Positions 1-64,000 of a DNA stretch of 64,000 nucleotides are shown piece after piece. Under the pieces are notes generated by a model. That model saw only the letters and a program-made list of their open reading frames with translations, ran no database searches and had not been told where the DNA came from. The DNA is from Sphingobacteriaceae bacterium. Its GTDB lineage: Bacteria > Bacteroidota > Bacteroidia > B-17B0 > Aurantibacillaceae. Numbering within the stretch: the stretch's first letter is position 1; the number at the start of each line of letters is the position of its first letter. The position numbers and the translations under genes were made by a program. The DNA lies in the NCBI GenBank assembly GCA_002319075.1, contig NVQB01000001.1:992001-1056000 (forward strand), given 5' to 3'.

Positions 1-1
1 T

Positions 2-1186
2 TTGTTTACCTTTCTTTCGTGGTTTATGTTATTGTCGTTGCATAATCGCAATGGATTTATATTACAGGGAGGAGACGATCTTTTACGCATGATTTTATTT
101 TGGGCGATGTTTATTCCCTGGGGAGCACGCTATTCCTGCGACGCCTTGCTCGACAAAAAGCAGCACTTTAGTGAACCTACTATATATTCAGTGGCGGTGT
201 TCGCTTATCTTTTGCAAATTTGTTATATCTACACAGGGTCGGCTTTATTAAAAGGTCCGGAATGGGATCATGATTTTACCGCCATGTATTATGTATACGG
301 ACTCGACCAGGTAAATTACCCAATTACCAACTCCTTATTTTATTATCCCGAGCTTCTTAAAAAGCTTACCATGCTCGCCTATTATTTTGAACTCCTTACC
401 CCGCTCCTCTTTTTTATTCCCCTCAAACATCAATGGTTCAGGCTAACCGGAGTTTTATTCGTTGTGATTTTTCATTTGTGGAACAGCCTTACTTTATATA
501 TAGGGATGTTTCCTTTAATAGGAATGACAACCTGCCTGGGCATTCTCCCTTCTATTACCATGGATTGGTTTGACAAACGGACTTCAAAACTAAAAACACT
601 AATTTCCGCATCTTTTTTAGCGCTCTCGAATTTCCTGGAACACTTGATTCGCTGGAAAAAACCTACTTATGCAAGATCATCCTTTTTTGAAAATGCAAAA
701 ACAGCTACCCTTGTTTTTTTAACCTTATTCATCTTCGACTGGAACTTTAGTAATTTATCTTTTATAAAAAGTAAACTTTCTAATGAATTGAGATTTATTG
801 GATATAGTTTACGTCTTGATCAAAACTGGGGAATGTTTGCTCCGGGCGTTTTTAAAGATGATGGCTGGTTTATTCTTGAAGGTAAAACAGATAAAAATAA
901 GATTATCGATTTGTGGCAAGATGGAAAAGGTGTTACGTATAAAAAGCCGCCAACTATTTCTGGCATGTTTAGAAATGACCGCTGGCGAAAATATTCTGAA
1001 AACCTCATCTTCACTTCCCATAATTATCTAAGAGGTTATTTTTGTAATTATTCGCGCCGCGTTTGGAACGAAAAACACCCAGATCAAAAACTGAAGTCAC
1101 TAAAAATAATTTATATGGGCGAATTCACCCAGCCAGATTACAAATACGTAAGTCCGGTAAAAAATATTTTGTGGGAATGCAATTAG
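2..1186 (+). CDS. HTTM-domain membrane protein (5' truncated by window edge)
   Basis: The reading frame is open from the first bases, so the true start lies upstream; the first codon here (TTG) is probably internal. Several hydrophobic segments are visible in the first 200 residues, including one with FELLTPLLFF and the IFHLWN segment, followed by a soluble tail containing QNWGMFAPGVFKDDGW. Multiple TM helices with a conserved Glu and His and a W-MFAP motif are typical of the HTTM family, related to vitamin-K-dependent gamma-carboxylase. The substrate is unknown. The stop codon overlaps that of the convergent mscS gene by three of four bases. Membrane location and family are fairly sure; function is not. 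Confidence 0.75.
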   Translation: MFTFLSWFMLLSLHNRNGFILQGGDDLLRMILFWAMFIPWGARYSCDALLDKKQHFSEPTIYSVAVFAYLLQICYIYTGSALLKGPEWDHDFTAMYYVYGLDQVNYPITNSLFYYPELLKKLTMLAYYFELLTPLLFFIPLKHQWFRLTGVLFVVIFHLWNSLTLYIGMFPLIGMTTCLGILPSITMDWFDKRTSKLKTLISASFLALSNFLEHLIRWKKPTYARSSFFENAKTATLVFLTLFIFDWNFSNLSFIKSKLSNELRFIGYSLRLDQNWGMFAPGVFKDDGWFILEGKTDKNKIIDLWQDGKGVTYKKPPTISGMFRNDRWRKYSENLIFTSHNYLRGYFCNYSRRVWNEKHPDQKLKSLKIIYMGEFTQPDYKYVSPVKNILWECN

Positions 1187-1998
1187 CCTGAAAATTTAAC
1201 TTCCGCTTCGTTAAGTTTCATAATCACAGCCATCATAATTTCTGATTTGCTTCCAGAGCGGGAACCGTGAAAAGCTTTGGCACTGAACCAATAGATAACC
1301 AGCATTTTTATCTTATCGCCGCTTATACTATCAACTACAACTTTTACAGGCCTTTCTTCATTCATCACGTATTGAAAGTTGCTTACTGTTTTTTTAATCA
1401 GGATCACCGCCTCCTGTAATTTCGAAGACTCAATACTGATGGAGAATTCCTGCCTCAAATTATTATCATCGTTGAGATAGCGTGTTAAAGGATTCTTTAA
1501 GATCGCCGAATTCGGTATCATGATAATTTTACCATTCTCCGCTTCTACCGTGGTTTGGCGCATCGTCATGTCTTTCACAATTCCTTTAACACCGGTACAT
1601 TCTATAAGATTTCCTACATGATAAGGCCTGCTAAAGGCAAGAATAATACCAGAGAGAAAATTTTCGCCGATATCCTTTAAGGCAAAACCTACAACAAAAG
1701 TAGTTATGCCCGCACCAGCCAGAATTTTATTGGAAACATTTCCTAAACCGAGTATGCCTAAAGCCAACACGGTTCCGAAAATAAAAATAACTGTCCAGAT
1801 TATTTTTCCAACAAAATTTGCAATCAAGATGTCTTTTGAACGTCGCACTGCATAAGTTGAGGCGAGTTTCGATAAAAAATTAGCAAGAAATAATGTAAGT
1901 GTAAAACAAAGAATTCCCCCCAGGATTTCAGGAACATGACTTAAGAAAGCGTTCCATGAAAAATGAAAATTATTTAAAAATCTTTCCAAAGTTACCAA
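1183..1998 (-). CDS. MscS-family small-conductance mechanosensitive channel
   Basis: 271 aa. Three hydrophobic segments (roughly residues 22-45, 62-85, 90-115) come before a soluble domain. The third, pore-lining helix is Gly/Ala rich (ILAGAGITTFVVGFALKD), and the beta domain follows (VGNLIECTGVKGIVKDMTMRQT, then IMIPNSAILKNPLTRY). This is the compact MscS architecture, which releases solutes under hypo-osmotic shock at the inner membrane. No ATG exists near the N terminus, so translation probably starts at TTG, four bases after the NYN gene stop, consistent with coupling. It is the last gene of a three-gene minus-strand operon. Confidence 0.9.
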   Translation of the reverse strand: MVTLERFLNNFHFSWNAFLSHVPEILGGILCFTLTLFLANFLSKLASTYAVRRSKDILIANFVGKIIWTVIFIFGTVLALGILGLGNVSNKILAGAGITTFVVGFALKDIGENFLSGIILAFSRPYHVGNLIECTGVKGIVKDMTMRQTTVEAENGKIIMIPNSAILKNPLTRYLNDDNNLRQEFSISIESSKLQEAVILIKKTVSNFQYVMNEERPVKVVVDSISGDKIKMLVIYWFSAKAFHGSRSGSKSEIMMAVIMKLNEAEVKFSG

Positions 1999-2002
1999 GA
2001 AT

Positions 2003-2578
2003 TTAAAGTCTGACAGGCATTACCTGGCGTCCATCTTTTATAAAAGTGATGGTATTGTAATGGTCTTCGAGTGACACATAATGCCCATGCTCTTTTGCAA
2101 AATGTTTTAACCCATGGTGACAAATGGAATCCCAACTAAACAAATTCAATTTCCATCCATCTTCGGTAAAGCCTTTTACGTCGTATAAAAACCCTTTTTC
2201 TTCACTAAAGCCTTTTCCATCTCCTGTGCAAAGCACTATAGTTCCGGGAGTCTCGCGGTATTTCCGGTGATGGCGGTACATAGAAAGTTGAATAGCCTGA
2301 TCTACTGTTTCGTTTTCGCCGCTTGCTGCACGCGGAATAAGTTGTAAGTCTATTCCCTTATCAGTAATCCCTTTAAAGATATCTTCGTGTTCTGCATTTC
2401 CGCTTCCAGCCCAAACCATTTCGTCAAATCCCATATCACCCTGGGTTACGAGGTAAAGAAAATTCTCAAACGCTATTCTCAGGGAATGACTGTCCTCTTT
2501 TTTATGCCTGGCAGTTTCCTGTCCGCCAATGTAGATGTTAGAATTATCCACGTAAATACAAACCGGTCTTTTTCTCAT
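2003..2578 (-). CDS. NYN-domain (PIN-like) ribonuclease-type protein
   Basis: 191 aa. The N terminus CIYVDNSNIYIGG has the acidic start of an NYN/LabA-like domain. Further acidic positions typical of this metal-dependent nuclease fold are visible in ENETVDQAIQL and CTGDGKGF. The family processes or degrades RNA in known members; the target here is unknown. The ATG overlaps the stop of the upstream iron-permease-like gene (ATGA), and the downstream mscS gene follows after four bases, so the three are probably co-translated. It has no signal peptide and should be cytoplasmic. Confidence 0.8.
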   Translation of the reverse strand: MRKRPVCIYVDNSNIYIGGQETARHKKEDSHSLRIAFENFLYLVTQGDMGFDEMVWAGSGNAEHEDIFKGITDKGIDLQLIPRAASGENETVDQAIQLSMYRHHRKYRETPGTIVLCTGDGKGFSEEKGFLYDVKGFTEDGWKLNLFSWDSICHHGLKHFAKEHGHYVSLEDHYNTITFIKDGRQVMPVRL

Positions 2579-3093
2579 GATCTCATTTTTTTATTTTTTC
2601 CAAAGGTTAATCGGCTCTCTTTCTCAGCATCCAGTTCCTTTTTTAATTCGGTGTTATATTCTGCTTCATCAATAGAATGAGAATGCTGCAAACTTTCTTC
2701 CTTTTTAGCGAATTCACTTAGTTTTGAATAATACTTTTTAATCACTTTCAATTCATCTTCTGTCATACATTCAACATTTACCAAACGGTTGCTTGCAAAT
2801 TCATGAGCTGCCACCAATTCATTTAACTTTAACTGAATCGAAAGCGATTCTTTATTTTGTGATTTCTGAATGAGAAACACCATTAAAAAGGTAACGATTG
2901 TGGTTCCTGTATTTATTACCAGCTGCCAATCTTCAGAGAAATTAAAAATCGGCCCGGATACTGCCCAGCCACTTACTACAAACAAGGCAATTAAAAATGC
3001 ATACGTGCTTCCTGTTGCTTCGGTAACCGCACTGGCAAATTTTTCAAAAAAATGATTTCTTTTTAAGGTTTTACGGGCAGAGCTAAATGACAT
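2575..3093 (-). CDS. Low-affinity iron permease-like two-TM protein
   Basis: About 172 aa from the ATG of MSFSSARKT. An in-frame ATG nine codons upstream would add a Lys-rich leader, which I consider less likely. Two hydrophobic helices (YAFLIALFVVSGWAVSGPIF and VINTGTTIVTFLMVFLIQ) are followed by QNKESLSIQLKLNEL and a charged helical tail. This matches the bacterial low-affinity iron permease family (Pfam PF04120), whose bacterial members are mostly uncharacterised, so iron transport is only inferred. First gene of the operon with the NYN protein and MscS. Confidence 0.8.
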   Translation of the reverse strand: MSFSSARKTLKRNHFFEKFASAVTEATGSTYAFLIALFVVSGWAVSGPIFNFSEDWQLVINTGTTIVTFLMVFLIQKSQNKESLSIQLKLNELVAAHEFASNRLVNVECMTEDELKVIKKYYSKLSEFAKKEESLQHSHSIDEAEYNTELKKELDAEKESRLTFGKNKKMRS

Positions 3094-3120
3094 CTTCTTT
3101 TTTTTTAAAACTATCTCCAA

Positions 3121-3541
3121 TTACATGCCTTCATGAAATGCCTTTAACTAAAGGGTTTCAGTTAGTATTGGGAAATGAATTCTACAAAGTAGCTGATACA
3201 GGGACACTAAGCGATGATTGTCTTCAAAAGCAAGCCGAAAGTTATTCGTTAAAACCCTGCGCTTAGAAGACCGTTTCATTTATCTTCTAAATTAATTCAT
3301 GCAAACAGCCGCAACAGTTTTAGTTAAAAAACAAATAACCGGTTTTACCTTGCTTGCAAAAAACAATTACAAAGCAGACCAAAAAAAACACAAACTTTCA
3401 ATCCTCTACTGAAAAGAGTAAACAAACAATTAACTTATGATTAGTTTCAGATTTATAATTCAACAAGTCAGAATTTTTTTCTGAAATTTATTTAATAAGC
3501 TTTTCCTCCCCGTTATTTTTTGCAAAAAATTCACTTTCTTC
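3121..3541. other. Intergenic region between divergent operons
   Basis: This AT-rich stretch of about 420 bases separates the divergent iron-permease operon and the LytS-type kinase gene, so it should hold both promoters. I could not place a convincing TAnnTTTG element. It contains one short open frame on the plus strand (3138-3266, 42 codons, starting MPLTKGFQLVLGNEFY) without a recognisable ribosome binding site. I see no RNA gene or repeat. Confidence 0.5.
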
Positions 3542-3550
3542 GTGAATAAC

Positions 3551-5572
3551 ATGAAGTCACCCACCATTAAAAAAAGAATTAACAAGCCAACCGGAAGTCT
3601 CCGAATAAAGGCATTGTTAGGACTTCTCATTTTTAGCATTACACTTCACTCTCAAAACAAAAAAGATTCGCTATGGAGCGTTTGGAAAGACACAAAAGTT
3701 CACGATACGGTCCGTTTTATTGCCTTAGACAAAATTTGCCAGACCTATTATACCGTAATGCCTGATACAATTATCGCTTACACCAATCTGGCCTACGATT
3801 TTTCTAAAAAAATAAATTATAGGAGGGGTATGGCTCAGTCTATGCTTGTGCGGGCAGCTACCTATGGAATAAAAGGAGATTATAAAAGCTCGCTTTATTA
3901 TAACAAAGAAGTTTTAAAATTAAACACTACTCTGCACAACGAAAGTGGCATAAATAAATGTTATCTGAATATGGGCACCTGTTATGAGCACTTGGGAGAT
4001 CAGGCTACAGCCGTAAAGTTTTATTACAGGGCATTAAAGGGATTCTCGGAAAGTAACGATACCAGACCAGCAATTGTTCAAAGTAATAAGCAATGTATGG
4101 CTTTTGCTTTTGGAAACCTTGCCGGTATTTACCGCAATGTAAATCAAAGTGATTCAGCACTTATGCTAATAAAAAAAGCTCTTGCTATTCACACCGAGAT
4201 GAAGAATACGATTAACATGATTCGCACTTACAATGCTTTGGGAAATATTTATTATTACACATACGATCCCGATAACGCCATTCCCAATTACAAAAAAGCG
4301 ATAGCACTTTGCACAAATCCGGTTAATGACAGAGATCTTGCTGATTCTTACACTTATCTTGCGCAAGGTTACATAGAAAAAGGTGATTTTTTAAAAGCTA
4401 AAGAAGCTTGCTTAAAAGCCCTTAAAATCGGAGAACAGCTTAAGGATAGTTTATGTATTGGTATAACATTAAATATCTTAAGCAGCACTCTACACGAATT
4501 GGGTGATATAAATCAGGCTATAGAGAAGGGTGCAATTGCTTTTAGAATTTTTAAGAACGTGGAGGCTATGCCCATGGCAGTTAACAAGGCAATAAATCTT
4601 GCCATGTTGTATTCGCAGGTTCATGATTTAAAGAAAGCGAAAGAGATGTATGCCTTCTATTTTAAGAACAGGGATGTTTCAAATGTAGACCGGGCCAAGG
4701 AAGAATTATTCCGGAGCCAGGTGAAATACGATTTTGAAAAAAAACAGCTATTGGCTAAAGCCGAGACCGAAAAAAAATTAAATGCTTTAAAATTTGAAGC
4801 AGAGCAGAAAGTCGTTAAAAGAAATACGCTGCTAATCATTGTCTCTTTTTTGCTTTTATTAATATTACTAAGCGCCTTGTTCATTTACAATAATTTCAGG
4901 CAGAAAAACATAATCAACGAACAAAAGCATAATCTTTTGAAACAACAGCTTTTGGTTTCACAAATGAACCCGCATTTTATATTCAATTCCTTAACTGCCG
5001 TGCAAAATTTCATTTTCCGGCAGGATAGTTTGCACGCCGGCATCTATCTGAAAAAGTTTTCGGAGCTTATTCGCATGATTCTTGATTTTTCACGTAAGGA
5101 CGTAATCTCATTGAGTGACGAACATCTCTTTTTACAAAACTACCTGGAGCTGCAAAAATTACGTTTCGACAATAAATTAAATTACGAGTTAAAGATCGAC
5201 CCCCAGCTCGAAATGGATATGGTAATGATTCCACCCATGCTCGCCCAGCCCTTTATAGAGAATGCTATTGAGCACGGCATCTTTTATAAAAACGGAGAAG
5301 GTTTTCTGTCTATCAAAATTTCTCTTAAAAACAATACACTTCTGTACGAAATAGAAGATGATGGAATTGGACTAAGTGAGTCTTTAAAACTAAAAAGCGC
5401 GTTTGATAAAAAACACAAGTCTCTCGCCATACAGATTACTAAAGAACGTATTGAAACAATGAATATGCAGAACAATACAGACTTCGAAATAGAAATTAAA
5501 GACAAAGCTATGACTCAAAAAAATTCATCGGGTGTTTATGTAAAATTTGCAACTCCTTATCTGACTTTATAA
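3551..5572 (+). CDS. TPR-containing LytS/YehU-type sensor histidine kinase
   Basis: 673 aa from the ATG; an in-frame GTG three codons upstream is a less likely start. An N-terminal hydrophobic segment (signal or anchor) leads into a TPR array over roughly residues 75-390 (for example KCYLNMGTCYEHLGDQATA), then a coiled stretch and one TM helix near residue 425. The cytoplasmic part carries the His_kinase motif MNPHFIFNSL (His475) and an HATPase with ENAIEHGI and DDGIGL. This is a typical Bacteroidota sensor pairing periplasmic TPRs with a LytS-family kinase. The response regulator gene starts one base after the stop, so the two form a two-component pair. The stimulus is unknown. Confidence 0.92.
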   Translation: MKSPTIKKRINKPTGSLRIKALLGLLIFSITLHSQNKKDSLWSVWKDTKVHDTVRFIALDKICQTYYTVMPDTIIAYTNLAYDFSKKINYRRGMAQSMLVRAATYGIKGDYKSSLYYNKEVLKLNTTLHNESGINKCYLNMGTCYEHLGDQATAVKFYYRALKGFSESNDTRPAIVQSNKQCMAFAFGNLAGIYRNVNQSDSALMLIKKALAIHTEMKNTINMIRTYNALGNIYYYTYDPDNAIPNYKKAIALCTNPVNDRDLADSYTYLAQGYIEKGDFLKAKEACLKALKIGEQLKDSLCIGITLNILSSTLHELGDINQAIEKGAIAFRIFKNVEAMPMAVNKAINLAMLYSQVHDLKKAKEMYAFYFKNRDVSNVDRAKEELFRSQVKYDFEKKQLLAKAETEKKLNALKFEAEQKVVKRNTLLIIVSFLLLLILLSALFIYNNFRQKNIINEQKHNLLKQQLLVSQMNPHFIFNSLTAVQNFIFRQDSLHAGIYLKKFSELIRMILDFSRKDVISLSDEHLFLQNYLELQKLRFDNKLNYELKIDPQLEMDMVMIPPMLAQPFIENAIEHGIFYKNGEGFLSIKISLKNNTLLYEIEDDGIGLSESLKLKSAFDKKHKSLAIQITKERIETMNMQNNTDFEIEIKDKAMTQKNSSGVYVKFATPYLTL

Positions 5573-5573
5573 A

Positions 5574-6317
5574 ATGAAGGCTATAATCATTGACGACGAA
5601 AAAAACTCGACAGAGTTAACTTCTTCTATTTTAAGAGACTATTGCCCCAGGGTAAAAATTTTAGCCACAGCCTCTTCCGTTGGCGAAGCATATAAAACAA
5701 TTATTCAATTACAACCTGACCTTATTTTTTTGGATGTTCAAATGCAGGATGGAACAGGGTTTGATCTCCTGAATAAATTTCCACTTATTAATTTTAAAAT
5801 TATATTTATAACCGCTCACCAGGAATTTGCAGTAAACGCTTTTAAACGCAGTGCTATTGACTATTTGCTAAAACCCATCGCTCCGCCAGATATTATTAAC
5901 GCTGTTTCTAAAGCTGAGCAACAGTTTAATAACAACGAATGGAATTCTCAACTCAAAACCTTGTTGGGAAATGTTTCAGAGCCTTTGCAACAAAGACAAA
6001 AACTTGTTCTTAAAACCATGGAGCGAATTTACTCGGTGCACCTTAACGAAATTATTCGCTTTCAGTCAGAAGGAAGTTATACAGAGGTATATCTCGAAAA
6101 AGGGAAAAAAATTGTTGTATCCAAACTCCTGAAAGAATTTGATGAACTCCTGAGTTCGAATGGGTTTATAAGAGTTCACCAATCGCACCTGATAAACAGT
6201 GAATTCATTTTTTGTTTTGAGAAAACACAAAACCTTGTAACGATGAAAGATGATTCTACTGTACCGGTTTCTGTAAGAAAAAAAGAAACGCTGATGAGTC
6301 TTCTCAACTCTATTTAA
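5574..6317 (+). CDS. LytTR-family response regulator
   Basis: 247 aa. The receiver domain shows IIIDDEKN at the start, phosphoacceptor Asp54 in IFLDVQMQDG, and a Lys in LLKPIAPPD. The C-terminal half (about 145-245) is a LytTR DNA-binding domain, with IRFQSEGSYTEVYL and the FIRVHQSHLIN motif. It starts one base after the upstream kinase stop and must be its partner. LytTR regulators bind direct repeats upstream of targets; the next gene, a T9SS cargo protein, is a possible but unproven target. Confidence 0.95.
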   Translation: MKAIIIDDEKNSTELTSSILRDYCPRVKILATASSVGEAYKTIIQLQPDLIFLDVQMQDGTGFDLLNKFPLINFKIIFITAHQEFAVNAFKRSAIDYLLKPIAPPDIINAVSKAEQQFNNNEWNSQLKTLLGNVSEPLQQRQKLVLKTMERIYSVHLNEIIRFQSEGSYTEVYLEKGKKIVVSKLLKEFDELLSSNGFIRVHQSHLINSEFIFCFEKTQNLVTMKDDSTVPVSVRKKETLMSLLNSI

Positions 6318-6463
6318 ACGAATTTAAATTCGCTTACGACGCTTTTTCGTATCTCCCCTACGTTTATAAATCTCTCTTCCATCCAGTGTAAAACTGCACG
6401 ACTTTTGTTGGGTATGCACTTGAATCCACAAGGATTTAAACTTATTACTAATAACAAAAATTC

Positions 6464-8095
6464 ATGAAAAGAAAAATTACTTTACTCGCACTCGCTGCCT
6501 GCTCTGTTTTTACCATGAGCTCACAGGTTACTCTTTACGAAAGTTTCACTGCACCCTTTAATCCCGTTGCAAGCGGTTGGGACGTGCAAAATCTTTCCTC
6601 AACTACCGGCACCAACACAAGTGGCTGGAGGCAGGGAAATGCAAATTCCTACCTTACCGCTTTGAAGGGCAATCCCGACGATTATTTTTCTGTAGATAAA
6701 TACGCCACCAGTTTAACCGGAGCAACAAATACAATTAGTTGCTGGCTAATTACGCCAACGGTAAATCTTACAAACGGGGGTATCCTTCAATTTTCAATTA
6801 AGAGTTTTACAGCAAATCCGGGAAGGCCGGAAAGATTGCAGATCTACTATAGTTTTGGCACCGGTAATAACGTGGGTAGTTCAGCGGGTTCTGCAACAAA
6901 CACCGCAGGTACATTTACCACGCTTATTGCTGACATCAATCCTAACATGACATCTACTTTTGCAAATCTCTGGTCATGGGCAAATACTTATTCTTTAACA
7001 GGTATAACCACACCAGGAGTTGGGCGAATTGCTTTCAGATATTACATAGAGAATGGTGGAGATGCCGCACCCAACGGAAATTACATTGGACTTGACGAGG
7101 TGCGTTATCAAATGCCTTGCGCCCGCCCTAATTTTTTCGGCGATGTAACCAACACACCAACAGTTTGTACCGGAACGTCCACACAATTAAAAATATATCC
7201 GGCGGGTTCTAATGCTCCGACTACTTATACCTGGTTTAACGGCGCAACAACGAGCCTTACAGCATATACTTTTACCCAGGCTGGAGTCAGGGAAATTTGC
7301 TCCCTTGGTCAAAATGCCACAGGATGCCAGCACCTGGACGTATCTTATATTTTTGTACAAGCAAGTCCAACTGTTGCTGTTGCTTTTAATCCAAATGGTG
7401 TTATTTGTTCAGGAAATACAGTAGCGGTAACTTCCAGCGGAGCTAACACTTACACTTATTTTCTGGGAACAAATAGTTATACCTCAAACCCGATAACTTT
7501 ATCTGCACCCCAAGTAAACACCTTAAGTTCAACTCAGTTTACGGTAGTGGGAACAGCCACCAATGGTTGCCTGGGCGGACAGTACGTAACGCTTAATATA
7601 AATCCTAATCCAACTATAACCGCCATAGCTTCCAGGAGTACAATTTGTGTAAAGCAAACAGTAACCTTAACGGCTAACGGCGCTGCAACTTATAGTTGGA
7701 CTGGCGCCTCAGCTTCCACACTCACTGCATTTACTTATACGGCTGGAAGCACGGCGGGCGCACAGCAATTTACCGTGTACGGGGTTTCTCAGGCTGGATG
7801 TAAATCCGCCAATGTGGTAACAACAGTTTCTGTATCAAATTGCACAGGATTTGAAAACACACTTTCCACTTCACTTCAACCTTCTATTTATCCTAATCCA
7901 TTTAAAGATGAATTAAACTTTCAGAATTTCGAGGGCAGTGTAAGCATTTATAATATATCAGGACAATTAGTAGCCTATACCACCACACAAGAAAGCAGAA
8001 TGCTGATAACATCCTCTTTTTCTCCGGGAATTTACTTAGTGAAAGCAACCAGCACTTTGGGTGAAGTGTATAATTTTAAATTAATTAAAGATTAA
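6464..8095 (+). CDS. Secreted T9SS cargo protein with choice-of-anchor J-like and Ig-like repeats
   Basis: 543 aa. It has a Sec signal peptide (MKRKITLLALAACSVFTMSS), then a beta-sandwich region of about 200 residues (GWDVQNLSSTTGTNTSGWRQ, then RIAFRYYIENGGDAAPNGNY and IGLDEV) resembling choice-of-anchor J/cleaved-adhesin domains. Three Ser/Thr-rich modules of about 75-80 residues follow, each with an early Cys and a late GC pair (ICSGNTVAVTSSGANTYTY ... TNGC). The C terminus (YPNPFKDELNF ... SPGIYLVKATS) is a type A T9SS sorting domain. It is predicted to be exported by T9SS and attached to or released from the cell surface. The ligand is unknown. Confidence 0.88.
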   Translation: MKRKITLLALAACSVFTMSSQVTLYESFTAPFNPVASGWDVQNLSSTTGTNTSGWRQGNANSYLTALKGNPDDYFSVDKYATSLTGATNTISCWLITPTVNLTNGGILQFSIKSFTANPGRPERLQIYYSFGTGNNVGSSAGSATNTAGTFTTLIADINPNMTSTFANLWSWANTYSLTGITTPGVGRIAFRYYIENGGDAAPNGNYIGLDEVRYQMPCARPNFFGDVTNTPTVCTGTSTQLKIYPAGSNAPTTYTWFNGATTSLTAYTFTQAGVREICSLGQNATGCQHLDVSYIFVQASPTVAVAFNPNGVICSGNTVAVTSSGANTYTYFLGTNSYTSNPITLSAPQVNTLSSTQFTVVGTATNGCLGGQYVTLNINPNPTITAIASRSTICVKQTVTLTANGAATYSWTGASASTLTAFTYTAGSTAGAQQFTVYGVSQAGCKSANVVTTVSVSNCTGFENTLSTSLQPSIYPNPFKDELNFQNFEGSVSIYNISGQLVAYTTTQESRMLITSSFSPGIYLVKATSTLGEVYNFKLIKD

Positions 8096-8112
8096 TTAAA
8101 ATTTTCCTTCGG

Positions 8113-8143
8113 AAAGAAGTCTCCGGGGAGAGACTTCTTTTTT
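8113..8143 (+). terminator. Rho-independent terminator after the T9SS cargo gene
   Basis: An 11-bp perfect stem (AAAGAAGTCTC with GAGACTTCTTT), a 6-base loop CGGGGA and a following T run lie 18 bases after the stop codon. Confidence 0.9.
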
Positions 8144-8161
8144 ATTTTATTTACAAAAAAA

Positions 8162-8192
8162 AAACGCCCGTAAAACTTTGTTACGGGCGTTT
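8162..8192 (-). terminator. Rho-independent terminator for the GDSL lipoprotein gene
   Basis: The stem AAACGCCCGTAA / TTACGGGCGTTT has a 7-base loop. On the minus strand it is followed by a run of T (the A run at 8155-8164 on the plus strand), just after the stop of the GDSL hydrolase gene. Confidence 0.9.
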
Positions 8193-8208
8193 GTTGTTTT
8201 GCATAAAT

Positions 8209-9516
8209 TTAGTTTGGAAAAACAACGCCTTTATAATCACCAACATTTAATAAAGGTACAGTAGAACTATATTTTGCATTTATAGCTTTTAAAAACTCGT
8301 TAGCTAACAAAGCATTTCCTTTTGGTGTTAAATGCACCCCATCCAAAGAAAAAGCACCCCCGCTCACAAACGTAGCAGAAGTTAGAACTCCGTTGTAGGT
8401 AATTCCTTTTTTTGCTTGTGCCATAAAAGCATTAACATCCACGTACGCCAGACCTTTTGCATCTGCTACAGCTCTGAGTTTAGCGTTAAAACCCGCCACA
8501 CCATTTTGTATGTTTGCGATTTCGGTAGTGCTCAAAACGTATTGATTCGCTATCGGTTTAGTAGAGCCCCAGCCTGCGCACTTCAGTGAATCTTGTGGAG
8601 TCGATAATAAAATCAATTCATTTGACTTAATCTGACGCATGCCACCAGGAGCTGAAGCATCAGCAATGATGAATGCGTTGCTCCCTTCCGAAAATTTAAT
8701 GCCAAGCTGTGCATAGGCAGCACTTAACCCTGCGGCTTGCGTTGCATCGAGTGTTAAACCATTGTAAGGTACAGTAGTGAAATAAGGAATATTCGTAACA
8801 TCAGGAATATTTCCAATAACTCCCTTTGCCCCATTTGACATCATCGTTCCAACTATTAAATCAATAACACCACCAAAATAGGCAACGTTTGTTACCGAAT
8901 CTGCTGCACCCCCGGCTAAGGCATACGACAGCACATCATTGTTCCCAATAAAAAGAGAAAAGAAGGTTGCTTTCTGCGCTGAAGCTTCTGCAAGAATAGA
9001 GGACGTTTGAGGATTGGCGGTCATGCGCCCGAAAAATGGATTTGCCATTCCATACCCCGGATACGGAACGTGAAAAGATTTGGCACCAGGTACGCCCATA
9101 TTATTAAAAGGACCCGTTGAAGAAATGTTTGATGTAAAAATACTAAAGTCACCTGCTCCTCCAACCGGAGATAAAGCTGTGACACCTTTACAATCTTTTT
9201 TATAGCCGAGTGTCAATTTTGAATTTAAAGATCCGCCAATACCCACCGAACTCATGTTTACCAGGGGCTGCCTAAATTCTCCGCCACCTATGAGTTTAAA
9301 TTGCTGTGCAATAAGATTTGGATAAGAAACCATTTGTCCGTCGTAATACAAAGCATTGTCTGCATAGCCGGAGGTGATCGAATTTCCGATGGACACGTAT
9401 TTACTAACATCCAAAGATCCGGCTTCAGGTGTTGGAGCTTTTTGATCAGGTTTGCAACTTACTATTGCTACTGCAGCAAAGGCTCCTAGAAGCGTTTTAT
9501 AAAATATATTTTGCAT
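8209..9516 (-). CDS. SGNH/GDSL hydrolase lipoprotein (probable outer-membrane esterase/lipase)
   Basis: 435 aa. A lipoprotein signal ends at VAIVSC (Cys21). SGNH blocks are visible: YVSIGNSITSG with nucleophile Ser46, an IGNND block, and LDGVHLTPKG carrying the catalytic Asp392 and His395. It probably hydrolyses ester bonds in lipids at the cell surface or periplasm. The start lies 11 bases after the stop of the FadL gene, so the two are co-transcribed; an esterase releasing acyl chains beside a fatty-acid porin fits well. The exact substrate cannot be told from sequence. Confidence 0.9.
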   Translation of the reverse strand: MQNIFYKTLLGAFAAVAIVSCKPDQKAPTPEAGSLDVSKYVSIGNSITSGYADNALYYDGQMVSYPNLIAQQFKLIGGGEFRQPLVNMSSVGIGGSLNSKLTLGYKKDCKGVTALSPVGGAGDFSIFTSNISSTGPFNNMGVPGAKSFHVPYPGYGMANPFFGRMTANPQTSSILAEASAQKATFFSLFIGNNDVLSYALAGGAADSVTNVAYFGGVIDLIVGTMMSNGAKGVIGNIPDVTNIPYFTTVPYNGLTLDATQAAGLSAAYAQLGIKFSEGSNAFIIADASAPGGMRQIKSNELILLSTPQDSLKCAGWGSTKPIANQYVLSTTEIANIQNGVAGFNAKLRAVADAKGLAYVDVNAFMAQAKKGITYNGVLTSATFVSGGAFSLDGVHLTPKGNALLANEFLKAINAKYSSTVPLLNVGDYKGVVFPN

Positions 9517-9527
9517 GATACTTAGAA

Positions 9528-10757
9528 TTAAAATTTATAAAATAAGGAGATACCTGGAATGCATACATTTGTCTGATAGGTGCCACTCATATTCGTCTCA
9601 AGATTTGTATCTTCTCGTTTTAATGTTGTAAATAAGAAAGAAGCATTCACACCAAATCTTTTCTTAATGGTATATCCCAGCCCTATAGTATAATTAATCC
9701 TGTTCGCGTCAGGAGTTTCAGGAGTCATATAGCCGTTTTGAACCGGGGTAATTCCGTAAGCTACACCAAGACGTAAAGCAAAGGCTTCGGTTATTTTATA
9801 TTGTCCACCAAGCCTGAAGGCCAGCGTATTTTTATACATTCTTGCCGACTTAGTATCTGTTAAAGATGCTGTATTAGTTTCATAGTCAAAAGAAAGTGTA
9901 TCATAAGCTTTCCAGCCAACATAATTTATATCCAGTGCCAGTGCCAATTTCGAAGTGACATCGTAAGCCAGTCCTAAAGTTAGAACAGACGGCAATGGAA
10001 GTTCTGCTTTAAATTTTCCATTGGGGAAGTTAGAAGAAAGAGAAGATGGCACTGTAAAAGTGGCATCCCCCTCTTTGATTTTCATATTTACCTGTGAGCG
10101 ATAAGTAAGCCCTACAGAAAACTTCTCCATGGGTTTGTAATATATTCCTGCGTTAAACCCGTAACCGTTAGCTTTACCGTCTAGTTCGGCATGACCATAG
10201 TTACCGTTTGCATCGACTACAGGAATGTCTTTCTGTAAATTAACTTTTCCGTTTGCGTATACAAAACCGGCACCGATACCCAGTTTGCTGGTGAGCCTAT
10301 AACTCACGGTAGGTTGAAAGAAAATAGATTGCAGTTGCAGGCGCGTGAGTGCAAAACGTCCGATCCAACCATTCTCCCACTCTACAGTGCTTCCAAAGGG
10401 CGTATAAACTGCAAGTCCAAATTTTAACTTGCTTGTATCTTTAGCACCAAATAAAGCATAGGCAGCAAAGGGGAAACTTACCGGGGATTTAGTTCGCGAA
10501 GTTTGACCCGTATTTTTATCCAGAAATTGCCCGTTCGGTATTGTCGGACTCACACCAATAGAAATCTCATTACCTTTTAGAAATGACGCACCCCCCGGGT
10601 TATAAAATAACGCCGCGGCATCCTGCATATAGGCGGTTCCGGCGCCGCCCATACCTTGTTGAACCTGGCCCTGTAAATTCACCTGGTAACCTTGTGCGCT
10701 TGTGGCGAAAGGTAAACAGAAGATAAGTGCTGCTGTTAATTTTTGTAGATGTTTCAT
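9528..10757 (-). CDS. fadL: FadL/TodX-family outer-membrane long-chain fatty acid transporter
   Basis: 409 aa. The signal peptide (ending CLPFATSAQG) leads into the FadL N-terminal hatch signature GMGGAGTAYMQDAAALFYNP, then a long series of amphipathic beta strands (SVGLTYRSQV, LALDINYVGW) ending in the aromatic VCIPGISLFYKF. FadL proteins pass hydrophobic substrates through the outer membrane. It heads a two-gene unit with the GDSL lipoprotein and lies next to the beta-oxidation operon, which supports fatty acids as substrate, though other hydrophobics are taken up by this family. Confidence 0.92.
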   Translation of the reverse strand: MKHLQKLTAALIFCLPFATSAQGYQVNLQGQVQQGMGGAGTAYMQDAAALFYNPGGASFLKGNEISIGVSPTIPNGQFLDKNTGQTSRTKSPVSFPFAAYALFGAKDTSKLKFGLAVYTPFGSTVEWENGWIGRFALTRLQLQSIFFQPTVSYRLTSKLGIGAGFVYANGKVNLQKDIPVVDANGNYGHAELDGKANGYGFNAGIYYKPMEKFSVGLTYRSQVNMKIKEGDATFTVPSSLSSNFPNGKFKAELPLPSVLTLGLAYDVTSKLALALDINYVGWKAYDTLSFDYETNTASLTDTKSARMYKNTLAFRLGGQYKITEAFALRLGVAYGITPVQNGYMTPETPDANRINYTIGLGYTIKKRFGVNASFLFTTLKREDTNLETNMSGTYQTNVCIPGISLFYKF

Positions 10758-10830
10758 GTTTTTATTTTTTTGTCATTTTTTTCGCCTTGTTTTGATTAAC
10801 AGCAACACCTTATTAAAATTTGCGTATCTG

Positions 10831-11274
10831 TTATTTAGAATCCGGAATTTTAAACCAGGTCTGCGTTCTTCCAATTAAAGAAATGCCGATGTATCCGCGC
10901 AGATCTAGTTTCCCATCACGGTACTTGATTGTACAACTATATGTTTTACCATTCTCAGGATCGTAAATAGTTCCGTCTTCCCACTCCCCGTCATCAAATA
11001 CAAATCCTTTTAGCATATTTAATCCAAGAATAGGAACAGACTGCTTTGCTTTATCAGGATTATTTTTATCTACTTTCACCTTTCCATCCGGATAGGTTGG
11101 TTCTTTTAACCATGTAATTTTTCCATTGTATTTTGCTCCTTCTTTATAAATAGTAACTTTTGCTTTTCCACTTGCTGTAAGCCAAGTGCCCAATACAGCG
11201 TCTGGGTCAGGAGTTTGTGCAAAACCAAATGCTGTCATAAACAACATAAACGAGATAACAAATAATTTTTTCAT
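10831..11274 (-). CDS. DUF2147-domain secreted protein
   Basis: 147 aa from the ATG of MKKLFVISFMLFMTAFGFAQ, a clear Sec signal peptide; an in-frame ATG 13 codons upstream gives an implausible leader. The mature part begins PDPDAVLGTWLTASGKAKVTIY and has GLNMLKGFVFDDGEWEDGTIYDPENG, the standard DUF2147 pattern. DUF2147 proteins are periplasmic or surface beta-barrel-like proteins of unknown function, often near fatty-acid genes. It lies about 75 bases upstream of fadL on the same strand and could be read with it. Confidence 0.85.
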   Translation of the reverse strand: MKKLFVISFMLFMTAFGFAQTPDPDAVLGTWLTASGKAKVTIYKEGAKYNGKITWLKEPTYPDGKVKVDKNNPDKAKQSVPILGLNMLKGFVFDDGEWEDGTIYDPENGKTYSCTIKYRDGKLDLRGYIGISLIGRTQTWFKIPDSK

Positions 11275-11377
11275 AGTTTTTAGTTTTAATGATTTACAAA
11301 TTTTACTTACCAATTTTTATTATTTATAATTCCTGACGTTACAAGCAATGAATTATGTTTCGTTTAAACACGCTTCA

Positions 11378-11845
11378 CTATTTCTTAAACTCCAGGTTGC
11401 GAACGTATACTTCATTTAAAGCGGTTGCACAAAGCTCACCACTGGTATCAAAAATTTCAATAGGATAAGCTTTAATAAATTTTCCCTCGGCACGTAAAAC
11501 ACCTTCTGCTTCCGTAATCATTTCTTCACTTATTTTTATGGAATAGTGAAGATCGGTTCTGCCAGGCTTAATGTATTGAATTTGCGCGCTTTTTAACCAA
11601 ACCGTTATTTTAAAACCTTTGCGCTGCATTAACTGCCCAAACAGCAATGCATAGAAAGGATCAGTGGCCGAAAAAATCGTTCCCCCAAAAATAGAATTGC
11701 CAAGATTGGTCGTAAAAAGGCTCCGGTTAATTTTTACATCAATGCCTGTAAATCCTTTGTATATTTTCATCACCCAAATCCGTTGAAAGAGCATAGGCGG
11801 ATAAAAACGCATTAACCACTTTAATTTATTTTCGGATATCATCAT
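11378..11845 (-). CDS. DUF4442 hotdog-fold protein (putative acyl thioesterase)
   Basis: 155 aa; two adjacent ATG codons could both serve as start. The pattern FTTNLGNSIFGGTIFSATDP followed by FYALLFGQLM, then a strand with YIKPGRTDLHYSI, matches the DUF4442/YiiD-C hotdog group. Hotdog proteins hydrolyse or bind acyl-CoA or acyl-ACP. It is the second of two neighbouring DUF4442 genes at the distal end of the fad operon, 57 bases after its paralogue, which suggests a role in acyl-CoA turnover. Activity is inferred. Confidence 0.75.
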   Translation of the reverse strand: MMISENKLKWLMRFYPPMLFQRIWVMKIYKGFTGIDVKINRSLFTTNLGNSIFGGTIFSATDPFYALLFGQLMQRKGFKITVWLKSAQIQYIKPGRTDLHYSIKISEEMITEAEGVLRAEGKFIKAYPIEIFDTSGELCATALNEVYVRNLEFKK

Positions 11846-11902
11846 ATATATTATCCTTTTTTTTTATGGAATATACTTCCAAAAAATAAATGTAAAAAAA
11901 CC

Positions 11903-12412
11903 TTACACTTTCATTTTAACGTTCTTCCAGGCCTTAATTTGCCAGTTGATTAATCCTGTACAGATGTGGTTATTGTCAGTATCGTAAACTTCAACAGGAA
12001 ATTCCCTGAAGACAGCTTCCGTCGTTTTTAAAGGATTCAAAATGTCATTCTGAATTTCCTCCTTTGTTATTTTGAATTTCACGTACACAGCTGTTTTTGC
12101 CTGGTAGTGATAAGTCATGTGAATATTCTTTAAAATTATGCGGTATTCTTTTGGAGAAAAATTTGCCAGCAAACTTAATCCGGAAACATATTCGCAAAGT
12201 GTGGCGAGAAGACAAGCATGAATGCCGCGAATGTGGTTTCGGTTGGCTTTAATGTTGCCGGCCATCATTGTTAATTCATTGTCACCAATCTTCGTAACAC
12301 GTATGTTATGGGGTTTATTAAAAGGAACAGTCCTCAATAAAATCCGATTCAACAGCCAAAGATAAAACTTTGAGTGCTTCGCTTTTTGGATCAATGAATT
12401 TAATTTGTCCAT
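11903..12412 (-). CDS. DUF4442 hotdog-fold protein (putative acyl thioesterase)
   Basis: 169 aa. A basic N-terminal helix precedes PFNKPHNIRVTKIGDNELTM, then NHIRGIHACLLATLCEYVSG (the conserved helix region of DUF4442) and the strand IILKNIHMTYHYQAKTAVYV. Its ATG overlaps the stop of the thioesterase-ACBP gene by one base (TAATG), so translation is coupled. It is only distantly similar to the next gene, so the two may form a heteromeric pair or have different chain preferences; this is inference. Confidence 0.75.
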   Translation of the reverse strand: MDKLNSLIQKAKHSKFYLWLLNRILLRTVPFNKPHNIRVTKIGDNELTMMAGNIKANRNHIRGIHACLLATLCEYVSGLSLLANFSPKEYRIILKNIHMTYHYQAKTAVYVKFKITKEEIQNDILNPLKTTEAVFREFPVEVYDTDNNHICTGLINWQIKAWKNVKMKV

Positions 12413-13152
12413 TATTTCTTGAATAAACCTTCTACATAATCCATGTATTTTTGTTGTGCTTCTTCCTTGCTCATGCCTTTCTTACCGTTCCAGGCATTAT
12501 ACTTAGCTGCGGCAACAAAATCAAACATACCGGGTTTATCAATATTTACATCTCCAATAGTTGCCTGTTTATTTAAAGCATACAGTTCCAACATAACTTC
12601 GTTATCTGGTTTTTCAGGAAGATCCATTACGCGTTTTTTTGCGTCTTCAAATTTTTGTTCTAAATCGCTCATTGTATTTTTATCTTTAGTAAGTTCAACT
12701 TTTTTTTCAGGAACTTCTTCCAAAACGAAGTCCGGACTTTTAGGAACATGTAGAAATGAATCGGCCCATTCCTGTGGAAGAGCGGTTAACTTTCTCCTCT
12801 CCATGTCTACCCAGGCCCCCTGAACGTTAACCTGCGCAGCTTTTACCCCATCACCTCTGAAAATTTCCTGGCTGAAAGACCAGCGGCTTCCATCCTTACG
12901 GCAATGCGTCATTACTACAGTAACCTTCACAGTGTCACTAGGTCTTATCTCACGCAGATAAATTAATTCCTCGCGAAATAAGATCGGACCGATTTTCAAT
13001 TTTTCAAGGAGACGGGCATCAAATCCCAAATTCTCCAGTACCTGTAACCTTGCTTGTGCAGCAAAATCGGCATAAGCAGAATGCCGCAAATGCATATTTG
13101 CATCAATCTGCGACCACATTACTTTTCCTTCGTAGAAAACGTTTTCCATCAA
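12412..13152 (-). CDS. Fusion of 4HBT acyl-CoA thioesterase and acyl-CoA-binding protein (ACBP)
   Basis: 246 aa. Residues 1-140 form a FadM/YbgC-like 4HBT hotdog (MWSQIDANMHLRHSAYADFA, with the usual Asp17 in the QID-N-H-H pattern). A charged linker (about 141-160) leads into an ACBP domain (161-246) with YALNKQATIGDVN and AAKYNAWNGKKGMSKEEAQQ, the Tyr/Lys residues that hold acyl-CoA. The domain starts with its own Met161 after an A-rich tract, so a free ACBP could also be made from the internal ATG at 12672. The protein may hydrolyse acyl-CoA presented by its own carrier domain. Fifth gene of the marR-fadN-fadA-fadE unit. Confidence 0.9.
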   Translation of the reverse strand: MMENVFYEGKVMWSQIDANMHLRHSAYADFAAQARLQVLENLGFDARLLEKLKIGPILFREELIYLREIRPSDTVKVTVVMTHCRKDGSRWSFSQEIFRGDGVKAAQVNVQGAWVDMERRKLTALPQEWADSFLHVPKSPDFVLEEVPEKKVELTKDKNTMSDLEQKFEDAKKRVMDLPEKPDNEVMLELYALNKQATIGDVNIDKPGMFDFVAAAKYNAWNGKKGMSKEEAQQKYMDYVEGLFKK

Positions 13153-13163
13153 TTTAAATTTAA

Positions 13164-13197
13164 GCTCGAAATGATCAGCGCACTTGTCATTTCGAGC
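13164..13197. repeat. Intergenic inverted repeat between fadE and the thioesterase-ACBP gene
   Basis: GCTCGAAATGA and TCATTTCGAGC form an 11-bp perfect inverted repeat around a 12-base loop. The right arm continues as GCATAGTCGAGAAAT, resembling a short dispersed element I know from Bacteroidota intergenic spaces. There is no T tract, so it is more likely an mRNA-processing or stability hairpin, or a REP-like unit, than a terminator. Confidence 0.6.
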
Positions 13198-13209
13198 ATA
13201 GTCGAGAAA

Positions 13210-15003
13210 TTAAAAGCAATATTTATTTTCAGCTATGATTTTTTGGGCAACAACCTGACGAGCATTTTTTGCATTGAAAGGCTCTTGTTTTGTATAACGT
13301 TTTAAACCGATCAACATCATACGTAGCTCATCCCCTTCGCCAAAACTATTTAAAGCCTCTTTGCCTTCTACCCAGATTTTATCACAAGCTGAATTGATGT
13401 AAGAACGTGCAATCGCGATCTGACCTTCGCAAGCCGCTTCACCTCTCATACTCACCAACTTTTCAACACGTAGTAATGTGGACTCCGCAACATAAACTTC
13501 AATTGCCATGTTAGCGATATTCATAATCACTTCCTGCTCTTTACTTAGTGTAGCCATTAATTTTTGAACAGCTCCACCTGCCACTAATAAAACAGCTTTT
13601 TTAAAATTGCTGATTAGTTTCTTCTCGTATGCAAATAAAGTTTCATCCGGTTCTGCAAACTCAGGAATGCCAACCAATTCAGCAGCCACTTTTTGTGCAG
13701 GTCCCATTAAATCTAATTCACCCTTCATAGCACGTTTTAAGATCATATCTACAATTAACATGCGGTTGATCTCGTTTGTACCCTCAAAGATGCGGTTGAT
13801 GCGGGAATCGCGGTAGATACGATCCATCGGACCTTCTGCACTGTAACCCATCCCACCATAAATCTGTACCCCTTCGTCCGAAACATAATCCAACGTTTCT
13901 GAGCCATGTACTTTTAGGATAGCGGCCTCTACGGCGAATTGCTCAATCCCTTTTAATTTTGCTTTTCCTTCTTCCATACCACCTTCAATTAAAGCGTGGA
14001 TGGCATCTTCAATATTCTGAGAACAACGGTAGGTTGCACTTTCTGATGCAAAAATCCGAATGGCTTGTTCAGCTAATTTGTAGCGAATAGCTCCGTATTT
14101 AGAAATTGGTCTTTCAAACTGAATACGTTCGTTAGCGTAGTTTACCGATTGTGTTACGGTTCCTTTGCTTCCGCCAATTGCTGCTCCCGCTAATTTAATA
14201 CGTCCGATGTTTAAAATATTTACAGCGATCTTAAACCCATTTTCACGTTCTGATAATAAATTTTCAACCGGAACTTTACACTCATTAAAAAATACCTGAC
14301 GTGTAGAACTTCCTTTTATCCCCATTTTATGTTCTTCAGGATTTAATGAAATTCCCCCGAAAGATTTCTCAACGATAAAGGCAGACAAATTTTTATCATC
14401 ACCAATTTTAGCGAACACAGTAAAAATATCCGCGAAGCCACCGTTAGTGATCCACATTTTTTGCCCGTTTAAAACATAATGTTTTCCGTCAGCGGTTAAT
14501 GTTGCTGTCGTTCGTCCACTGTTTGCGTCAGATCCGCTTTGTGGTTCTGTTAAACAATAACAAGCTTTCCATTCGCCCGTTGCTAATTTCGGAATGTATT
14601 TTTTCTTTTGTGCCTCATTGCCATAATATAAAATTGGCAAAGTTCCAATTCCAGTGTGCGCCGATAAAGCTACTGCGAAAGAATGACCCGCGCCTAAAAC
14701 TTCCGTAGTTAACATAGAAGTCACGAAGTCGAAACCTAAGCCACCCAGATCTTCTGGAACAGAAGTGCCCAATAATCCAAGCGCTCCGGCTTTTTCCAAC
14801 AAAGAAACCATCAATCCTTCTTCCTGGTTGTCAATGCGATCAAGAATTGGATTTATTTCCTGCGCGATAAAGTCTTCACAGGTTTTTTTCATCATTAATT
14901 GTTCTTCAGTCCATTGTTCTGGAATGAAAATATCTTGTGCCAACGTTTCCTTAATAAGAAATTCTCCGCCTTTGGTTTTCACCGTTGTTGCTGTTGTTGC
15001 CAT
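13210..15003 (-). CDS. fadE: Acyl-CoA dehydrogenase, long/very-long-chain type
   Basis: 597 aa, the length of Bacillus FadE/VLCAD-type enzymes rather than the 380-aa short forms. It has the N-terminal helical domain, the FAD/acyl-CoA motifs CYCLTEPQSGSDA (about 149-160) and MWITNGGFADIFTVFA, and the catalytic base Glu407 in IFEGTNEINR. An extra C-terminal helical domain of about 170 residues follows. It oxidises acyl-CoA to trans-2-enoyl-CoA, passing electrons to ETF. It sits 30 bases after fadA in the order fadN-fadA-fadE, as in Bacillus subtilis. Confidence 0.95.
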   Translation of the reverse strand: MATTATTVKTKGGEFLIKETLAQDIFIPEQWTEEQLMMKKTCEDFIAQEINPILDRIDNQEEGLMVSLLEKAGALGLLGTSVPEDLGGLGFDFVTSMLTTEVLGAGHSFAVALSAHTGIGTLPILYYGNEAQKKKYIPKLATGEWKACYCLTEPQSGSDANSGRTTATLTADGKHYVLNGQKMWITNGGFADIFTVFAKIGDDKNLSAFIVEKSFGGISLNPEEHKMGIKGSSTRQVFFNECKVPVENLLSERENGFKIAVNILNIGRIKLAGAAIGGSKGTVTQSVNYANERIQFERPISKYGAIRYKLAEQAIRIFASESATYRCSQNIEDAIHALIEGGMEEGKAKLKGIEQFAVEAAILKVHGSETLDYVSDEGVQIYGGMGYSAEGPMDRIYRDSRINRIFEGTNEINRMLIVDMILKRAMKGELDLMGPAQKVAAELVGIPEFAEPDETLFAYEKKLISNFKKAVLLVAGGAVQKLMATLSKEQEVIMNIANMAIEVYVAESTLLRVEKLVSMRGEAACEGQIAIARSYINSACDKIWVEGKEALNSFGEGDELRMMLIGLKRYTKQEPFNAKNARQVVAQKIIAENKYCF

Positions 15004-15033
15004 TTTTTTAGTATTAATTAGTTAGATTTAATA

Positions 15034-16209
15034 TTATAATAATTCAAATACCCCTGCTGCGCCGTGACCCGTGCCAATACACATTGTTACAACGCCATAT
15101 TTTTTATTCTGGCGACGCATCTCTCCAAAAAGCTGCACGGATAACTTCGCGCCACTGCATCCCAGAGGATGACCTAATGAAATTGCTCCACCATTTACAT
15201 TCACTTTACTTTCATCTAATTCCAATTTTCTAACAACCGCTAAAGACTGAGATGCAAAAGCTTCGTTTAACTCGAATAAATCAATGTCTTTCATTTTTAA
15301 ACCCGCTTGTTCAACAGCTTTGGGAATAGCGAAGATGGGTCCTATTCCCATAATACGAGGCGGAACTCCAGCAGTTGCGTGAGACACTAAGCGAGCAATG
15401 GGCGTTAAATTATGTTCTTTCATAAATCTTTCGCTTACTACTAAAACAAAAGCGGCTCCATCACTTGTTTGCGAAGAGTTACCCGCCGTTACGCTCCCAC
15501 CGTTTGCAAACACAGGCTTTAATTTTGCTAATGCTTCCACAGAAGTATCACCGCGTGGACCTTCATCCGTATCTACTATAAAATCTTTTACTTTCTTTTT
15601 TCCGTTCTCGTCAAGGTAAGTCTCGCTTACTTTCACCGGAACAATCTCCTCTTTAAACTTTCCTGCTTTGATGGCTGCTATAGCTTTTTGATGTGACTTG
15701 TAAGAAAAAGCATCCTGGTCTTCACGAGAAACATTAAATTCTTTGGCCACTGCCTCGGCCGTAAGACCCATATTCCAGTACCAGTCAGCATGTTCTTTTG
15801 CGATGGCCGGATTTGGAACTACTCTCCATCCACCCATTGGGATTAAACTCATACTCTCTACACCACCGGCAATTACGCAATCCGCATAACCGGCTGCGAT
15901 TTTTGCAGAAGCCAGTGCGATAGTTTCTAAACCGGATGCGCAATAACGGTTCACCGTCATACCTGAAACTTTATCGGTGTTTAAAGAAAGAAGCGAAATA
16001 ATTCTTCCCACGTTTAAACCTTGTTCTGCTTCAGGCATTGCGTTACCTACCATCAAATCATCCACACGGGCGTGATCTACCTGCGGAACAGAGGCCATTA
16101 AATGTTTTATAACGTCCGATGCTAAATCATCAGGACGTGTAAAGCGGAATCCACCACGTGTGGCTTTTCCGACTGCACTTCTAAAACCTGCTACAATATA
16201 TGCGTTCAT
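15034..16209 (-). CDS. fadA: Acetyl-CoA C-acyltransferase (3-ketoacyl-CoA thiolase)
   Basis: 391 aa, standard thiolase length. The acyl-accepting Cys90 lies in TVNRYCASGLETIA; the later motifs NEAFASQSLAV, GHPLGCSGAKL and MCIGTGHGAAG carry the catalytic His and second Cys. It cleaves 3-ketoacyl-CoA to acetyl-CoA and a shortened acyl-CoA. It follows fadN by 21 bases and precedes fadE by 30, so it is the middle gene of the beta-oxidation core. Confidence 0.96.
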   Translation of the reverse strand: MNAYIVAGFRSAVGKATRGGFRFTRPDDLASDVIKHLMASVPQVDHARVDDLMVGNAMPEAEQGLNVGRIISLLSLNTDKVSGMTVNRYCASGLETIALASAKIAAGYADCVIAGGVESMSLIPMGGWRVVPNPAIAKEHADWYWNMGLTAEAVAKEFNVSREDQDAFSYKSHQKAIAAIKAGKFKEEIVPVKVSETYLDENGKKKVKDFIVDTDEGPRGDTSVEALAKLKPVFANGGSVTAGNSSQTSDGAAFVLVVSERFMKEHNLTPIARLVSHATAGVPPRIMGIGPIFAIPKAVEQAGLKMKDIDLFELNEAFASQSLAVVRKLELDESKVNVNGGAISLGHPLGCSGAKLSVQLFGEMRRQNKKYGVVTMCIGTGHGAAGVFELL

Positions 16210-16230
16210 TTTTTTGAATTTTAAATGTGA

Positions 16231-18636
16231 TTAGTTTCTTAATACTTTTCCGCCGTTTATTATGCTGTGTAAACGTTCCATAGTTTTACGCTCGGTACAC
16301 AACTGCACAAATGCTTCACGCTCCAGATCAAGCAAATATTGCTCTGAGACCATAGTTGGCTGAGACAAATCTCCCCCAGCGATTACATAACCTAATTTGT
16401 TTGAAATTTTCAGATCATGTTCGCTCATATAATTACCACTGTATAAAGAGTTGGCCCCAACGTATACAAGTCCTAATGCAGTATTACCTAAAACCCGAAT
16501 ATCTTTGCGTGGTGTAGGTTTGGTGTAGCCTTCTTCAGCCATCAGCAAACATTCTGCTTTTGCTTCTGTTAACTGACGTGCTTTTGACATCACAACTTTA
16601 TCAATGCCCTTGCGCAAAATTCCCAAATCAAAAGCTTCGTAAGCAGAAGTAGATACTTTTGCCTGGCCAATGGTCAGGAATTTTTCTCGGAAAATATTTA
16701 ATTCGATATCACCTTCGTGAAGTGAATCTGCCAATCGTACAGCAAACTCTTTTGTACCGCCACCGCCAGGAATAACCCCTACTCCAAATTCAACAAGACC
16801 AATATAGGTTTCAGCGTGTGCTACAACTTTATCTGCGTGCAGGCAAATTTCGCAACCTCCTCCTAAGGTGAGGTTATGAGGCGCAACAACCACGGGTATA
16901 GAAGAGTAACGAATTCTCATCGTCGTATTCTGGAAAGTTTTCACCGCCATGTTTAATTCGTCCCACTCTTGCTCTGCCGCCATCATAAAGATCATCCCGA
17001 CGTTTGCTCCCGCCGAGAAATTCGCTCCTTCATTACTGATCACTAATCCTTTATAATCTTTTTCAGCGATATCAATTGCTTTATTGATTCCAGCTAAAAC
17101 TTCACCACCAATGGTATTCATCTTAGTATGGAATTCACAATTTAAAATACCATCGCCCAGATCGGTAATGGTTACACCACTGTTTTTCCAAACGGTATTT
17201 GTCTCGCGAATTGTATCCAATGAAATAAATGCTTCGGTGCCAGGAATTACTTTGTAAGACTTCGAGGCCACATCATAAAATTCTTTTTTACCATTCTCAA
17301 TTTTATAGAAAGATTTATTTCCCGCTTTTAAGAAATCATAAACCCAGGCAGCCGGTTTATTATTTGAAGCTTCCATCAGCTTAACTGCTGCTTCCACTCC
17401 AATGGCGTCCCAGTATTCAAACGGTCCTAAGTCCCAGCCAAATCCAGCTTTAAGAGCATCGTCAATTCTATATAATTCATCCGCAATTTCAGGAATGCGG
17501 TTTGAAACGTATTGAAACAAGCCTGAGAAAGTTGCACGGTAAAATTCTCCCGCTTTATCTTTTCCAGAAACTAAAACTTTAACGCGTTCTTTTAAATTGT
17601 CAATCGGCTTGGTTAATTCTAATGTCGCAAATTTTACTTTTTGCGCCGTTTTGTATTCTAAGGTTTTTAAATCCAGGACAAGAATTTCTGTTTTCCCTTC
17701 TTTACTTTTTGTTTTTTTGTAGAAGCCTTGACCGGTTTTATCTCCCAGCCATTTATTCTCAGCCATTTTTTTCAGGTATTCCGGTAAGGCAAATAACTCA
17801 TTCGCTTCGTCGTTGGGAACTCCTTTTTTTAAACCGTTAGCTACATTAATCATGGTATCCAAACCAACAACGTCGCTGGTTCTGAAGGTTGCAGATTTCG
17901 GACGGCCCAATACCGGTCCTGTTAATTTGTCTACCTCTTCAATAGTCAAATCCATTTTCTCAACCAAATGAAGCAAAGACATAATGCCATAAACCCCAAC
18001 GCGGTTGGCTATGAAAGCAGGTGTATCTTTAGCAAGTACAGTTGTTTTGCCCAGAAACTTTTCACCGTATTCCATTAAAAACGAAATTACTTCCGGTTTT
18101 GTATGAGGAGTTGGAATGATCTCTAATAACTTTAAATAACGCGGAGGATTAAAAAAGTGAGTTCCGCAGAAATGATCTTTAAAATCTTCGCTGCGCCCCT
18201 CTGTCATTAAATGAATAGGAATTCCAGAAGTATTAGAAGTGATAAGAGTTCCCGGTGTACGGAATTTTTCTACCTGCTCATAAACTTTCTTTTTAATATC
18301 TAAATTTTCTACAACCACCTCAATTACCCAATCGTACTTAGCGATCTTCGACATATCATCGTCAAAATTTCCGGTGGAAATACGACTGGCAAATTCTTTT
18401 TTATAAATCGGAGAAGGATTAGATTTCAGGGCAAATTGCAAAGCTTCATTAACAATGCGATTGCGAACCGCTTTTGTGTCCAATGTTAAACCTTTTGCTT
18501 TCTCAGCATCGTTCGGTTCTTTTGGTACTATGTCCAGTAATAAAACTTCGCAGCCAATGTTGGCAAAATGACAGGCAATACGGCTGCCCATAACACCTGA
18601 GCCCAGTACCGCAACTTTTTGAATTAACCTCTTCAT
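16231..18636 (-). CDS. fadN: 3-hydroxyacyl-CoA dehydrogenase / enoyl-CoA hydratase bifunctional protein (FadN type)
   Basis: 801 aa. The N-terminal Rossmann domain (VAVLGSGVMGSRIACHFANI) and the 3HCDH C-domains (FFNPPRYLKLLEIIPT, KDTPAFIANRVG) come first. The crotonase domain is last (about 500-700), with LGGGCEICLHADK and GLVEFGVGVIPGGGGT keeping both catalytic Glu residues of active hydratases. This order is opposite to E. coli FadB and matches Bacillus FadN. It does the hydration and dehydrogenation steps. It follows marR by 12 bases. Confidence 0.95.
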   Translation of the reverse strand: MKRLIQKVAVLGSGVMGSRIACHFANIGCEVLLLDIVPKEPNDAEKAKGLTLDTKAVRNRIVNEALQFALKSNPSPIYKKEFASRISTGNFDDDMSKIAKYDWVIEVVVENLDIKKKVYEQVEKFRTPGTLITSNTSGIPIHLMTEGRSEDFKDHFCGTHFFNPPRYLKLLEIIPTPHTKPEVISFLMEYGEKFLGKTTVLAKDTPAFIANRVGVYGIMSLLHLVEKMDLTIEEVDKLTGPVLGRPKSATFRTSDVVGLDTMINVANGLKKGVPNDEANELFALPEYLKKMAENKWLGDKTGQGFYKKTKSKEGKTEILVLDLKTLEYKTAQKVKFATLELTKPIDNLKERVKVLVSGKDKAGEFYRATFSGLFQYVSNRIPEIADELYRIDDALKAGFGWDLGPFEYWDAIGVEAAVKLMEASNNKPAAWVYDFLKAGNKSFYKIENGKKEFYDVASKSYKVIPGTEAFISLDTIRETNTVWKNSGVTITDLGDGILNCEFHTKMNTIGGEVLAGINKAIDIAEKDYKGLVISNEGANFSAGANVGMIFMMAAEQEWDELNMAVKTFQNTTMRIRYSSIPVVVAPHNLTLGGGCEICLHADKVVAHAETYIGLVEFGVGVIPGGGGTKEFAVRLADSLHEGDIELNIFREKFLTIGQAKVSTSAYEAFDLGILRKGIDKVVMSKARQLTEAKAECLLMAEEGYTKPTPRKDIRVLGNTALGLVYVGANSLYSGNYMSEHDLKISNKLGYVIAGGDLSQPTMVSEQYLLDLEREAFVQLCTERKTMERLHSIINGGKVLRN

Positions 18637-18648
18637 ACTTTTTAAAAT

Positions 18649-19098
18649 TTAATTTTTAATTAGTTTACTTCTTTCTTCAGCTAATGCTGTAATCTCATCT
18701 AATGTTTTAAAAAACTCTTCAACGCGGTCTTTTCCTATTTTTACTTCCACCAGGTGATTAAAATTCCGCACCACATTCTTAGCAAGTTCTTTGGCCGATT
18801 TTCCTTTACTTGTGAGCATTATTTTTATTTTCCTTCCGTCTTCCTTATCAGGAATTCTCTGGATCAGCTTTTTCTTTTCCAGCGACAAAGTAATTCTTGA
18901 CAGAGAAGTACTCTCCATTCCCAACAGCGGCGCAATATCCGAACCGTAAGAACCTTCATGACTATCTATATTCAATAAAAAATGTCCCATCGCAATTGTC
19001 AGATCGTGTAATGAAGCTTCCGAATTATACATTCTGCTCACCACCTGCCACGAAGTTTTTAATTTAGAATCAATAGTCTCTGTGTGTTTTTTGCTCAT
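18649..19098 (-). CDS. MarR-family transcriptional regulator of the fad operon
   Basis: 149 aa. The winged-helix signature is visible: LLGMESTSLSRITLSLEKKKLIQRIPDKEDGRKI (recognition helix and wing), followed by a dimerisation helix. It heads the operon with fadN 12 bases downstream. A near-perfect palindrome lies between its -7 element and the upstream fadD gene, and the same box recurs before fadD/nitronate monooxygenase, so it probably represses itself and fatty-acid degradation, released by acyl-CoA or fatty acid. The ligand is inferred. Confidence 0.9.
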   Translation of the reverse strand: MSKKHTETIDSKLKTSWQVVSRMYNSEASLHDLTIAMGHFLLNIDSHEGSYGSDIAPLLGMESTSLSRITLSLEKKKLIQRIPDKEDGRKIKIMLTSKGKSAKELAKNVVRNFNHLVEVKIGKDRVEEFFKTLDEITALAEERSKLIKN

Positions 19099-19107
19099 AG
19101 TTTAACA

Positions 19108-19144
19108 CAAATATACACTTAATTGTATTATGCACGCATAACAT
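19108..19144 (-). promoter_or_regulatory. marR-fadNAE promoter with candidate MarR operator
   Basis: On the minus strand ATGTTATGCGTGCATAA (19128-19144) contains a 14-bp palindrome with one mismatch. It is followed 12 bases later by TATATTTG (19108-19115), a perfect TAnnTTTG -7 element. The marR ATG begins only nine bases after that element, so the mRNA would have almost no leader. The box is 16/17 identical to the one between fadD and the nitronate monooxygenase. Confidence 0.75.
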
Positions 19145-19146
19145 AA

Positions 19147-20943
19147 TTATAAATGTTCTAAATTTTTACTATCCTGTTTATAAATGCGATCGAATGCCTC
19201 TTTATTTGCAGTCATGATAATTTTCCGCTTTAAAGATAATTTTGGGGTCATCTCACCTTTTTCAACCGTCCACTCATGAGAAAGCAATTCTATCTTTTTA
19301 ATTTTTTCGTATTGAGCCAGATCTTTATTTACATTTTCAACCTCAATCATAATCCTGTTTTTAACCTGCTCATTTTTTACAATTTCTTCATTGCTTGTAA
19401 AAGGCACTTTGTGTTTCTCACACCAGCCTTTTAAGAAAGAGAATGAAGGCACGATAAAAGCGGCAGGGAATTTTTCGTTCTCCCCTATTACCATGGCTTG
19501 CTCTATAAACCGACTTCCTTTTAATTTATTTTCAGTAATCTGCGGTGTAATATATTTTCCGCCAGAGGTCTTAAACATTTCTTTTTTACGATCGGTTATT
19601 TTTAGAAATTTATTGTCAACCAATTCGCCAATGTCGCCCGTATGAAACCAGCCATCTTTATCGATAGCTTCGGCTGTTAAGTCGGGATGATTATAATAAC
19701 CCATCATCACATTTGGCCCCTTCACGCAAATCTCTCCGTCTTCTGAAAATTTTACCTGAACATTATCTATAACAGGACCAACAGTTCCAATCATAATATT
19801 TTCATCTGCGTAATTATTTACGGCAACTACCGGAGAAGTTTCTGTAAGACCATATCCTTCCAGGACTTTAATCTTTGCTGCATGAAAAACTCTGGCCAGT
19901 GGGAGTTGAAGTGCAGATCCTCCGGAAACTATTCCCACGATATTTCCACCAAGCGCTTCTCTCCATTTACTGAAAATAAGTTTGTTGGCAATACCTAATT
20001 GCCATTCATAAAAAGCGCCGTTCTGACCATGTTGCTTGTAGCGCAGCCCCAGGTTAAGCGCCCAGAAGAACAGTAATTTTTTCACACCTGTTAAAGCGTG
20101 CCCCGTATTCACAATCTTTTCGTAAACCTTCTCTAATAATCTCGGAACAGTTACAAAAATATGAGGCTTCACTTCTTTTAAGTTGTCGCCAATTTTTTCT
20201 AAACTCTCGGCGTAATACACCGACATACCGCGACTTATGTACAGGTAAGAAAGCATGCGTTCATAAACGTGATTTAAAGGAAGGAAACTTAAGGCTCTCC
20301 AATCACTTTGAAACGGACAAAGATCTTTACAGGCCAAAACATTACTCACAAAATTCTTGTGAGAAAGCATTACACCTTTAGGATTTCCTGTTGTACCCGA
20401 TGTATATATTAACGTAGCAAGATCTGTATTTTTGATGGAAGTTTTGATGGCTTCCAACTCATTGACATGGGGATTGTTTTTTCCAATTACCACCAAATCC
20501 TGTAAACATTTTACGCCTTCAATTTTTGAGAACGAAAAAATTTCTTTCACGTTCGATCCGCCAATACACGATTTTACTTTTTGATACATTTCATCGTTGG
20601 CAACGAAAAAATATTTTATATCGGCATCACCAATAATATGCTTTAGATCATGCTCACTGATAGTAGGATATAAAGGTGTATTAATACTTCCTGTTTGTGA
20701 ACAGGCATAATCTACAAAATTCCACTCGGGACGGTTATTGGAAATTAAACCAATTTTATCGCCTGGCTTTATACCAAGATCTAAAAAAGCATAACTCAGG
20801 GCATTCACAGTATCGATGTATTCCTGTGTACTGTATTTCCTCCATTCACCATTCTCTTTCGCTGCAAGAGCGTCGGGTTTTAACGGCATTTGTTTGAGGT
20901 GATGAAGCAGGTCGAAGAGACGAAAATTTTCAATTGAATCCAT
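19147..20943 (-). CDS. fadD: Long-chain fatty acid-CoA ligase (AMP-forming)
   Basis: 598 aa from the ATG of MDSIENFRLFDLLHH. An upstream in-frame ATG 12 codons earlier overlaps the promoter and is unlikely. It has the AMP-binding P-loop TLIYTSGTTGNPKGVMLSH, the A5 motif EGYGLTETSPVVA, GWFHTGDIG, and the hinge ITDRKKEMFKTSGGKYI. It activates imported fatty acids to acyl-CoA on the inner face of the membrane. Its promoter lies in the shared divergent region with a MarR-type box, so it is probably in the same regulon as fadNAE. Confidence 0.95.
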   Translation of the reverse strand: MDSIENFRLFDLLHHLKQMPLKPDALAAKENGEWRKYSTQEYIDTVNALSYAFLDLGIKPGDKIGLISNNRPEWNFVDYACSQTGSINTPLYPTISEHDLKHIIGDADIKYFFVANDEMYQKVKSCIGGSNVKEIFSFSKIEGVKCLQDLVVIGKNNPHVNELEAIKTSIKNTDLATLIYTSGTTGNPKGVMLSHKNFVSNVLACKDLCPFQSDWRALSFLPLNHVYERMLSYLYISRGMSVYYAESLEKIGDNLKEVKPHIFVTVPRLLEKVYEKIVNTGHALTGVKKLLFFWALNLGLRYKQHGQNGAFYEWQLGIANKLIFSKWREALGGNIVGIVSGGSALQLPLARVFHAAKIKVLEGYGLTETSPVVAVNNYADENIMIGTVGPVIDNVQVKFSEDGEICVKGPNVMMGYYNHPDLTAEAIDKDGWFHTGDIGELVDNKFLKITDRKKEMFKTSGGKYITPQITENKLKGSRFIEQAMVIGENEKFPAAFIVPSFSFLKGWCEKHKVPFTSNEEIVKNEQVKNRIMIEVENVNKDLAQYEKIKKIELLSHEWTVEKGEMTPKLSLKRKIIMTANKEAFDRIYKQDSKNLEHL

Positions 20944-20982
20944 AATGCGTTTTTTTTTAAGGATACTTTTAGGCTGCATAAA

Positions 20983-21015
20983 ATGTTATGCATGCATAAA
21001 AATAAAGTATATTTG
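20983..21015 (+). promoter_or_regulatory. Divergent fadD / nitronate monooxygenase promoter with candidate MarR operator
   Basis: ATGTTATGCATGCATAA (20983-20999) contains the perfect 14-bp palindrome TTATGCATGCATAA. Eight bases later comes TATATTTG (21008-21015), a TAnnTTTG -7 element pointing to the plus-strand gene, whose ATG is 23 bases further. A protein on the palindrome would cover the spacer of this promoter and lie about 43 bases upstream of the fadD start. Confidence 0.75.
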
Positions 21016-21038
21016 TATTAAATCAAAATTATTTTCAG

Positions 21039-22028
21039 ATGAAGGATAATGTGTTAAATCGTTTATTAAAGATTGATTTCCCCGTTATTATGGCACCCAT
21101 GTTTTTGGTGAGCAACGTGGAAATGATGAAAGCAGGAATGCGCTCTGGCATCATGGCTACCTTTCCGACTCTAAACTACCGTAAAGAGGGCGAACTGGAA
21201 AAGGTACTGGACGAACTTAATGCTTATTGTAAACTTCATAATGGCAGTTACGGGGTTAACATTATTGTACAAAAATCAAATCCTTTGTCCATTAAACATA
21301 CAAAGATCTGTTTACAAAAACAAGTCCCCTTCTTTATTACTTCGTTAGGAAATCCTAAAGAAGTTATTGATGGAGCGCATGTTTATGGAGGAAAGGTTTT
21401 TTGCGATGTCACCAATCTGATTCATGCTAAGAAATGTGCAGATGCAGGCTGCGATGGCTTTATTGCTGTTGGACAAGGCGCCGGCGGACATGCAGGGCCA
21501 AATCCTTTGCAGGTATTAGTCCCTGCCCTGAAAGAGCATTTTCCGGGTATCCCGGTGATAGCGGCTGGCGGTATTACAAATGGCGCAGGACTGTTGTCGG
21601 TACAAGTGTTAGGTGCAAGCGGTGTTTCAATAGGAACACGCTTTATTGCCAGCACTGAAGCGGGAGTAAATGATAATTACAAAAACGCGATTGTTAAGTC
21701 CGGGATGGAAGATATTGTTATGACGACCAAATTATCGGGAACTCCCTGCGCTGTGATTAACAACGATGCTGCAAAGAAAATGGGCTACACGCAAAATTGG
21801 TTTGAAAAACTACTCAGCAATAACGCACAGACAAAAAAATGGTTTAAGATGCTGGTACAACTAAGGGGCATGCAAAAACTGGAGAAATCGGTGCTGCCAA
21901 ATAATTATCTGAGTCTGTGGACCGCGGGTAAATCTTCAGAGCTGGTGCATGATATTATTTCTTGTGAGGAAATTGTGGCGAGGATAAAGAGAGAGTATTT
22001 GCAAAGCCTTGCGGAGATAAGCGCGTAA
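21039..22028 (+). CDS. Nitronate monooxygenase / NPD-family flavoprotein
   Basis: 329 aa. TIM-barrel FMN-binding features of the 2-nitropropane dioxygenase family are visible: FPVIMAPMFLVSN, the AVGQGAGGHAGP loop with its His, VIAAGGITNGAG, and GVSIGTRFIAS (phosphate binding). The family includes nitronate monooxygenases and FabK-like enoyl reductases; FabK-type function cannot be excluded. It shares a bidirectional promoter and candidate MarR operator with fadD, which points to a role in acyl metabolism rather than nitronate defence. A weak hairpin without a T tract lies 40 bases downstream. Confidence 0.88.
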   Translation: MKDNVLNRLLKIDFPVIMAPMFLVSNVEMMKAGMRSGIMATFPTLNYRKEGELEKVLDELNAYCKLHNGSYGVNIIVQKSNPLSIKHTKICLQKQVPFFITSLGNPKEVIDGAHVYGGKVFCDVTNLIHAKKCADAGCDGFIAVGQGAGGHAGPNPLQVLVPALKEHFPGIPVIAAGGITNGAGLLSVQVLGASGVSIGTRFIASTEAGVNDNYKNAIVKSGMEDIVMTTKLSGTPCAVINNDAAKKMGYTQNWFEKLLSNNAQTKKWFKMLVQLRGMQKLEKSVLPNNYLSLWTAGKSSELVHDIISCEEIVARIKREYLQSLAEISA

Positions 22029-22291
22029 GTCTGCGCCCACTTCAATAATCCCTTGTCTGTTTTGACACAGATTTCAGCTGATGCTGCTGATCTGTCCGCT
22101 TAAAAATTCACAGATGCTTTCTTTTCAACGAACTACTGAAGTTGCAGGGATGTAGTTTCTGTAAACCTGCTTCCGCCATTAAACCAAATACAAAAAAATA
22201 TAAACTCCCGTCAGGAAAAACGACTCCAGGAATTGTCTGCTAGCATTTTATCTTTTTAATTTCTACTTTAATCCGTCTAAAATTTTATATT

Positions 22292-23392
22292 ATGATTCAA
22301 TCAAAAAAAATTCAAACCGCTTCTTTGAATACCCACTATTTAGAAAGTGGTGATAGCAGTAAAAACCTTGTTGTACTAGTACACGGAAATGTTTCGTCGG
22401 CTGTATTTTTTAAACCTTTAATGGAAAAGCTGGGAGACACGAATCATTATGTTGCCCCAGATATGCGCGGTTACGGTGATTCAGAAACAAAGGCAGTGAA
22501 TGCTATTACCGGATTAAATGATTTTTCTACAGACCTCAACAATTTTATAAAAGCCGTTAATAAAGAAAATAAACCTGTTCACTTGTTGGGTTGGTCGCTT
22601 GGTGGGTCTGTTATTATGGAAGCTGCTATGAAAGAATCGACAACTATTCAAAGTCTGACATTGGTTTCTGCCATGTCACCGTTTGGCTTCGGAGCTTCTA
22701 TGAACACAGGCCTTGAATTAAAACCTACTTCAAAAGATTTTGCTGGTAGCGGCGGTGGCGCTGTAAATCCTTCTTTTATTGACAGCATTCGTACGCAGGA
22801 TGCAAAGCTCCCGTCAACTGCTCCGGCAGGTATGCAGGCGAGTCCGCAAAACTACGCGCGTACTACTATGAACACTTTGTATTTTAAAGCTGTGAACGGT
22901 CAAACACTCTTGCAAAGAGGCGTGATTGATCAAGCCACCGAAGATGCGTTTACAGAGTCGATGTTTCAAACAAAACTAGGTGAGGATAACTACCCTGGAA
23001 ACTCTGCCGCCACAGCAGACTGGCCAGGCATGGCACCCGGAGACAAAGGCGTAAACAATGCAATCTCTGCAAAATATTGCAACATCAGTTCTTTTGCATC
23101 TAAAGGCTTAACACTGCCTATACTTTGGATTCGTGGTGATAGCGATTTAATTGTTTCGGATGCTTCCTTCGTGGATGTAAATAACTTAGGAAAATTAGGC
23201 TTCATCCCGGGGTGGCCTGGAGATGCTACTAACCCACCTCAGCCAATGATTAAACAGTTAAGATCAGTATTGGATGAATACAAAAAAAACGGTGGCCTTT
23301 ATAACGAAGTTGTGTTTGAAGACTGCGGACATTCCCCTCTTATAGAATATCCCGATAAGTTTAAAGCTCTTTTTCTCGATTTTATCCGCTAA
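22292..23392 (+). CDS. Alpha/beta hydrolase
   Basis: 366 aa. Canonical fold motifs: oxyanion segment VLVHGNVSSAVFF, nucleophile elbow LGWSLGGSV (Ser102), acid in WIRGDSDLIV (Asp283 or Asp285) and His347 in DCGHSPLIEYP. A long insertion (about 130-270) forms a cap rich in Gly/Ala. There is no signal peptide, so it is probably cytoplasmic. The substrate is unknown; an esterase role beside the fatty-acid region is possible but it has its own spacing and no visible MarR box. Confidence 0.88.
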   Translation: MIQSKKIQTASLNTHYLESGDSSKNLVVLVHGNVSSAVFFKPLMEKLGDTNHYVAPDMRGYGDSETKAVNAITGLNDFSTDLNNFIKAVNKENKPVHLLGWSLGGSVIMEAAMKESTTIQSLTLVSAMSPFGFGASMNTGLELKPTSKDFAGSGGGAVNPSFIDSIRTQDAKLPSTAPAGMQASPQNYARTTMNTLYFKAVNGQTLLQRGVIDQATEDAFTESMFQTKLGEDNYPGNSAATADWPGMAPGDKGVNNAISAKYCNISSFASKGLTLPILWIRGDSDLIVSDASFVDVNNLGKLGFIPGWPGDATNPPQPMIKQLRSVLDEYKKNGGLYNEVVFEDCGHSPLIEYPDKFKALFLDFIR

Positions 23393-23545
23393 AAAAGCTG
23401 AACTCCACCTGCCACGATTTTATATTTAGATGGTTATGCCTGTGCCAATTTCTACAGTTGGAATAAGGAAAATTATGCCTCATATAAGCCCTGTCCTTCT
23501 GGAAAACAGGATGATTTACCCCATAAATTAAACTCCTGGAGATAG

Positions 23546-23965
23546 TTAACGTAATTGAATTACGCTTCTGATCTTAAACTTTCCATGCTCGAATAGTTGA
23601 GCATAAGTTTTTTGAATGTAGTGGTACATTTCAAGGTGTGAAGGGATAGAAATATCCAGGTTTCTTGATAGCTGAAGGTTGCAATCTAATTCAATTTTCA
23701 CTCTTCTGCGAAGCACCTTATCCACCAGACCTGATTTTTCTGTAGTTACTTTGCCACTCAAAACGATCTTATAAAAATGCATCGCGGCTTCCAATTCGTT
23801 TTTTGCAATCAATTTTAAATTCGAAAGGCTCTGGAACCTGGCATGCAGGGTTTTATACTCGGCTGTAGAAATATAGGGCGTGATAAGCTTTTTAATGTTG
23901 AAAATTTCAGAGGATAGTTCCTGGATATGGTGTCTCAATAAAACTAATTCTTGCGTGTTAGTCAT
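23546..23965 (-). CDS. Hypothetical small helical protein
   Basis: 139 aa from the ATG of MTNTQELVLLRHHI; the longer frame adds an unlikely hydrophobic leader. It is mostly predicted helix, with basic RRRVKIELDCNLQLSRNLDI in the middle. There are no membrane segments, signal or motif I recognise. It lies downstream of the sensor kinase on the same strand order but with its own gap of more than 90 bases. Function unknown. Confidence 0.55.
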   Translation of the reverse strand: MTNTQELVLLRHHIQELSSEIFNIKKLITPYISTAEYKTLHARFQSLSNLKLIAKNELEAAMHFYKIVLSGKVTTEKSGLVDKVLRRRVKIELDCNLQLSRNLDISIPSHLEMYHYIQKTYAQLFEHGKFKIRSVIQLR

Positions 23966-24098
23966 GCAGTGTATTTTACTAATAATGCAAATAAAAGACA
24001 TTAAAAGACTTAATAAATTAGAAATGTATTAGAATTTACCGGATCGCAGAAGTGCCTTACAAATGACAGAAGCCTTAGCAGTTTTGATGAGCTTTGTG

Positions 24099-25475
24099 TT
24101 AAGACCCGAGTATAGGCGGGAAAGCAATGGAAAAGATGGTTCCTTTATTCTTTTCAGATGCCAGGTAAATTTGTGCGGCATGCAATTGAACTATCTTTTT
24201 TGTCAACGCTAAACCAATACCATGACCCTTGGTTTCGGAGGTTGAATTAGCCCTGTAAAAAGGTTCAAATACCAGGGCACTTTCTTCCTTACTTAATCCT
24301 ACTCCCTTATCTTCAAATTTTAATAAAACTGTTTCATGGGTATCAAAAAGCAAATGAACCTCGCACGATTGATTATCACTGAATTTGCATGCATTGTCAA
24401 TCAGGTTTGTAAAAGCAACTTTTAGTAATGCCTCATTTCCTTTTATAATGAGTTTGTTTTCATCTTCCGGCATTTGATCAAGATGAATATTTACTTTGTA
24501 TGTAGGCTGTGTTTTATGAAAATAATCTCTGCAAAACCATAGTAGATCATCTATACGAAGATCGCTCAGCTGAATTTCACCCTCGTAATTGAGCCGCGTG
24601 TATTCCATAAGATCATGCGTGGTGCGGTTCAGATTTTTGATATCTTCCAATACAGAAGTAATACTTGCTTTGTATTCCGGTACGCTTCTTTCATTAATTA
24701 AACTCACCTGTAATTGAGACGTAATAGAGGTTAAAGGATTTTTCAATTCGTGCGAGGCTCCACTTACGAAAAGTTTTTGCAACTGAAAGGCCTTTTCCAG
24801 GCGATCCAGAAGTGTATTAAAAGTAGTTATCAGATGCCCTATCTCATCCTTGTTGGTGCCTGGCTTTAATCGTTTGTCAAGAAGCTCTACATCCATCTTT
24901 TCTACTTCATTAATAACCGCAGAAAGCGGCTGCAAAGCTTTTCCAGCGTAAACCCATCCTGAAAAAGCAACAATGGAAATCATAAAAATGAAAAGCAGGA
25001 TAAGGGTGTTTCTTAAGTTCTTTAACTTATTAAAACCCGACTGGTCTATGGCTCCCGCGAAAACAACAAAATGATTTTCACTATCCTTGTAGGTTGTACC
25101 AAGTATTTCAAAGCCATTTTGTTTAAACTCTTTTCTTGTGGTCTTTCTAATTTCCGCAAAAAGAGCGTCTTCTATTTTGAAATCCAGCGAATCATTATTT
25201 GTATAAATCTGCCGGTTTTCATTGTTGTAGATACTGATGTTCTCAAAAGGCAATTTATCTTTTTGCGTGCGATCAAGAATACGTTGCATAGTAGAGTCTA
25301 TTTGCTTTACAGACATAAAGATCTCCGCTGACGTTTTCGCTTTATTCTCGAGGCGTTTGTAAAATTCAACTTTCCGGTAATTGTAGGAGGAATAATAAAC
25401 TACCCCAAATCCCATAAAAATGATCAGGGTAACAATGCCTATAAACTGTAAGGTTAATTTTGTCCTGATCTGCAT
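24099..25475 (-). CDS. HAMP-type sensor histidine kinase (OmpR-partner class)
   Basis: 458 aa from the ATG of MQIRTKLTLQ, which lies one base after the stop of the response regulator; the longer frame would overlap it. Layout: TM helix (about 11-30), periplasmic sensor (30-150), second TM (about 158-178), HAMP, HisKA with GASHELKNPLTSI (His242), HATPase with NLIDNACKFS, FEDKGVGLS and GHGIGLALTKKIV. This is a classical metal- or envelope-stress-type kinase; no ligand can be read. It forms a pair with the upstream OmpR-type regulator. Confidence 0.94.
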   Translation of the reverse strand: MQIRTKLTLQFIGIVTLIIFMGFGVVYYSSYNYRKVEFYKRLENKAKTSAEIFMSVKQIDSTMQRILDRTQKDKLPFENISIYNNENRQIYTNNDSLDFKIEDALFAEIRKTTRKEFKQNGFEILGTTYKDSENHFVVFAGAIDQSGFNKLKNLRNTLILLFIFMISIVAFSGWVYAGKALQPLSAVINEVEKMDVELLDKRLKPGTNKDEIGHLITTFNTLLDRLEKAFQLQKLFVSGASHELKNPLTSITSQLQVSLINERSVPEYKASITSVLEDIKNLNRTTHDLMEYTRLNYEGEIQLSDLRIDDLLWFCRDYFHKTQPTYKVNIHLDQMPEDENKLIIKGNEALLKVAFTNLIDNACKFSDNQSCEVHLLFDTHETVLLKFEDKGVGLSKEESALVFEPFYRANSTSETKGHGIGLALTKKIVQLHAAQIYLASEKNKGTIFSIAFPPILGS

Positions 25476-25476
25476 T

Positions 25477-26157
25477 TTATGTTTCTTCTCTAAAAATATA
25501 CCCAATTCCTTTTTTTGTGTGAATGAGTTTTACCGGAAAATCTTTATCTATTTTATTGCGCAGGTAACTCACATAAACTTCGATGATATTTGTACCCGTA
25601 TCAAAATTAAGATCCCATACTTTTTCCGAGATTTCTTCCTTAGAGATCACCCTGTGTTTATTTAGCATGAAAAATTCGAGCAGTGCAAATTCTTTAGCGG
25701 TAAGGCTTATCATTTTCCCTCCACGCTGAATTTCTTTGGTATCAAGGTCTAACTTAAGATCGGCATAACTCAAATATCTTTCTTGTAGCGGCATGGTGCG
25801 GGTGCGGTTAATAGACACTTTAATACGCGCAAGCAATTCATCAAAGTCAAACGGCTTTACAAGATAATCGTCACTGCCTGCATCAAACCCTTTAATTTTA
25901 TCGGAAGTAAGGCCCATTGCAGTAAGCATAATTACCGGCGTGAAATTTTTGTCCTCACGAAGTTTCCTGCAAAATTCCAATCCACTTATTTTAGGTAGAA
26001 TGATGTCTGTAATTATAAGATCGAAATTAAAGGCCGTGGCCAATCTGAGAGCTTTTTCTCCATCGTAGGCAATCTGAACTTCATAGCCTTTTTCTTTTAA
26101 GCCTTTTTGCAAGATATTGGCCGTCTTTATTTCATCTTCAACAACAAGTAGCTTCAT
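25477..26157 (-). CDS. OmpR/PhoB-family response regulator
   Basis: 226 aa. The receiver has LLVVEDEIKTA, Asp51 in LIITDIILPKISG, and KPFDFDELLARI. The C-terminal winged helix has LTAKEFALLEFFMLNKHRVI and the recognition segment NIIEVYVSYLRNKID. First gene of a minus-strand pair; the kinase ATG is one base after its stop. Confidence 0.96.
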   Translation of the reverse strand: MKLLVVEDEIKTANILQKGLKEKGYEVQIAYDGEKALRLATAFNFDLIITDIILPKISGLEFCRKLREDKNFTPVIMLTAMGLTSDKIKGFDAGSDDYLVKPFDFDELLARIKVSINRTRTMPLQERYLSYADLKLDLDTKEIQRGGKMISLTAKEFALLEFFMLNKHRVISKEEISEKVWDLNFDTGTNIIEVYVSYLRNKIDKDFPVKLIHTKKGIGYIFREET

Positions 26158-26494
26158 ACCCGTAAAGTTAATTCTTAGCGACTTACGTCGGCATTAGAAA
26201 TTACTTAGAATTACCAAATTTTGTAAAGATTAAAGAAAGAAGCTCTTTTTCTAAGGTTATTTTAATTTGGGAGTAAGGGTTCCCTTTTATATTTGCCAAG
26301 CTTTTCATGCTGATAATGATGAGAGTTGGCAAGAAGAGTGTGTCTTCTGCGAACACCTCCGATACTAGCTATCGGGTCCGGGAAACTTTGCATAAAATTA
26401 CTTTTTTCATTAGGCAAGGTTTTCCGGTTTTGGTTTTAGATCCTCCCAAAACAAGTTCAGTACAAGGTGTTAAGGCTTGTTGTGTGAAATGAAA
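26158..26494. other. Intergenic region upstream of the OmpR-type system
   Basis: This holds the promoter side of the two-component operon and the end of the convergent-lying AraC gene region. The only structure seen is an inverted repeat CCGATA-CTAGC-TATCGG (26359-26375), a short GC-containing palindrome of a kind found in Bacteroidota spacers. A 61-codon open frame on the plus strand (26307-26492) crosses it and does not look like protein. Confidence 0.5.
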
Positions 26495-27427
26495 TTACTG
26501 CAGGCCTGTTTTCACTTTCACTAAATATTCACCTGGAGTAATGCCTTCTGTTTTTTTGAAGACGCGAGAAAAATAATTTGGATCAGAGAATCCAAGAGCA
26601 AAACATACTTCTTTGATTTTAATATTTTCAGAACCCATCAAGGTTTTAGCATGTTTAATTTTTTCAGTTAAAATCATTTTACCCGGGGGCACACCAAATT
26701 CGTTTGTAAATGTTCTGTAAAAAACAGACTTGCTCATGCAGGCCATTTTACTCAGTTCTTTGGGGTCAATTACTGAGGTAATGTTTCTGCGAATATATTC
26801 GATAACGGCTCTGAAACGTTCGTTCGTGTTTCCTGTGGTGTCTACTGTGCCGTTTAACTGACCATAATTTTGAAGACGCATAATAGAAAGTACTAGTTCT
26901 TTTAATTTAATATCTACAAGAATATCTTTCAGAGGATCGCTCCCCGAAAAAATCCGGATCAGTTTACTTCCAAGTAATGCAATACTTTCATCATTCTGCA
27001 ACCAAAGTTGATTGCGATCAAGATGCCAGCTTCCGCCCGATTCCTGATCGCGTGGAAAAGTATCATTAATGTATTCTAATTGTTTTTGCAAGTACTCATC
27101 TTCAATCACCAGCGCAGTGCATTGTGTAGGATTCGTATAATTTGCTTCCGGAAAATCGATAATCATTTCCTTATTCGAAGGCAGAATAAAAGTCTCTCCC
27201 GGTAAATAATTTCTCCCCGCATCATTAGCACTTTCATGCAGAATTTTTTTCCCTTTCAACATAGAAGTAATCGTGAATCCTTCAAAAGTTAAATGGATAT
27301 TCTCAACTTTTTTATGCGTCTCGTAGATATTGAGTTCGCAGCGATTCAGGGCATAAGTTGTTTTCTGTTCAACTTCCGTCCTAAGCTTATCTACGTTTGT
27401 TGTATTAATTGAACTTAATTGATACAT
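26495..27427 (-). CDS. AraC-family transcriptional regulator (AraC_N type)
   Basis: 310 aa. The N-terminal ligand domain has GFTITSMLKGKKIL and LPSNKEMIIDFPEANYTNPT, the AraC_N pattern. The C-terminal double HTH shows DPKELSKMACMSKSVFYRTF and IKEVCFALGFSDPNYFSRVFKK. It lies divergent to the SBF transporter and close to an aldehyde dehydrogenase, an arrangement in which AraC_N regulators respond to alcohols or aldehydes. That role is inferred from context. Confidence 0.9.
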   Translation of the reverse strand: MYQLSSINTTNVDKLRTEVEQKTTYALNRCELNIYETHKKVENIHLTFEGFTITSMLKGKKILHESANDAGRNYLPGETFILPSNKEMIIDFPEANYTNPTQCTALVIEDEYLQKQLEYINDTFPRDQESGGSWHLDRNQLWLQNDESIALLGSKLIRIFSGSDPLKDILVDIKLKELVLSIMRLQNYGQLNGTVDTTGNTNERFRAVIEYIRRNITSVIDPKELSKMACMSKSVFYRTFTNEFGVPPGKMILTEKIKHAKTLMGSENIKIKEVCFALGFSDPNYFSRVFKKTEGITPGEYLVKVKTGLQ

Positions 27428-27560
27428 ACTTGAAAATTTTACTTAATCCAAATATAATCAATAGCCTTAGTTTTTCCTTACAGCAGAATTATCCAATCTC
27501 AGATTGGGAAATCTGTGCTATTTTCAAAAACATCCACAAAAGTTTAATTTTACAGGCTTT

Positions 27561-28559
27561 ATGATTGACCGCATTAAATCTCTCTTCACCTCTTTAGGAC
27601 TCGACTGGTTCTTGTTGGCCATTCTAACTATGGTACTCATGGCTTACTTTGTGCCGGCACCTGGTATGATCACCCAACCCTTGTCGCTGGCAGACCTCGC
27701 TAATTATGGTGTTTCAGGCATCTTCTTTTTTTATGGACTGAAATTAAATGGGCAAAAATTAAAGATGGGTCTGGGAAACTGGAAAATGCACGTAGTCATT
27801 CAATTCACTACTTTTTTAATTTTCCCTTTATTGATTCTAATTATTAAACCCTTCTTCGGAAGTCCTGTGGCAAAAGAGTTATGGCTAGGCATCTTCTTTC
27901 TTGCAGCACTTCCATCCACTGTCTCATCCTCTGTGGTAATGGTATCGCTGGCAGGCGGAAACATTCCCGCAGCTATTTTTAATGCCAGTATTTCTGCGCT
28001 TATCGGTGTGGTTATAACACCTTTGTGGATAGGACTCTTTCTGCAATCAGACGCTGAAAGTTTTGATATGACCGGCATTGCCATAAAACTTACCTTGCAG
28101 GTCTTAGTACCGGTAATCATCGGTATTCTCTTAAACAAACGTTTAGGCTATCTTGCCGAACTTCACAAAAAAGCTCTGAAATTTTTCGATCAACTTGTTA
28201 TTCTCCTTATCGTTTACACTTCATTCTGTAAATCTTTTGCTGAACATTTATTTATTGGTCTTAACTGGTACACCTTACTGGTATTGGCTACAGGCATGCT
28301 CTTGCTTTTTCTGGCAACACTTATCGTGATGAATCGCCTGTCTAAGGCTTTAAAATTTAGTAGGCCTGACACTATCACCGTTATGTTTTGCGGTTCTAAA
28401 AAATCTTTAGTGCATGGAACTGTCATGTCCGGCATTTTATTTGCTGGAAATCCCATGGCTGGCATCCTCTTGCTGCCTTTAATGTTCTACCATGCTCTGC
28501 AGTTGATTGCAGCCAGTATTCTCGCCAAACGTTTAGCTCTTTCTTCTAATCACCACTAA
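27561..28559 (+). CDS. Bile acid:sodium symporter-like (SBF-like) membrane transporter
   Basis: 332 aa from the ATG of MIDRIKSLFTSLGLDW; a TTG 19 codons upstream is less likely. About nine to ten hydrophobic helices are visible. Signature stretches include GVSGIFFFYGLKLNGQKL, FFLAALPSTVSSSVVMV and FCGSKKSLVHGTVM, matching the YfeH/SBF-like family. These are sodium-coupled carriers of organic anions; the cargo here is unknown. It sits between the AraC regulator and the aldehyde dehydrogenase. Confidence 0.88.
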   Translation: MIDRIKSLFTSLGLDWFLLAILTMVLMAYFVPAPGMITQPLSLADLANYGVSGIFFFYGLKLNGQKLKMGLGNWKMHVVIQFTTFLIFPLLILIIKPFFGSPVAKELWLGIFFLAALPSTVSSSVVMVSLAGGNIPAAIFNASISALIGVVITPLWIGLFLQSDAESFDMTGIAIKLTLQVLVPVIIGILLNKRLGYLAELHKKALKFFDQLVILLIVYTSFCKSFAEHLFIGLNWYTLLVLATGMLLLFLATLIVMNRLSKALKFSRPDTITVMFCGSKKSLVHGTVMSGILFAGNPMAGILLLPLMFYHALQLIAASILAKRLALSSNHH

Positions 28560-28716
28560 GAGTATTTTCTTTAGCTGTTAGTAAATCAATTGCTACTAGC
28601 ATTTCTTTATTTCCAATTCGGGGGATTTGCGTGCTAACGTCTGAAATTACCGTCCTAACACCGATGAGTAATTAATCACTTACTTGCCATCAACTAATTC
28701 ACTAAAACTTTACAGT

Positions 28717-30222
28717 ATGGAAAATTTAGCAAAAAGACCAAAGTTCAAAGACAAGTATGATAACTACATCGGTGGGAAATTTGTTCCGCCTGTAAAAGGA
28801 GTTTATTTTGACAACAGTTCTCCGATTGACGGAAAAGTATTTACCAAAGCAGCCCGTTCGGGTGCCGAGGACATAGAATTAGCGCTTGATGCCGCCCATA
28901 AAGCTTTTGCAACATGGAGTAAAACTTCTGCCACTGTGCGTAGTAACATGTTGTTGAAAATAGCGCAGGTTATTGAAGACAATCTTGAATATCTTGCCAC
29001 TGTAGAATGTATCGACAATGGAAAAGCCATCCGTGAATGTCGCGCTGCCGATCTTCCACTAGTAGTTGATCATTTTCGTTACTTCGCAGGTGTGCTGCGT
29101 GGTGAGGAAGGAACTATTTCTGAGCACGATGAAAATACGGTAAGTATTAATTTGCATGAACCCTTAGGAGTGGTTGCACAAATCATCCCATGGAATTTCC
29201 CATTACTAATGGCTACCTGGAAAATAGCCCCAGCTTTAGCCGCAGGCTGCTGCACAGTTGTTAAACCAGCCGAACAAACGCCAACTTCCATCATGTGCCT
29301 GATGGAATTAATCGGTGACATTTTACCTCCGGGTGTTTTAAACATTGTAACAGGTTTTGGTCCTGAAGCGGGAAAACCATTAGCGACTTCTCCACGTATT
29401 GCAAAAGTTTCTTTTACAGGCGAAACTACTACCGGACGTTTAATTCTTCAATACGCTTCTGAAAACATCATTCCTGCAACCATGGAATTAGGTGGAAAAT
29501 CGCCGAACATTTTCTTTGAATCGGTTGGTGACGCAGATGATGATTTTTTTGACAAAGCCGTTGAAGGAGCAGTATTATTCGCTTTAAATCAAGGAGAAGT
29601 TTGCACATGTCCTTCGCGTATTTTAGTTCACGAAAAAATTCACGACAAGTTTATAAAGCGTGTGGTAGAACGAACCAAAGCAATTAAAATTGGTAATCCT
29701 CTGGATGGTACAGTGATGATGGGCGCCCAGGCTTCTAACGACCAGTATGAAAAAATTCTTTCGTATTTAAAAATAGGTAAAGACGAGGGCGCTGAAGTTT
29801 TAACAGGTGGAGATGCAAATAAGCTACCAGCAGACCTGGGTGGTGGATTTTATATTCAACCAACCATTTTTAAAGGCACAAATAAAATGCGCATTTTCCA
29901 GGAAGAAATTTTTGGACCTGTGGTTTGTGTAACAACATTTAAAACAACGGAAGAAGCCATCGAAATTGCAAACGACACATTGTATGGTTTAGGCGCCGGG
30001 GTTTGGACAAGAGACGCGCATGAACTTTATCAAGTGCCAAGAGCTATTAAAGCGGGCCGTGTGTGGGTAAATAACTACCACGCCTACCCGGCTCACGCTC
30101 CATTCGGAGGCTATAAAAAATCCGGTTTCGGCAGAGAAAACCACAAGATGATGTTAGAACATTACCGTCAGACCAAAAACATGTTAATTTCTTACGATAA
30201 AAAGAAATTAGGCTTCTTTTAG
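28717..30222 (+). CDS. NAD-dependent aldehyde dehydrogenase
   Basis: 501 aa from the ATG of [20 protein letters not shown]. Catalytic Cys296 in [13 protein letters not shown], general base Glu257 in [12 protein letters not shown], and cofactor motifs [10 protein letters not shown] and [10 protein letters not shown] are present. The GEVCTCPS context with adjacent DUF779 is seen in the AldB/ExaC acetaldehyde-oxidising group. It converts aldehydes, probably short chain, to acids. A strong terminator follows 12 bases after the stop. Confidence 0.95.
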
Positions 30223-30234
30223 TCTGCTCTTCTT

Positions 30235-30262
30235 AAGGCATCACAAGGGTGATGCCTTTTTA
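30235..30262 (+). terminator. Rho-independent terminator after aldehyde dehydrogenase
   Basis: A 10-bp stem AAGGCATCAC / GTGATGCCTT with loop AAGG and a T tract follows. Confidence 0.92.
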
Positions 30263-30437
30263 ATAGAAGGTTTAGGGTTAAAATCTCTTAAAAGATGAAA
30301 CCACGCGCACCTTCTTAACGTAAATAGGTTCGTAAGCATTCGCTTAAATCAAACGAGGCTGCTTCATACATTCCGATAAGTGAATTCTACTTATAACAAA
30401 GAATTGGCAGGCACCTCGTTTCTACTTTTTTTAAATC

Positions 30438-30818
30438 ATGCAAAAACTTAAACGCATACACGCAACACCCGCTGCAATGGATTTAATTCATTCTTTGCAA
30501 AAAGAGTTCGGACAACTTATGTTTCACCAGAGTGGCGGCTGCTGTGACGGCTCCTCTCCCATGTGCTTTGTTAAAGGAGATTTTAAAGTGGGGTACAGTG
30601 ATGTTGGTTTGGGGCATATAGAAGATATTGAGTTCTGGATGAACAAGGATCAGTTCGAATACTGGCAACACACCGAATTAACACTTGACGTTGTTAAAGG
30701 GCGCGGATCAAGCTTCTCCATTGAGATTCCCACGGGCAAACGTTTTATGATACACTCACGGATGTATAGTGATGAGGAAAGTAAAAATTTAGAACCGCTA
30801 TTTTTTAAGGAAGATTAG
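30438..30818 (+). CDS. DUF779-domain protein
   Basis: 126 aa. The signature HQSGGCCDGSSPMC gives three close Cys (35, 36, 43) that may bind metal or undergo redox chemistry. DUF779 genes are regularly found next to ExaC/AldB-type aldehyde dehydrogenases, as here, so it may assist that enzyme; the biochemical role is unknown. It has its own upstream region after the terminator. A short inverted repeat (ATAAGTGG / CCACTTAT, 30846-30873) lies after the stop, without a T tract. Confidence 0.9.
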   Translation: MQKLKRIHATPAAMDLIHSLQKEFGQLMFHQSGGCCDGSSPMCFVKGDFKVGYSDVGLGHIEDIEFWMNKDQFEYWQHTELTLDVVKGRGSSFSIEIPTGKRFMIHSRMYSDEESKNLEPLFFKED

Positions 30819-31019
30819 CGTTTGAGGTCGCCGTACTCAACGCTTATAAGTGGTAACAGCTTATTCCACTTATCCCATAAAAAAAGCTTATATTTAATCC
30901 TCTTTATTAGAAGCTTGTAACAGCATCGTTTTTGTAAATTTTCACTTGCGGTACCTCTACATTTTTTTTGTCAGGAAAAAATAGACGTCATGTGACCTCT
31001 AGTCATTTAATCCTTTACC

Positions 31020-31883
31020 ATGAGGCAACTCAAAATTACAAAATCCATTACCAACCGCGATGCGGCTTCTCTCGATAAATACCTGGCAGACATTTCCAGG
31101 CTTCCTTTAATTACCAGTGATGAAGAAACTGTACTTGCCCAGAAAATAAGGGCCGGAGACATGGATGCATTAGAAAAATTAACCCTCGCCAATTTAAGAT
31201 TTGTAGTGTCTGTAGCCAAGCAATATCAAAATCAAGGTCTGAGCCTGCCCGATCTTATTAACGAAGGCAATGTGGGTTTAATAAAAGCGGCAAAGCGTTT
31301 TGATGAAACGAGAGGATTCAAATTTATTTCTTATGGCGTGTGGTGGATTCGCCAGGCCATTATTCAAGCCGTTTCTGAACAATCACGCGTTATTCGTTTG
31401 CCCCTGAATAAAATTGGAGTTCTGAATAAAATAAAAAAAGCGCAGAGTGTTTTAGAACAAAAACTAGAACGTCCTGCGAGTATCTCCGAAATAGCAGAAG
31501 TTCTTGAAATGCCGGAAGCTGAAATTGGCGTTACAATGCGAGCCTCCAGCTGGCATATTTCTACCGACGCGTTGTTGCCTGGAAATGAAGATCAAACGAT
31601 CATGGAGCTTATTTCAAATCCAGACGCGGCTAAACCCGACGATGAACTGATGGTTTCTTCTCTGCAGTTTGAAGTGCAAAGAGTTTTAGGGACTCTCACA
31701 GAAAGAGAAAAAGATGTTATTGTATTGTTTTACGGCATTGGAGTAGCTTGTCCTATTACACTTGAAGAAATTGGCGAAAAATACGATCTCACACGCGAAA
31801 GGGTAAGACAAATTAAAGAGAAAGCAATTCGTAAATTACGCATGGCTTCCAAAAATAAAATCTTAAAGAGTTACCTCGGTTAA
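31020..31883 (+). CDS. rpoD: Primary RNA polymerase sigma factor (RpoD/SigA)
   Basis: 287 aa, the short form without region 1.1 and the long non-conserved insert, as usual in Bacteroidota. Region 1.2 (DAASLDKYLADISRLPLIT), region 2 (DLINEGNVGLIKAAKRFD and FKFISYGVWWIRQAI), region 3, and region 4 with TLEEIGEKYDLTRERVRQIK are intact. It recognises -33/-7 promoters including the TAnnTTTG elements seen in this window. It is monocistronic with a terminator directly after it. Confidence 0.96.
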   Translation: MRQLKITKSITNRDAASLDKYLADISRLPLITSDEETVLAQKIRAGDMDALEKLTLANLRFVVSVAKQYQNQGLSLPDLINEGNVGLIKAAKRFDETRGFKFISYGVWWIRQAIIQAVSEQSRVIRLPLNKIGVLNKIKKAQSVLEQKLERPASISEIAEVLEMPEAEIGVTMRASSWHISTDALLPGNEDQTIMELISNPDAAKPDDELMVSSLQFEVQRVLGTLTEREKDVIVLFYGIGVACPITLEEIGEKYDLTRERVRQIKEKAIRKLRMASKNKILKSYLG

Positions 31884-31909
31884 TTTTTTATTCCAACTTT
31901 TAACAACAA

Positions 31910-31942
31910 AAAAAGTCCCTGTAAAATTTACAGGGACTTTTT
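31910..31942. terminator. Bidirectional terminator between rpoD and ompA
   Basis: A 16-bp stem AAAAAGTCCCTGTAAA / TTTACAGGGACTTTTT has A and T runs on both sides, so it can end transcription of rpoD (plus) and of the OmpA gene (minus). Confidence 0.93.
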
Positions 31943-31965
31943 ATTTCTACAAGTTAGTTAACTAA

Positions 31966-33456
31966 CTAGTAAGAAGTTTTTAATTCTACGCGACGGTTTT
32001 TAGCTTTACCAGCAGCGTTAGTATTAGGAGCAATTGGTCTGCTTTCACCGTATCCAATAGCGGTTAAACGGTCTGCAGAAACACCTTTTGACTCTAAGTA
32101 TTTTTTAACGGACTCAGTTCTTTTTTGAGACAATGTTAAGTTGTAGTTATCATCAGCGTCGCTGTCAGTATGACCTTCGATAGTTAATTTTACAGCTTCG
32201 TTACGTTTTAAAATGTCAGCTAAGTCATCTAAAGCTGTGAAGGAAATTAATTTTAAGTCAGCTTTATTTGTTTCGAAGTAGATTTTACTTGCGATAACAG
32301 TGATACGTTGAATATCTAATTTTGGAATTTCAGGACACCCTTTGTTCTCGATAGAACCTTTAGCAGTTGGACAACGATCTTCTTTATCAGACACACCATC
32401 ACCATCCGTATCAGGACAACCTTTGAAAGCTAAAGGACCAGCCATTTCAGGGCAAAGATCTTCTTCGTTTACAATTCCGTCTTTGTCGTTATCTAAAGTA
32501 CAACCTGAACCATCAACTTTATAACCCGTTTTTGTTCCAGGACATTTGTCATCTAAATCCACTACACCATCTTTATCTGCATCAGGACAACCTTTTAATT
32601 CAAGTGTTCCGGCAACATCAGGGCAACGGTCTTCTTTATCAGTAATACCATCTAAGTCAGCATCAGGGCATCCTTTTAAACTGGCAATACCTGCAACATC
32701 TACACAAGCATCAAGATAATCGGCAACAGCATCACCGTCACGATCTAAAGGACAACCTTTAGCGTCAACAGCAACACCCATTGGAGTAGCAGGACACTCA
32801 TCTTTTTTATCAGCCACACCATCTTTATCTTCATCATGTTTTTTACCAAGATTAAAAGTTAAACCAACAGTATGAAGTAACATGAGATCATTATCTCCGT
32901 TAGCAACAAGGTGATCGATGTTGTCGGTTGAAGTGTATTGAAATGTTTCCTGTATTTGTAAAGAGACAACTGGTCCCATTTTAATATTGATACCGCCACC
33001 AAAAGTTGGCACTGCGAATTCAAAACGCTCGCGAGGTAACTCATAAACATTTTCGTACCAGATTGCTCCAGCGCCCAACATTAAATAAGGGCGGATAATT
33101 GTTTGAGGACCTGTAAAATAAAATCTGGCTACCAAATTAGCAGTATTGTTACGCACTAAAAAAGCGTTATCACGATCACCAAGGAGATTTTGTGATACCG
33201 TACTGCGATCCACATATCCTACTTCACCTCTCGTAAAAAATAAAGACGCATCAAAATGTCTGCTAAGATATCTTGAAACGGAGATAGAACCGAAGCCATA
33301 AGCTGCCTGGTTAGTTGTCCAGAATCCACTTCCTCTATCGCCTCTGTACTGAATAAGGCCACCGTGGAAACCGATGTTCCATTTTTTTTCGTCTGTTTGT
33401 GCAAATGTGTTCAATACAGCCACACATAAGGCACACATAAGTATTACTTTTTTCAT
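31966..33456 (-). CDS. OmpA-family outer-membrane protein with TSP3 calcium repeats
   Basis: 496 aa. A signal peptide (ending VLNTFAQ) is followed by an eight-strand-type beta-barrel (about 25-205). Then come about six thrombospondin type-3 repeats (DEDKDGVADKKDECP, DRDGDAVADYLDAC, DADLDGITDKEDRCP and others) likely to bind calcium. The C-terminal OmpA domain has FETNKADL, IEGHTDSDADDNYN and NRRVELKT, with the Asp and Arg that grip peptidoglycan. It links the outer membrane to the cell wall and is probably abundant. Confidence 0.95.
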   Translation of the reverse strand: MKKVILMCALCVAVLNTFAQTDEKKWNIGFHGGLIQYRGDRGSGFWTTNQAAYGFGSISVSRYLSRHFDASLFFTRGEVGYVDRSTVSQNLLGDRDNAFLVRNNTANLVARFYFTGPQTIIRPYLMLGAGAIWYENVYELPRERFEFAVPTFGGGINIKMGPVVSLQIQETFQYTSTDNIDHLVANGDNDLMLLHTVGLTFNLGKKHDEDKDGVADKKDECPATPMGVAVDAKGCPLDRDGDAVADYLDACVDVAGIASLKGCPDADLDGITDKEDRCPDVAGTLELKGCPDADKDGVVDLDDKCPGTKTGYKVDGSGCTLDNDKDGIVNEEDLCPEMAGPLAFKGCPDTDGDGVSDKEDRCPTAKGSIENKGCPEIPKLDIQRITVIASKIYFETNKADLKLISFTALDDLADILKRNEAVKLTIEGHTDSDADDNYNLTLSQKRTESVKKYLESKGVSADRLTAIGYGESRPIAPNTNAAGKAKNRRVELKTSY

Positions 33457-33792
33457 TTTATTTTGTTTTAGTTATTACACATTAATTTGTTGAAATAAAG
33501 AGAAGTTAATGCCCGTTGAAATTTTAACTCAGATTTTAACTTTTGTATTTCTCAAACATGCACTGTCGGCCTTAGCTGGCGCTTCCTGCGACGGCTTTGA
33601 CTTTTAAATAACTTTTAAAACGAAGAGCGTTTTTAACCTTTTTTTTGATTGCGTTTTTGGGGAAATTAATTCCCGAACTGCGTTATGGGGTCAACGAAAC
33701 CCTTATAAATAGGGTAATACATGGGGTGATAGAAAAGAAAAAGCCTTCATAAAATTTATGAAGGCTTTCAATATAGAAGAGGAGATTTCAAA
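33457..33792. other. Intergenic region upstream of ompA
   Basis: This AT-rich region carries the ompA promoter and a long untranslated leader, and a terminator for the CsbD-like gene at its right end. No convincing coding frame, repeat or RNA gene was found. The spacer has runs such as ACTGTCGGCCTTAGCTGGCG that are GC-richer than the rest, without visible pairing. Confidence 0.5.
33740..33768 (-). terminator. Rho-independent terminator for the CsbD-like gene
   Basis: A 14-bp stem AAAGCCTTCATAAA / TTTATGAAGGCTTT with a one-base formal loop (a few bases when relaxed), followed on the minus strand by T-rich sequence. Confidence 0.88.
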
Positions 33793-33981
33793 TTAAGATT
33801 CAGAAATAAATTTTTGAATATCTTCCTGAGAAACACCTAAAATAATGTTAAGCTTACGAAGAAGGTCATCGTGCTTGCCGTCTACCCATACCAGGTCGCT
33901 TTCGGTAAGTATGCCATACTTCTGTCTCAAACGCGCTTTTATTACGGTCCAATTTTCTTTCATACTCGTTAGATCTGTCAT
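33793..33981 (-). CDS. CsbD-like general stress protein
   Basis: 62 aa. The pattern MKENWTVIKARLRQKYGILTESDLVWVDGKHDDLLRKL matches the CsbD family (NW--IKG-LK-K-G-LTDDDL---G) at positions 7-45. CsbD proteins are small, charged and stress-induced, with no known activity. It stands alone between the ompA leader and a KAS III gene, with a strong terminator after it. Confidence 0.85.
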   Translation of the reverse strand: MTDLTSMKENWTVIKARLRQKYGILTESDLVWVDGKHDDLLRKLNIILGVSQEDIQKFISES

Positions 33982-34085
33982 GTTGTAGTGTTTGTGGATT
34001 TATAGTGTAAAGTTGATCAATTAAAATTTGTAATAAGCGCTAAACAATGAACATTCTTTAATATTCACACAATTTGGTTTTTAGC

Positions 34086-35153
34086 TTATACCACATAGGT
34101 AACGGCATTAACATTCATTCCTGCTCCAACAGATGCAAATAAGATAACGTCACCCTTCGTTAAACTATGGTCTGCCTGCTGATTCTTTAAAACCATATCC
34201 AGAAGTGTGGGAATTGTAGCAACCGAACTATTTCCGAGCAAATGAATATTCATTGGCAATACCTCTTCGGGAAATACATCAAGATTATACATCCGGTAAA
34301 ACTCTCTTATGATAGCTTTGTCCATTTTTTCGTTTGCCTGATGAATGAAGATTTTTTTCAGATCCTTAATTCCATAACCCGATTTATCGAAACAGGTTTT
34401 CATGGCACCGGGAACGTGTTTAAGCGCAAACTCATAAATTTTTTTGCCCTGCATTTTCAGGTAACGCTTCTCAGGCGCATAACCTTCTTTATTTGACACA
34501 TTAAAACTCAGGTAATCAAATTCGTCATAGGTGTAAGTTAAAGCTGCCGTGCTTATTATGCCTCTTTTCTCATCTCCCTCTACCAGCTCAACAACACCTG
34601 CACCTGCACCATCGGCGTAAATCATCGAATCGCGGTCATGGGGATCTATAACTCTTGAAAGTGTTTCGGCACCTATTACTAAGAACCGCTTTGTATTATC
34701 AGCAATAATAGATTGGCGTGCCAATATTAAACCCTGCACCCAGCCTGGACAGCCGAATATAACGTCATACGCAATACATGCAGGATTTTTAATTCTCAAT
34801 TCGTGTTTTATGCGCGAGGCAATGGCTGGTAGAATATCTGCCTGCGAAGAACCAAATGGAACGTTTCCACAGGTATGCGCTAAAATTATACCGTCGAGTG
34901 TTTCAGGATCAACCTTGGCGTCTTCCAGAGCAAGTCTTCCTGCAATAACTGCCATGTCAGACATTAGCTGATCATTATCTGCATACCGCCGTTCACTTAT
35001 ACCGGTAATATCCTTGAATTTACGTGCTATAGCCTCGTGCGTTTCAGAAAATGCTTTACCGCCACTCTCATAAAAAGAATGCTCGCTGAAACTTACATTC
35101 GTTACTCTGTTGCGGGGTACATAACTTCCCATACCTGTAATCATTATATTCAT
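34086..35153 (-). CDS. 3-oxoacyl-ACP synthase III-family condensing enzyme (FabH-like)
   Basis: 355 aa. Catalytic triad Cys135 (DVIFGCPGWVQG), His271 (IFIHQANEKMD) and Asn308 (HLLGNSSVATIP) are all present. The active-site Cys context GCPGW differs from the AACAGF of housekeeping FabH, which suggests a special acyl substrate or a role outside primary fatty acid initiation. There is no neighbour of an acyl pathway on either side. It may act on acyl-CoA or acyl-ACP; not resolved here. Confidence 0.88.
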   Translation of the reverse strand: MNIMITGMGSYVPRNRVTNVSFSEHSFYESGGKAFSETHEAIARKFKDITGISERRYADNDQLMSDMAVIAGRLALEDAKVDPETLDGIILAHTCGNVPFGSSQADILPAIASRIKHELRIKNPACIAYDVIFGCPGWVQGLILARQSIIADNTKRFLVIGAETLSRVIDPHDRDSMIYADGAGAGVVELVEGDEKRGIISTAALTYTYDEFDYLSFNVSNKEGYAPEKRYLKMQGKKIYEFALKHVPGAMKTCFDKSGYGIKDLKKIFIHQANEKMDKAIIREFYRMYNLDVFPEEVLPMNIHLLGNSSVATIPTLLDMVLKNQQADHSLTKGDVILFASVGAGMNVNAVTYVV

Positions 35154-35475
35154 GCGCGCAAATATTTAGCCAATGCTCCAGGAGTGAAAACTCCTTTTTA
35201 AGGGGCAGTTCAATTCTTAATCAACAACAATTTTTTTGTTGTTACAGCCTTAAAAAGATGGAAGAGATAAATTGTAAAAACAGCTCTACAACCGATGAGA
35301 TCTAAATTCCGAAAGATGTAAGGTAAATATACACTATAATTCCATCCTTACGCCATCAGGTTGCAAAATAGAAATAATTCGTTTGTTAAATTTTTATCCT
35401 CTTGTAAATAAAAAAAGGAATGCAGAGTTAAATCTGTATTCCTTTTTTTAAAGTGGAATTAACCGGAATTAATTT
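35154..35475. other. Intergenic region upstream of the KAS III gene
   Basis: This AT-rich region contains the minus-strand promoter of the KAS III gene, not precisely placed, and at its right end the terminator of the outer-membrane protein gene. I see no coding frame or repeat otherwise. Confidence 0.5.
35410..35449 (-). terminator. Rho-independent terminator for the outer-membrane barrel gene
   Basis: The stem AAAAAAAGGAATGCAGA / TCTGTATTCCTTTTTTT has a 6-base loop and mostly perfect pairing; A and T runs allow use in both directions. Confidence 0.85.
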
Positions 35476-36051
35476 TTACAGTTTAAACGATAAACCGAAA
35501 GTGGACATACCTGTTGAAAGATCTAAGTAAAGTCCGAATACCTGTGTAAGATGAACACGTGAACCAATATGAGCAGTTACGTAAAGTGGACTTGGTCCTG
35601 CAACTACGTCTCTATCGCCATAATATCCGCTGTCCCAACTACGCGAACGAATTGCAAAACCGGCAGAAGCTGCAGCATAGAAATCCCATTTTTCGCTTGC
35701 CTGAAAAAGTTGATCAAAATAGTATGCACCCTTCACACCAATCGGCACAACAGTTTCACGGTATCTGTAATTTCCATAAGGGTGATTAGGACCTCCCCAA
35801 TAGTAGTAGTTGGAATACGTGTAAAACCCAACGAAAGGAGCCAGTGTAATGTTTCTCGCAATATCGAACTCCACACTTCCAACTATTGCCGGCGCTAAAT
35901 AACCACCCGGACCATAATAGCCAAGGCCTGCACCTATGTTAATTTGTGGGCCAAACTTTTCGCGTGGCGCTGTGTTGTAGGAAGATTGAGCTGAAACTTC
36001 CGTACTAAACATGCTGAATACTATTCCAAAAATAAGTAATGCTTTTTTCAT
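35476..36051 (-). CDS. Small outer-membrane beta-barrel protein
   Basis: 191 aa. A signal peptide (ending MFSTEVSAQS) precedes alternating strands (NIGAGLGYYGPGGYLAPAIV, RETVVPIGVKGAYYFDQLF) and a C-terminal DLSTGMSTFGLSFKL with a final hydrophobic/aromatic strand. This is a typical Bacteroidota outer-membrane beta-barrel of unknown role. It is separated by 48 bases from an upstream small membrane protein gene. Confidence 0.8.
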   Translation of the reverse strand: MKKALLIFGIVFSMFSTEVSAQSSYNTAPREKFGPQINIGAGLGYYGPGGYLAPAIVGSVEFDIARNITLAPFVGFYTYSNYYYWGGPNHPYGNYRYRETVVPIGVKGAYYFDQLFQASEKWDFYAAASAGFAIRSRSWDSGYYGDRDVVAGPSPLYVTAHIGSRVHLTQVFGLYLDLSTGMSTFGLSFKL

Positions 36052-36099
36052 GATTGTTTTTTTATGTTTTTTACTATGCTAATTATATGCCTGTTTATT

Positions 36100-36363
36100 T
36101 TAGTATTCGTGAACGTAAATTTTTAAATCATCAGAGCCGTTTTTTCCAATAGGCGAACCCGACTCTGACAATCCTATAGTAATAACTTTATTGCTCTTTT
36201 TATGGAGTGTAAGAATTTTGATATTCCTTAAACTCTTAATACCCTTGTCAAGACTGGTAAATCCATTTTTTAAGGTCCTGCTTGTAGCTTCTAAATAACC
36301 GAAAATGAAAGCGCCGATTATAAAAAGTAAGACTAATACAGCAGCGTAGGCAAGTGTGCTCAT
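36100..36363 (-). CDS. Single-TM small protein of unknown function
   Basis: 87 aa. One TM helix (LAYAAVLVLLFIIGAFIFGY, about 4-23) is followed by a basic soluble tail with a predicted beta strand pair (NKVITIGLSESGSPIG). The family is not recognised. It starts 18 bases after the stop of the upstream eRF1-like gene, so the two probably form an operon, which could place that protein at the membrane. Function unknown. Confidence 0.6.
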   Translation of the reverse strand: MSTLAYAAVLVLLFIIGAFIFGYLEATSRTLKNGFTSLDKGIKSLRNIKILTLHKKSNKVITIGLSESGSPIGKNGSDDLKIYVHEY

Positions 36364-36381
36364 ACTATTCAGTTTAACTGG

Positions 36382-36771
36382 TTAGTGTATTTGATTCGAA
36401 AAATAATCTTTTACAAACGTGTGACGGGCAGCATCAGACATTTGGTCAGCCGACTTGGTTTCGATCTTAATTTTCGCAAAACGGTGATCGGCTTTTAAAA
36501 TATTTGCCAATTGTGATTTTGCATCTGTAGGGCCGAAAATAATAACGTCATCATAATTGCGGATGCTTTCGCCAAGTTCTTTATAAAATTCTGAAGTTTG
36601 ATGTTGTTCCTTATTATGCATAACGTTCTCGCTATGTGAAAGACTTTTTTCTTTTTCCTCGTGAGTAAATTTCGAAGAAATTGTTTTGTGAGATATGCTA
36701 TTACCTGTAAGCTCCATTAAATGCGCGCTCGCGTGATCCATCCAGATTCCTAATTTTTTTGTAGTTGACAT
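36382..36771 (-). CDS. Small eRF1/baeRF-domain-like protein
   Basis: 129 aa. It begins KKLGIWMDHASAHLMEL (strand with Asp), then a charged low-complexity insert with SEFYKELGESIRNYDDVIIF, then GPTDAKSQLANILKADHRFA and a final helix. The alternating strand-helix layout with the GPTDAK motif resembles a stand-alone domain of bacterial eRF1-related (baeRF) or host-attachment-type proteins. That assignment is from pattern memory, not alignment. Bacterial members are suspected to act on stalled or dormant ribosomes. Paired with a small membrane protein gene. Confidence 0.5.
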   Translation of the reverse strand: MSTTKKLGIWMDHASAHLMELTGNSISHKTISSKFTHEEKEKSLSHSENVMHNKEQHQTSEFYKELGESIRNYDDVIIFGPTDAKSQLANILKADHRFAKIKIETKSADQMSDAARHTFVKDYFSNQIH

Positions 36772-37284
36772 AACTTTCGTTTTAAGTTTATAAGTAAATA
36801 GTAAAAGATACTAGTGTTTCTTGAGTAAATATTTCAAATGTGATGCCACCAGGGGAGAACAAAACTCGAAATAAAAAAACCCTTTGATAGCAAGGTCTTT
36901 AGAAACTCAAAAAAAATAAGACTTGAAATTTGAAGGCTTGAAAAAAAACAGAGAAATGAAATTTTAAACGAATTCCCGTTTTTGGGGCATTGTCTCCACA
37001 CCTCTCATTTACGGGAAGCCAGATTACACAAGCCTTACCGATCTTCCAGGTATTTTTTATTTTCAGCAAAACCAGAGGGCGCGAAATCCGCACCCAACAA
37101 TGCATAGCAGCCCATGCGCGTTCACATCCCCCTCTATAAGCTTGTTTCAGGGATCAAATTGTTAAAAAAGGGCCAATAATCGACTAATCCGCCATAATTT
37201 CGTCCAAATATGTTGACAAATGTGGTTTATATTATTATGTTTGACGCAAGCAAATAAATGTTTAACCCTTTAAATTAAAAAACA
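36772..37284. other. Long spacer upstream of hup
   Basis: About 510 bases without a credible gene. It contains the hup promoter at its right end. A 68-codon minus-strand frame (36899-37105) has composition unlike protein and no ribosome binding site. The block 36960-37130 is less AT-rich than its surroundings and could encode a small RNA, but I see no strong hairpin plus T tract. Confidence 0.45.
37213..37243 (+). promoter_or_regulatory. hup promoter
   Basis: TTGAC at 37213-37217 and TATGTTTG (a TAnnTTTG element, 37236-37243) are 20 bases apart, as in the Bacteroidota -33/-7 consensus. The leader to the ATG is about 35-40 bases. Confidence 0.75.
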
Positions 37285-37566
37285 ATGAACAAAGCAGAAT
37301 TAATTGATGCAATTGCATCTGGATCAAAATTAACAAAAGCAGACGCTGGTCGTGCTTTAGACTCTACTATTGAAGCAATTCACAAAGCTTTGAAAAAAGG
37401 CGATCGTATTGGTTTAGTAGGTTTCGGTGCATTCTCGGTTGCTAAACGCGCTGCACGTACCGGACGTAATCCTCAAACAGGAAAAGAAATTAAAATCGCT
37501 GCGAAAAAAGTAGTGAAATTTAAAGCTGGAGCTGATTTAGCTTCAACTGTAAATAAAGGAAAATAA
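37285..37566 (+). CDS. hup: HU-family DNA-binding protein
   Basis: 93 aa. [27 protein letters not shown] is the HU N-terminal helical dimer region. The DNA-binding arm follows: [30 protein letters not shown], with the conserved RNP turn. It compacts the chromosome and supports bending-dependent processes. Monocistronic, with a strong promoter and terminator. Confidence 0.97.
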
Positions 37567-37580
37567 TTTTTTCTGAAATA

Positions 37581-37614
37581 AAAAAGGTCATGAATCCGTT
37601 CATGACCTTTTTTT
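37581..37614 (+). terminator. Rho-independent terminator after hup
   Basis: A 14-bp stem AAAAAGGTCATGAA / TTCATGACCTTTTT with loop TCCG and a T run of eight. Confidence 0.95.
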
Positions 37615-37667
37615 TGTGCCTATACTTTTTCGGTGAGTAGTAATTGATCGTGCAAGGGGCTGAGCAA

Positions 37668-38744
37668 TTATTCTTTTGGTAGTTTGAGAAAAAAAGAAGA
37701 ACCATAATCTTCAAGGCTTTCAAACCAGATTTCTCCCCCCATCAATGTAACGAGTCTTTTCGCTATCGACAAACCAAGGCCTGAAGACTTTTCACCTTTT
37801 AAACCTGTTCGTCCAATATACTTCTCTTTAAAAATGCTCGGCTTAATAGAATCCGGAATTCCGATTCCATTATCTTTAAGGCAGATAATATAATCCGATT
37901 CATTTTCTGAAACCTCGATGGCAATTTCCCCACCTGGACGCGTAAACTTAATAGAATTGGACAGTATATTGTGAATTACCTGGAAAAACTTCACAGGATC
38001 AGAATTGATATTGAGATTGTGTAGATGAGAACTTACTTTAAAAGTTTTATCATCGTTCATAGCCCGCAATTTATCGAGTGTTACATTTATCTTCTCCATT
38101 ATATCAAAACGTGTTTTCTTCACGTAAGTGCGGGCAGATTCATGATGTTCTTCTCTTAAAAAATCGTTAACGATATCGATGCATTGCTGTGTATTCTCCT
38201 GAATAATACTAATAAGCTTTCTAACGTGCGTTTCATTATTCTGATTAATTCCATCCTGCAGCGAAGAAATCACATCTTTTGAAAGTAAGAGAGGTCCGCT
38301 AAGATTGTGTGTGAGCATATCCAGCATCGTATCTTTTTGCGCGGTATACTTTATGAGGTAATCTTCGTGAAGCTTTGTTTTAGTAACATCCTTTACAAAG
38401 GCAGTTACCAGGTCAGAATTATCAAGAATTAAAACATCACAACTCAGGTGTTTTATAGAATCGTCGGGAAATTTTAAACGAAATTCGGTGGTATTGATAC
38501 ATCCTTTTTCAATTAGTTCCTGGAAACGTGATTTCAGATATTCAAAATCTTCACTCAATACGTATTTTAAAATGGTTAAACTGCTTCCGAACAATAAGTC
38601 CGGACCCTGTTTCATTTCAAAAATATCGAGGAAATTACTGTTAACGTATACGAACTTATTTAGTCTACTATCATAAACTGCGATACCATCTTCGGTTAAT
38701 TCGCCAATTTTCTGTATAAAATTATAATCAGCAATTTGTTCCAT
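37668..38744 (-). CDS. PAS-domain sensor histidine kinase
   Basis: 358 aa, cytoplasmic. PAS domain (about 10-125, with GIAVYDSRLNKFVYVNSNFL), then a dimerisation helix with THNLSGPLLLSKDV (His146) and an HATPase with IHNILSNSIKFT, DNGIGIPDS and SGLGLSIAKRLV. The H-box is HNLSGP instead of the usual HELRTP, so the kinase is probably active but of a variant HisKA type. It starts six bases after the stop of the NarL-type regulator gene and probably phosphorylates it. Confidence 0.9.
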   Translation of the reverse strand: MEQIADYNFIQKIGELTEDGIAVYDSRLNKFVYVNSNFLDIFEMKQGPDLLFGSSLTILKYVLSEDFEYLKSRFQELIEKGCINTTEFRLKFPDDSIKHLSCDVLILDNSDLVTAFVKDVTKTKLHEDYLIKYTAQKDTMLDMLTHNLSGPLLLSKDVISSLQDGINQNNETHVRKLISIIQENTQQCIDIVNDFLREEHHESARTYVKKTRFDIMEKINVTLDKLRAMNDDKTFKVSSHLHNLNINSDPVKFFQVIHNILSNSIKFTRPGGEIAIEVSENESDYIICLKDNGIGIPDSIKPSIFKEKYIGRTGLKGEKSSGLGLSIAKRLVTLMGGEIWFESLEDYGSSFFLKLPKE

Positions 38745-38750
38745 TTTAGT

Positions 38751-39425
38751 TTATTCCATAAAAAGTTTGCTTGCGTACGCAAATGCAATAAGTTCAGCTA
38801 CATTCTTAACTTTTGCTTTATCAAATAGATGTTTGCGATGCGTTTCCACTGTTTTTTCAGAAATTTCGAGTTGATGCGCTATTTGTTTTGTTGAATATCC
38901 TTTTGAAATTTTTTCAAGAACACTTTTCTCCGATTTTGTAAAAGGTTCACTAATAGCTTTTAAAAGCGGTTCATCCTGTTTGATAAATTTAGCTGAATTT
39001 TTTGTTTTGGCAACAATTTCTTTGCAAAGAAACCACTTACCTTCATTTACCCGCCTTATAGCATTTAAAAGTTCTACATGGCCGGAAAGTTTAGAAACAA
39101 AGCCTGTAGCACCCTTACCGAAAATTTTATTTACGTTTTCAACATTATCATACATTGAATGTGCTACAATTTTTATGGATGGGTATTTCGAAATAATCAT
39201 TTCGCAGACATCAAATCCATTTATACCCTTTTTATCTTTGGTGTAGAGTTGCAAATCCAGGATAAACACATCAATTTTATTTTCGGCTATAAACGTGTCG
39301 AGTTCGGTGAGCTCAAAATCCTTTTCAATCATTTCAATATCTTCATATTGGGATAAAAGATAATTTACTCCTTCTTTAACAACTTTGTAGTCTTCAATAT
39401 AAAAAACTCTTGTTTTTTGATTCAT
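38751..39425 (-). CDS. NarL/FixJ-family response regulator
   Basis: 224 aa. The receiver starts TRVFYIEDYKVV and has Asp57 in VFILDLQLYTKD. The C-terminal LuxR-type HTH reads VLEKISKGYSTKQIAHQLEISEKTVETHRKHLF. First gene of a two-gene unit with the PAS kinase; the signal is unknown, but a cytoplasmic PAS points to a redox or metabolic cue. Confidence 0.94.
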   Translation of the reverse strand: MNQKTRVFYIEDYKVVKEGVNYLLSQYEDIEMIEKDFELTELDTFIAENKIDVFILDLQLYTKDKKGINGFDVCEMIISKYPSIKIVAHSMYDNVENVNKIFGKGATGFVSKLSGHVELLNAIRRVNEGKWFLCKEIVAKTKNSAKFIKQDEPLLKAISEPFTKSEKSVLEKISKGYSTKQIAHQLEISEKTVETHRKHLFDKAKVKNVAELIAFAYASKLFME

Positions 39426-39725
39426 AAATTATTGCCTTGTACGTTTTGAGCGGTCGTAAATCTACTCATTATTTAACCAGATAAAATCAGGGTTTTACCT
39501 TAGAAATGCTGTATTAGCGCTAAGCAGAACACAAAAGTAAATCTTGCATCACTTTGTTCTCCTAAAACCAAAATTCATTTTAGCATAGTTTATTTACCGT
39601 TTTCAATTTAAAAAAGATAAATTTTTACACTAAATAAAAAGCAAAGCTAATGCCACCTTTTTGTTAAAAAAAAGAAGGCAGAATGCTTTAAAAAACACAG
39701 AGAAAAACCTACTCGAAAATGTAAG
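39426..39725. other. Spacer upstream of the NarL-type regulator
   Basis: About 300 AT-rich bases containing the promoter of the regulator-kinase pair and the 3' end of the GlxA-type gene. No coding frame, hairpin or repeat of note. Confidence 0.5.
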
Positions 39726-40715
39726 TTAGGCTGCTGCGGTTTCCTTATTATAGCGATTCCTATACTCTATGGGCGAAAGTCCGGCAATTTTTTTAAAAGT
39801 TGTTCGAAAAGCTTTTGTATCAGTATATCCCACATCGTACATAACCTCATTTATATTTTTACGACTCGTTTCAAAACTTTTTTTAGCTGCTTCAATCTTC
39901 ACGCGCTGAATATATTCTACCACTGTATTGCTGGTTGCTTTTTTAAAACGTCGCTCCAAACTTCGCCTTCCCAACGCAAACATGTCGGCCAGCTGTTCTA
40001 CAGTCAATTTATCCTGGAAATTGTTTTCGATAAACTCCTGCGCTTTCTTTACGGGTTCATCCAGATGATCTTTTTGCCCTGTAAATATACTGAAGGAGGC
40101 CTGGCTTCCCCTGTCAATTTCTATTTCGTACATCTTGGCACAAAAAAGCATGGTATCACGGCCAACATATTTTTCCACGAGATACAAAAGTAAATTCCAA
40201 AAAGAGTTTGCACCTCCACTGGAATAAATTCCATTTTCATCGGTGATTATTTTTTCAGAAACAAGATTTGTCTCCGGAAACATTTTTCTGAAATCGTTTG
40301 CCGCATACCAATGTGTTGCGCATGTCTTGCCATCGAGCATGCCGGTTGAGGCCAATAAAAAAGCTCCTACACAAAGGCTCGCAATTTCAGATCCACCTTT
40401 CCGTTGTTCGATCAGCCATGGAAAAAACTGTTTATTCATTTCAATAATTTTATTCCAATCTCCATTCACCGGAGGAATAATTATCAAATCAGATTGATGT
40501 TTATCTTCTATGCTGAGATCGGGATTCACTGTAAACAGATCGTCATACATGTGAGGCTCTGTGGTTAAGCCAATAAGCTTTACACTAAAAAAGGACTCCC
40601 TGCCTGTATTTACCAGAAATTCGTTTACCTTATTAAAAAGAAAATAGGTACCCTGCAAGCAGGTTAACGTTAGCGGTCCTTTTGGAACCAGAATAGAGAT
40701 GTTTTTTTTCTTCAT
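39726..40715 (-). CDS. GlxA-type transcriptional regulator (DJ-1/PfpI plus AraC HTH)
   Basis: 329 aa. The N-terminal DJ-1/PfpI domain (about 5-200) has the nucleophile-elbow-like ASLCVGAFLLASTG and YSSGGANSFWNLLLYL. The C-terminal AraC HTH has TVEQLADMFALGRRSLERRF and INEVMYDVGYTDTKAFRTTF. The family activates catabolic genes in response to amine-type compounds in known members; here the effector is unknown. It is divergent to the VOC protein gene, separated by about 130 bases. Confidence 0.92.
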   Translation of the reverse strand: MKKKNISILVPKGPLTLTCLQGTYFLFNKVNEFLVNTGRESFFSVKLIGLTTEPHMYDDLFTVNPDLSIEDKHQSDLIIIPPVNGDWNKIIEMNKQFFPWLIEQRKGGSEIASLCVGAFLLASTGMLDGKTCATHWYAANDFRKMFPETNLVSEKIITDENGIYSSGGANSFWNLLLYLVEKYVGRDTMLFCAKMYEIEIDRGSQASFSIFTGQKDHLDEPVKKAQEFIENNFQDKLTVEQLADMFALGRRSLERRFKKATSNTVVEYIQRVKIEAAKKSFETSRKNINEVMYDVGYTDTKAFRTTFKKIAGLSPIEYRNRYNKETAAA

Positions 40716-40844
40716 CTTGCTGGATTATATAAGTCAAAAATAAAGTAAATATTTGTCGCGATCAACCCTTTATATTGGCGCACTTACACCTCCCGTTTTA
40801 ATCCCCTTCTCCCTACTTTTGTTCACAACGTATTCCGAAAAAAA

Positions 40845-41240
40845 ATGGCGCACCTTAATGTTTATCTCACTTTTAACGGCAACTGCCGGGAAGCCATGTC
40901 TTTTTACAAAGAATGTTTGGGCGGCAATCTGGAAATGCAAAGTGTTGAAGATTCGCCCATGGCCCAACAGTGGCCTGCAGAAGTTCAAAACAATATTTTA
41001 CATGCCAGTTTAAAGAATGACACGCTTGTACTCCTTGGTTCTGATATGGGTTCTGAAGGACTTATTAAAGGCACAACCATTTCACTTGCACTGGCTTGTA
41101 CCTCTGAGCGGGAAATTGAAACTGTTTTTAAAAATCTTTCGCAGGAAGGAAAAATAACTCATCCCTTACATAAGTTTTACGACGGAATTATTGGCGCCTT
41201 AACAGATAAGTACGGCATGAATTGGCTCTTTAAACTCTAG
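40845..41240 (+). CDS. VOC-family (PhnB/glyoxalase-like) protein
   Basis: 131 aa. MAHLNVYLTFNGNCREAMSF with YKECLGG is the usual PhnB-like start, and EGLIKGTTISLALACTSERE plus TDKYGMNWLFKL complete the beta-alpha-beta-beta-beta pattern. It is a cytoplasmic metal-dependent or ligand-binding member of the vicinal-oxygen-chelate superfamily; substrate unknown. It starts a plus-strand group that includes ArsR and AHSA1 genes. Confidence 0.88.
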   Translation: MAHLNVYLTFNGNCREAMSFYKECLGGNLEMQSVEDSPMAQQWPAEVQNNILHASLKNDTLVLLGSDMGSEGLIKGTTISLALACTSEREIETVFKNLSQEGKITHPLHKFYDGIIGALTDKYGMNWLFKL

Positions 41241-41278
41241 CAGAGAAATTCAGACCACATTCAACTTACATTTTATAA

Positions 41279-41491
41279 ATGACCGAAGTTTTTAAAACAA
41301 ATGTTCAACACTCAGCCGAAGCAAAACTTCTCGCCAGGTTTATTGAATGGGACTTACCGGACTGTGAAGCGAGTTTTGATCTGGAAGACTGCGATAAAAT
41401 TTTGCGCGTACAAAGCCAGGGAGCATTTCTAAACAGAGAAAAAATTATTTCTCTGTTTAACCACCTTGGGTTTACTGCGGAGGTTTTATAA
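41279..41491 (+). CDS. Conserved small protein of unknown function
   Basis: 70 aa. MTEVFKTNVQHSAEAKLLAR, then FDLEDCDKILRVQSQG and a final FNHLGFTAEVL. The pattern (VFKTNV at the start, FDLxDCDxxLRV in the middle, hydrophobic GF/Y-EVL at the end) suggests a ferredoxin-like beta-alpha-beta fold, like a heavy-metal-associated domain without the CxxC. It lies 38 bases after the VOC gene and is probably translated. Function unknown. Confidence 0.65.
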   Translation: MTEVFKTNVQHSAEAKLLARFIEWDLPDCEASFDLEDCDKILRVQSQGAFLNREKIISLFNHLGFTAEVL

Positions 41492-41614
41492 CAAGTTTGA
41501 TAAAAATATAGAACACCAACATGCAAACGCTGTTATTGAATGTTTGAACAGCTGCATACTATGTTAATTCTTCAAATGAATTTAATTTTTTGTGAAAGAA
41601 ACTACTAAAATAAA

Positions 41615-41661
41615 TTTGCGTAACCGATCGGCTTCATATATATTTGTAACCGATCAGTTAC
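41615..41661 (+). promoter_or_regulatory. arsR promoter with candidate operator
   Basis: TTTG (41615-41618) and TATATTTG (41639-41646) are 20 bases apart, the Bacteroidota promoter layout. GTAACCGATC occurs twice as a direct repeat (41620-41629 and 41646-41655), on both sides of the spacer. The second copy is part of the imperfect palindrome GTAACCGATCAGTTAC, which covers the start site. The arrangement fits repression by the ArsR protein encoded next. Confidence 0.7.
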
Positions 41662-41665
41662 AGAT

Positions 41666-42079
41666 ATGATGAGAAGAGATGTTTTCCAGGCTATTGCCGA
41701 CCCTACCCGCAGGGCAATTATACAAATGGTTTCACAGCGATCGTTGAATCTGAATTCTGTGGCTGAAAAGTTTGACGTAAGCCGCCCGGCCATCTCCAAG
41801 CATATTAAAATACTTACGGAGTGTGGGCTGATAGTGATCCATCAGCAAGGCAGAGAACGTTACTGCGAAGCTAAACTTGACAAACTGAAAGAAATATCTA
41901 CCTGGGTAGAACATTACAAACAATTCTGGAATACAAAACTTGATGCACTTGAACTTTACGTAACACAACTTCACCCTGCAGCCAGCTCAGCTACCCCTCG
42001 CGGTGAAAAAACAAAAACCAAACTAAAAAATAAATCACCTTTAAAATCAAAAATAAATGGAAGCAAAAAACGAAAATGA
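41666..42079 (+). CDS. ArsR/SmtB-family transcriptional regulator
   Basis: 137 aa; a second ATG lies one codon later. Winged HTH: FQAIADPTRRAIIQMV, then SLNLNSVAEKFDVSRPAISKHIKILTECGLI. There are no metal-binding Cys pairs, so it belongs to the metal-independent AHSA1-associated subgroup. The tail GEKTKTKLKNKSPLKSK is strongly basic and overlaps the start of the next gene by 23 bases. It probably represses itself and the SRPBCC gene. Confidence 0.92.
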   Translation: MMRRDVFQAIADPTRRAIIQMVSQRSLNLNSVAEKFDVSRPAISKHIKILTECGLIVIHQQGRERYCEAKLDKLKEISTWVEHYKQFWNTKLDALELYVTQLHPAASSATPRGEKTKTKLKNKSPLKSKINGSKKRK

Positions 42080-42557
42080 GCTGGTAATAACCCGCACAAT
42101 CAACGGACCGCGCGACTTAATCTTTAAAGCATTTACAGAAGCCGAACATTTAAAACACTGGTGGGGCCCTGTAGGATTCGAATTAAAAGTAATAACATTA
42201 GATGTGCGTGAGGGTGGCACCTTTCACTACTCCATGAAAGATGCCAAAGGACAGGAAACCTTTGGTCTTTTTAAATACAAAAAAATAAACGCCCCCGAAA
42301 GCATTGAATTCACAAATGGGTTTGCCGACAAAGACGGTAATCTTATTAAGAATGCTTTTCTTCCCGTTTTTCCATTAGAAGTTTACAATATTTGGAAATT
42401 CACAGAAGAAAATGGAAAAACCATATTGAGCTTACGTGGCACTCCATACAATGCAAGTGCTGAAGAAGAAAAAGCATTTGCCGATATGCACGCAGGCATG
42501 AACCAGGGATTTGGTGGCACTTTCGATCAATTGGAAACTTACCTAAAAACCCTGTAA
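42057..42557 (+). CDS. SRPBCC/AHSA1-domain protein
   Basis: 166 aa. The START-like domain shows ELVITRTINGPRDLIFKAF, HLKHWWGPVGFELKVI, GGTFHYSM and GMNQGFGGTFDQLETYL, the standard AHSA1 landmarks. These proteins bind hydrophobic ligands in a deep pocket; no ligand can be named. Translation is coupled to the upstream ArsR gene by overlap, the common ArsR-AHSA1 pair. Confidence 0.93.
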   Translation: MEAKNENELVITRTINGPRDLIFKAFTEAEHLKHWWGPVGFELKVITLDVREGGTFHYSMKDAKGQETFGLFKYKKINAPESIEFTNGFADKDGNLIKNAFLPVFPLEVYNIWKFTEENGKTILSLRGTPYNASAEEEKAFADMHAGMNQGFGGTFDQLETYLKTL

Positions 42558-42637
42558 ACTTAAAGTAAGAAATTGCTTAGTGATTTTAAAATTCAGATAT
42601 TTAAATTACAGATCTAAAACCTTAAAAAAAAATAGTC

Positions 42638-43021
42638 ATGAAAAAAACAAAAATTATTTACTGGATCTTTACCGGCTTATTCTCATTACTAATGCTGTTC
42701 TCGTCGATTGGAGCACTTACGGGCGATCCTCAGGGTGTTGAGTTTATGAATAGCCTCCACTATCCCGCATATCTTGCAGGATTTTTAAGCGTAGCAAAAA
42801 TCCTTGGGGTTATTGCAATTTTAATTCCTGGTTATCCACGCATTAAAGAATGGGCTTACGCAGGACTTGTTTTTGATTTGGCAGGCGCTACCTATTCACA
42901 AATAGCATCGCACATGCCAATGGAAGGATTATTTTTTATGCTGATTTCTTTTATACTTGCTTTTGGTTCATATTTCTATTACCATAAAAAAACGAAAGAA
43001 GAAGGCAAACCGACTATTTGA
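42638..43021 (+). CDS. DoxX-family membrane protein
   Basis: 127 aa with four hydrophobic helices (about 7-26, 45-65, 70-90, 95-115). The pattern YWIFTGLFSLLMLFSSIGAL, then LGVIAILIPGYPRIKEWAY and FDLAGATYSQIA is the DoxX-like four-TM type. It probably acts with the ArsR/AHSA1 pair; members are associated with redox and stress functions but no activity is settled. Confidence 0.85.
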   Translation: MKKTKIIYWIFTGLFSLLMLFSSIGALTGDPQGVEFMNSLHYPAYLAGFLSVAKILGVIAILIPGYPRIKEWAYAGLVFDLAGATYSQIASHMPMEGLFFMLISFILAFGSYFYYHKKTKEEGKPTI

Positions 43022-43039
43022 TCTTTTTCAAAAAAACCT

Positions 43040-44437
43040 ATGAACGCACCCCTACAACAAACCAGATTTTCGAAATACTTTTCTATTATTAAACAATCTC
43101 TTAACGGGGAAGAACAAGATTACACGCAGGGAAGTATTCCACGTGCTGTATTCCTGCTTGCCATACCAATGATATTAGAGTTGAGCCTGGAAAGTGTGTT
43201 TGCAATAGTGGACATGTTTTTTGTTGGCAAGCTGGGTGAAAATGCCATTGCTACAGTGGGTTTAACAGAGTCGGTTATTACTTTAATTTATTCTGTTGCT
43301 ATAGGCCTTAGCACCGGCGCAACAGCCATTGTAGCAAGACGTATTGGCGAGAAAAACCCAGAAGCTGCAGCCCATGCCGGGGCACAAGCACTAGTAATTG
43401 CGGTGGTAATTACTTTTTTTCTCAGCATTGCCGGGGTAATTTTTTCAGGGGACATTTTGCAGGTGATGGGCGCCAGTAAAGAGGTTGTGGAAGAAGGCAC
43501 GAGCTTTACACAAATAATGTTTGGTGGAAGTATTGTCATAATGCTGATCTTCCTGATTAATGGAATTTTCAGAGGCGCCGGCAATGCGGCAATGGCCATG
43601 AAAAGTTTGTGGATAGCCAGTATTGTCAACATTGTTCTTTGCCCCATTTTTATTCACGCGTTCGGTTTAAAAGGCGCTGCCATTGCAACGGTTATTGGCA
43701 GAAGTACCGGCGTGCTTTACCAGGTGTATCATCTTATAAAAGGAAGCGGGATTTTAAAATTTCATCTCCATCATTTTAAAACTGACTGGACACTTATTAA
43801 ATCGGTGATTACGGTTGCCTGGCCTGCCACTATACAATTTATTATCGCCAGCGGAAGTTGGATTGTTCTCTCGCGTTTGGTTGCTGAAACAGATGGCACA
43901 AGTGCTTCAGCAGGTTACCAGATAGCCATCCGTAATATGGTGTTCTTTATTTTACCAGCCTGGGGGCTGAGTAATGCCGCAGCAACATTGGTGGGACAAA
44001 ATCTGGGAGCCAAACAAATTGAAAGAGCTGAACGTAGCGTATTGATCACCGCCAAATACAATGCAATTTTCATGAGTTTTGTAATGATTCTCTTCGTCTT
44101 TTTTTCCACACCCATCATTCGTTTTTTCAGTCACGATGAAGCCGTGATAGCTTATGGAGCACGTGCATTACAGATCATTGGAACAGCTTATGTTTTTTAC
44201 GGCATATCTATGGTTATGATCCAGGCCCTGAATGGTGCCGGTGATACGCGCACTCCTACACTTATTAACTTTTTCGGATTCTGGATCTTCCAGATTCCTT
44301 TCGCGTATTTCATGGCCAAGGGATTAGATCTTGGTTCTACGGGGGCTTTTATCGCAGTTCCTGTAGCAGAAACACTTATTGCCTTAGTAGCCTGGTACTA
44401 TTTTAAGAAAGGCAAATGGAAAAACGTAAAAGTATGA
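43040..44437 (+). CDS. MATE-family efflux transporter
   Basis: 465 aa with about twelve TM helices in two homologous halves. MATE landmarks: IPMILELSLESVFAIVDMFF near the start, GLSTGATAIVARRIGEKNPE, and RGAGNAAMAMK in the first half; GLSNAAATLVGQNLGAKQIE and LNGAGDTRTPTLIN in the second. It exports cationic or lipophilic compounds using a sodium or proton gradient. It follows DoxX by 18 bases, so it belongs to the arsR unit. Confidence 0.95.
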   Translation: MNAPLQQTRFSKYFSIIKQSLNGEEQDYTQGSIPRAVFLLAIPMILELSLESVFAIVDMFFVGKLGENAIATVGLTESVITLIYSVAIGLSTGATAIVARRIGEKNPEAAAHAGAQALVIAVVITFFLSIAGVIFSGDILQVMGASKEVVEEGTSFTQIMFGGSIVIMLIFLINGIFRGAGNAAMAMKSLWIASIVNIVLCPIFIHAFGLKGAAIATVIGRSTGVLYQVYHLIKGSGILKFHLHHFKTDWTLIKSVITVAWPATIQFIIASGSWIVLSRLVAETDGTSASAGYQIAIRNMVFFILPAWGLSNAAATLVGQNLGAKQIERAERSVLITAKYNAIFMSFVMILFVFFSTPIIRFFSHDEAVIAYGARALQIIGTAYVFYGISMVMIQALNGAGDTRTPTLINFFGFWIFQIPFAYFMAKGLDLGSTGAFIAVPVAETLIALVAWYYFKKGKWKNVKV

Positions 44438-44542
44438 TTTCTACCCTGGAGATATTGCCACTAAAAGATCCGTTTTTTTGAATAATTCTCTCTCCTGATT
44501 TTTAAACTGCCATTTCCTGAAAGCCAATTTTTCCAAAATAAA

Positions 44543-44572
44543 ATATACCGATCGGTATATTAACTATATTTG
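44543..44572 (+). promoter_or_regulatory. tetR promoter with perfect 18-bp operator palindrome
   Basis: ATATACCGATCGGTATAT (44543-44560) is a perfect palindrome. It is followed at 44565-44572 by TATATTTG, a TAnnTTTG -7 element. The palindrome lies in the spacer of this promoter, so a bound TetR would block its own gene. A near copy lies in front of the next operon. Confidence 0.82.
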
Positions 44573-44594
44573 ATCTCAATTTAGAATCTGGATC

Positions 44595-45188
44595 ATGTCG
44601 AAAGCAGAAAAAACAAGAGCGTTTATCATTGAGAAATCTGCGTCAATCTTTAATAAAAAAGGATATGCGGGAACATCGTTACAGGATTTAATAAAAGCAA
44701 CGGGACTTACAAAGGGCTCTATTTACGGCAATTTCGAAAACAAAGACGAAGTGGCCACGGCAGTTTTCAATTATAATATCAAAGGAGTTCACAGGCGTAT
44801 TTCCGAATATGTTAGTCGTAGTACAACCTGTACCGAAAAACTTATAGCTATAACAGATTACTACCGCGAAAACTGGAAAACGGTTTTTGAAAGAGGTGGT
44901 TGTCCGTTACAAAATGCCTCTGTAGAGGCGGATGACAATCTTCCTTTTTTAAAGGCAGATGTTCAAAGTAGCGTAAAACGATGGGCTCAAAGTATCGGTA
45001 AAATCATAGAGGCAGGAAAAGAAAAGGGCGAATTCAAAAAGAACATCTCCAGCGAAGAGTACGCCTATACTATTATAACTTTATTGGAAGGTGGCATAAT
45101 GCTTGGAAAAATTACGAATAACTCGAAACTGCTTATATCAGCGCTCAACAGAATAGTAACTATTGTAAAAACCGAAATCAAGAACTAG
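44595..45188 (+). CDS. TetR/AcrR-family transcriptional regulator
   Basis: 197 aa. The HTH is typical: IEKSASIFNKKGYAGTSLQDLIKATGLTKGSIYGNFENKDEV. The C-terminal half has the TetR_C pattern with GGCPLQNASVEADD and AYTIITLLEGGIMLGKI, as seen in YxaF/LmrA-like regulators. It is probably an autorepressor that also controls the downstream thiolase-KAS operon; acyl-CoA or a related metabolite is a likely ligand by analogy. Confidence 0.92.
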   Translation: MSKAEKTRAFIIEKSASIFNKKGYAGTSLQDLIKATGLTKGSIYGNFENKDEVATAVFNYNIKGVHRRISEYVSRSTTCTEKLIAITDYYRENWKTVFERGGCPLQNASVEADDNLPFLKADVQSSVKRWAQSIGKIIEAGKEKGEFKKNISSEEYAYTIITLLEGGIMLGKITNNSKLLISALNRIVTIVKTEIKN

Positions 45189-45204
45189 TTTTTTTTAACC
45201 AAAA

Positions 45205-45222
45205 ATATACCGATTGGTATTA
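45205..45222 (+). promoter_or_regulatory. Second candidate TetR operator, before the thiolase-KAS operon
   Basis: ATATACCGATTGGTATTA lies between the tetR stop and the first thiolase ATG and differs from the tetR-promoter palindrome at three of 18 positions. The inner 14 bases differ at one. No clear -7 element lies between it and the ATG, so it may act on read-through or on an unrecognised promoter. Confidence 0.7.
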
Positions 45223-45235
45223 AAATAAAAGGAAA

Positions 45236-46411
45236 ATGAAAGAAGTATTCATCATCTCAGCAAAACGCACACCCGTAGGAGGTCTGCTTGGAAGTTTATC
45301 GCATTTATCTGCTACACAGTTAGGAGCTATTGCTATCAAAGAAGCTTACACCCATGCAGGTGTAGATCCCGAAACACTTGATTCGGTTTATATGGGCAAT
45401 GTACTGAGTGCAAATCTTGGCCAGTCACCGGCGAGACAGGCCGCCATTTTTTCAGGTATTCCTGATAAAACGGACGCTACAACTATCAACAAAGTCTGCG
45501 CCTCAGGCATGAAAGCAACAGCTATTGGAGCCCAGCAAATTCAACTTGGTTTGGAGCATATAGTTGTTACAGGCGGCATGGAAAGTATGAGTAATGTTCC
45601 ACACTATGTGAATGTTAGAAGAGGCACTAAACTTGGTGACCTTACCATGGTTGATGGTATGACAAAGGACGGTCTCTGGGATGTATACAAAAACTTTCAT
45701 ATGGGAAGCGCTGCGGAATTAGGTGTTCAGAAGTATAAATTGAGTCGCAAGGCTTTAGATCAGTATGCCATTGAGTCTTATCAGAAAGCGCAGAACGCCG
45801 CTAAAAATGGAAAATTTAAAAATGAAATCGCCACTATTACCGTTGAGCAGAAAAATGGTTCCATTGTAATTGACAAAGATGAGGACATCGATAAAATAAT
45901 CCTTGAAAAAGTTTCTAAACTGAAACCTGTTTTTGAAAAAGACGGAAATTTAACTGCTGCGAATTCAAGCAACTTAAATGATGGGGCAGCGGCTTTGATC
46001 TTAGCATCTAAAGAGGCTGTAGAAAAATACAATTTAAAACCTCTGGCAAAAATTGTATCCTATGCTGATGCGGCCCAGGCACCCGAATGGTTTACGACCT
46101 CTCCTGCGCTTGCTATTCCAAAGGCTTTAAAACAAGCAAATTTAAAGTTAAGCGACATCCATTTTTTCGAAATTAATGAAGCCTACGCGTCTGTTATTTT
46201 ATCTAACCAACAAATTCTCGGATTAGATTTGAATAAAGTAAATGTTTATGGAGGAGCTGTTGCTATAGGACATCCAATCGGGGCATCTGGTGCAAGAATT
46301 CTAACAACACTTATTTCCGTTTTAAAACAAGAGAGTGGAAAATATGGCATGGCGGCTATCTGCAATGGTGGCGGTGGCGCTTCTGCAATGATTATTGAAA
46401 ATTTAGACTAA
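45236..46411 (+). CDS. Acetyl-CoA C-acyltransferase (thiolase)
   Basis: 391 aa. Cys88 lies in TINKVCASGMKATAIG; NEAYASVILSNQ, GHPIGASGARIL and CNGGGGASAMI supply the His and second Cys. It is closest in motif to acetyl-CoA acetyltransferases (AtoB/PhaA-like, degradative or biosynthetic). It is the first gene of a seven-gene operon behind the second TetR operator and is separated from the next gene by two bases. The direction of the reaction cannot be judged from sequence. Confidence 0.93.
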   Translation: MKEVFIISAKRTPVGGLLGSLSHLSATQLGAIAIKEAYTHAGVDPETLDSVYMGNVLSANLGQSPARQAAIFSGIPDKTDATTINKVCASGMKATAIGAQQIQLGLEHIVVTGGMESMSNVPHYVNVRRGTKLGDLTMVDGMTKDGLWDVYKNFHMGSAAELGVQKYKLSRKALDQYAIESYQKAQNAAKNGKFKNEIATITVEQKNGSIVIDKDEDIDKIILEKVSKLKPVFEKDGNLTAANSSNLNDGAAALILASKEAVEKYNLKPLAKIVSYADAAQAPEWFTTSPALAIPKALKQANLKLSDIHFFEINEAYASVILSNQQILGLDLNKVNVYGGAVAIGHPIGASGARILTTLISVLKQESGKYGMAAICNGGGGASAMIIENLD

Positions 46412-46413
46412 CT

Positions 46414-47823
46414 ATGGAAACAACTCATTATGACGTTATCGTCATCGGCTCGGGTCCCGGAGGATATGTAGCTGCCATTCGTGCGGCGCAATTAGGATAC
46501 AAAACAGCTATCGTAGAAAAGTACAGTGTTCTGGGCGGCACGTGCACCAATGTAGGCTGCATTCCCTCGAAAGCTCTGCTCGACAGCACAGAACATTTTC
46601 ACAATGCCGCGCACAAATTTAAAACGCATGGCATTGAAGTATCTGATCTGCATGTTAATTTCACGCAACTTTACAATCGCAAAACGGATGTTGTTAAACA
46701 AAATACTTCAGGTTTAAATTACCTGATGAAAAAAAACAGAATCGAGGTCCTCGAAGGCAGGGCATCTTTTTTAAACAATAAAGAAATTTCGCTTACTAAG
46801 AAAGACGGAACTCAGACGAAATTTTCAGCGGGTTATTTCATCATCGCTACAGGATCGAAACCTTCTTCTATAAAAGGAGTAGAGATCGACAAAAAAAGAA
46901 TTATCTCCTCTACGGAAGCTTTGGCTCTTGGCGAAAAACCAAAAGACATGATCATCATTGGCGGTGGTGTTATTGGGGTAGAGATGGCATCGATCTTTGC
47001 GCGCATGGATGTAAAAGTTACAATTATTGAATTTGCTGAGAGTCTGATCCCAACAATGGATAAGGACCTTGGCAAAGAGCTTAAAAAAACACTTTCAAAA
47101 TTAAATATGGAAATTCTGTTAGACCATAGAGTGCAGGCTGCAAAAAATAATGGAACTTCAGTAAGCGTTTCTTTTCTGGATGCAACAGGAACTGCTAAAG
47201 AACTAAGTGCGGAATATTGTCTTGTTGCTGTTGGAAGAAAGCCTTACACCGAAGGTTTGGGCTTGGATAACACAAAAATAGGTGTAGATGAAAAAGGAAG
47301 GATTAAGACAGATAAAAATTTAAGAACTGCTGAAGAAAATATCTACGCAATTGGCGATGTGATAGCGGGGCCAATGCTAGCTCACAAAGCTGAAGAGGAA
47401 GGAGCTTTTGTTGCGGAAACTATTAACGGGCAAAAACCGCATATAAATTATAATTTAATTCCTGCTGTGGTTTATACCTGGCCTGAAGTTGCTTCGGTGG
47501 GGTACACCGAAGAACAATTGAAAAAAGAGAACAAAGCGTATCGCATAGGAAAATTCCCCTTTCTGGCAAGTGGAAGAGCACGCGCCGCAATGGAGCCGGA
47601 TGGGTTCGTAAAAGTTATTTCAGAACCTAAGTATGGAGAGCTATTAGGTGTGCATATTATTGGTCCGCGGGCTGCTGATTTAATAGCACAAGCTGTTATT
47701 GGCATGCATTACGAAACTACTGATGAAGATATGTTCCGCATTTCGTATGCCCATCCAACTTATTCGGAAGCTCTGAAAGAAGCTTATCTGATTGCTTCAG
47801 GTCAGGGTGCACTTAATTTATAA
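46414..47823 (+). CDS. Dihydrolipoyl dehydrogenase (orphan)
   Basis: 469 aa. It has FAD motif VIGSGPGGYVAAIRAAQLG, redox-active Cys44/Cys49 in LGGTCTNVGCIPSK, NAD motif IIGGGVIGVEMASIFARM, and the C-terminal catalytic His-Glu pair in AHPTYSEALKEA. All features of an active E3 are kept. No E1 or E2 gene is in the window, so it may serve as a general disulfide reductase or donate to a complex encoded elsewhere. It is embedded in a thiolase/KAS operon, which is unusual. Confidence 0.95.
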   Translation: METTHYDVIVIGSGPGGYVAAIRAAQLGYKTAIVEKYSVLGGTCTNVGCIPSKALLDSTEHFHNAAHKFKTHGIEVSDLHVNFTQLYNRKTDVVKQNTSGLNYLMKKNRIEVLEGRASFLNNKEISLTKKDGTQTKFSAGYFIIATGSKPSSIKGVEIDKKRIISSTEALALGEKPKDMIIIGGGVIGVEMASIFARMDVKVTIIEFAESLIPTMDKDLGKELKKTLSKLNMEILLDHRVQAAKNNGTSVSVSFLDATGTAKELSAEYCLVAVGRKPYTEGLGLDNTKIGVDEKGRIKTDKNLRTAEENIYAIGDVIAGPMLAHKAEEEGAFVAETINGQKPHINYNLIPAVVYTWPEVASVGYTEEQLKKENKAYRIGKFPFLASGRARAAMEPDGFVKVISEPKYGELLGVHIIGPRAADLIAQAVIGMHYETTDEDMFRISYAHPTYSEALKEAYLIASGQGALNL

Positions 47824-47844
47824 ACCCTCTTAAATACAAAAAAT

Positions 47845-49125
47845 ATGCAAACAACTCATCAGGTAAAAAAAGTAGCGGTGATTGGATATAACCGCATTCC
47901 TTTCGCAAGGCAAAATACGGCCTATGCCAATGCTACGAACCAGGATATGATGACGGCCGCGTTAAATGGATTAATTGACCGCTATCAGCTGAAAGGAGAG
48001 CTTCTGGGAGAAGTAGCCGGGGGTGCCGTTATAAAACATAGCAGTGAAAGAGCCATTATGCGCGAATCTGTTTTAGGAACAAGTCTTGACCCTGCCACTC
48101 CTGCCTGCGACATACAACAAGCCTGTGATACCGGCATTGAAGCGGCTGTTTACATTGCCAATAAAATTGCTTTAGGACAGATAGAAGTGGGAATTGCAGG
48201 TGGGGTTGATTCAACAAGTAATGTGCCGATTGTTGTTTCGGAAAATTTCAGAACTATTTTACTGGCTGCTAGTCGCGAAAAAAGTTTCGGTGGAAAATTA
48301 AAACAGTTTCTGAAAATCCGCCCTAAAGATCTATCGCCTGTTGTTCCGCCGGGTGGTGAACCGAGAACAGGGATGTCGATGGGCGAGCATACCGAACTGA
48401 CCGCCAAATTTTATAAAATTTCCAGAGCTGAGCAAGATCAGTTTGCCTTAGAGAGTCATCAAAAAATGGCGAGGGCTTATGATGCAGGATTTTTTAAAGA
48501 CATGATGACGCCTTATCTGGGATTGGAAAGCGATACTAATCTGAGGCGCGACACCACTCTTGAAAAATTGAAGAAATTAAAACCGGCATTCGATAAAACA
48601 AACGGAACATTGACCGCGGGTAACTCAACTCCTTTTACTGACGGGGCCTCCTGTATTTTATTAGCTTCAGAAGAATGGGCAAAAACCCACAATCTTCCGG
48701 TACTTGCTTATATCACTTTCTCTGAAATTGCTGCAATAGAATATGTGACCAACAAACACAATTTATTATTAGCGCCTGTTCACGCAGCTACACGTATGCT
48801 AAAAAAAGCAGGACTTACTCTGCAGGACTTCGATTTCTATGAAATTCATGAAGCTTTCGCAGCGCAGGTTTTAACAACATTAAAAATCTGGGAAAGTCCC
48901 GACTTAAGTAAAACATTTGGTTACGATAGACCATTAGGAAAGATAGACCGCAGCAAATTAAATGTCAACGGCAGCAGTCTGGCCGTGGCACATCCTTTTG
49001 CAGCCACAGGTGGACGGGTAATTGCAACAATGGCAAAGCTACTGAATCAGAAAGGCTCAGGCAAAGGATTTATTTCCATTTGCGCGGCCGGTGGACAAGG
49101 GATAACTATGATTTTAGAAAAATAA
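47845..49125 (+). CDS. FadI-type acetyl-CoA acyltransferase (thiolase)
   Basis: 426 aa, the longer FadI/trifunctional-beta type. Nucleophile Cys94 in CDIQQACDTGIEA; the His motif is FYEIHEAFAAQVL; AHPFAATGGRVIA and CAAGGQGITMI complete the site. The GHP loop is AHP here, a small departure. The substrate is probably a longer 3-ketoacyl-CoA than for the first thiolase. It follows Lpd by 21 bases and precedes the SDR by 43 bases. Confidence 0.93.
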   Translation: MQTTHQVKKVAVIGYNRIPFARQNTAYANATNQDMMTAALNGLIDRYQLKGELLGEVAGGAVIKHSSERAIMRESVLGTSLDPATPACDIQQACDTGIEAAVYIANKIALGQIEVGIAGGVDSTSNVPIVVSENFRTILLAASREKSFGGKLKQFLKIRPKDLSPVVPPGGEPRTGMSMGEHTELTAKFYKISRAEQDQFALESHQKMARAYDAGFFKDMMTPYLGLESDTNLRRDTTLEKLKKLKPAFDKTNGTLTAGNSTPFTDGASCILLASEEWAKTHNLPVLAYITFSEIAAIEYVTNKHNLLLAPVHAATRMLKKAGLTLQDFDFYEIHEAFAAQVLTTLKIWESPDLSKTFGYDRPLGKIDRSKLNVNGSSLAVAHPFAATGGRVIATMAKLLNQKGSGKGFISICAAGGQGITMILEK

Positions 49126-49168
49126 AATCAAAGATTCCCGATGGCATAAATCTGAAAAAAATAAAAAC

Positions 49169-49912
49169 ATGAGTAAAACAACAGGAAATACCGTTTTAAT
49201 TAGCGGCGGTAGTGCGGGAATTGGATTTGAAATCGCAAAATTACTTTCCGAAAAAGGGAATAAAATAATTATAACAGGCAGAGACCAGGACCGGTTGCAC
49301 AAAGCTGCGCTTAAGTTAAACAATGTTACTGCTGTTAATTTTGATGTCAGCAGAAAAGAAGGTGTAGAAGATTTTGTAAAGAAAATCACAACAGACTTTC
49401 CTGAATTAAATGTTGTAATAAATAATGCTGGTCGTGCAATACTTTACAAACTAACCGATGAAAACATCAATGGATTCGAAAAAGCAGAAGAAGAAATGCT
49501 AACGAATTATCTTTCTATCATTCGGTTGAACGAAAAATTATTACCGCATCTTAAAAAACAAAAGGAGGCGGCTATTGTAAACGTTTCTTCGGTTGTGGCT
49601 TTTGTACCGGGACAGCTTGCTACTTATTCAGCAAGTAAAGCAGCACTGCACTCTTATACCCTGTCTTTGCGTTTAGAATTAGAGGGGAGCCCGGTAAAAG
49701 TTTTCGAACTTATGCCTCCTTTAGTAAATACTGAGTTTTCTGAAATTATCGGCGGGAGCAAGGGAATTCAACCATCACAAGTAGCGAAAGAATTTACCGA
49801 GGCATTTGAAAAGGATGAGTATGAAATTCATGTAGGCAATACCGCGCATGTTTACAAAGTATTTCTCTCTTCCCCTAACGAAGCTTTAAAATTAGTGAAC
49901 GGAAGACACTAA
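49169..49912 (+). CDS. SDR-family oxidoreductase
   Basis: 247 aa. Cofactor motif ISGGSAGIGFEIAKLLS, NNAG motif VVINNAGRAI, catalytic Ser and Tyr-x-x-x-Lys in VNVSSVVAF and TYSASKAALHS. Its DltE-like C-terminal part (MPPLVNTEF) is like short-chain dehydrogenases that act on acyl or sugar substrates. In this operon it could reduce a 3-ketoacyl intermediate; that is inference. Confidence 0.92.
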   Translation: MSKTTGNTVLISGGSAGIGFEIAKLLSEKGNKIIITGRDQDRLHKAALKLNNVTAVNFDVSRKEGVEDFVKKITTDFPELNVVINNAGRAILYKLTDENINGFEKAEEEMLTNYLSIIRLNEKLLPHLKKQKEAAIVNVSSVVAFVPGQLATYSASKAALHSYTLSLRLELEGSPVKVFELMPPLVNTEFSEIIGGSKGIQPSQVAKEFTEAFEKDEYEIHVGNTAHVYKVFLSSPNEALKLVNGRH

Positions 49913-49923
49913 AAAGTAAAAAA

Positions 49924-50157
49924 ATGAAACAGAAAATTGCTTTTGCCCTTATTATGGGTATTATTACCACTGGAATTATTTCTTTTACTCTGATCTCTAT
50001 CACTATTGGCTTTGTAGATAAATTTTTAACTACCTGGCTCAAGTCATGGGCTCTGGCTTATTGTGTGGTTATTCCAGCAATACTTGTTATTGGTCCGCGA
50101 GTACAAAATTTTGTAGATTATCTATTTAACGAAAAAAAAACCGGCAATGAATCCTAA
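49924..50157 (+). CDS. DUF2798 small membrane protein
   Basis: 77 aa with two TM helices (about 4-27 and 38-60) and the motif ALIMGIITTGIISFTLISIT with FLTTWLKSWALAYCVVIPAI, which is the DUF2798 pattern. The function of this family is unknown. It starts 11 bases after the SDR stop and overlaps the next gene by 11 bases. Confidence 0.85.
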   Translation: MKQKIAFALIMGIITTGIISFTLISITIGFVDKFLTTWLKSWALAYCVVIPAILVIGPRVQNFVDYLFNEKKTGNES

Positions 50158-50587
50158 TAATCAACTAGAAATTTTACAAGCCCATCTTGGAAAAGAATTT
50201 GAGGCCACTCCTTCTCCTTTTATGAAATGGCTGAAACCAATTGTGCTGGCTGCTGAAAGAGGGAAGTTAGTTTTCCAGTATAAAGTCAGACACGAGATGA
50301 CAAATCCCATGGGCGGCTTGCATGGCGGAGTTACCGCTGCCATCATCGACGATGTAATTGGAGCGACGCTCTTTTCGTTTAACGAAAGCCACTTTTATAC
50401 AACGTTGAATAATGTAGTAGATTATTTTGCTCCTGCAAGAGAAGGAGATATTATTATTGCCGAAACTCTAGTCATAAAAAAAGGAAAGCAGATTGTTAAT
50501 GTGCAATGTGAAGTTTGGAATGAGGGAAAAAATCGTTTAATTGCACGCGCATATTCCAATCTTTTAAAAACAGGAATAGAGAAATAG
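50147..50587 (+). CDS. PaaI-family hotdog thioesterase
   Basis: 146 aa. HEMTNPMGGLHGGVTAAIIDDV is the PaaI signature with catalytic-region HGG and Asp, followed by NVVDYFAPAREGDIII. It should hydrolyse acyl-CoA or acyl-ACP thioesters, freeing product from the pathway made by its neighbours. The ATG overlaps the DUF2798 stop by 11 bases, and the KAS gene follows after 17 bases. Confidence 0.92.
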   Translation: MNPNNQLEILQAHLGKEFEATPSPFMKWLKPIVLAAERGKLVFQYKVRHEMTNPMGGLHGGVTAAIIDDVIGATLFSFNESHFYTTLNNVVDYFAPAREGDIIIAETLVIKKGKQIVNVQCEVWNEGKNRLIARAYSNLLKTGIEK

Positions 50588-50604
50588 ATTAAAAACGACC
50601 AATT

Positions 50605-51855
50605 ATGAAAAGAGTAGTTATAACGGGGCTTGGAGCCATTACGCCCATTGGAAATACAGTAGACGAATTCTGGACTAACTTAGTGGCGGGTAAAAACGGA
50701 GTAGGTCCCATTACAAAATTTGACGCTTCAAAATTTAAAACACGTTTTGCCTGTGAGGTAAAAGGGTTTAACCCCGATGATTATGGCGATAAAAAAGAAA
50801 TGCGTAAGTATGATCTTTTTACGCAATATGCCATAGCAGCATCTGAGCAGGCTATAAAAGATTCAGGATTAAACTTCGAAAAAATGACCATAGATGAGAG
50901 AGCTGAAGTGGGAGTTATCTGGGCAAGCGGAAATGGAGGCATTGCAACCTTCGAAGAACAACTGGACGAATTTCACAAGGGAGACGGTACACCAAGATTT
51001 AATCCTTTTTTTATTGCCAAAATGATTGTTGACATCGCAGCTGGAGTTATTTCCATCCGTAATAAACTTCATGGACCAAACTATTGTACGGTTTCTGCCT
51101 GTGCCTCATCCAACACTGCTATTATTTCTGCATTTGACACTATTCGTTTAGGCAAAGCAACAATCATGGTTGCCGGAGGTTCTGAAGCAGCCATTACGCA
51201 AGCTTCTGTAGGTGGGTTCGGAGCTGCCCAGGCCCTGTCTAAAAACAATGAAAATCCTGATAAAGCCTCGCGTCCATTCGACAAAGACCGCGATGGTTTT
51301 GTAATAGGCGAAGGTGCCGGAGCATTGATTCTTGAGGATTTAGAACACGCCCTGAACCGCGGCGCTAAAATATACGCAGAGATTGTTGGAGGGGGAATGG
51401 CCGCTGATGCTTATCATCTTACTGGTACGGCGCCTGATGGGATTGGTGCTTATTTAGGAATTGAAAAAGCTTTAAAAGATGTGGGTATCGACGCTTCAAA
51501 AATCGATTATATTAACGCACATGCCACATCTACAGGCCTCGGTGACATTAGCGAACTCAAAGGCATTCAAAAAGTTTTTGGAAATGGAATGGTAGCTATC
51601 AGCGCTACTAAGTCTATGACGGGACATTTATTGGGTGCAGCGGGCGCTGTAGAAGGAATTGCATGTGTGCTGGCTATTAAAAACGGAATCATTCCTGCTA
51701 CAATTAATTTAGAAAACAGGGATGAAGAAATTGAAGAACTTGTAAACATTGTTACAGGAAAGTCAATCAAGGCAAATGTAAATTATGCTTTGAATAATTC
51801 TTTTGGCTTTGGAGGACATACCGCAAGTTCTATTTTCAAAAAGTATTCTGCATAA
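50605..51855 (+). CDS. Beta-ketoacyl-ACP synthase II (FabF-like)
   Basis: 416 aa. Catalytic Cys166 (VSACASSNTAI), His306 (NAHATSTGLGD) and His341 (TGHLLGAAGAVEG) are all present, with the GFGG loop NNSFGFGGHTAS. This is a full ACP-dependent condensing enzyme. Its place at the end of a thiolase operon, not beside acpP or fabD, suggests a secondary role such as a special acyl chain. It ends with a hairpin about 95 bases downstream. Confidence 0.92.
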   Translation: MKRVVITGLGAITPIGNTVDEFWTNLVAGKNGVGPITKFDASKFKTRFACEVKGFNPDDYGDKKEMRKYDLFTQYAIAASEQAIKDSGLNFEKMTIDERAEVGVIWASGNGGIATFEEQLDEFHKGDGTPRFNPFFIAKMIVDIAAGVISIRNKLHGPNYCTVSACASSNTAIISAFDTIRLGKATIMVAGGSEAAITQASVGGFGAAQALSKNNENPDKASRPFDKDRDGFVIGEGAGALILEDLEHALNRGAKIYAEIVGGGMAADAYHLTGTAPDGIGAYLGIEKALKDVGIDASKIDYINAHATSTGLGDISELKGIQKVFGNGMVAISATKSMTGHLLGAAGAVEGIACVLAIKNGIIPATINLENRDEEIEELVNIVTGKSIKANVNYALNNSFGFGGHTASSIFKKYSA

Positions 51856-51950
51856 CCTGCTGCACCTGCTCTAAACACACAGTAGGCAAAAGAGTTAACA
51901 GTATTGAGTTAATCAGAAAATTTTCATCCATTTATAGAGTAGTTGCTCAA

Positions 51951-51973
51951 TGCGCGAACTAAAAATTCGCGCA
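51951..51973 (+). terminator. Hairpin, possible terminator of the tetR-KAS operon
   Basis: An 8-bp perfect GC-rich stem TGCGCGAA / TTCGCGCA with loop CTAAAAA. The following tract TTCTTAC is only partly T-rich, so termination is plausible but not certain. Confidence 0.5.
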
Positions 51974-52093
51974 TTCTTACAAAAAAATTTGCGCCTAATC
52001 TTTCTTTTTCAAGACAAACGCACTTTAAACTTTTTCATTTCTTAGGTGTTATAAACACTAATCTGAGCCTGTTTTTGCCTACATTGCAGGGTC

Positions 52094-53782
52094 GTGAAAT
52101 TTACTGAAGTGCAAAAAGAAATCTTTGATACCATTGTTATTGGATCCGGTGCGGGTGGAATGACAGCTGCCCTTTGCCTGGCCAAGAAAGGGCAAAAAGT
52201 TCTGGTCCTCGAGCAACATTATGTACCGGGCGGATGGTGTCACAGTTTTCACCTCAACGGACAAAGATTTAGTCCGGGAGTACATTATATCGGACTTTTA
52301 GATAAAGGACAATCTACCAGTGAACTTTATAAAGCCCTTGGTATTGCCAATGATCTTGTTTTTTTCAGAATGAATGAAAAAGCCTACGAGCATTGTATCA
52401 TTGGAAATGAAACCATTAATATGCCTGCGGGACTTGATGCTTTGTACGAAAGTCTCTCGCAACGATTTCCGGCTGAAAGAAAAAACTTAAAAAAATATTT
52501 AACGCTGGTTGAGAAGGTAAGTCAGCAGGTACAACTCATTCCTAAAATGCGTGGCTTTATGGATCACTTAACCATTGCATTTCGCACCAAGGAAATGGGA
52601 AAATATGGTTTGTTTACTTTAAAGCGGGTTATCGACTGGCATATCAAAGACCCTCTTTTAAAAAGTATTCTCAATATTCAATGTGGAGATCATGGCTTGC
52701 CTCCTTATAAAGCAAGTTTCCCGGTGCATTGTGTAGTGATGTATCATTATTTTTCGGGTGCCTTTTATCCTATGGGTGGCGGCGCGGGCATAGTAAAAGC
52801 AATGACTACTGCTTTAAAAAAACTTGACGGGGAAGTGCGTGTGAAACAAACCGTGAAAAAAATTATTCTTGAAAATAAAGTTGCCGTAGGAGTTGAACTC
52901 GAAAACGGTCAGCAAATTTTTGCGAAAAATATTGTATCCAATGCAGACCCAACTACAACTTACCAAAAACTTATCGGGGAAGAATATCTCAGTAAAGGAC
53001 TTATTAAAAAACTCTCTAAGACAAAATATTCTGTCACCTCGCTCATTTTATTCTTGACACTCGACATGGATGTGCGTGCTGCCGGCATTGATTCGGGCAA
53101 CGTTTGGTCGGTAAAAAATGCGGATCTCGATGCGATTTACGATGAATTAAAAGACACTGATATACTGGCGGGAGAAGAATTTCCAGCGGTATTTTTAAGT
53201 TGTCCCACTTTAAAAGATCCTGTAAGTTTTAATGGCAGGTACCATACTTTTGAAGTAGTAACTTTTATTGACAATGAAAGTTTCGACAAATTCAGCAAGG
53301 GCACAGATTACCATTCTGAAGTATATGCTGAACAAAAGGCAATCCTGATAAAAAAGTTTTTAAATAACGTGGAAAAAATAATTCCAGGGGCTAAAAAAAA
53401 CATAGTGCAGGTAGAATTAGGTACTCCCAAAACCAATCAATATTACATCCAGGGAACAAAAGGAAATGTTTATGGTACCGAGAAAAAATTCACTCAAATT
53501 GGTCCTTTCTCCTTCAATACAAAATCTGAAGTCAAAAATCTATATCTCTGTGGTGCCAGTACGCTTTCGCATGGGGTTGGAGGCGCAGCCTATTCAGGAG
53601 TTGAAGCAGCAGCAAAAATTTTAAACATCAGCCAGGACGAACTACTTATAGCGGACCCTAAACAGGAGTTAAAAATATATGACGCAGAAAATCCTGATTC
53701 CTGGCCGGAATTTATTCACAAGAAAATTGAAGATAAAAAACGCCGGTTTAAAGAGACCGGTGATGTGTTGGAAACAGATTAA
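52094..53782 (+). CDS. FAD-dependent oxidoreductase, phytoene desaturase/retinol saturase-like
   Basis: 562 aa from a GTG start. FAD motif TIVIGSGAGGMTAALCLAKK, then EQHYVPGGWCHSF and HYIGLLDKG; the C-terminal LYLCGASTLSHGVGGAAYSG is the second FAD region of the CrtI/RetSat/GMC-like amine-oxidase superfamily. It saturates or desaturates isoprenoid or lipid chains in known members. It lies 238 bases after the KAS gene and behind a hairpin, so it is probably a separate unit. Confidence 0.9.
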   Translation: MKFTEVQKEIFDTIVIGSGAGGMTAALCLAKKGQKVLVLEQHYVPGGWCHSFHLNGQRFSPGVHYIGLLDKGQSTSELYKALGIANDLVFFRMNEKAYEHCIIGNETINMPAGLDALYESLSQRFPAERKNLKKYLTLVEKVSQQVQLIPKMRGFMDHLTIAFRTKEMGKYGLFTLKRVIDWHIKDPLLKSILNIQCGDHGLPPYKASFPVHCVVMYHYFSGAFYPMGGGAGIVKAMTTALKKLDGEVRVKQTVKKIILENKVAVGVELENGQQIFAKNIVSNADPTTTYQKLIGEEYLSKGLIKKLSKTKYSVTSLILFLTLDMDVRAAGIDSGNVWSVKNADLDAIYDELKDTDILAGEEFPAVFLSCPTLKDPVSFNGRYHTFEVVTFIDNESFDKFSKGTDYHSEVYAEQKAILIKKFLNNVEKIIPGAKKNIVQVELGTPKTNQYYIQGTKGNVYGTEKKFTQIGPFSFNTKSEVKNLYLCGASTLSHGVGGAAYSGVEAAAKILNISQDELLIADPKQELKIYDAENPDSWPEFIHKKIEDKKRRFKETGDVLETD

Positions 53783-53881
53783 AAAAAATCACCCTTTTTG
53801 GGCTACCACTCATGTAATTTAATTTTCCTTTTCAGGATTTTTTCACACTTTTGCCGCATTGTTCATTCTAAAAAATCACTT

Positions 53882-55927
53882 ATGCAAATTCACTTTAAAA
53901 AGCCGATAATCGGCATTGGTGCTTTTCTGTTGCTAGCGGCTTCTTCCTGCAAAACAGATCAGCCTGCTGACAAAAACACACACTCTTATTTTGATAAGGC
54001 TGGCATGGATTCAACCGTAAAAGCCGGAGATAATTTTTTTCTATATGCAAATGGCGCATGGATGAAAACTGCTGTTATACCTGACGATCAAAGTGGCTGG
54101 GGAAGCTTTTACACTTTGTATGAAGAAAACCTTAAAAAACTAAAAGGGCTTCTTGAAGATGCCGCCAAGAGCAATAGCACTCAAGGAACTACTGAACAAA
54201 AACTGGGCGATTACTACGCAAGTGGTATGGATACAGTAACAATTGATAAGTTGGGAGCACAACCGTTGAAAGAACAGTTAGCGAAAATTGATGCCGTTAA
54301 AGATTACAAAGAATTGATGAACCTTGTTGCGGATATGTCTGCGCGCGGGGAAGGTGATTTGATCGCTCTGTACGTTGGAGCCGATGAAAAAAACAGCGGC
54401 CAGAATATCGCTATTTTTTATCAGACCGGAACTTCACTTCCGGAAAAAGATTACTATACGCGTAAAGACAGCGCCAGCGAAGCTTCCAGAAAAGCTCTTG
54501 TGGCTTATGCTGAAAAAATGTTCCTGCTAACTGGAACAGATGCTGCTACAGCTAACAAAAATGCGAACGCTATATTAGCTCTTGAAACGGAAATCGCTAA
54601 AACACATCGCACTCCTGTTGAAATGCGTGACCCACAGGCTAACTACAACAAAATGAGTGTAGCTGCTCTGGAAAAGATCTCTCCAAATGTTGGCTGGTCA
54701 AATTATTTCCAAAAATTAGGTGTTAAAGTTGATTCGGTAAATGTTAGTCAACCTGGTTATTATTCTGGCTTAAGCAAAATGTTGGCTAGTCAGCCGATTG
54801 ATGCGTGGAAAACAAAATTAAAATTCGATTACATCAATACGAATGCAAGCTTATTAAGCAAAGATTTTGCTACTGCAAGCTTCGAATTTGGAAGAACTTT
54901 TAGTGGTCAGAAAAAAGACAGTGAGCGTTGGAAAAAAATGACTAACCGTGTAAATGGCGGATTAGGAGAAATGCTTGGGCAAGTTTATGTGAAAAAATAT
55001 TTTAACGAAACTGCAAAGCAACGCATGGATGAATTGGTAAACAACCTTCAAAAAGCTTTTGATAACAGAATTCAAAATCTTGATTGGATGAGCGCTCCTA
55101 CAAAAGAAAGAGCTACTACCAAACTACATACGTTCCTCAAAAAAATCGGTTATCCTGAAAAATGGAAAAACTACGATGATGTGAGTATCGATAAAAATAA
55201 TTTCTTCGCGAATGCTAAAAGTGTTCGTATGCATAATCATAAAGAAGAAATGGAAAAAATCGGCAAGCCTGTTGATCGCATGGAATGGGGCATGAGTCCT
55301 CCTACTGTAAATGCTTATTACAATCCTACAAACAACGAGATCGTTTTCCCCGCAGGTATTTTACAATTTCCTTTCTTCGATGCAAATGCTGACGATGCTA
55401 TTAATTATGGAGCTATCGGAATGGTTATAGGGCATGAAATGACTCATGGTTTTGACGATCAGGGTTGTCAATATGATGAAAAAGGAAACATGAAAAACTG
55501 GTGGAGCAGCGAAGACAGTATAAAATTCAAAGCAAAAACCGGAGCTGTTATTAATCAGTATAATAATTATGTTGTGCTAAACGATCAACATGTAAATGGT
55601 GCATTAACCCTTGGTGAAAACCTTGCTGATATCGGTGGTTTGGCTATTTCATACGACGCATTTAAAATGACCAAACAGGGGAAAGATACCGTTCGTATTG
55701 ATGGATTTACTCCTGATCAACGTTTCTTTTTAGGTTATGCTCAGGTTTGGAGATTGAAAAACAGAGACGAAATTCTTCGCACAAGAATTAACACAGATCC
55801 GCATTCTCCTGAAATGTTCCGCGTAAATGGACCTGCAGCGAATTTTGATCCTTTCTATGCAGCTTTTGATATTAAACCTACTGATAAAATGTATATTAAA
55901 CCGGAAGAGCGCGCTCATATCTGGTAG
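53882..55927 (+). CDS. M13-family metallopeptidase lipoprotein (neprilysin-like)
   Basis: 681 aa from the ATG of MQIHFKKPIIGIGAF, a lipoprotein signal with LLLAASSC (Cys23); the longer frame upstream has no meaning. Zinc site GHEMTHGFDD (His518, Glu519, His522) and ENLADIGGLAIS (Glu579) are present, with VNAYYNPTNNEIVFPAG as the substrate-side motif. It is a zinc endopeptidase, predicted to be periplasmic or outer-membrane bound, and probably degrades oligopeptides. Length is normal for M13. Confidence 0.95.
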   Translation: MQIHFKKPIIGIGAFLLLAASSCKTDQPADKNTHSYFDKAGMDSTVKAGDNFFLYANGAWMKTAVIPDDQSGWGSFYTLYEENLKKLKGLLEDAAKSNSTQGTTEQKLGDYYASGMDTVTIDKLGAQPLKEQLAKIDAVKDYKELMNLVADMSARGEGDLIALYVGADEKNSGQNIAIFYQTGTSLPEKDYYTRKDSASEASRKALVAYAEKMFLLTGTDAATANKNANAILALETEIAKTHRTPVEMRDPQANYNKMSVAALEKISPNVGWSNYFQKLGVKVDSVNVSQPGYYSGLSKMLASQPIDAWKTKLKFDYINTNASLLSKDFATASFEFGRTFSGQKKDSERWKKMTNRVNGGLGEMLGQVYVKKYFNETAKQRMDELVNNLQKAFDNRIQNLDWMSAPTKERATTKLHTFLKKIGYPEKWKNYDDVSIDKNNFFANAKSVRMHNHKEEMEKIGKPVDRMEWGMSPPTVNAYYNPTNNEIVFPAGILQFPFFDANADDAINYGAIGMVIGHEMTHGFDDQGCQYDEKGNMKNWWSSEDSIKFKAKTGAVINQYNNYVVLNDQHVNGALTLGENLADIGGLAISYDAFKMTKQGKDTVRIDGFTPDQRFFLGYAQVWRLKNRDEILRTRINTDPHSPEMFRVNGPAANFDPFYAAFDIKPTDKMYIKPEERAHIW

Positions 55928-56009
55928 TTGACAGACACTAGTCAATAGTTAATGATCGATAGATACCAGTTACTGGTTGATTGACAAAGTTAATTTTTGC
56001 ATTTAAGAG

Positions 56010-56045
56010 AAGGGGCATTGAATTAATTTCGATGCCCCTTTTTTT
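56010..56045 (+). terminator. Rho-independent terminator after the M13 peptidase
   Basis: The stem AAGGGGCAT / ATGCCCCTT is extended by a GAA/TTC pair inside the loop, with a following run of T. Confidence 0.93.
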
Positions 56046-56052
56046 ATACCTT

Positions 56053-56616
56053 TTAATTTGAGAGATCCAGGATACATTTTTCTCTGATTGACCAAATATC
56101 ATCTAAGCTATAGGGAATTTTATTTTCTATGATCCACTTCTGAAGATAGTTTTTATGATACGCTACTTTAAAGTGAGTGATTTGATCAGCTTCTATTTCG
56201 ATTTCGTCAAGAATTACCTTTTCAATTTCTTCTTTATTCCATATCACTTTGGTTACATCGATCATTTCTCCTTTAAACCGCAAATAATTATGAGCCTCTG
56301 GAATATAAGCGAGTTTATAATTACTTAAAGTCTTACCAATAAGAGGCGAATTATCTGCATTCATTTTAAACAGGCCTAAAATAAGCTGAAGATCTTTAAC
56401 ATCATTTTCGATGGCCAACACTTTTAATAAAGCATGCTTGGTGCTACAGGTTCCGCAATTTTCAGAAAATACCGTAAGAAGATTGTTTTTGTCAGAGTTC
56501 CTGGCATACTTCAGTTGTTTTACAAAGGATAAAGCGTCTTTAAAATTGAAAATATTTTTGCTGTAAAACTGGCTTGAAACAGGACTTTTTCCGGAAAGAG
56601 TAAAGTTGAAAGGCAT
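56053..56616 (-). CDS. Small protein with transglutaminase-like Cys-His-Asp pattern
   Basis: 187 aa, no signal peptide. SENCGTCSTKHALLKVLAIE (Cys54, Cys57), then YIPEAHNYLRF (His109) and FKGEMIDVTKVIW (Asp120) give the order and spacing of a transglutaminase-like/papain-fold triad. The rest is helical and rather charged. It is not a named family I can confirm. It stands alone, convergent to the M13 gene. Confidence 0.6.
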   Translation of the reverse strand: MPFNFTLSGKSPVSSQFYSKNIFNFKDALSFVKQLKYARNSDKNNLLTVFSENCGTCSTKHALLKVLAIENDVKDLQLILGLFKMNADNSPLIGKTLSNYKLAYIPEAHNYLRFKGEMIDVTKVIWNKEEIEKVILDEIEIEADQITHFKVAYHKNYLQKWIIENKIPYSLDDIWSIREKCILDLSN

Positions 56617-56735
56617 GGGTTTACATGTTTGTGAACAAACATTTCGTTTTTTATAACTCCACGCCTGTGTCGGTCAAATTTAAACTATTTTATTTTATTT
56701 TGTTCTTTCATTCACCGTGATAAAAAAAACAAATC

Positions 56736-57872
56736 ATGTCTAAAAAAATCCAGTTTATTTTTTTCCTTCTGTTCACTTCACTTTTCTTTATCTCGATGAT
56801 CAATAAAGAAGATGCACCATTACCCGGATCGGCAAAACAGGAAGTGGATAGCCTCGATATCAAGATCGGGCAAATGATTATGGTTGGAATAAAAGGAAGA
56901 ACGGCGGTTTCGCCGGATGATACGCTTTTAAAAGAAATTCGTGATGGAAAAGTAGGAGGCGTTGTTCTTTTTGAAAAAAATATTTCCCCTGCAGATTCGA
57001 GAAACAAACTGATTCAGCTCAATTCCGATCTCCAGAAAAATTCTGCTATTCCTTTGTTTGTAAGCATCGACGAAGAAGGGGGATTGGTGCATCGTTTAAA
57101 AGAAAAATATGGCTTTGTTGGAATGCCTTCTGCAGCTTACCTTGGAAAAATCGATAACTCAGACTCCACTCTTTTTTATAATCGCCGCCTTACTGCAGAA
57201 TTAAAAGAATTAGGATTTAACTGCAACTATGCCCCTACCCTTGATATGGCTATGAATCCTGAAAATACTGTCATCGTAAAACGTCAGCGTAGTTTTTCCG
57301 ACAATCCTGATGTAGTTAGCAAAAATGCTTTGCTTTGTATTCAAGCGCATCATGAGAACGGAATCAAAACCATACTAAAACATTTTCCCGGCCACGGAAG
57401 TTCAACGGCAGATTCGCATGCAGGTATTGTGGATGTAACGGAAACATGGAGTTTCAAAGAACTCTTCCCCTACTTCACTGTTTTAAGTTCAGGAAATTAC
57501 GATGCGATAATGACGGCACATATAATTAATAAGCGTTGGGATAATTCTTACTTGCCGGCAACTTTATCAAATAAGGTTGTCACCGACATCTTGAGAGGAC
57601 TCTTAGGTTATAAAGGAGTTGTATTTTCAGACGATATGCAGATGGGTGCTATCGCAAAAAATTACGGATTTGAAAATGCTATTGAACTTGCCATAAACGC
57701 GGGAGTAGATGTTTTAATGTTTGCTAACAATGTAAGCAAAGAACAAAAAAATGTTAGTGCGTCAGAGATCCATGCTGTAATTAAGAAAATGGTAAAAAAG
57801 AAAAAAATTTCGAGAGAACGAATTAATGAAGCCTATTCGCGTATTATAGCCTTGAAAAGTAAAACGTTCTAA
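56736..57872 (+). CDS. Glycoside hydrolase family 3 beta-N-acetylhexosaminidase (NagZ-like)
   Basis: 378 aa. The N-terminal hydrophobic segment (IFFLLFTSLFFISM) is a signal or anchor. GH3 landmarks: MIMVGIKGR, FVSIDEEGGLVHRL, the NagZ motif KHFPGHGSSTADSHAG with its His and Asp, and VFSDDMQMGAI with the nucleophile Asp. It removes N-acetylglucosamine from peptidoglycan fragments. The N-terminal hydrophobic helix suggests envelope location, unlike cytoplasmic NagZ of E. coli. Monocistronic. Confidence 0.93.
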   Translation: MSKKIQFIFFLLFTSLFFISMINKEDAPLPGSAKQEVDSLDIKIGQMIMVGIKGRTAVSPDDTLLKEIRDGKVGGVVLFEKNISPADSRNKLIQLNSDLQKNSAIPLFVSIDEEGGLVHRLKEKYGFVGMPSAAYLGKIDNSDSTLFYNRRLTAELKELGFNCNYAPTLDMAMNPENTVIVKRQRSFSDNPDVVSKNALLCIQAHHENGIKTILKHFPGHGSSTADSHAGIVDVTETWSFKELFPYFTVLSSGNYDAIMTAHIINKRWDNSYLPATLSNKVVTDILRGLLGYKGVVFSDDMQMGAIAKNYGFENAIELAINAGVDVLMFANNVSKEQKNVSASEIHAVIKKMVKKKKISRERINEAYSRIIALKSKTF

Positions 57873-57991
57873 CACTGCAAATTCGAAATTATCAGGGGTC
57901 AATTTTTTACACCTCTTAACATAATTCTTTCGGGGCTTAATTTTAAATCCTTTAATTTGGCTAAACTAAAAACTTATTAATATTCAACCTC

Positions 57992-58504
57992 ATGAACAAA
58001 TCATTTATTAAATCAGCAGGGCTTTTTATTTTAGCTCTATTTGTCTCTTTATCGTCCTTCGGACAAAAACCCATGGCCAGCCCACGTGACAGCGCGAGTG
58101 GAAAAGTAGGAAGCGCTAAGGTTTCTGTAAATTATGGAAGTCCCTCTGTAAAAGGACGTAAAATATGGGGCGACCTGGTACCTTACGGAAAAGTTTGGAG
58201 AGCCGGCGCTAACGAAGCAACTCTATTTACTACAGACAAAGCTATTAAAGTAGAAGGGAAAGAACTTGCAGCAGGTAGCTATGGTTTATTTGTTATCCCA
58301 AATGAAAATGAATGGATTATTATTTTCAATAAAACCTCAAAACAATGGGGCGCTTATGAATACAAAGAAAAAGACGACGCTTTGCGCGTTACTGTAAAAC
58401 CTACAAAATCATCAGGTATGAATGAAAGACTAACGTATAAATTTACACCTAACGGACTTTCAATTATCTGGGAAAACTTAACCGTTCCAGTTAACATGAA
58501 ATAA
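57992..58504 (+). CDS. DUF2911-domain secreted protein
   Basis: 170 aa. Signal peptide (AGLFILALFVSLSSFGQ), then SAKVSVNYGSPSVKGRKIWG, VPYGKVWRAGANEATLFTT and AAGSYGLFVIPNENEW, the classical DUF2911 pattern. These are periplasmic beta-rich proteins of unknown function, often abundant in Bacteroidota. Strong terminator directly after. Confidence 0.92.
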   Translation: MNKSFIKSAGLFILALFVSLSSFGQKPMASPRDSASGKVGSAKVSVNYGSPSVKGRKIWGDLVPYGKVWRAGANEATLFTTDKAIKVEGKELAAGSYGLFVIPNENEWIIIFNKTSKQWGAYEYKEKDDALRVTVKPTKSSGMNERLTYKFTPNGLSIIWENLTVPVNMK

Positions 58505-58520
58505 AATTTAAAAAAAATTA

Positions 58521-58553
58521 AACCGGAACAGACTTTCTGCTCCGGTTTTTTTT
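58521..58553 (+). terminator. Rho-independent terminator after the DUF2911 gene
   Basis: The stem AACCGGA / TCCGGTT is extended by CAGA/TCTG around loop CTT, followed by a T run of eight. Confidence 0.92.
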
Positions 58554-58621
58554 ATGCATAACAATTGCGTTTAACTGTACAGGGTTTAATTTGAAAAATT
58601 TATTTAATCCAAATGAGACTT

Positions 58622-58662
58622 AAAAAAAGACCTCCGCTCAGTGTTGAATGGAGGCTTTTTTC
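58622..58662 (-). terminator. Rho-independent terminator for the SMP-30-like gene
   Basis: AAAAAGACCTCC pairs with GGAGGCTTTTT around a loop of about 14 bases; the minus strand ends in T-rich sequence. Confidence 0.8.
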
Positions 58663-58680
58663 ATGATTAAAATTTAGTTT

Positions 58681-59514
58681 TTACTCTTTCAATTTGTACG
58701 CTACAATCTTATTTCCATAAAAAGTCGGTACATAAATTATATTTTTTGAAGAATCATAACCTATATCTGCTGTATTTAACTTCTGCTCCCGCGTATCCAA
58801 TAAAATTGTTTTGCTGCCATCGGGTTTTACATGATAAATAATTCCGCTCCAACACGACACGATAAAATTTCCTGCTTTGGTCTGTATAAGACCATCCACA
58901 CTTTCATCCATTCCTTCAGCAATCTTTGTTACCACTTTGCCCGTATCGGCCCTCCACAAAGCTCCCGCACTTAAAAAATAAAGACGATCATCAACGGCTA
59001 ATAAACCATTAACCCCTTTTACTTCAGAAATAAAAACACTAACTGCGTTATTTTCTACACGACTGATAATCGCCTTACGTGTGTCTGAAACGTAAATAAT
59101 CCCGTTTTTAGCAATAGTAACGTCGTTTAAAAACTTCGCATCAAAAATAGAAATACGTTCCAGAACTTTGGCCTCCTTTATATCGATTACCACAAGTTCA
59201 TCAACGTCTGCCACATAAAGTTTGCCTTCGTGTATGGCAAGACCTTTTGGAGCATTTAAGCCTGTTAACCAATCTACATTTAACACCTTTCCATTTGGAT
59301 CCATTTTGCCAATGGAACCTTTTGTGTCTTTTGCGTTAGTTTCTCCTTCGATATTTGAAAAATAAAGAACCTTGTGATCATTGGTCATTATCACACTTTC
59401 GGGCACTCTCAGATTAGCTTCTGTTTCCCAGATTTTTTGAATATCAGGCGTTTGCCCATTCATGGTTGATAAAGCCAAAAGCCCCGTTAAACCATATATC
59501 AATGATTGTTTCAT
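58681..59514 (-). CDS. SMP-30/gluconolactonase-like six-bladed beta-propeller, secreted
   Basis: 277 aa. Signal peptide (MKQSLIYGLTGLLALSTMNG). Repeated blades: LRVPESVIMTNDHKVLYFSN, LNAPKGLAIHEGKLYVADVD, LNDVTIAKNGIIYVSDT, and GLIQTKAGNFIVSCWSGIIY. Conserved N and D residues of a metal-binding SMP-30-type site are suggested (FLNDVT) but the full set is not confirmed. It may be a lactonase or binding propeller. Divergent from the PQQ-type dehydrogenase. Confidence 0.8.
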   Translation of the reverse strand: MKQSLIYGLTGLLALSTMNGQTPDIQKIWETEANLRVPESVIMTNDHKVLYFSNIEGETNAKDTKGSIGKMDPNGKVLNVDWLTGLNAPKGLAIHEGKLYVADVDELVVIDIKEAKVLERISIFDAKFLNDVTIAKNGIIYVSDTRKAIISRVENNAVSVFISEVKGVNGLLAVDDRLYFLSAGALWRADTGKVVTKIAEGMDESVDGLIQTKAGNFIVSCWSGIIYHVKPDGSKTILLDTREQKLNTADIGYDSSKNIIYVPTFYGNKIVAYKLKE

Positions 59515-59672
59515 AAAATTTTAGTCATGTTAAGGTAGTACAATTAAATCTCCGCAAAGTTCATTCCATCAAAACATTTCCCTAAAAAAAGACAAAAATA
59601 CCACCCAGCCATGCACTTCTTTTTAATCCTGATGTTTAATTTTTACTTTTATCACTCTTAAAACATAACCCC

Positions 59673-60965
59673 ATGCAATTAAAAACTCTTAGTTACGTCT
59701 CTGCATTTGCTTTAGCATCACTCTTCGTGCTGCCTTCGTGCAATCAAGATAAGGAAGAACCCAAATCAGAATCACTTGTATTAAAAGCTGATGCAGATAA
59801 CGCCGGCCTTACTTTGCCCGCAGGTTTTGGGGCCTTAAAGGTTGCCGACGAAGTAGGACCAGCAAGGCACCTGGCTATTACTCCCGAAGGCCACGTTTTT
59901 ATTAAACTGGCTTATCCCGATAAAGATGGCAATGGGATTGTTTTCCTCAAAGCCAAAGGTAACGATTACACAAAAATTGGTTTTGCTCCCTATGGTGGAA
60001 CTGGAATCTTTTTAAAAGACAACTATCTGTATGCTTCTTCTAATACCGATGTTTACCGCTACAAATTAAACGAGCAACATGAACCTGTAGAATCTGTAAA
60101 ACCAGAAAAAATAGTCAGCGGGCTCATTGATCGTCACCAGCATGAATCAAAATCAATTGCTCTCGACAATGCTGGAAATATTTATGTGAACATTGGAGCC
60201 TTCTCAAATTCATGTCAGCAAAAAGACCGTGAAAATAATTCTCCTGGCATTGTGAATTGTCCGGTACTCGACTCTGCTGCGGGAATTTGGCAATTTAAGG
60301 CTGATAAACAAGATCAGCACTACGGTGATGGACAACGTTACGCGACAGGTTTACGTAATGTAGTTGGCCTGGATTGGAACACTGAAAAAAACAGTTTGTT
60401 TGTTATGCAACATGGCCGCGACCAACTTACCATGTTTCCAGATGTATTTGATGCTAAAAAAAATGCTGAACTTCCTGCTGAATGCATGTTTGAATTAAAA
60501 AAAGGGGATAATTGCGGCTGGCCTTATTCTTATTATGATCCAACTACAAAGAAAAAAATATTGAATCCTGAATATGGTGGAGATGGAAAAAAAGAAGTGG
60601 GTAACGAATACATAGATCCTGTTGCGGCTTACCCTGCACATATGGCCCCAAATGGTTTGTTGTTTTACACGGGAAGCATGTTTCCAGAAAAATATAAGAA
60701 CGGCGCGTTTATCGCTTTTCATGGATCCTGGAATCGCGCACCAGAACCACAAGCTGGCTTCTTTGTGGTTTTTCAACCATTTAAAGATGGTAAACCTTCT
60801 GGTGACTGGGAAATTTTTGCTGACGGCTTCTCCGGCTCAAAAGAAAACTCTGCTTCCGGAAAAGCGGATCATCGTCCCTGCGGCCTTGCACAAGGCCCCG
60901 ATGGATCTATTTATGTTTCGGATGATTCTAAAGGGAGGATTTATAGAATTATTTATACCAAGTAA
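59673..60965 (+). CDS. PQQ-dependent sugar dehydrogenase-like lipoprotein
   Basis: 430 aa. Lipobox ending LFVLPSC (Cys23). Landmarks of the soluble-glucose/sorbosone dehydrogenase propeller: HLAITPEGHVFI, RHQHESKSIALDN (site His), YATGLRNVVGLDW, KGDNCGWPYSYYD, FIAFHGSWNR and GPDGSIYVSDDSKGRIY. It would oxidise sugars or alcohols in the periplasm using PQQ, if the cofactor is available; no pqq synthesis genes are in the window. Divergent to the SMP-30-like gene. Confidence 0.9.
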   Translation: MQLKTLSYVSAFALASLFVLPSCNQDKEEPKSESLVLKADADNAGLTLPAGFGALKVADEVGPARHLAITPEGHVFIKLAYPDKDGNGIVFLKAKGNDYTKIGFAPYGGTGIFLKDNYLYASSNTDVYRYKLNEQHEPVESVKPEKIVSGLIDRHQHESKSIALDNAGNIYVNIGAFSNSCQQKDRENNSPGIVNCPVLDSAAGIWQFKADKQDQHYGDGQRYATGLRNVVGLDWNTEKNSLFVMQHGRDQLTMFPDVFDAKKNAELPAECMFELKKGDNCGWPYSYYDPTTKKKILNPEYGGDGKKEVGNEYIDPVAAYPAHMAPNGLLFYTGSMFPEKYKNGAFIAFHGSWNRAPEPQAGFFVVFQPFKDGKPSGDWEIFADGFSGSKENSASGKADHRPCGLAQGPDGSIYVSDDSKGRIYRIIYTK

Positions 60966-60995
60966 TTAAGAATTAATCAGTAAAGGTATCTCAAC

Positions 60996-61025
60996 AAACG
61001 CGTCTCACGAAACAGGGACGCGTTT
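60996..61025 (+). terminator. Rho-independent terminator after the PQQ-type dehydrogenase
   Basis: A 9-bp stem AAACGCGTC / GACGCGTTT with a 12-base loop and a following ATATTTTA tract. Confidence 0.85.
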
Positions 61026-61163
61026 ATATTTTATCAAGGTAGTTATAAAGCTCACCTTTTTTGACAGCGCTTGATTACAAAATCATTTCACTTATTAATA
61101 TGTTATCTAAACCTGATTTTAAAAAATAAAAATCAAATTTTATTCCGACCAAAGTCTTTTCAT

Positions 61164-61171
61164 TATCTTCG
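61164..61171 (+). promoter_or_regulatory. Possible -7 element of the second T9SS cargo gene
   Basis: TATCTTCG matches the Bacteroidota -7 element TAnnTTTG with one change and lies 29 bases before the ATG. The -33 side is A/T-rich without a clear TTTG. Confidence 0.4.
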
Positions 61172-61200
61172 CAAACTTATACCCCATTTCCTAAAAAACC

Positions 61201-62808
61201 ATGAAAAAACTTTTTACGCTTATCCTTTGCCAGCTTCTATTAACAGGCCTGGCACTTAATGCCCAATGTACCTTTGGAAACTACCCGCCAGTTTATACTT
61301 CAACGACTGTTTCCTTGGGTGATAATTTTTTGCTTGGAACGAAATATACTTTGAGTACAACCGGCACCCTGATGGCTATTGGTTACAAAGGTGTTACTCC
61401 CGGCGCTCAAATCCGTATGGCTATTTACGCGAGCAATGCTGGAAGCCCTTCCTATCTGGTAGCAAATACCAACACATCAACTGTACAAGCAGGCAATCAT
61501 CTTCTTCCTGTTACATCACCTGTAGTTTTACCTCCAGGAGATTATTTCATTGTGGGCAATTACTCTGTAAGTCCTCCGGGACCTCAGGTAAATAGCGTAT
61601 CTTCTACAACCAACGTGGTTTATTACAGTCCGCAACAATTTACCTCTGCCATCACGTATTCCCCCACCTGGCAATCTTTTACCGGTAATGACTTTAATTA
61701 CTGGGCAGATCTTAATCCAATGGTACAAATTGCCGGAGTGCAGCCTATTTGTAAGGGAGCCTCTTTAACGCTTACCGCTTCAGGCGCCACCACTTATACA
61801 TGGAGTACGCTTTCCTCAAATACTGTTGTTACCGTTAATCCTACATTAACCACTACTTATAGCGTGATTGGAACATGGACTAACGGTTGCTACCATGTTG
61901 CAACTACCACTATCACAGTTCTGGTTTCACCCACAATTACTATCAACAGTGGTACCATCTGCGCTGGAAACACCTTCACTTTACAACCGGGTGGTGCGAC
62001 TTCATACACTTTTTCGAGTGGAACAGCTACTGTTGCTCCTCAGCAAACCACCAATTATACAGTCTCCGGCACAAGCAGCGGTGGGTGTGTAGGAACCAGA
62101 GTAGCAACCGTTGTAGTGAATGCTTCCCCGGTATTAACGATCAACAGCGGCTCCGTTTGTTTGGGAAGTAATTACACCCTTACACCAGGTGGCGCAGTAA
62201 ATTACACTATACAGGGAGGCAGCTCAGTTGTATCACCTGCAAGCACCTCTACTTATAGTATTGCAGGAGCTGACGCTATTGGTTGTAAAAACACAATTAC
62301 AGCAACAGTTAGTGTACTCGCCTTGCCAACTCTTAGTTTATCGAGCAGCAATTCTTCCCTTTGTGCAGGAGAAGAAGGAACTCTTACGGTAAGTGGCGCC
62401 TCAAGTTACAGCTGGAACACTAACGCTACAAATCCTTCTATTTCTGTAAGTCCGGCCATAACCAGCACATACTCCGTTAAGGGAACTGACGCTAACGGAT
62501 GTTCGACTACCGCAACGATTGTACAATCTGTAAATCTTTGTACAGGCCTCGAAAACAGTACCTCAAAGGCTCAGTCAATAAGGTTTTATCCAAATCCAAC
62601 AAAGGGAGTGGTAATGATGGATGCCATTGCTTTTTCCGCAACTTCTCAGATAAAGATTTACAATGCTCTAGGCCAGAAAGTTTTCAGTGATTTCATTCGC
62701 CAGGAATCTTTTTCAGTAGACCTTAAAGATTTTTCGAACGGGATTTACACTTTTCAAATAACCGAAACATCAAATTCTGTTCAGTATTTTAAAGTGATAA
62801 AAAATTAA
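61201..62808 (+). CDS. Secreted T9SS cargo protein with four Cys-paired Ig-like repeats
   Basis: 535 aa. Signal peptide (MKKLFTLILCQLLLTGLALN), an N-terminal beta domain (30-175), then four tandem modules of about 65-75 residues, each with an early ICxGxxxTL and a late GC (for example ICAGNTFTLQPGGATSYTF). The C terminus FYPNPTKGVVMMD ... SNGIYTFQITE is a type A T9SS sorting domain, joined by LCTGLENS. The same CTGxEN joint occurs in the other T9SS protein. Predicted surface adhesin or matrix protein; ligand unknown. Confidence 0.9.
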   Translation: MKKLFTLILCQLLLTGLALNAQCTFGNYPPVYTSTTVSLGDNFLLGTKYTLSTTGTLMAIGYKGVTPGAQIRMAIYASNAGSPSYLVANTNTSTVQAGNHLLPVTSPVVLPPGDYFIVGNYSVSPPGPQVNSVSSTTNVVYYSPQQFTSAITYSPTWQSFTGNDFNYWADLNPMVQIAGVQPICKGASLTLTASGATTYTWSTLSSNTVVTVNPTLTTTYSVIGTWTNGCYHVATTTITVLVSPTITINSGTICAGNTFTLQPGGATSYTFSSGTATVAPQQTTNYTVSGTSSGGCVGTRVATVVVNASPVLTINSGSVCLGSNYTLTPGGAVNYTIQGGSSVVSPASTSTYSIAGADAIGCKNTITATVSVLALPTLSLSSSNSSLCAGEEGTLTVSGASSYSWNTNATNPSISVSPAITSTYSVKGTDANGCSTTATIVQSVNLCTGLENSTSKAQSIRFYPNPTKGVVMMDAIAFSATSQIKIYNALGQKVFSDFIRQESFSVDLKDFSNGIYTFQITETSNSVQYFKVIKN

Positions 62809-62813
62809 TTCAA

Positions 62814-62846
62814 AAAAAATCCCCACCGAAAAAGTGGGGATTTTTT
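62814..62846. terminator. Terminator between the T9SS cargo gene and the convergent NUDIX gene
   Basis: AAAAATCCCCAC / GTGGGGATTTTT stem with loop CGAAAAA and T and A runs on both sides, so it can serve both strands. Confidence 0.93.
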
Positions 62847-62871
62847 ATTTTCTCTTCTTCCCATCAACTAG

Positions 62872-63336
62872 TTATCTATTTAAATTGAGTAAGGTATGCA
62901 ACTCAACAATAAAGGCTTTTTGCGCCTCTATTATTTTTTCCATTGCCTGCTCTGCTGCAAACCATTCTGCTCTGTCAACTTCAGGAAATTCTTTTTTCTT
63001 ACCAGAACGAGGCGGCCATTCCATTTCAAAAGTATTACTCTTTAATTTTCTAACGTCGAACTCCCCTTCTACAGCAAAACAGTATACAGTTTTTCCACCT
63101 TTCTGTGTGATATTTTTTAAAGGAATTTCATTGCCCTTCACCTCTTGTCCGGTCTCCTCAAAAAACTCACGCCTGGCAGCGTCTATAGCGTGTTCTGTAG
63201 AATCAAATTCTCCTTTAGGAACGGTCCAGGAACCAAGGTCTTTTTTTTGGAAAAATGGTCCGCCAGGATGCACCAATAAAACCTGTAGCTTTTGCTGAAC
63301 TAATTTATAAAGAAGTATTCCGGCGCTTTGTTTCAT
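62872..63336 (-). CDS. NUDIX hydrolase
   Basis: 154 aa from the ATG of MKQSAGILLYKLVQQKLQVL; the longer frame upstream (to 63516) has no coherent protein character. Nudix box: GEFDSTEHAIDAARREFFEE (G-x5-E-x7-REUxEE). The domain start GSWTVPKGEF is usual. It hydrolyses nucleoside-diphosphate-linked compounds; the substrate is not clear. Convergent to the T9SS gene. Confidence 0.9.
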   Translation of the reverse strand: MKQSAGILLYKLVQQKLQVLLVHPGGPFFQKKDLGSWTVPKGEFDSTEHAIDAARREFFEETGQEVKGNEIPLKNITQKGGKTVYCFAVEGEFDVRKLKSNTFEMEWPPRSGKKKEFPEVDRAEWFAAEQAMEKIIEAQKAFIVELHTLLNLNR

Positions 63337-63556
63337 ATGTTTTATTAATGCTTTGTAAATAACATACCCGTCTGAACATTTCTTTCGGGAAGGGCATGTG
63401 CGTGTTACGTTTATAAACGTTTGCGCTGCGGCAACATGGCTATTTAAAGAGCAATGTAAAGTAAAAAGAAGTTTCAAAAGATTTGCAGAGATTTTCAAAC
63501 AAAAACCCTTCATCATTTGACTTTGAAAAAGAAAATTTTATATTTATTTAAAAATT

Positions 63557-64000
63557 ATGAAAATGAAAAAACTCAACTTTTTATTATCAGCCGCCTCTTT
63601 AATCGTTTTAACGGGATGTAATTCTCCAAAAACCGATGGCGCTCACGTGGAAGAGCCGAGCCACACGAAAGATTCTGTAACAACCGCGAAGCCTGACGAG
63701 GTTCCTATGGATAGCGCTGCAATGGCAAAAGCCTGGAACGAAAACCGTATGCCAGGAGAAATGCATAAATGGATGGCTACAGCCAATGGCAAATGGACCG
63801 CAGAAATGAGTTTTCGTATGAGTCCGGATGAACCATTGTCGCCACCAAGCAAAGCCGATGTTGAAACAAGAATGATCATGGAGGGCCGCTACCAGGAAAC
63901 CACTTACAAAGGGAAAATGATGGGAATGGACTTTGAGGGAAAAGAAATAATGGCTTATGATAACGCGAAAAAGAAATTTATCAGCACGTTCATAGATAAC
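63557..64000 (+). CDS. DUF1579-like lipoprotein (3' truncated by window edge)
   Basis: 148 codons without a stop up to the window end. Lipoprotein signal MKMKKLNFLLSAASLIVLTG followed by Cys (residue 21 in CNSPKTDG). The region MPGEMHKWMATANGKWTAEM and YQETTYKGKMMGMDFEGKEI resembles DUF1579 proteins. The function is unknown. An A/T-rich start region precedes the ATG. Confidence 0.75.
   Translation, partial: MKMKKLNFLLSAASLIVLTGCNSPKTDGAHVEEPSHTKDSVTTAKPDEVPMDSAAMAKAWNENRMPGEMHKWMATANGKWTAEMSFRMSPDEPLSPPSKADVETRMIMEGRYQETTYKGKMMGMDFEGKEIMAYDNAKKKFISTFIDN

Follow-up and report, generated by a model that had tools for sequence, protein, structure and literature searches.

The FadR protein of Bacillus subtilis belongs to the TetR family of regulators. 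FadR is described as the repressor of fatty-acid degradation in Bacillus (PMC6529636), and for Thermus thermophilus the account in PMC5597230 is of a TetR-family FadR whose palindromic operator precedes etf genes and genes for fatty-acid degradation. Within the MarR family, FabT of Streptococcus pneumoniae is presented as a regulator of fatty-acid metabolism that controls synthesis, not breakdown, and whose repression is strengthened by acyl-ACP (PMC5487221). CouR of Rhodococcus jostii, also a MarR-family protein, is reported to repress catabolic genes and to be released by a CoA thioester, p-coumaroyl-CoA, with an arginine pair (R36 and R38) contacting both the DNA and the CoA phosphates (PMC4737184). 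A first-pass annotation of the locus considered here had held that such regulation is little described in Bacteroidota, and in line with this we found no description of a MarR/fad regulon or of its box in the phylum, judging by the titles and abstract openings of mostly open-access literature.

Here, we describe a fatty-acid degradation cluster within what we call the window, the whole 64-kb stretch of Bacteroidota DNA that was analyzed. According to Pfam, a run of minus-strand genes comprises a fadD-like gene for a long-chain acyl-CoA synthetase (19147 to 20979; AMP-binding domain), marR (18649 to 19098), a fadN-like gene for a fused 3-hydroxyacyl-CoA dehydrogenase/enoyl-CoA hydratase (16231 to 18636), a fadA-like thiolase gene (15034 to 16209; Thiolase_N and Thiolase_C), a fadE-like acyl-CoA dehydrogenase gene (13210 to 15003), a gene for a thioesterase-like/ACBP fusion, and a DUF4442 gene, beyond which the same run continues with a DUF2147 gene and a gene for a FadL-type porin. 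The fusion protein encoded in this fad cluster (12412 to 13152; 246 aa) joins a thioesterase-like 4HBT_2 domain to the acyl-CoA-binding domain ACBP. The FadE protein scores above the cut-off of the NCBIfam FadE model NF058590, which carries “Bacil” in its name and is one point of likeness to the B. subtilis system. FadD is matched best in NCBIfam by the model of a fatty-acid--CoA ligase, under the cut-off, and its gene may instead start at a second ATG, at 20943. Divergent from fadD, on the plus strand, lies a gene (21039 to 22028) for a flavoprotein of the NMO family (PF03060; E = 7.5e-33). Because the only NCBIfam match of this protein at 1e-10 is the enoyl-ACP reductase FabK, under the cut-off, the label “nitronate monooxygenase” is provisional, and the protein may serve fatty-acid metabolism rather than nitronate oxidation.

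Two copies of a 17-bp box, both putative operators, are found in this cluster. Box 1 (ATGTTATGCGTGCATAA; minus strand, 19144 to 19128) lies before marR, between fadD and marR, and box 2 (ATGTTATGCATGCATAA; plus strand, 20983 to 20999), which differs from it by one base, lies in the spacer of the divergent fadD and NMO genes; the consensus of both copies is ATGTTATGC(A/G)TGCATAA. A scan of the 64-kb window for TTATGCATGCATAA with at most one mismatch returns these two places and no other, just as the first-pass annotation had claimed, and the next-closest are two places with three mismatches. The conserved core of the box is the palindrome TATGC-NN-GCATA (19129 to 19140 in box 1 and 20987 to 20998 in box 2), which occurs in perfect form only in the two boxes (runners-up, 8/10), compared with 0.07 perfect cores per 64 kb predicted by base composition. 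Upstream of the DUF2147 and fadL genes of the window there is no box, the best scores being 6/10 and 5/10, respectively. We consider it highly probable that the box is the operator of a self-repressing MarR, the product of the gene at 18649 to 19098, which controls beta-oxidation and is released by acyl-CoA, where we infer the binding, the repression, and the ligand.

To place the box among related loci, we retrieved MarR relatives, which are present in 26 of 60 genomes (own genome included), 19 of these at an E value of 6e-21 or better. Public Bacteroidota marR loci with flanks were represented by the best 80 of 347 relatives, and since L079 lacks upstream sequence, 79 loci could be scored. 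In 68 of these 79 loci, the 130 bp upstream of marR contain a perfect core, and four more loci score 9/10, counts that are not independent because many of the close loci come from near relatives; random windows from the same loci give a perfect core in 1.4% and a score of at least 9 in 1.9% of cases. Perfect cores are found in 36 of 41 loci at 63 to 88% identity, and in 32 of 38 at 38 to 48% identity. A motif-free count of inverted 5-mer pairs also ranks TATGC with a 2-nt spacer first (68 of 79 loci), and the flanks of the 68 sites lengthen the palindrome toward TTATGC-NN-GCATAATA. In 67 of the 80 loci marR has fadN downstream, in 64 of them as the gene directly after it, and some of the other 13 loci end at a contig edge. 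Among the 11 loci without a perfect core before marR, L050, L060, L065, L066, and L072 are the members of the close group with an imperfect marR box and have the box in the NMO/fadD spacer, L089 and L090 also have no fadN within reach, and the others are L113, L116, L117, and L123.

Adjacent divergent NMO and fadD genes are seen in 23 loci, of which 16 contain a perfect core in the spacer, while in the other seven no spacer box is found (best, 6 to 7 of 10). In all 16 loci with the spacer box, fadD ends 18 to 76 bp from marR. The seven loci with a boxless spacer (L064, L067, L070, L073, and L075 to L077) have fadD ending 267 to 3,423 bp from marR, and in all seven the marR box is perfect, with a TT centre. 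Conservation of the box in orthologous spacers, on which the first-pass annotation had staked its reading, is thus observed in both settings (68/79 marR upstream regions and 16/23 NMO/fadD spacers). Altogether, 1.22 Mb of related loci contain 85 perfect cores, namely, 68 before marR, 16 in the NMO/fadD spacer, and a single one elsewhere (L122, 42 bp before fadE). Single cores do arise by chance, as follows from the 12 perfect cores in the 5.65-Mb genome to which the window belongs (8 of them inside open reading frames [ORFs]), compared with about 6.5 expected from base composition. Against a chance repeat as the source of the two boxes, however, 2 cores are seen in the window where 0.07 are expected, and 85 in the related loci where 1.4 are expected. 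We reject this explanation as vanishingly improbable in view of the conservation upstream of marR and in the NMO/fadD spacers.

A scan of the own genome gives two perfect 14-mers and three with one mismatch. The site at about 2721025 to 2721026 (L132:1501), a third of this type, is the sole further perfect 14-mer genome-wide. Cores outside ORFs, besides the two fad boxes, are located at 2721026 and 5256387 only. The former sits just after a gene for a LytTR-like response regulator and is followed, at a distance of about 155 bp, by an 85-aa ORF; it is probably due to chance, because the closest genome, G001, has KTATGCNNGCATAM at marR and at DUF2147 only and thus no second fad-free site. A wider regulon in the own genome was therefore rejected, with 8 of 12 cores in ORFs and the 2721026 site a probable chance match. 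In G001, the perfect box (L209:2001-2014) lies 105 bp before the DUF2147 gene, and has no counterpart at the DUF2147 gene of the window.

Presence of the box follows presence of this marR clade. In 18 marR-bearing genomes we observe 52 KTATGCNNGCATAM sites, compared with 13 for the reversed pattern, whereas in 23 genomes of the window's genus that lack a close marR the numbers are 20 and 32, respectively, and thus show no excess. The difference in site counts between the two groups gives p = 1.3e-5, a guide value given that the genomes are related. The 23 genomes were drawn from 29 without a close marR, with G004 (93% complete) and five under 90% excluded. Their fadD genes are only distantly related (45 to 51% identity), a close fadN is absent from all 23 (best matches, about 33%), and upstream of the fadD paralogues not one of 24 regions reaches a score of 9. 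The box, marR, and fad genes therefore come or go as a whole module, which supports the link between box and module; such co-occurrence cannot alone separate a regulator from its targets.

Another regulator has to be considered, for example, a FadR of the TetR or GntR type encoded elsewhere, which would bind the box as its operator and have marR as just one of its targets. One box of a Cytophagaceae genome (L279) has beside it a gene that looks TetR-type by eye, and fatty-acid degradation in Thermus is described as being run by a TetR-type FadR (PMC5597230). However, it is marR itself that has the tightest tie to the box among the sampled loci, at 68 of 79, the same-genus genomes lacking a close marR have no surplus of boxes, and both the palindrome and the self-regulated position fit a MarR dimer, so that we regard control by another regulator as very unlikely.

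The promoter elements next to the boxes bear on how a bound MarR would act. Facing marR, the -7 element TATATTTG (minus strand, 19115 to 19108) lies 12 nt past the 14-mer of box 1 and is conserved in relatives as TAnnTT(T/C)G; facing the NMO gene, TATATTTG (plus strand, 21008 to 21015) lies 8 nt past the 14-mer of box 2. The earlier claim of a -7 element beside each box thus holds as to its presence at both, but the spacing is unequal. Within 30 bp past the box, TAnnTT(T/C)G is found in 55 of the 68 marR loci, compared with 1.5% of random stretches, and the NMO element stands out in the spacer alignment with mostly 1.1 to 2.0 bits per column (two columns, 0.5). On the fadD strand of the spacer, no TAnnTTTG is present between box 2 and the gene. 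The sole minus-strand TAnnTTTG of the spacer, TAATTTTG (21031 to 21024; 0.5 to 1.2 bits per column in the spacer alignment), is a weak candidate -7 element of fadD and lies, as seen from fadD, beyond box 2. Transcription of fadD from this element would place the box within the leader, and if TAATTTTG is the fadD promoter, MarR would act as a roadblock in that leader. Control of fadD by box 2 is putative and is suggested by the place of the box in a spacer shared with the NMO gene. Across the marR upstream regions L046 to L125, the distance from core to -7 element falls into two classes, about 10 to 13 and 15 to 17 bp, which differ by roughly half a helical turn, and the longer class consists mostly of boxes with a TT centre.

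Given that the box immediately precedes the -7 element, that the regulon is catabolic, and that the regulator gene is self-regulated, the simplest reading is a repressor that is released by a metabolite of the pathway. Bound to TATGC-NN-GCATA at this place, a MarR dimer would block RNA polymerase both at the promoter of its own operon (marR-fadN-fadA-fadE) and in the fadD/NMO spacer. After uptake and activation of fatty acids, either long-chain acyl-CoA or an intermediate of beta-oxidation would bind MarR, and the ligand-bound protein would leave the DNA, turning the pathway on. MarR might instead be an activator, or work in both modes, given that the core mostly ends 10 to 17 bp upstream of the -7 element and that, with two spacing classes, its overlap with the RNA polymerase contacts varies; yet the box covers the very stretch that polymerase occupies, which makes anything other than simple repression very unlikely.

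The 149-aa regulator, a predicted repressor, matches the Pfam MarR domain (PF01047) with an E value of 7.1e-09 and 35.9 bits (cut-off, 24.6). We observe no TetR-type domain in it, as Pfam at E = 0.001 gives only MarR, MarR_2, HTH_27, and SarA/Rot. Its AlphaFold model (monomer; pLDDT, 92.6) has the MarR winged-helix fold and aligns over nearly its full length with the DNA complexes of MepR (4lln; Z = 16.0, rmsd 1.9, 138 aligned) and SlyA (3q5f; Z = 15.8, rmsd 2.0, 140 aligned). The profile matches include the PDB chain 6jbx, named “Fatty acid biosynthesis transcriptional regulator” (E = 2.9e-07), which we take to be FabT. With CouR the protein shares the MarR fold (5cyv; Z = 15.0, rmsd 2.6, 137 aligned), at a Z value tied with those of many other MarR proteins, and differs from it in sequence, with 20% identity in that alignment; moreover, CouR serves another pathway, and the ligand of the window protein is a prediction. 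Since the Z values of many MarR-family matches, CouR included, lie close together, the common fold seen in the model does not by itself establish a ligand.

We propose that the regulator is released by a metabolite, which we infer is most likely long-chain acyl-CoA. A different ligand, be it free fatty acid, acyl-ACP, or a short CoA intermediate, with operator and MarR as proposed, is a lesser but genuine possibility, considering that FabT, itself a MarR protein, is described as having acyl-ACP as its co-repressor (PMC5487221). On the other side, the regulon is catabolic, the spacer box lies beside the gene of FadD, the enzyme that makes acyl-CoA, and CouR, as characterized in PMC4737184, provides a precedent for CoA thioesters as ligands of this family.

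In the first 18 marR-bearing genomes, 10 of the 52 sites are marR or NMO/fadD boxes, and the surroundings of the other 42 were read. Twenty of these lie inside ORFs, two of them within 12 bp of the first codon, which is about what chance would give, considering the 13 reversed-pattern sites. Recurrent in-gene boxes in a response regulator gene (L148 and L149) and an exonuclease-like gene (L150, L181, and L186), both identified by eye, were set aside as coding conservation because they are located in homologous coding genes. Away from the marR/fadD cluster, intergenic boxes are found before fadE-like genes (L191 and L200), etfB (L193 and L197), a thioesterase gene whose first codons, as called, overlap the box (L195), a gene for a 2,4-dienoyl-CoA reductase-like SDR (L202; under the NCBIfam cut-off), and genes for an Fe-S protein (L213), a DUF2147 protein (L209), and a TonB receptor (L196). 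No clear link is apparent at the intergenic boxes of L188, L190, L198, L203, L204, and L211.

Eleven further marR-bearing genomes, reached via named loci and including Muricauda, Siphonobacter, Rudanella, Fibrisoma, Emticicia, Flavobacterium sp. SUN052, and Zhouia, contain 96 KTATGCNNGCATAM sites, compared with 14 for the reversed pattern; Zhouia has one site only. For six of the eleven genomes, with 52 of the 96 sites, the neighbouring genes were read, and 48 of these 52 sites are intergenic, compared with 5 of the 14 control sites from all eleven genomes. Of the four counted as in-ORF, one (L292) is the Rudanella marR box, misassigned by the mechanical ORF rule. Among 63 flanking proteins, Pfam identifies eight acyl-CoA dehydrogenases, five MarR proteins, four Thiolase_N proteins (one of KAS III type), three enoyl-CoA hydratases, three ETF proteins, two fatty-acid hydroxylases, and two DUF4442 proteins. 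By hand sorting, in which controls were compared by position and not by gene content, 20 of the 52 sites have a core gene of beta-oxidation as neighbour, namely, those for acyl-CoA dehydrogenase (10 sites), thiolase (3), hydratase (3), and etfB (4, one from the etfB survey below), and a further 5 adjoin marR. Looser associations, with genes for Fe-S, cysteine-rich, thioesterase or DUF4442, KAS III-type, fatty-acid hydroxylase, or SCP2 proteins, account for 12 sites. The remaining 15 have no fatty-acid-linked gene even on a loose reading; among the products of the genes there are CarboxypepD/TonB-type proteins, a GDSL lipase, a response regulator, and unknowns. In a survey of etfB that covered marR-bearing genomes only and started from an etfB chosen for having a box, a perfect core lies within 200 bp upstream of the gene in 11 of 27 genomes, and two more score 9; in the genus of the window, none of seven genomes (own included) has an etfB box. 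One box in Muricauda lies between a thioesterase gene and an NMO-family gene (L262:935-1912), so NMO-family genes stand at boxes in two distant lineages and the link to NMO is not unique to that of the window. Boxes were also seen beside two fatty-acid hydroxylase genes and a gene for an SCP2 protein (L280:1177-1950, L299:2019-3311, and L308:1631-1939), hinting, at the level of gene annotation, at a regulon that may reach beyond beta-oxidation in some lineages.

The first-pass annotation had read the two boxes as a compact MarR-controlled fatty-acid degradation regulon. Conservation of the box at marR and at NMO/fadD supports such a regulon, in which MarR is the presumed binder, and “compact” is apt for the own genome, where only two boxes clearly belong, but not for other Bacteroidia, where the regulon is wider. 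The box is conserved in sequence and position, is linked to this marR clade, and has beta-oxidation genes behind many of its copies. As a putative operator common to several beta-oxidation operons, it has the makings of a FadR-like regulon. Genes that recur at boxes here, fadNAE and those for acyl-CoA ligase, etfB, and a dienoyl-CoA reductase-like SDR, recall the B. subtilis FadR system, and a palindromic putative operator before fatty-acid degradation and etf genes recalls that of Thermus; the regulator here, in contrast to both, is of the MarR family. A self-regulated MarR with a catabolic regulon is a familiar type, and what is notable is its probable FadR role in much of the Bacteroidia.

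On balance, we lean toward the view that a single MarR clade with a near-invariant operator is an ancestral, class-wide controller of fatty-acid oxidation in Bacteroidia, with a regulon of two promoters in the lineage of the window and of at least a dozen sites in some Cytophagales. If so, this MarR clade would be the counterpart of FadR from a different protein family, and its regulon would extend to TonB receptors, the electron chain of ETF, fatty-acid hydroxylases, and the NMO/FabK-like flavoprotein, the last of which would then be an unrecognized part of fatty-acid metabolism. The predicted acyl-CoA sensor may also be of use for engineering. The box ties genes of unclear role (those for the NMO/FabK-like flavoprotein, DUF4442, DUF2147, and the Fe-S protein) to lipid metabolism, and together these results provide an operator, a regulator, and a set of target genes through which the control of fatty-acid breakdown in this large class of bacteria can be tested.
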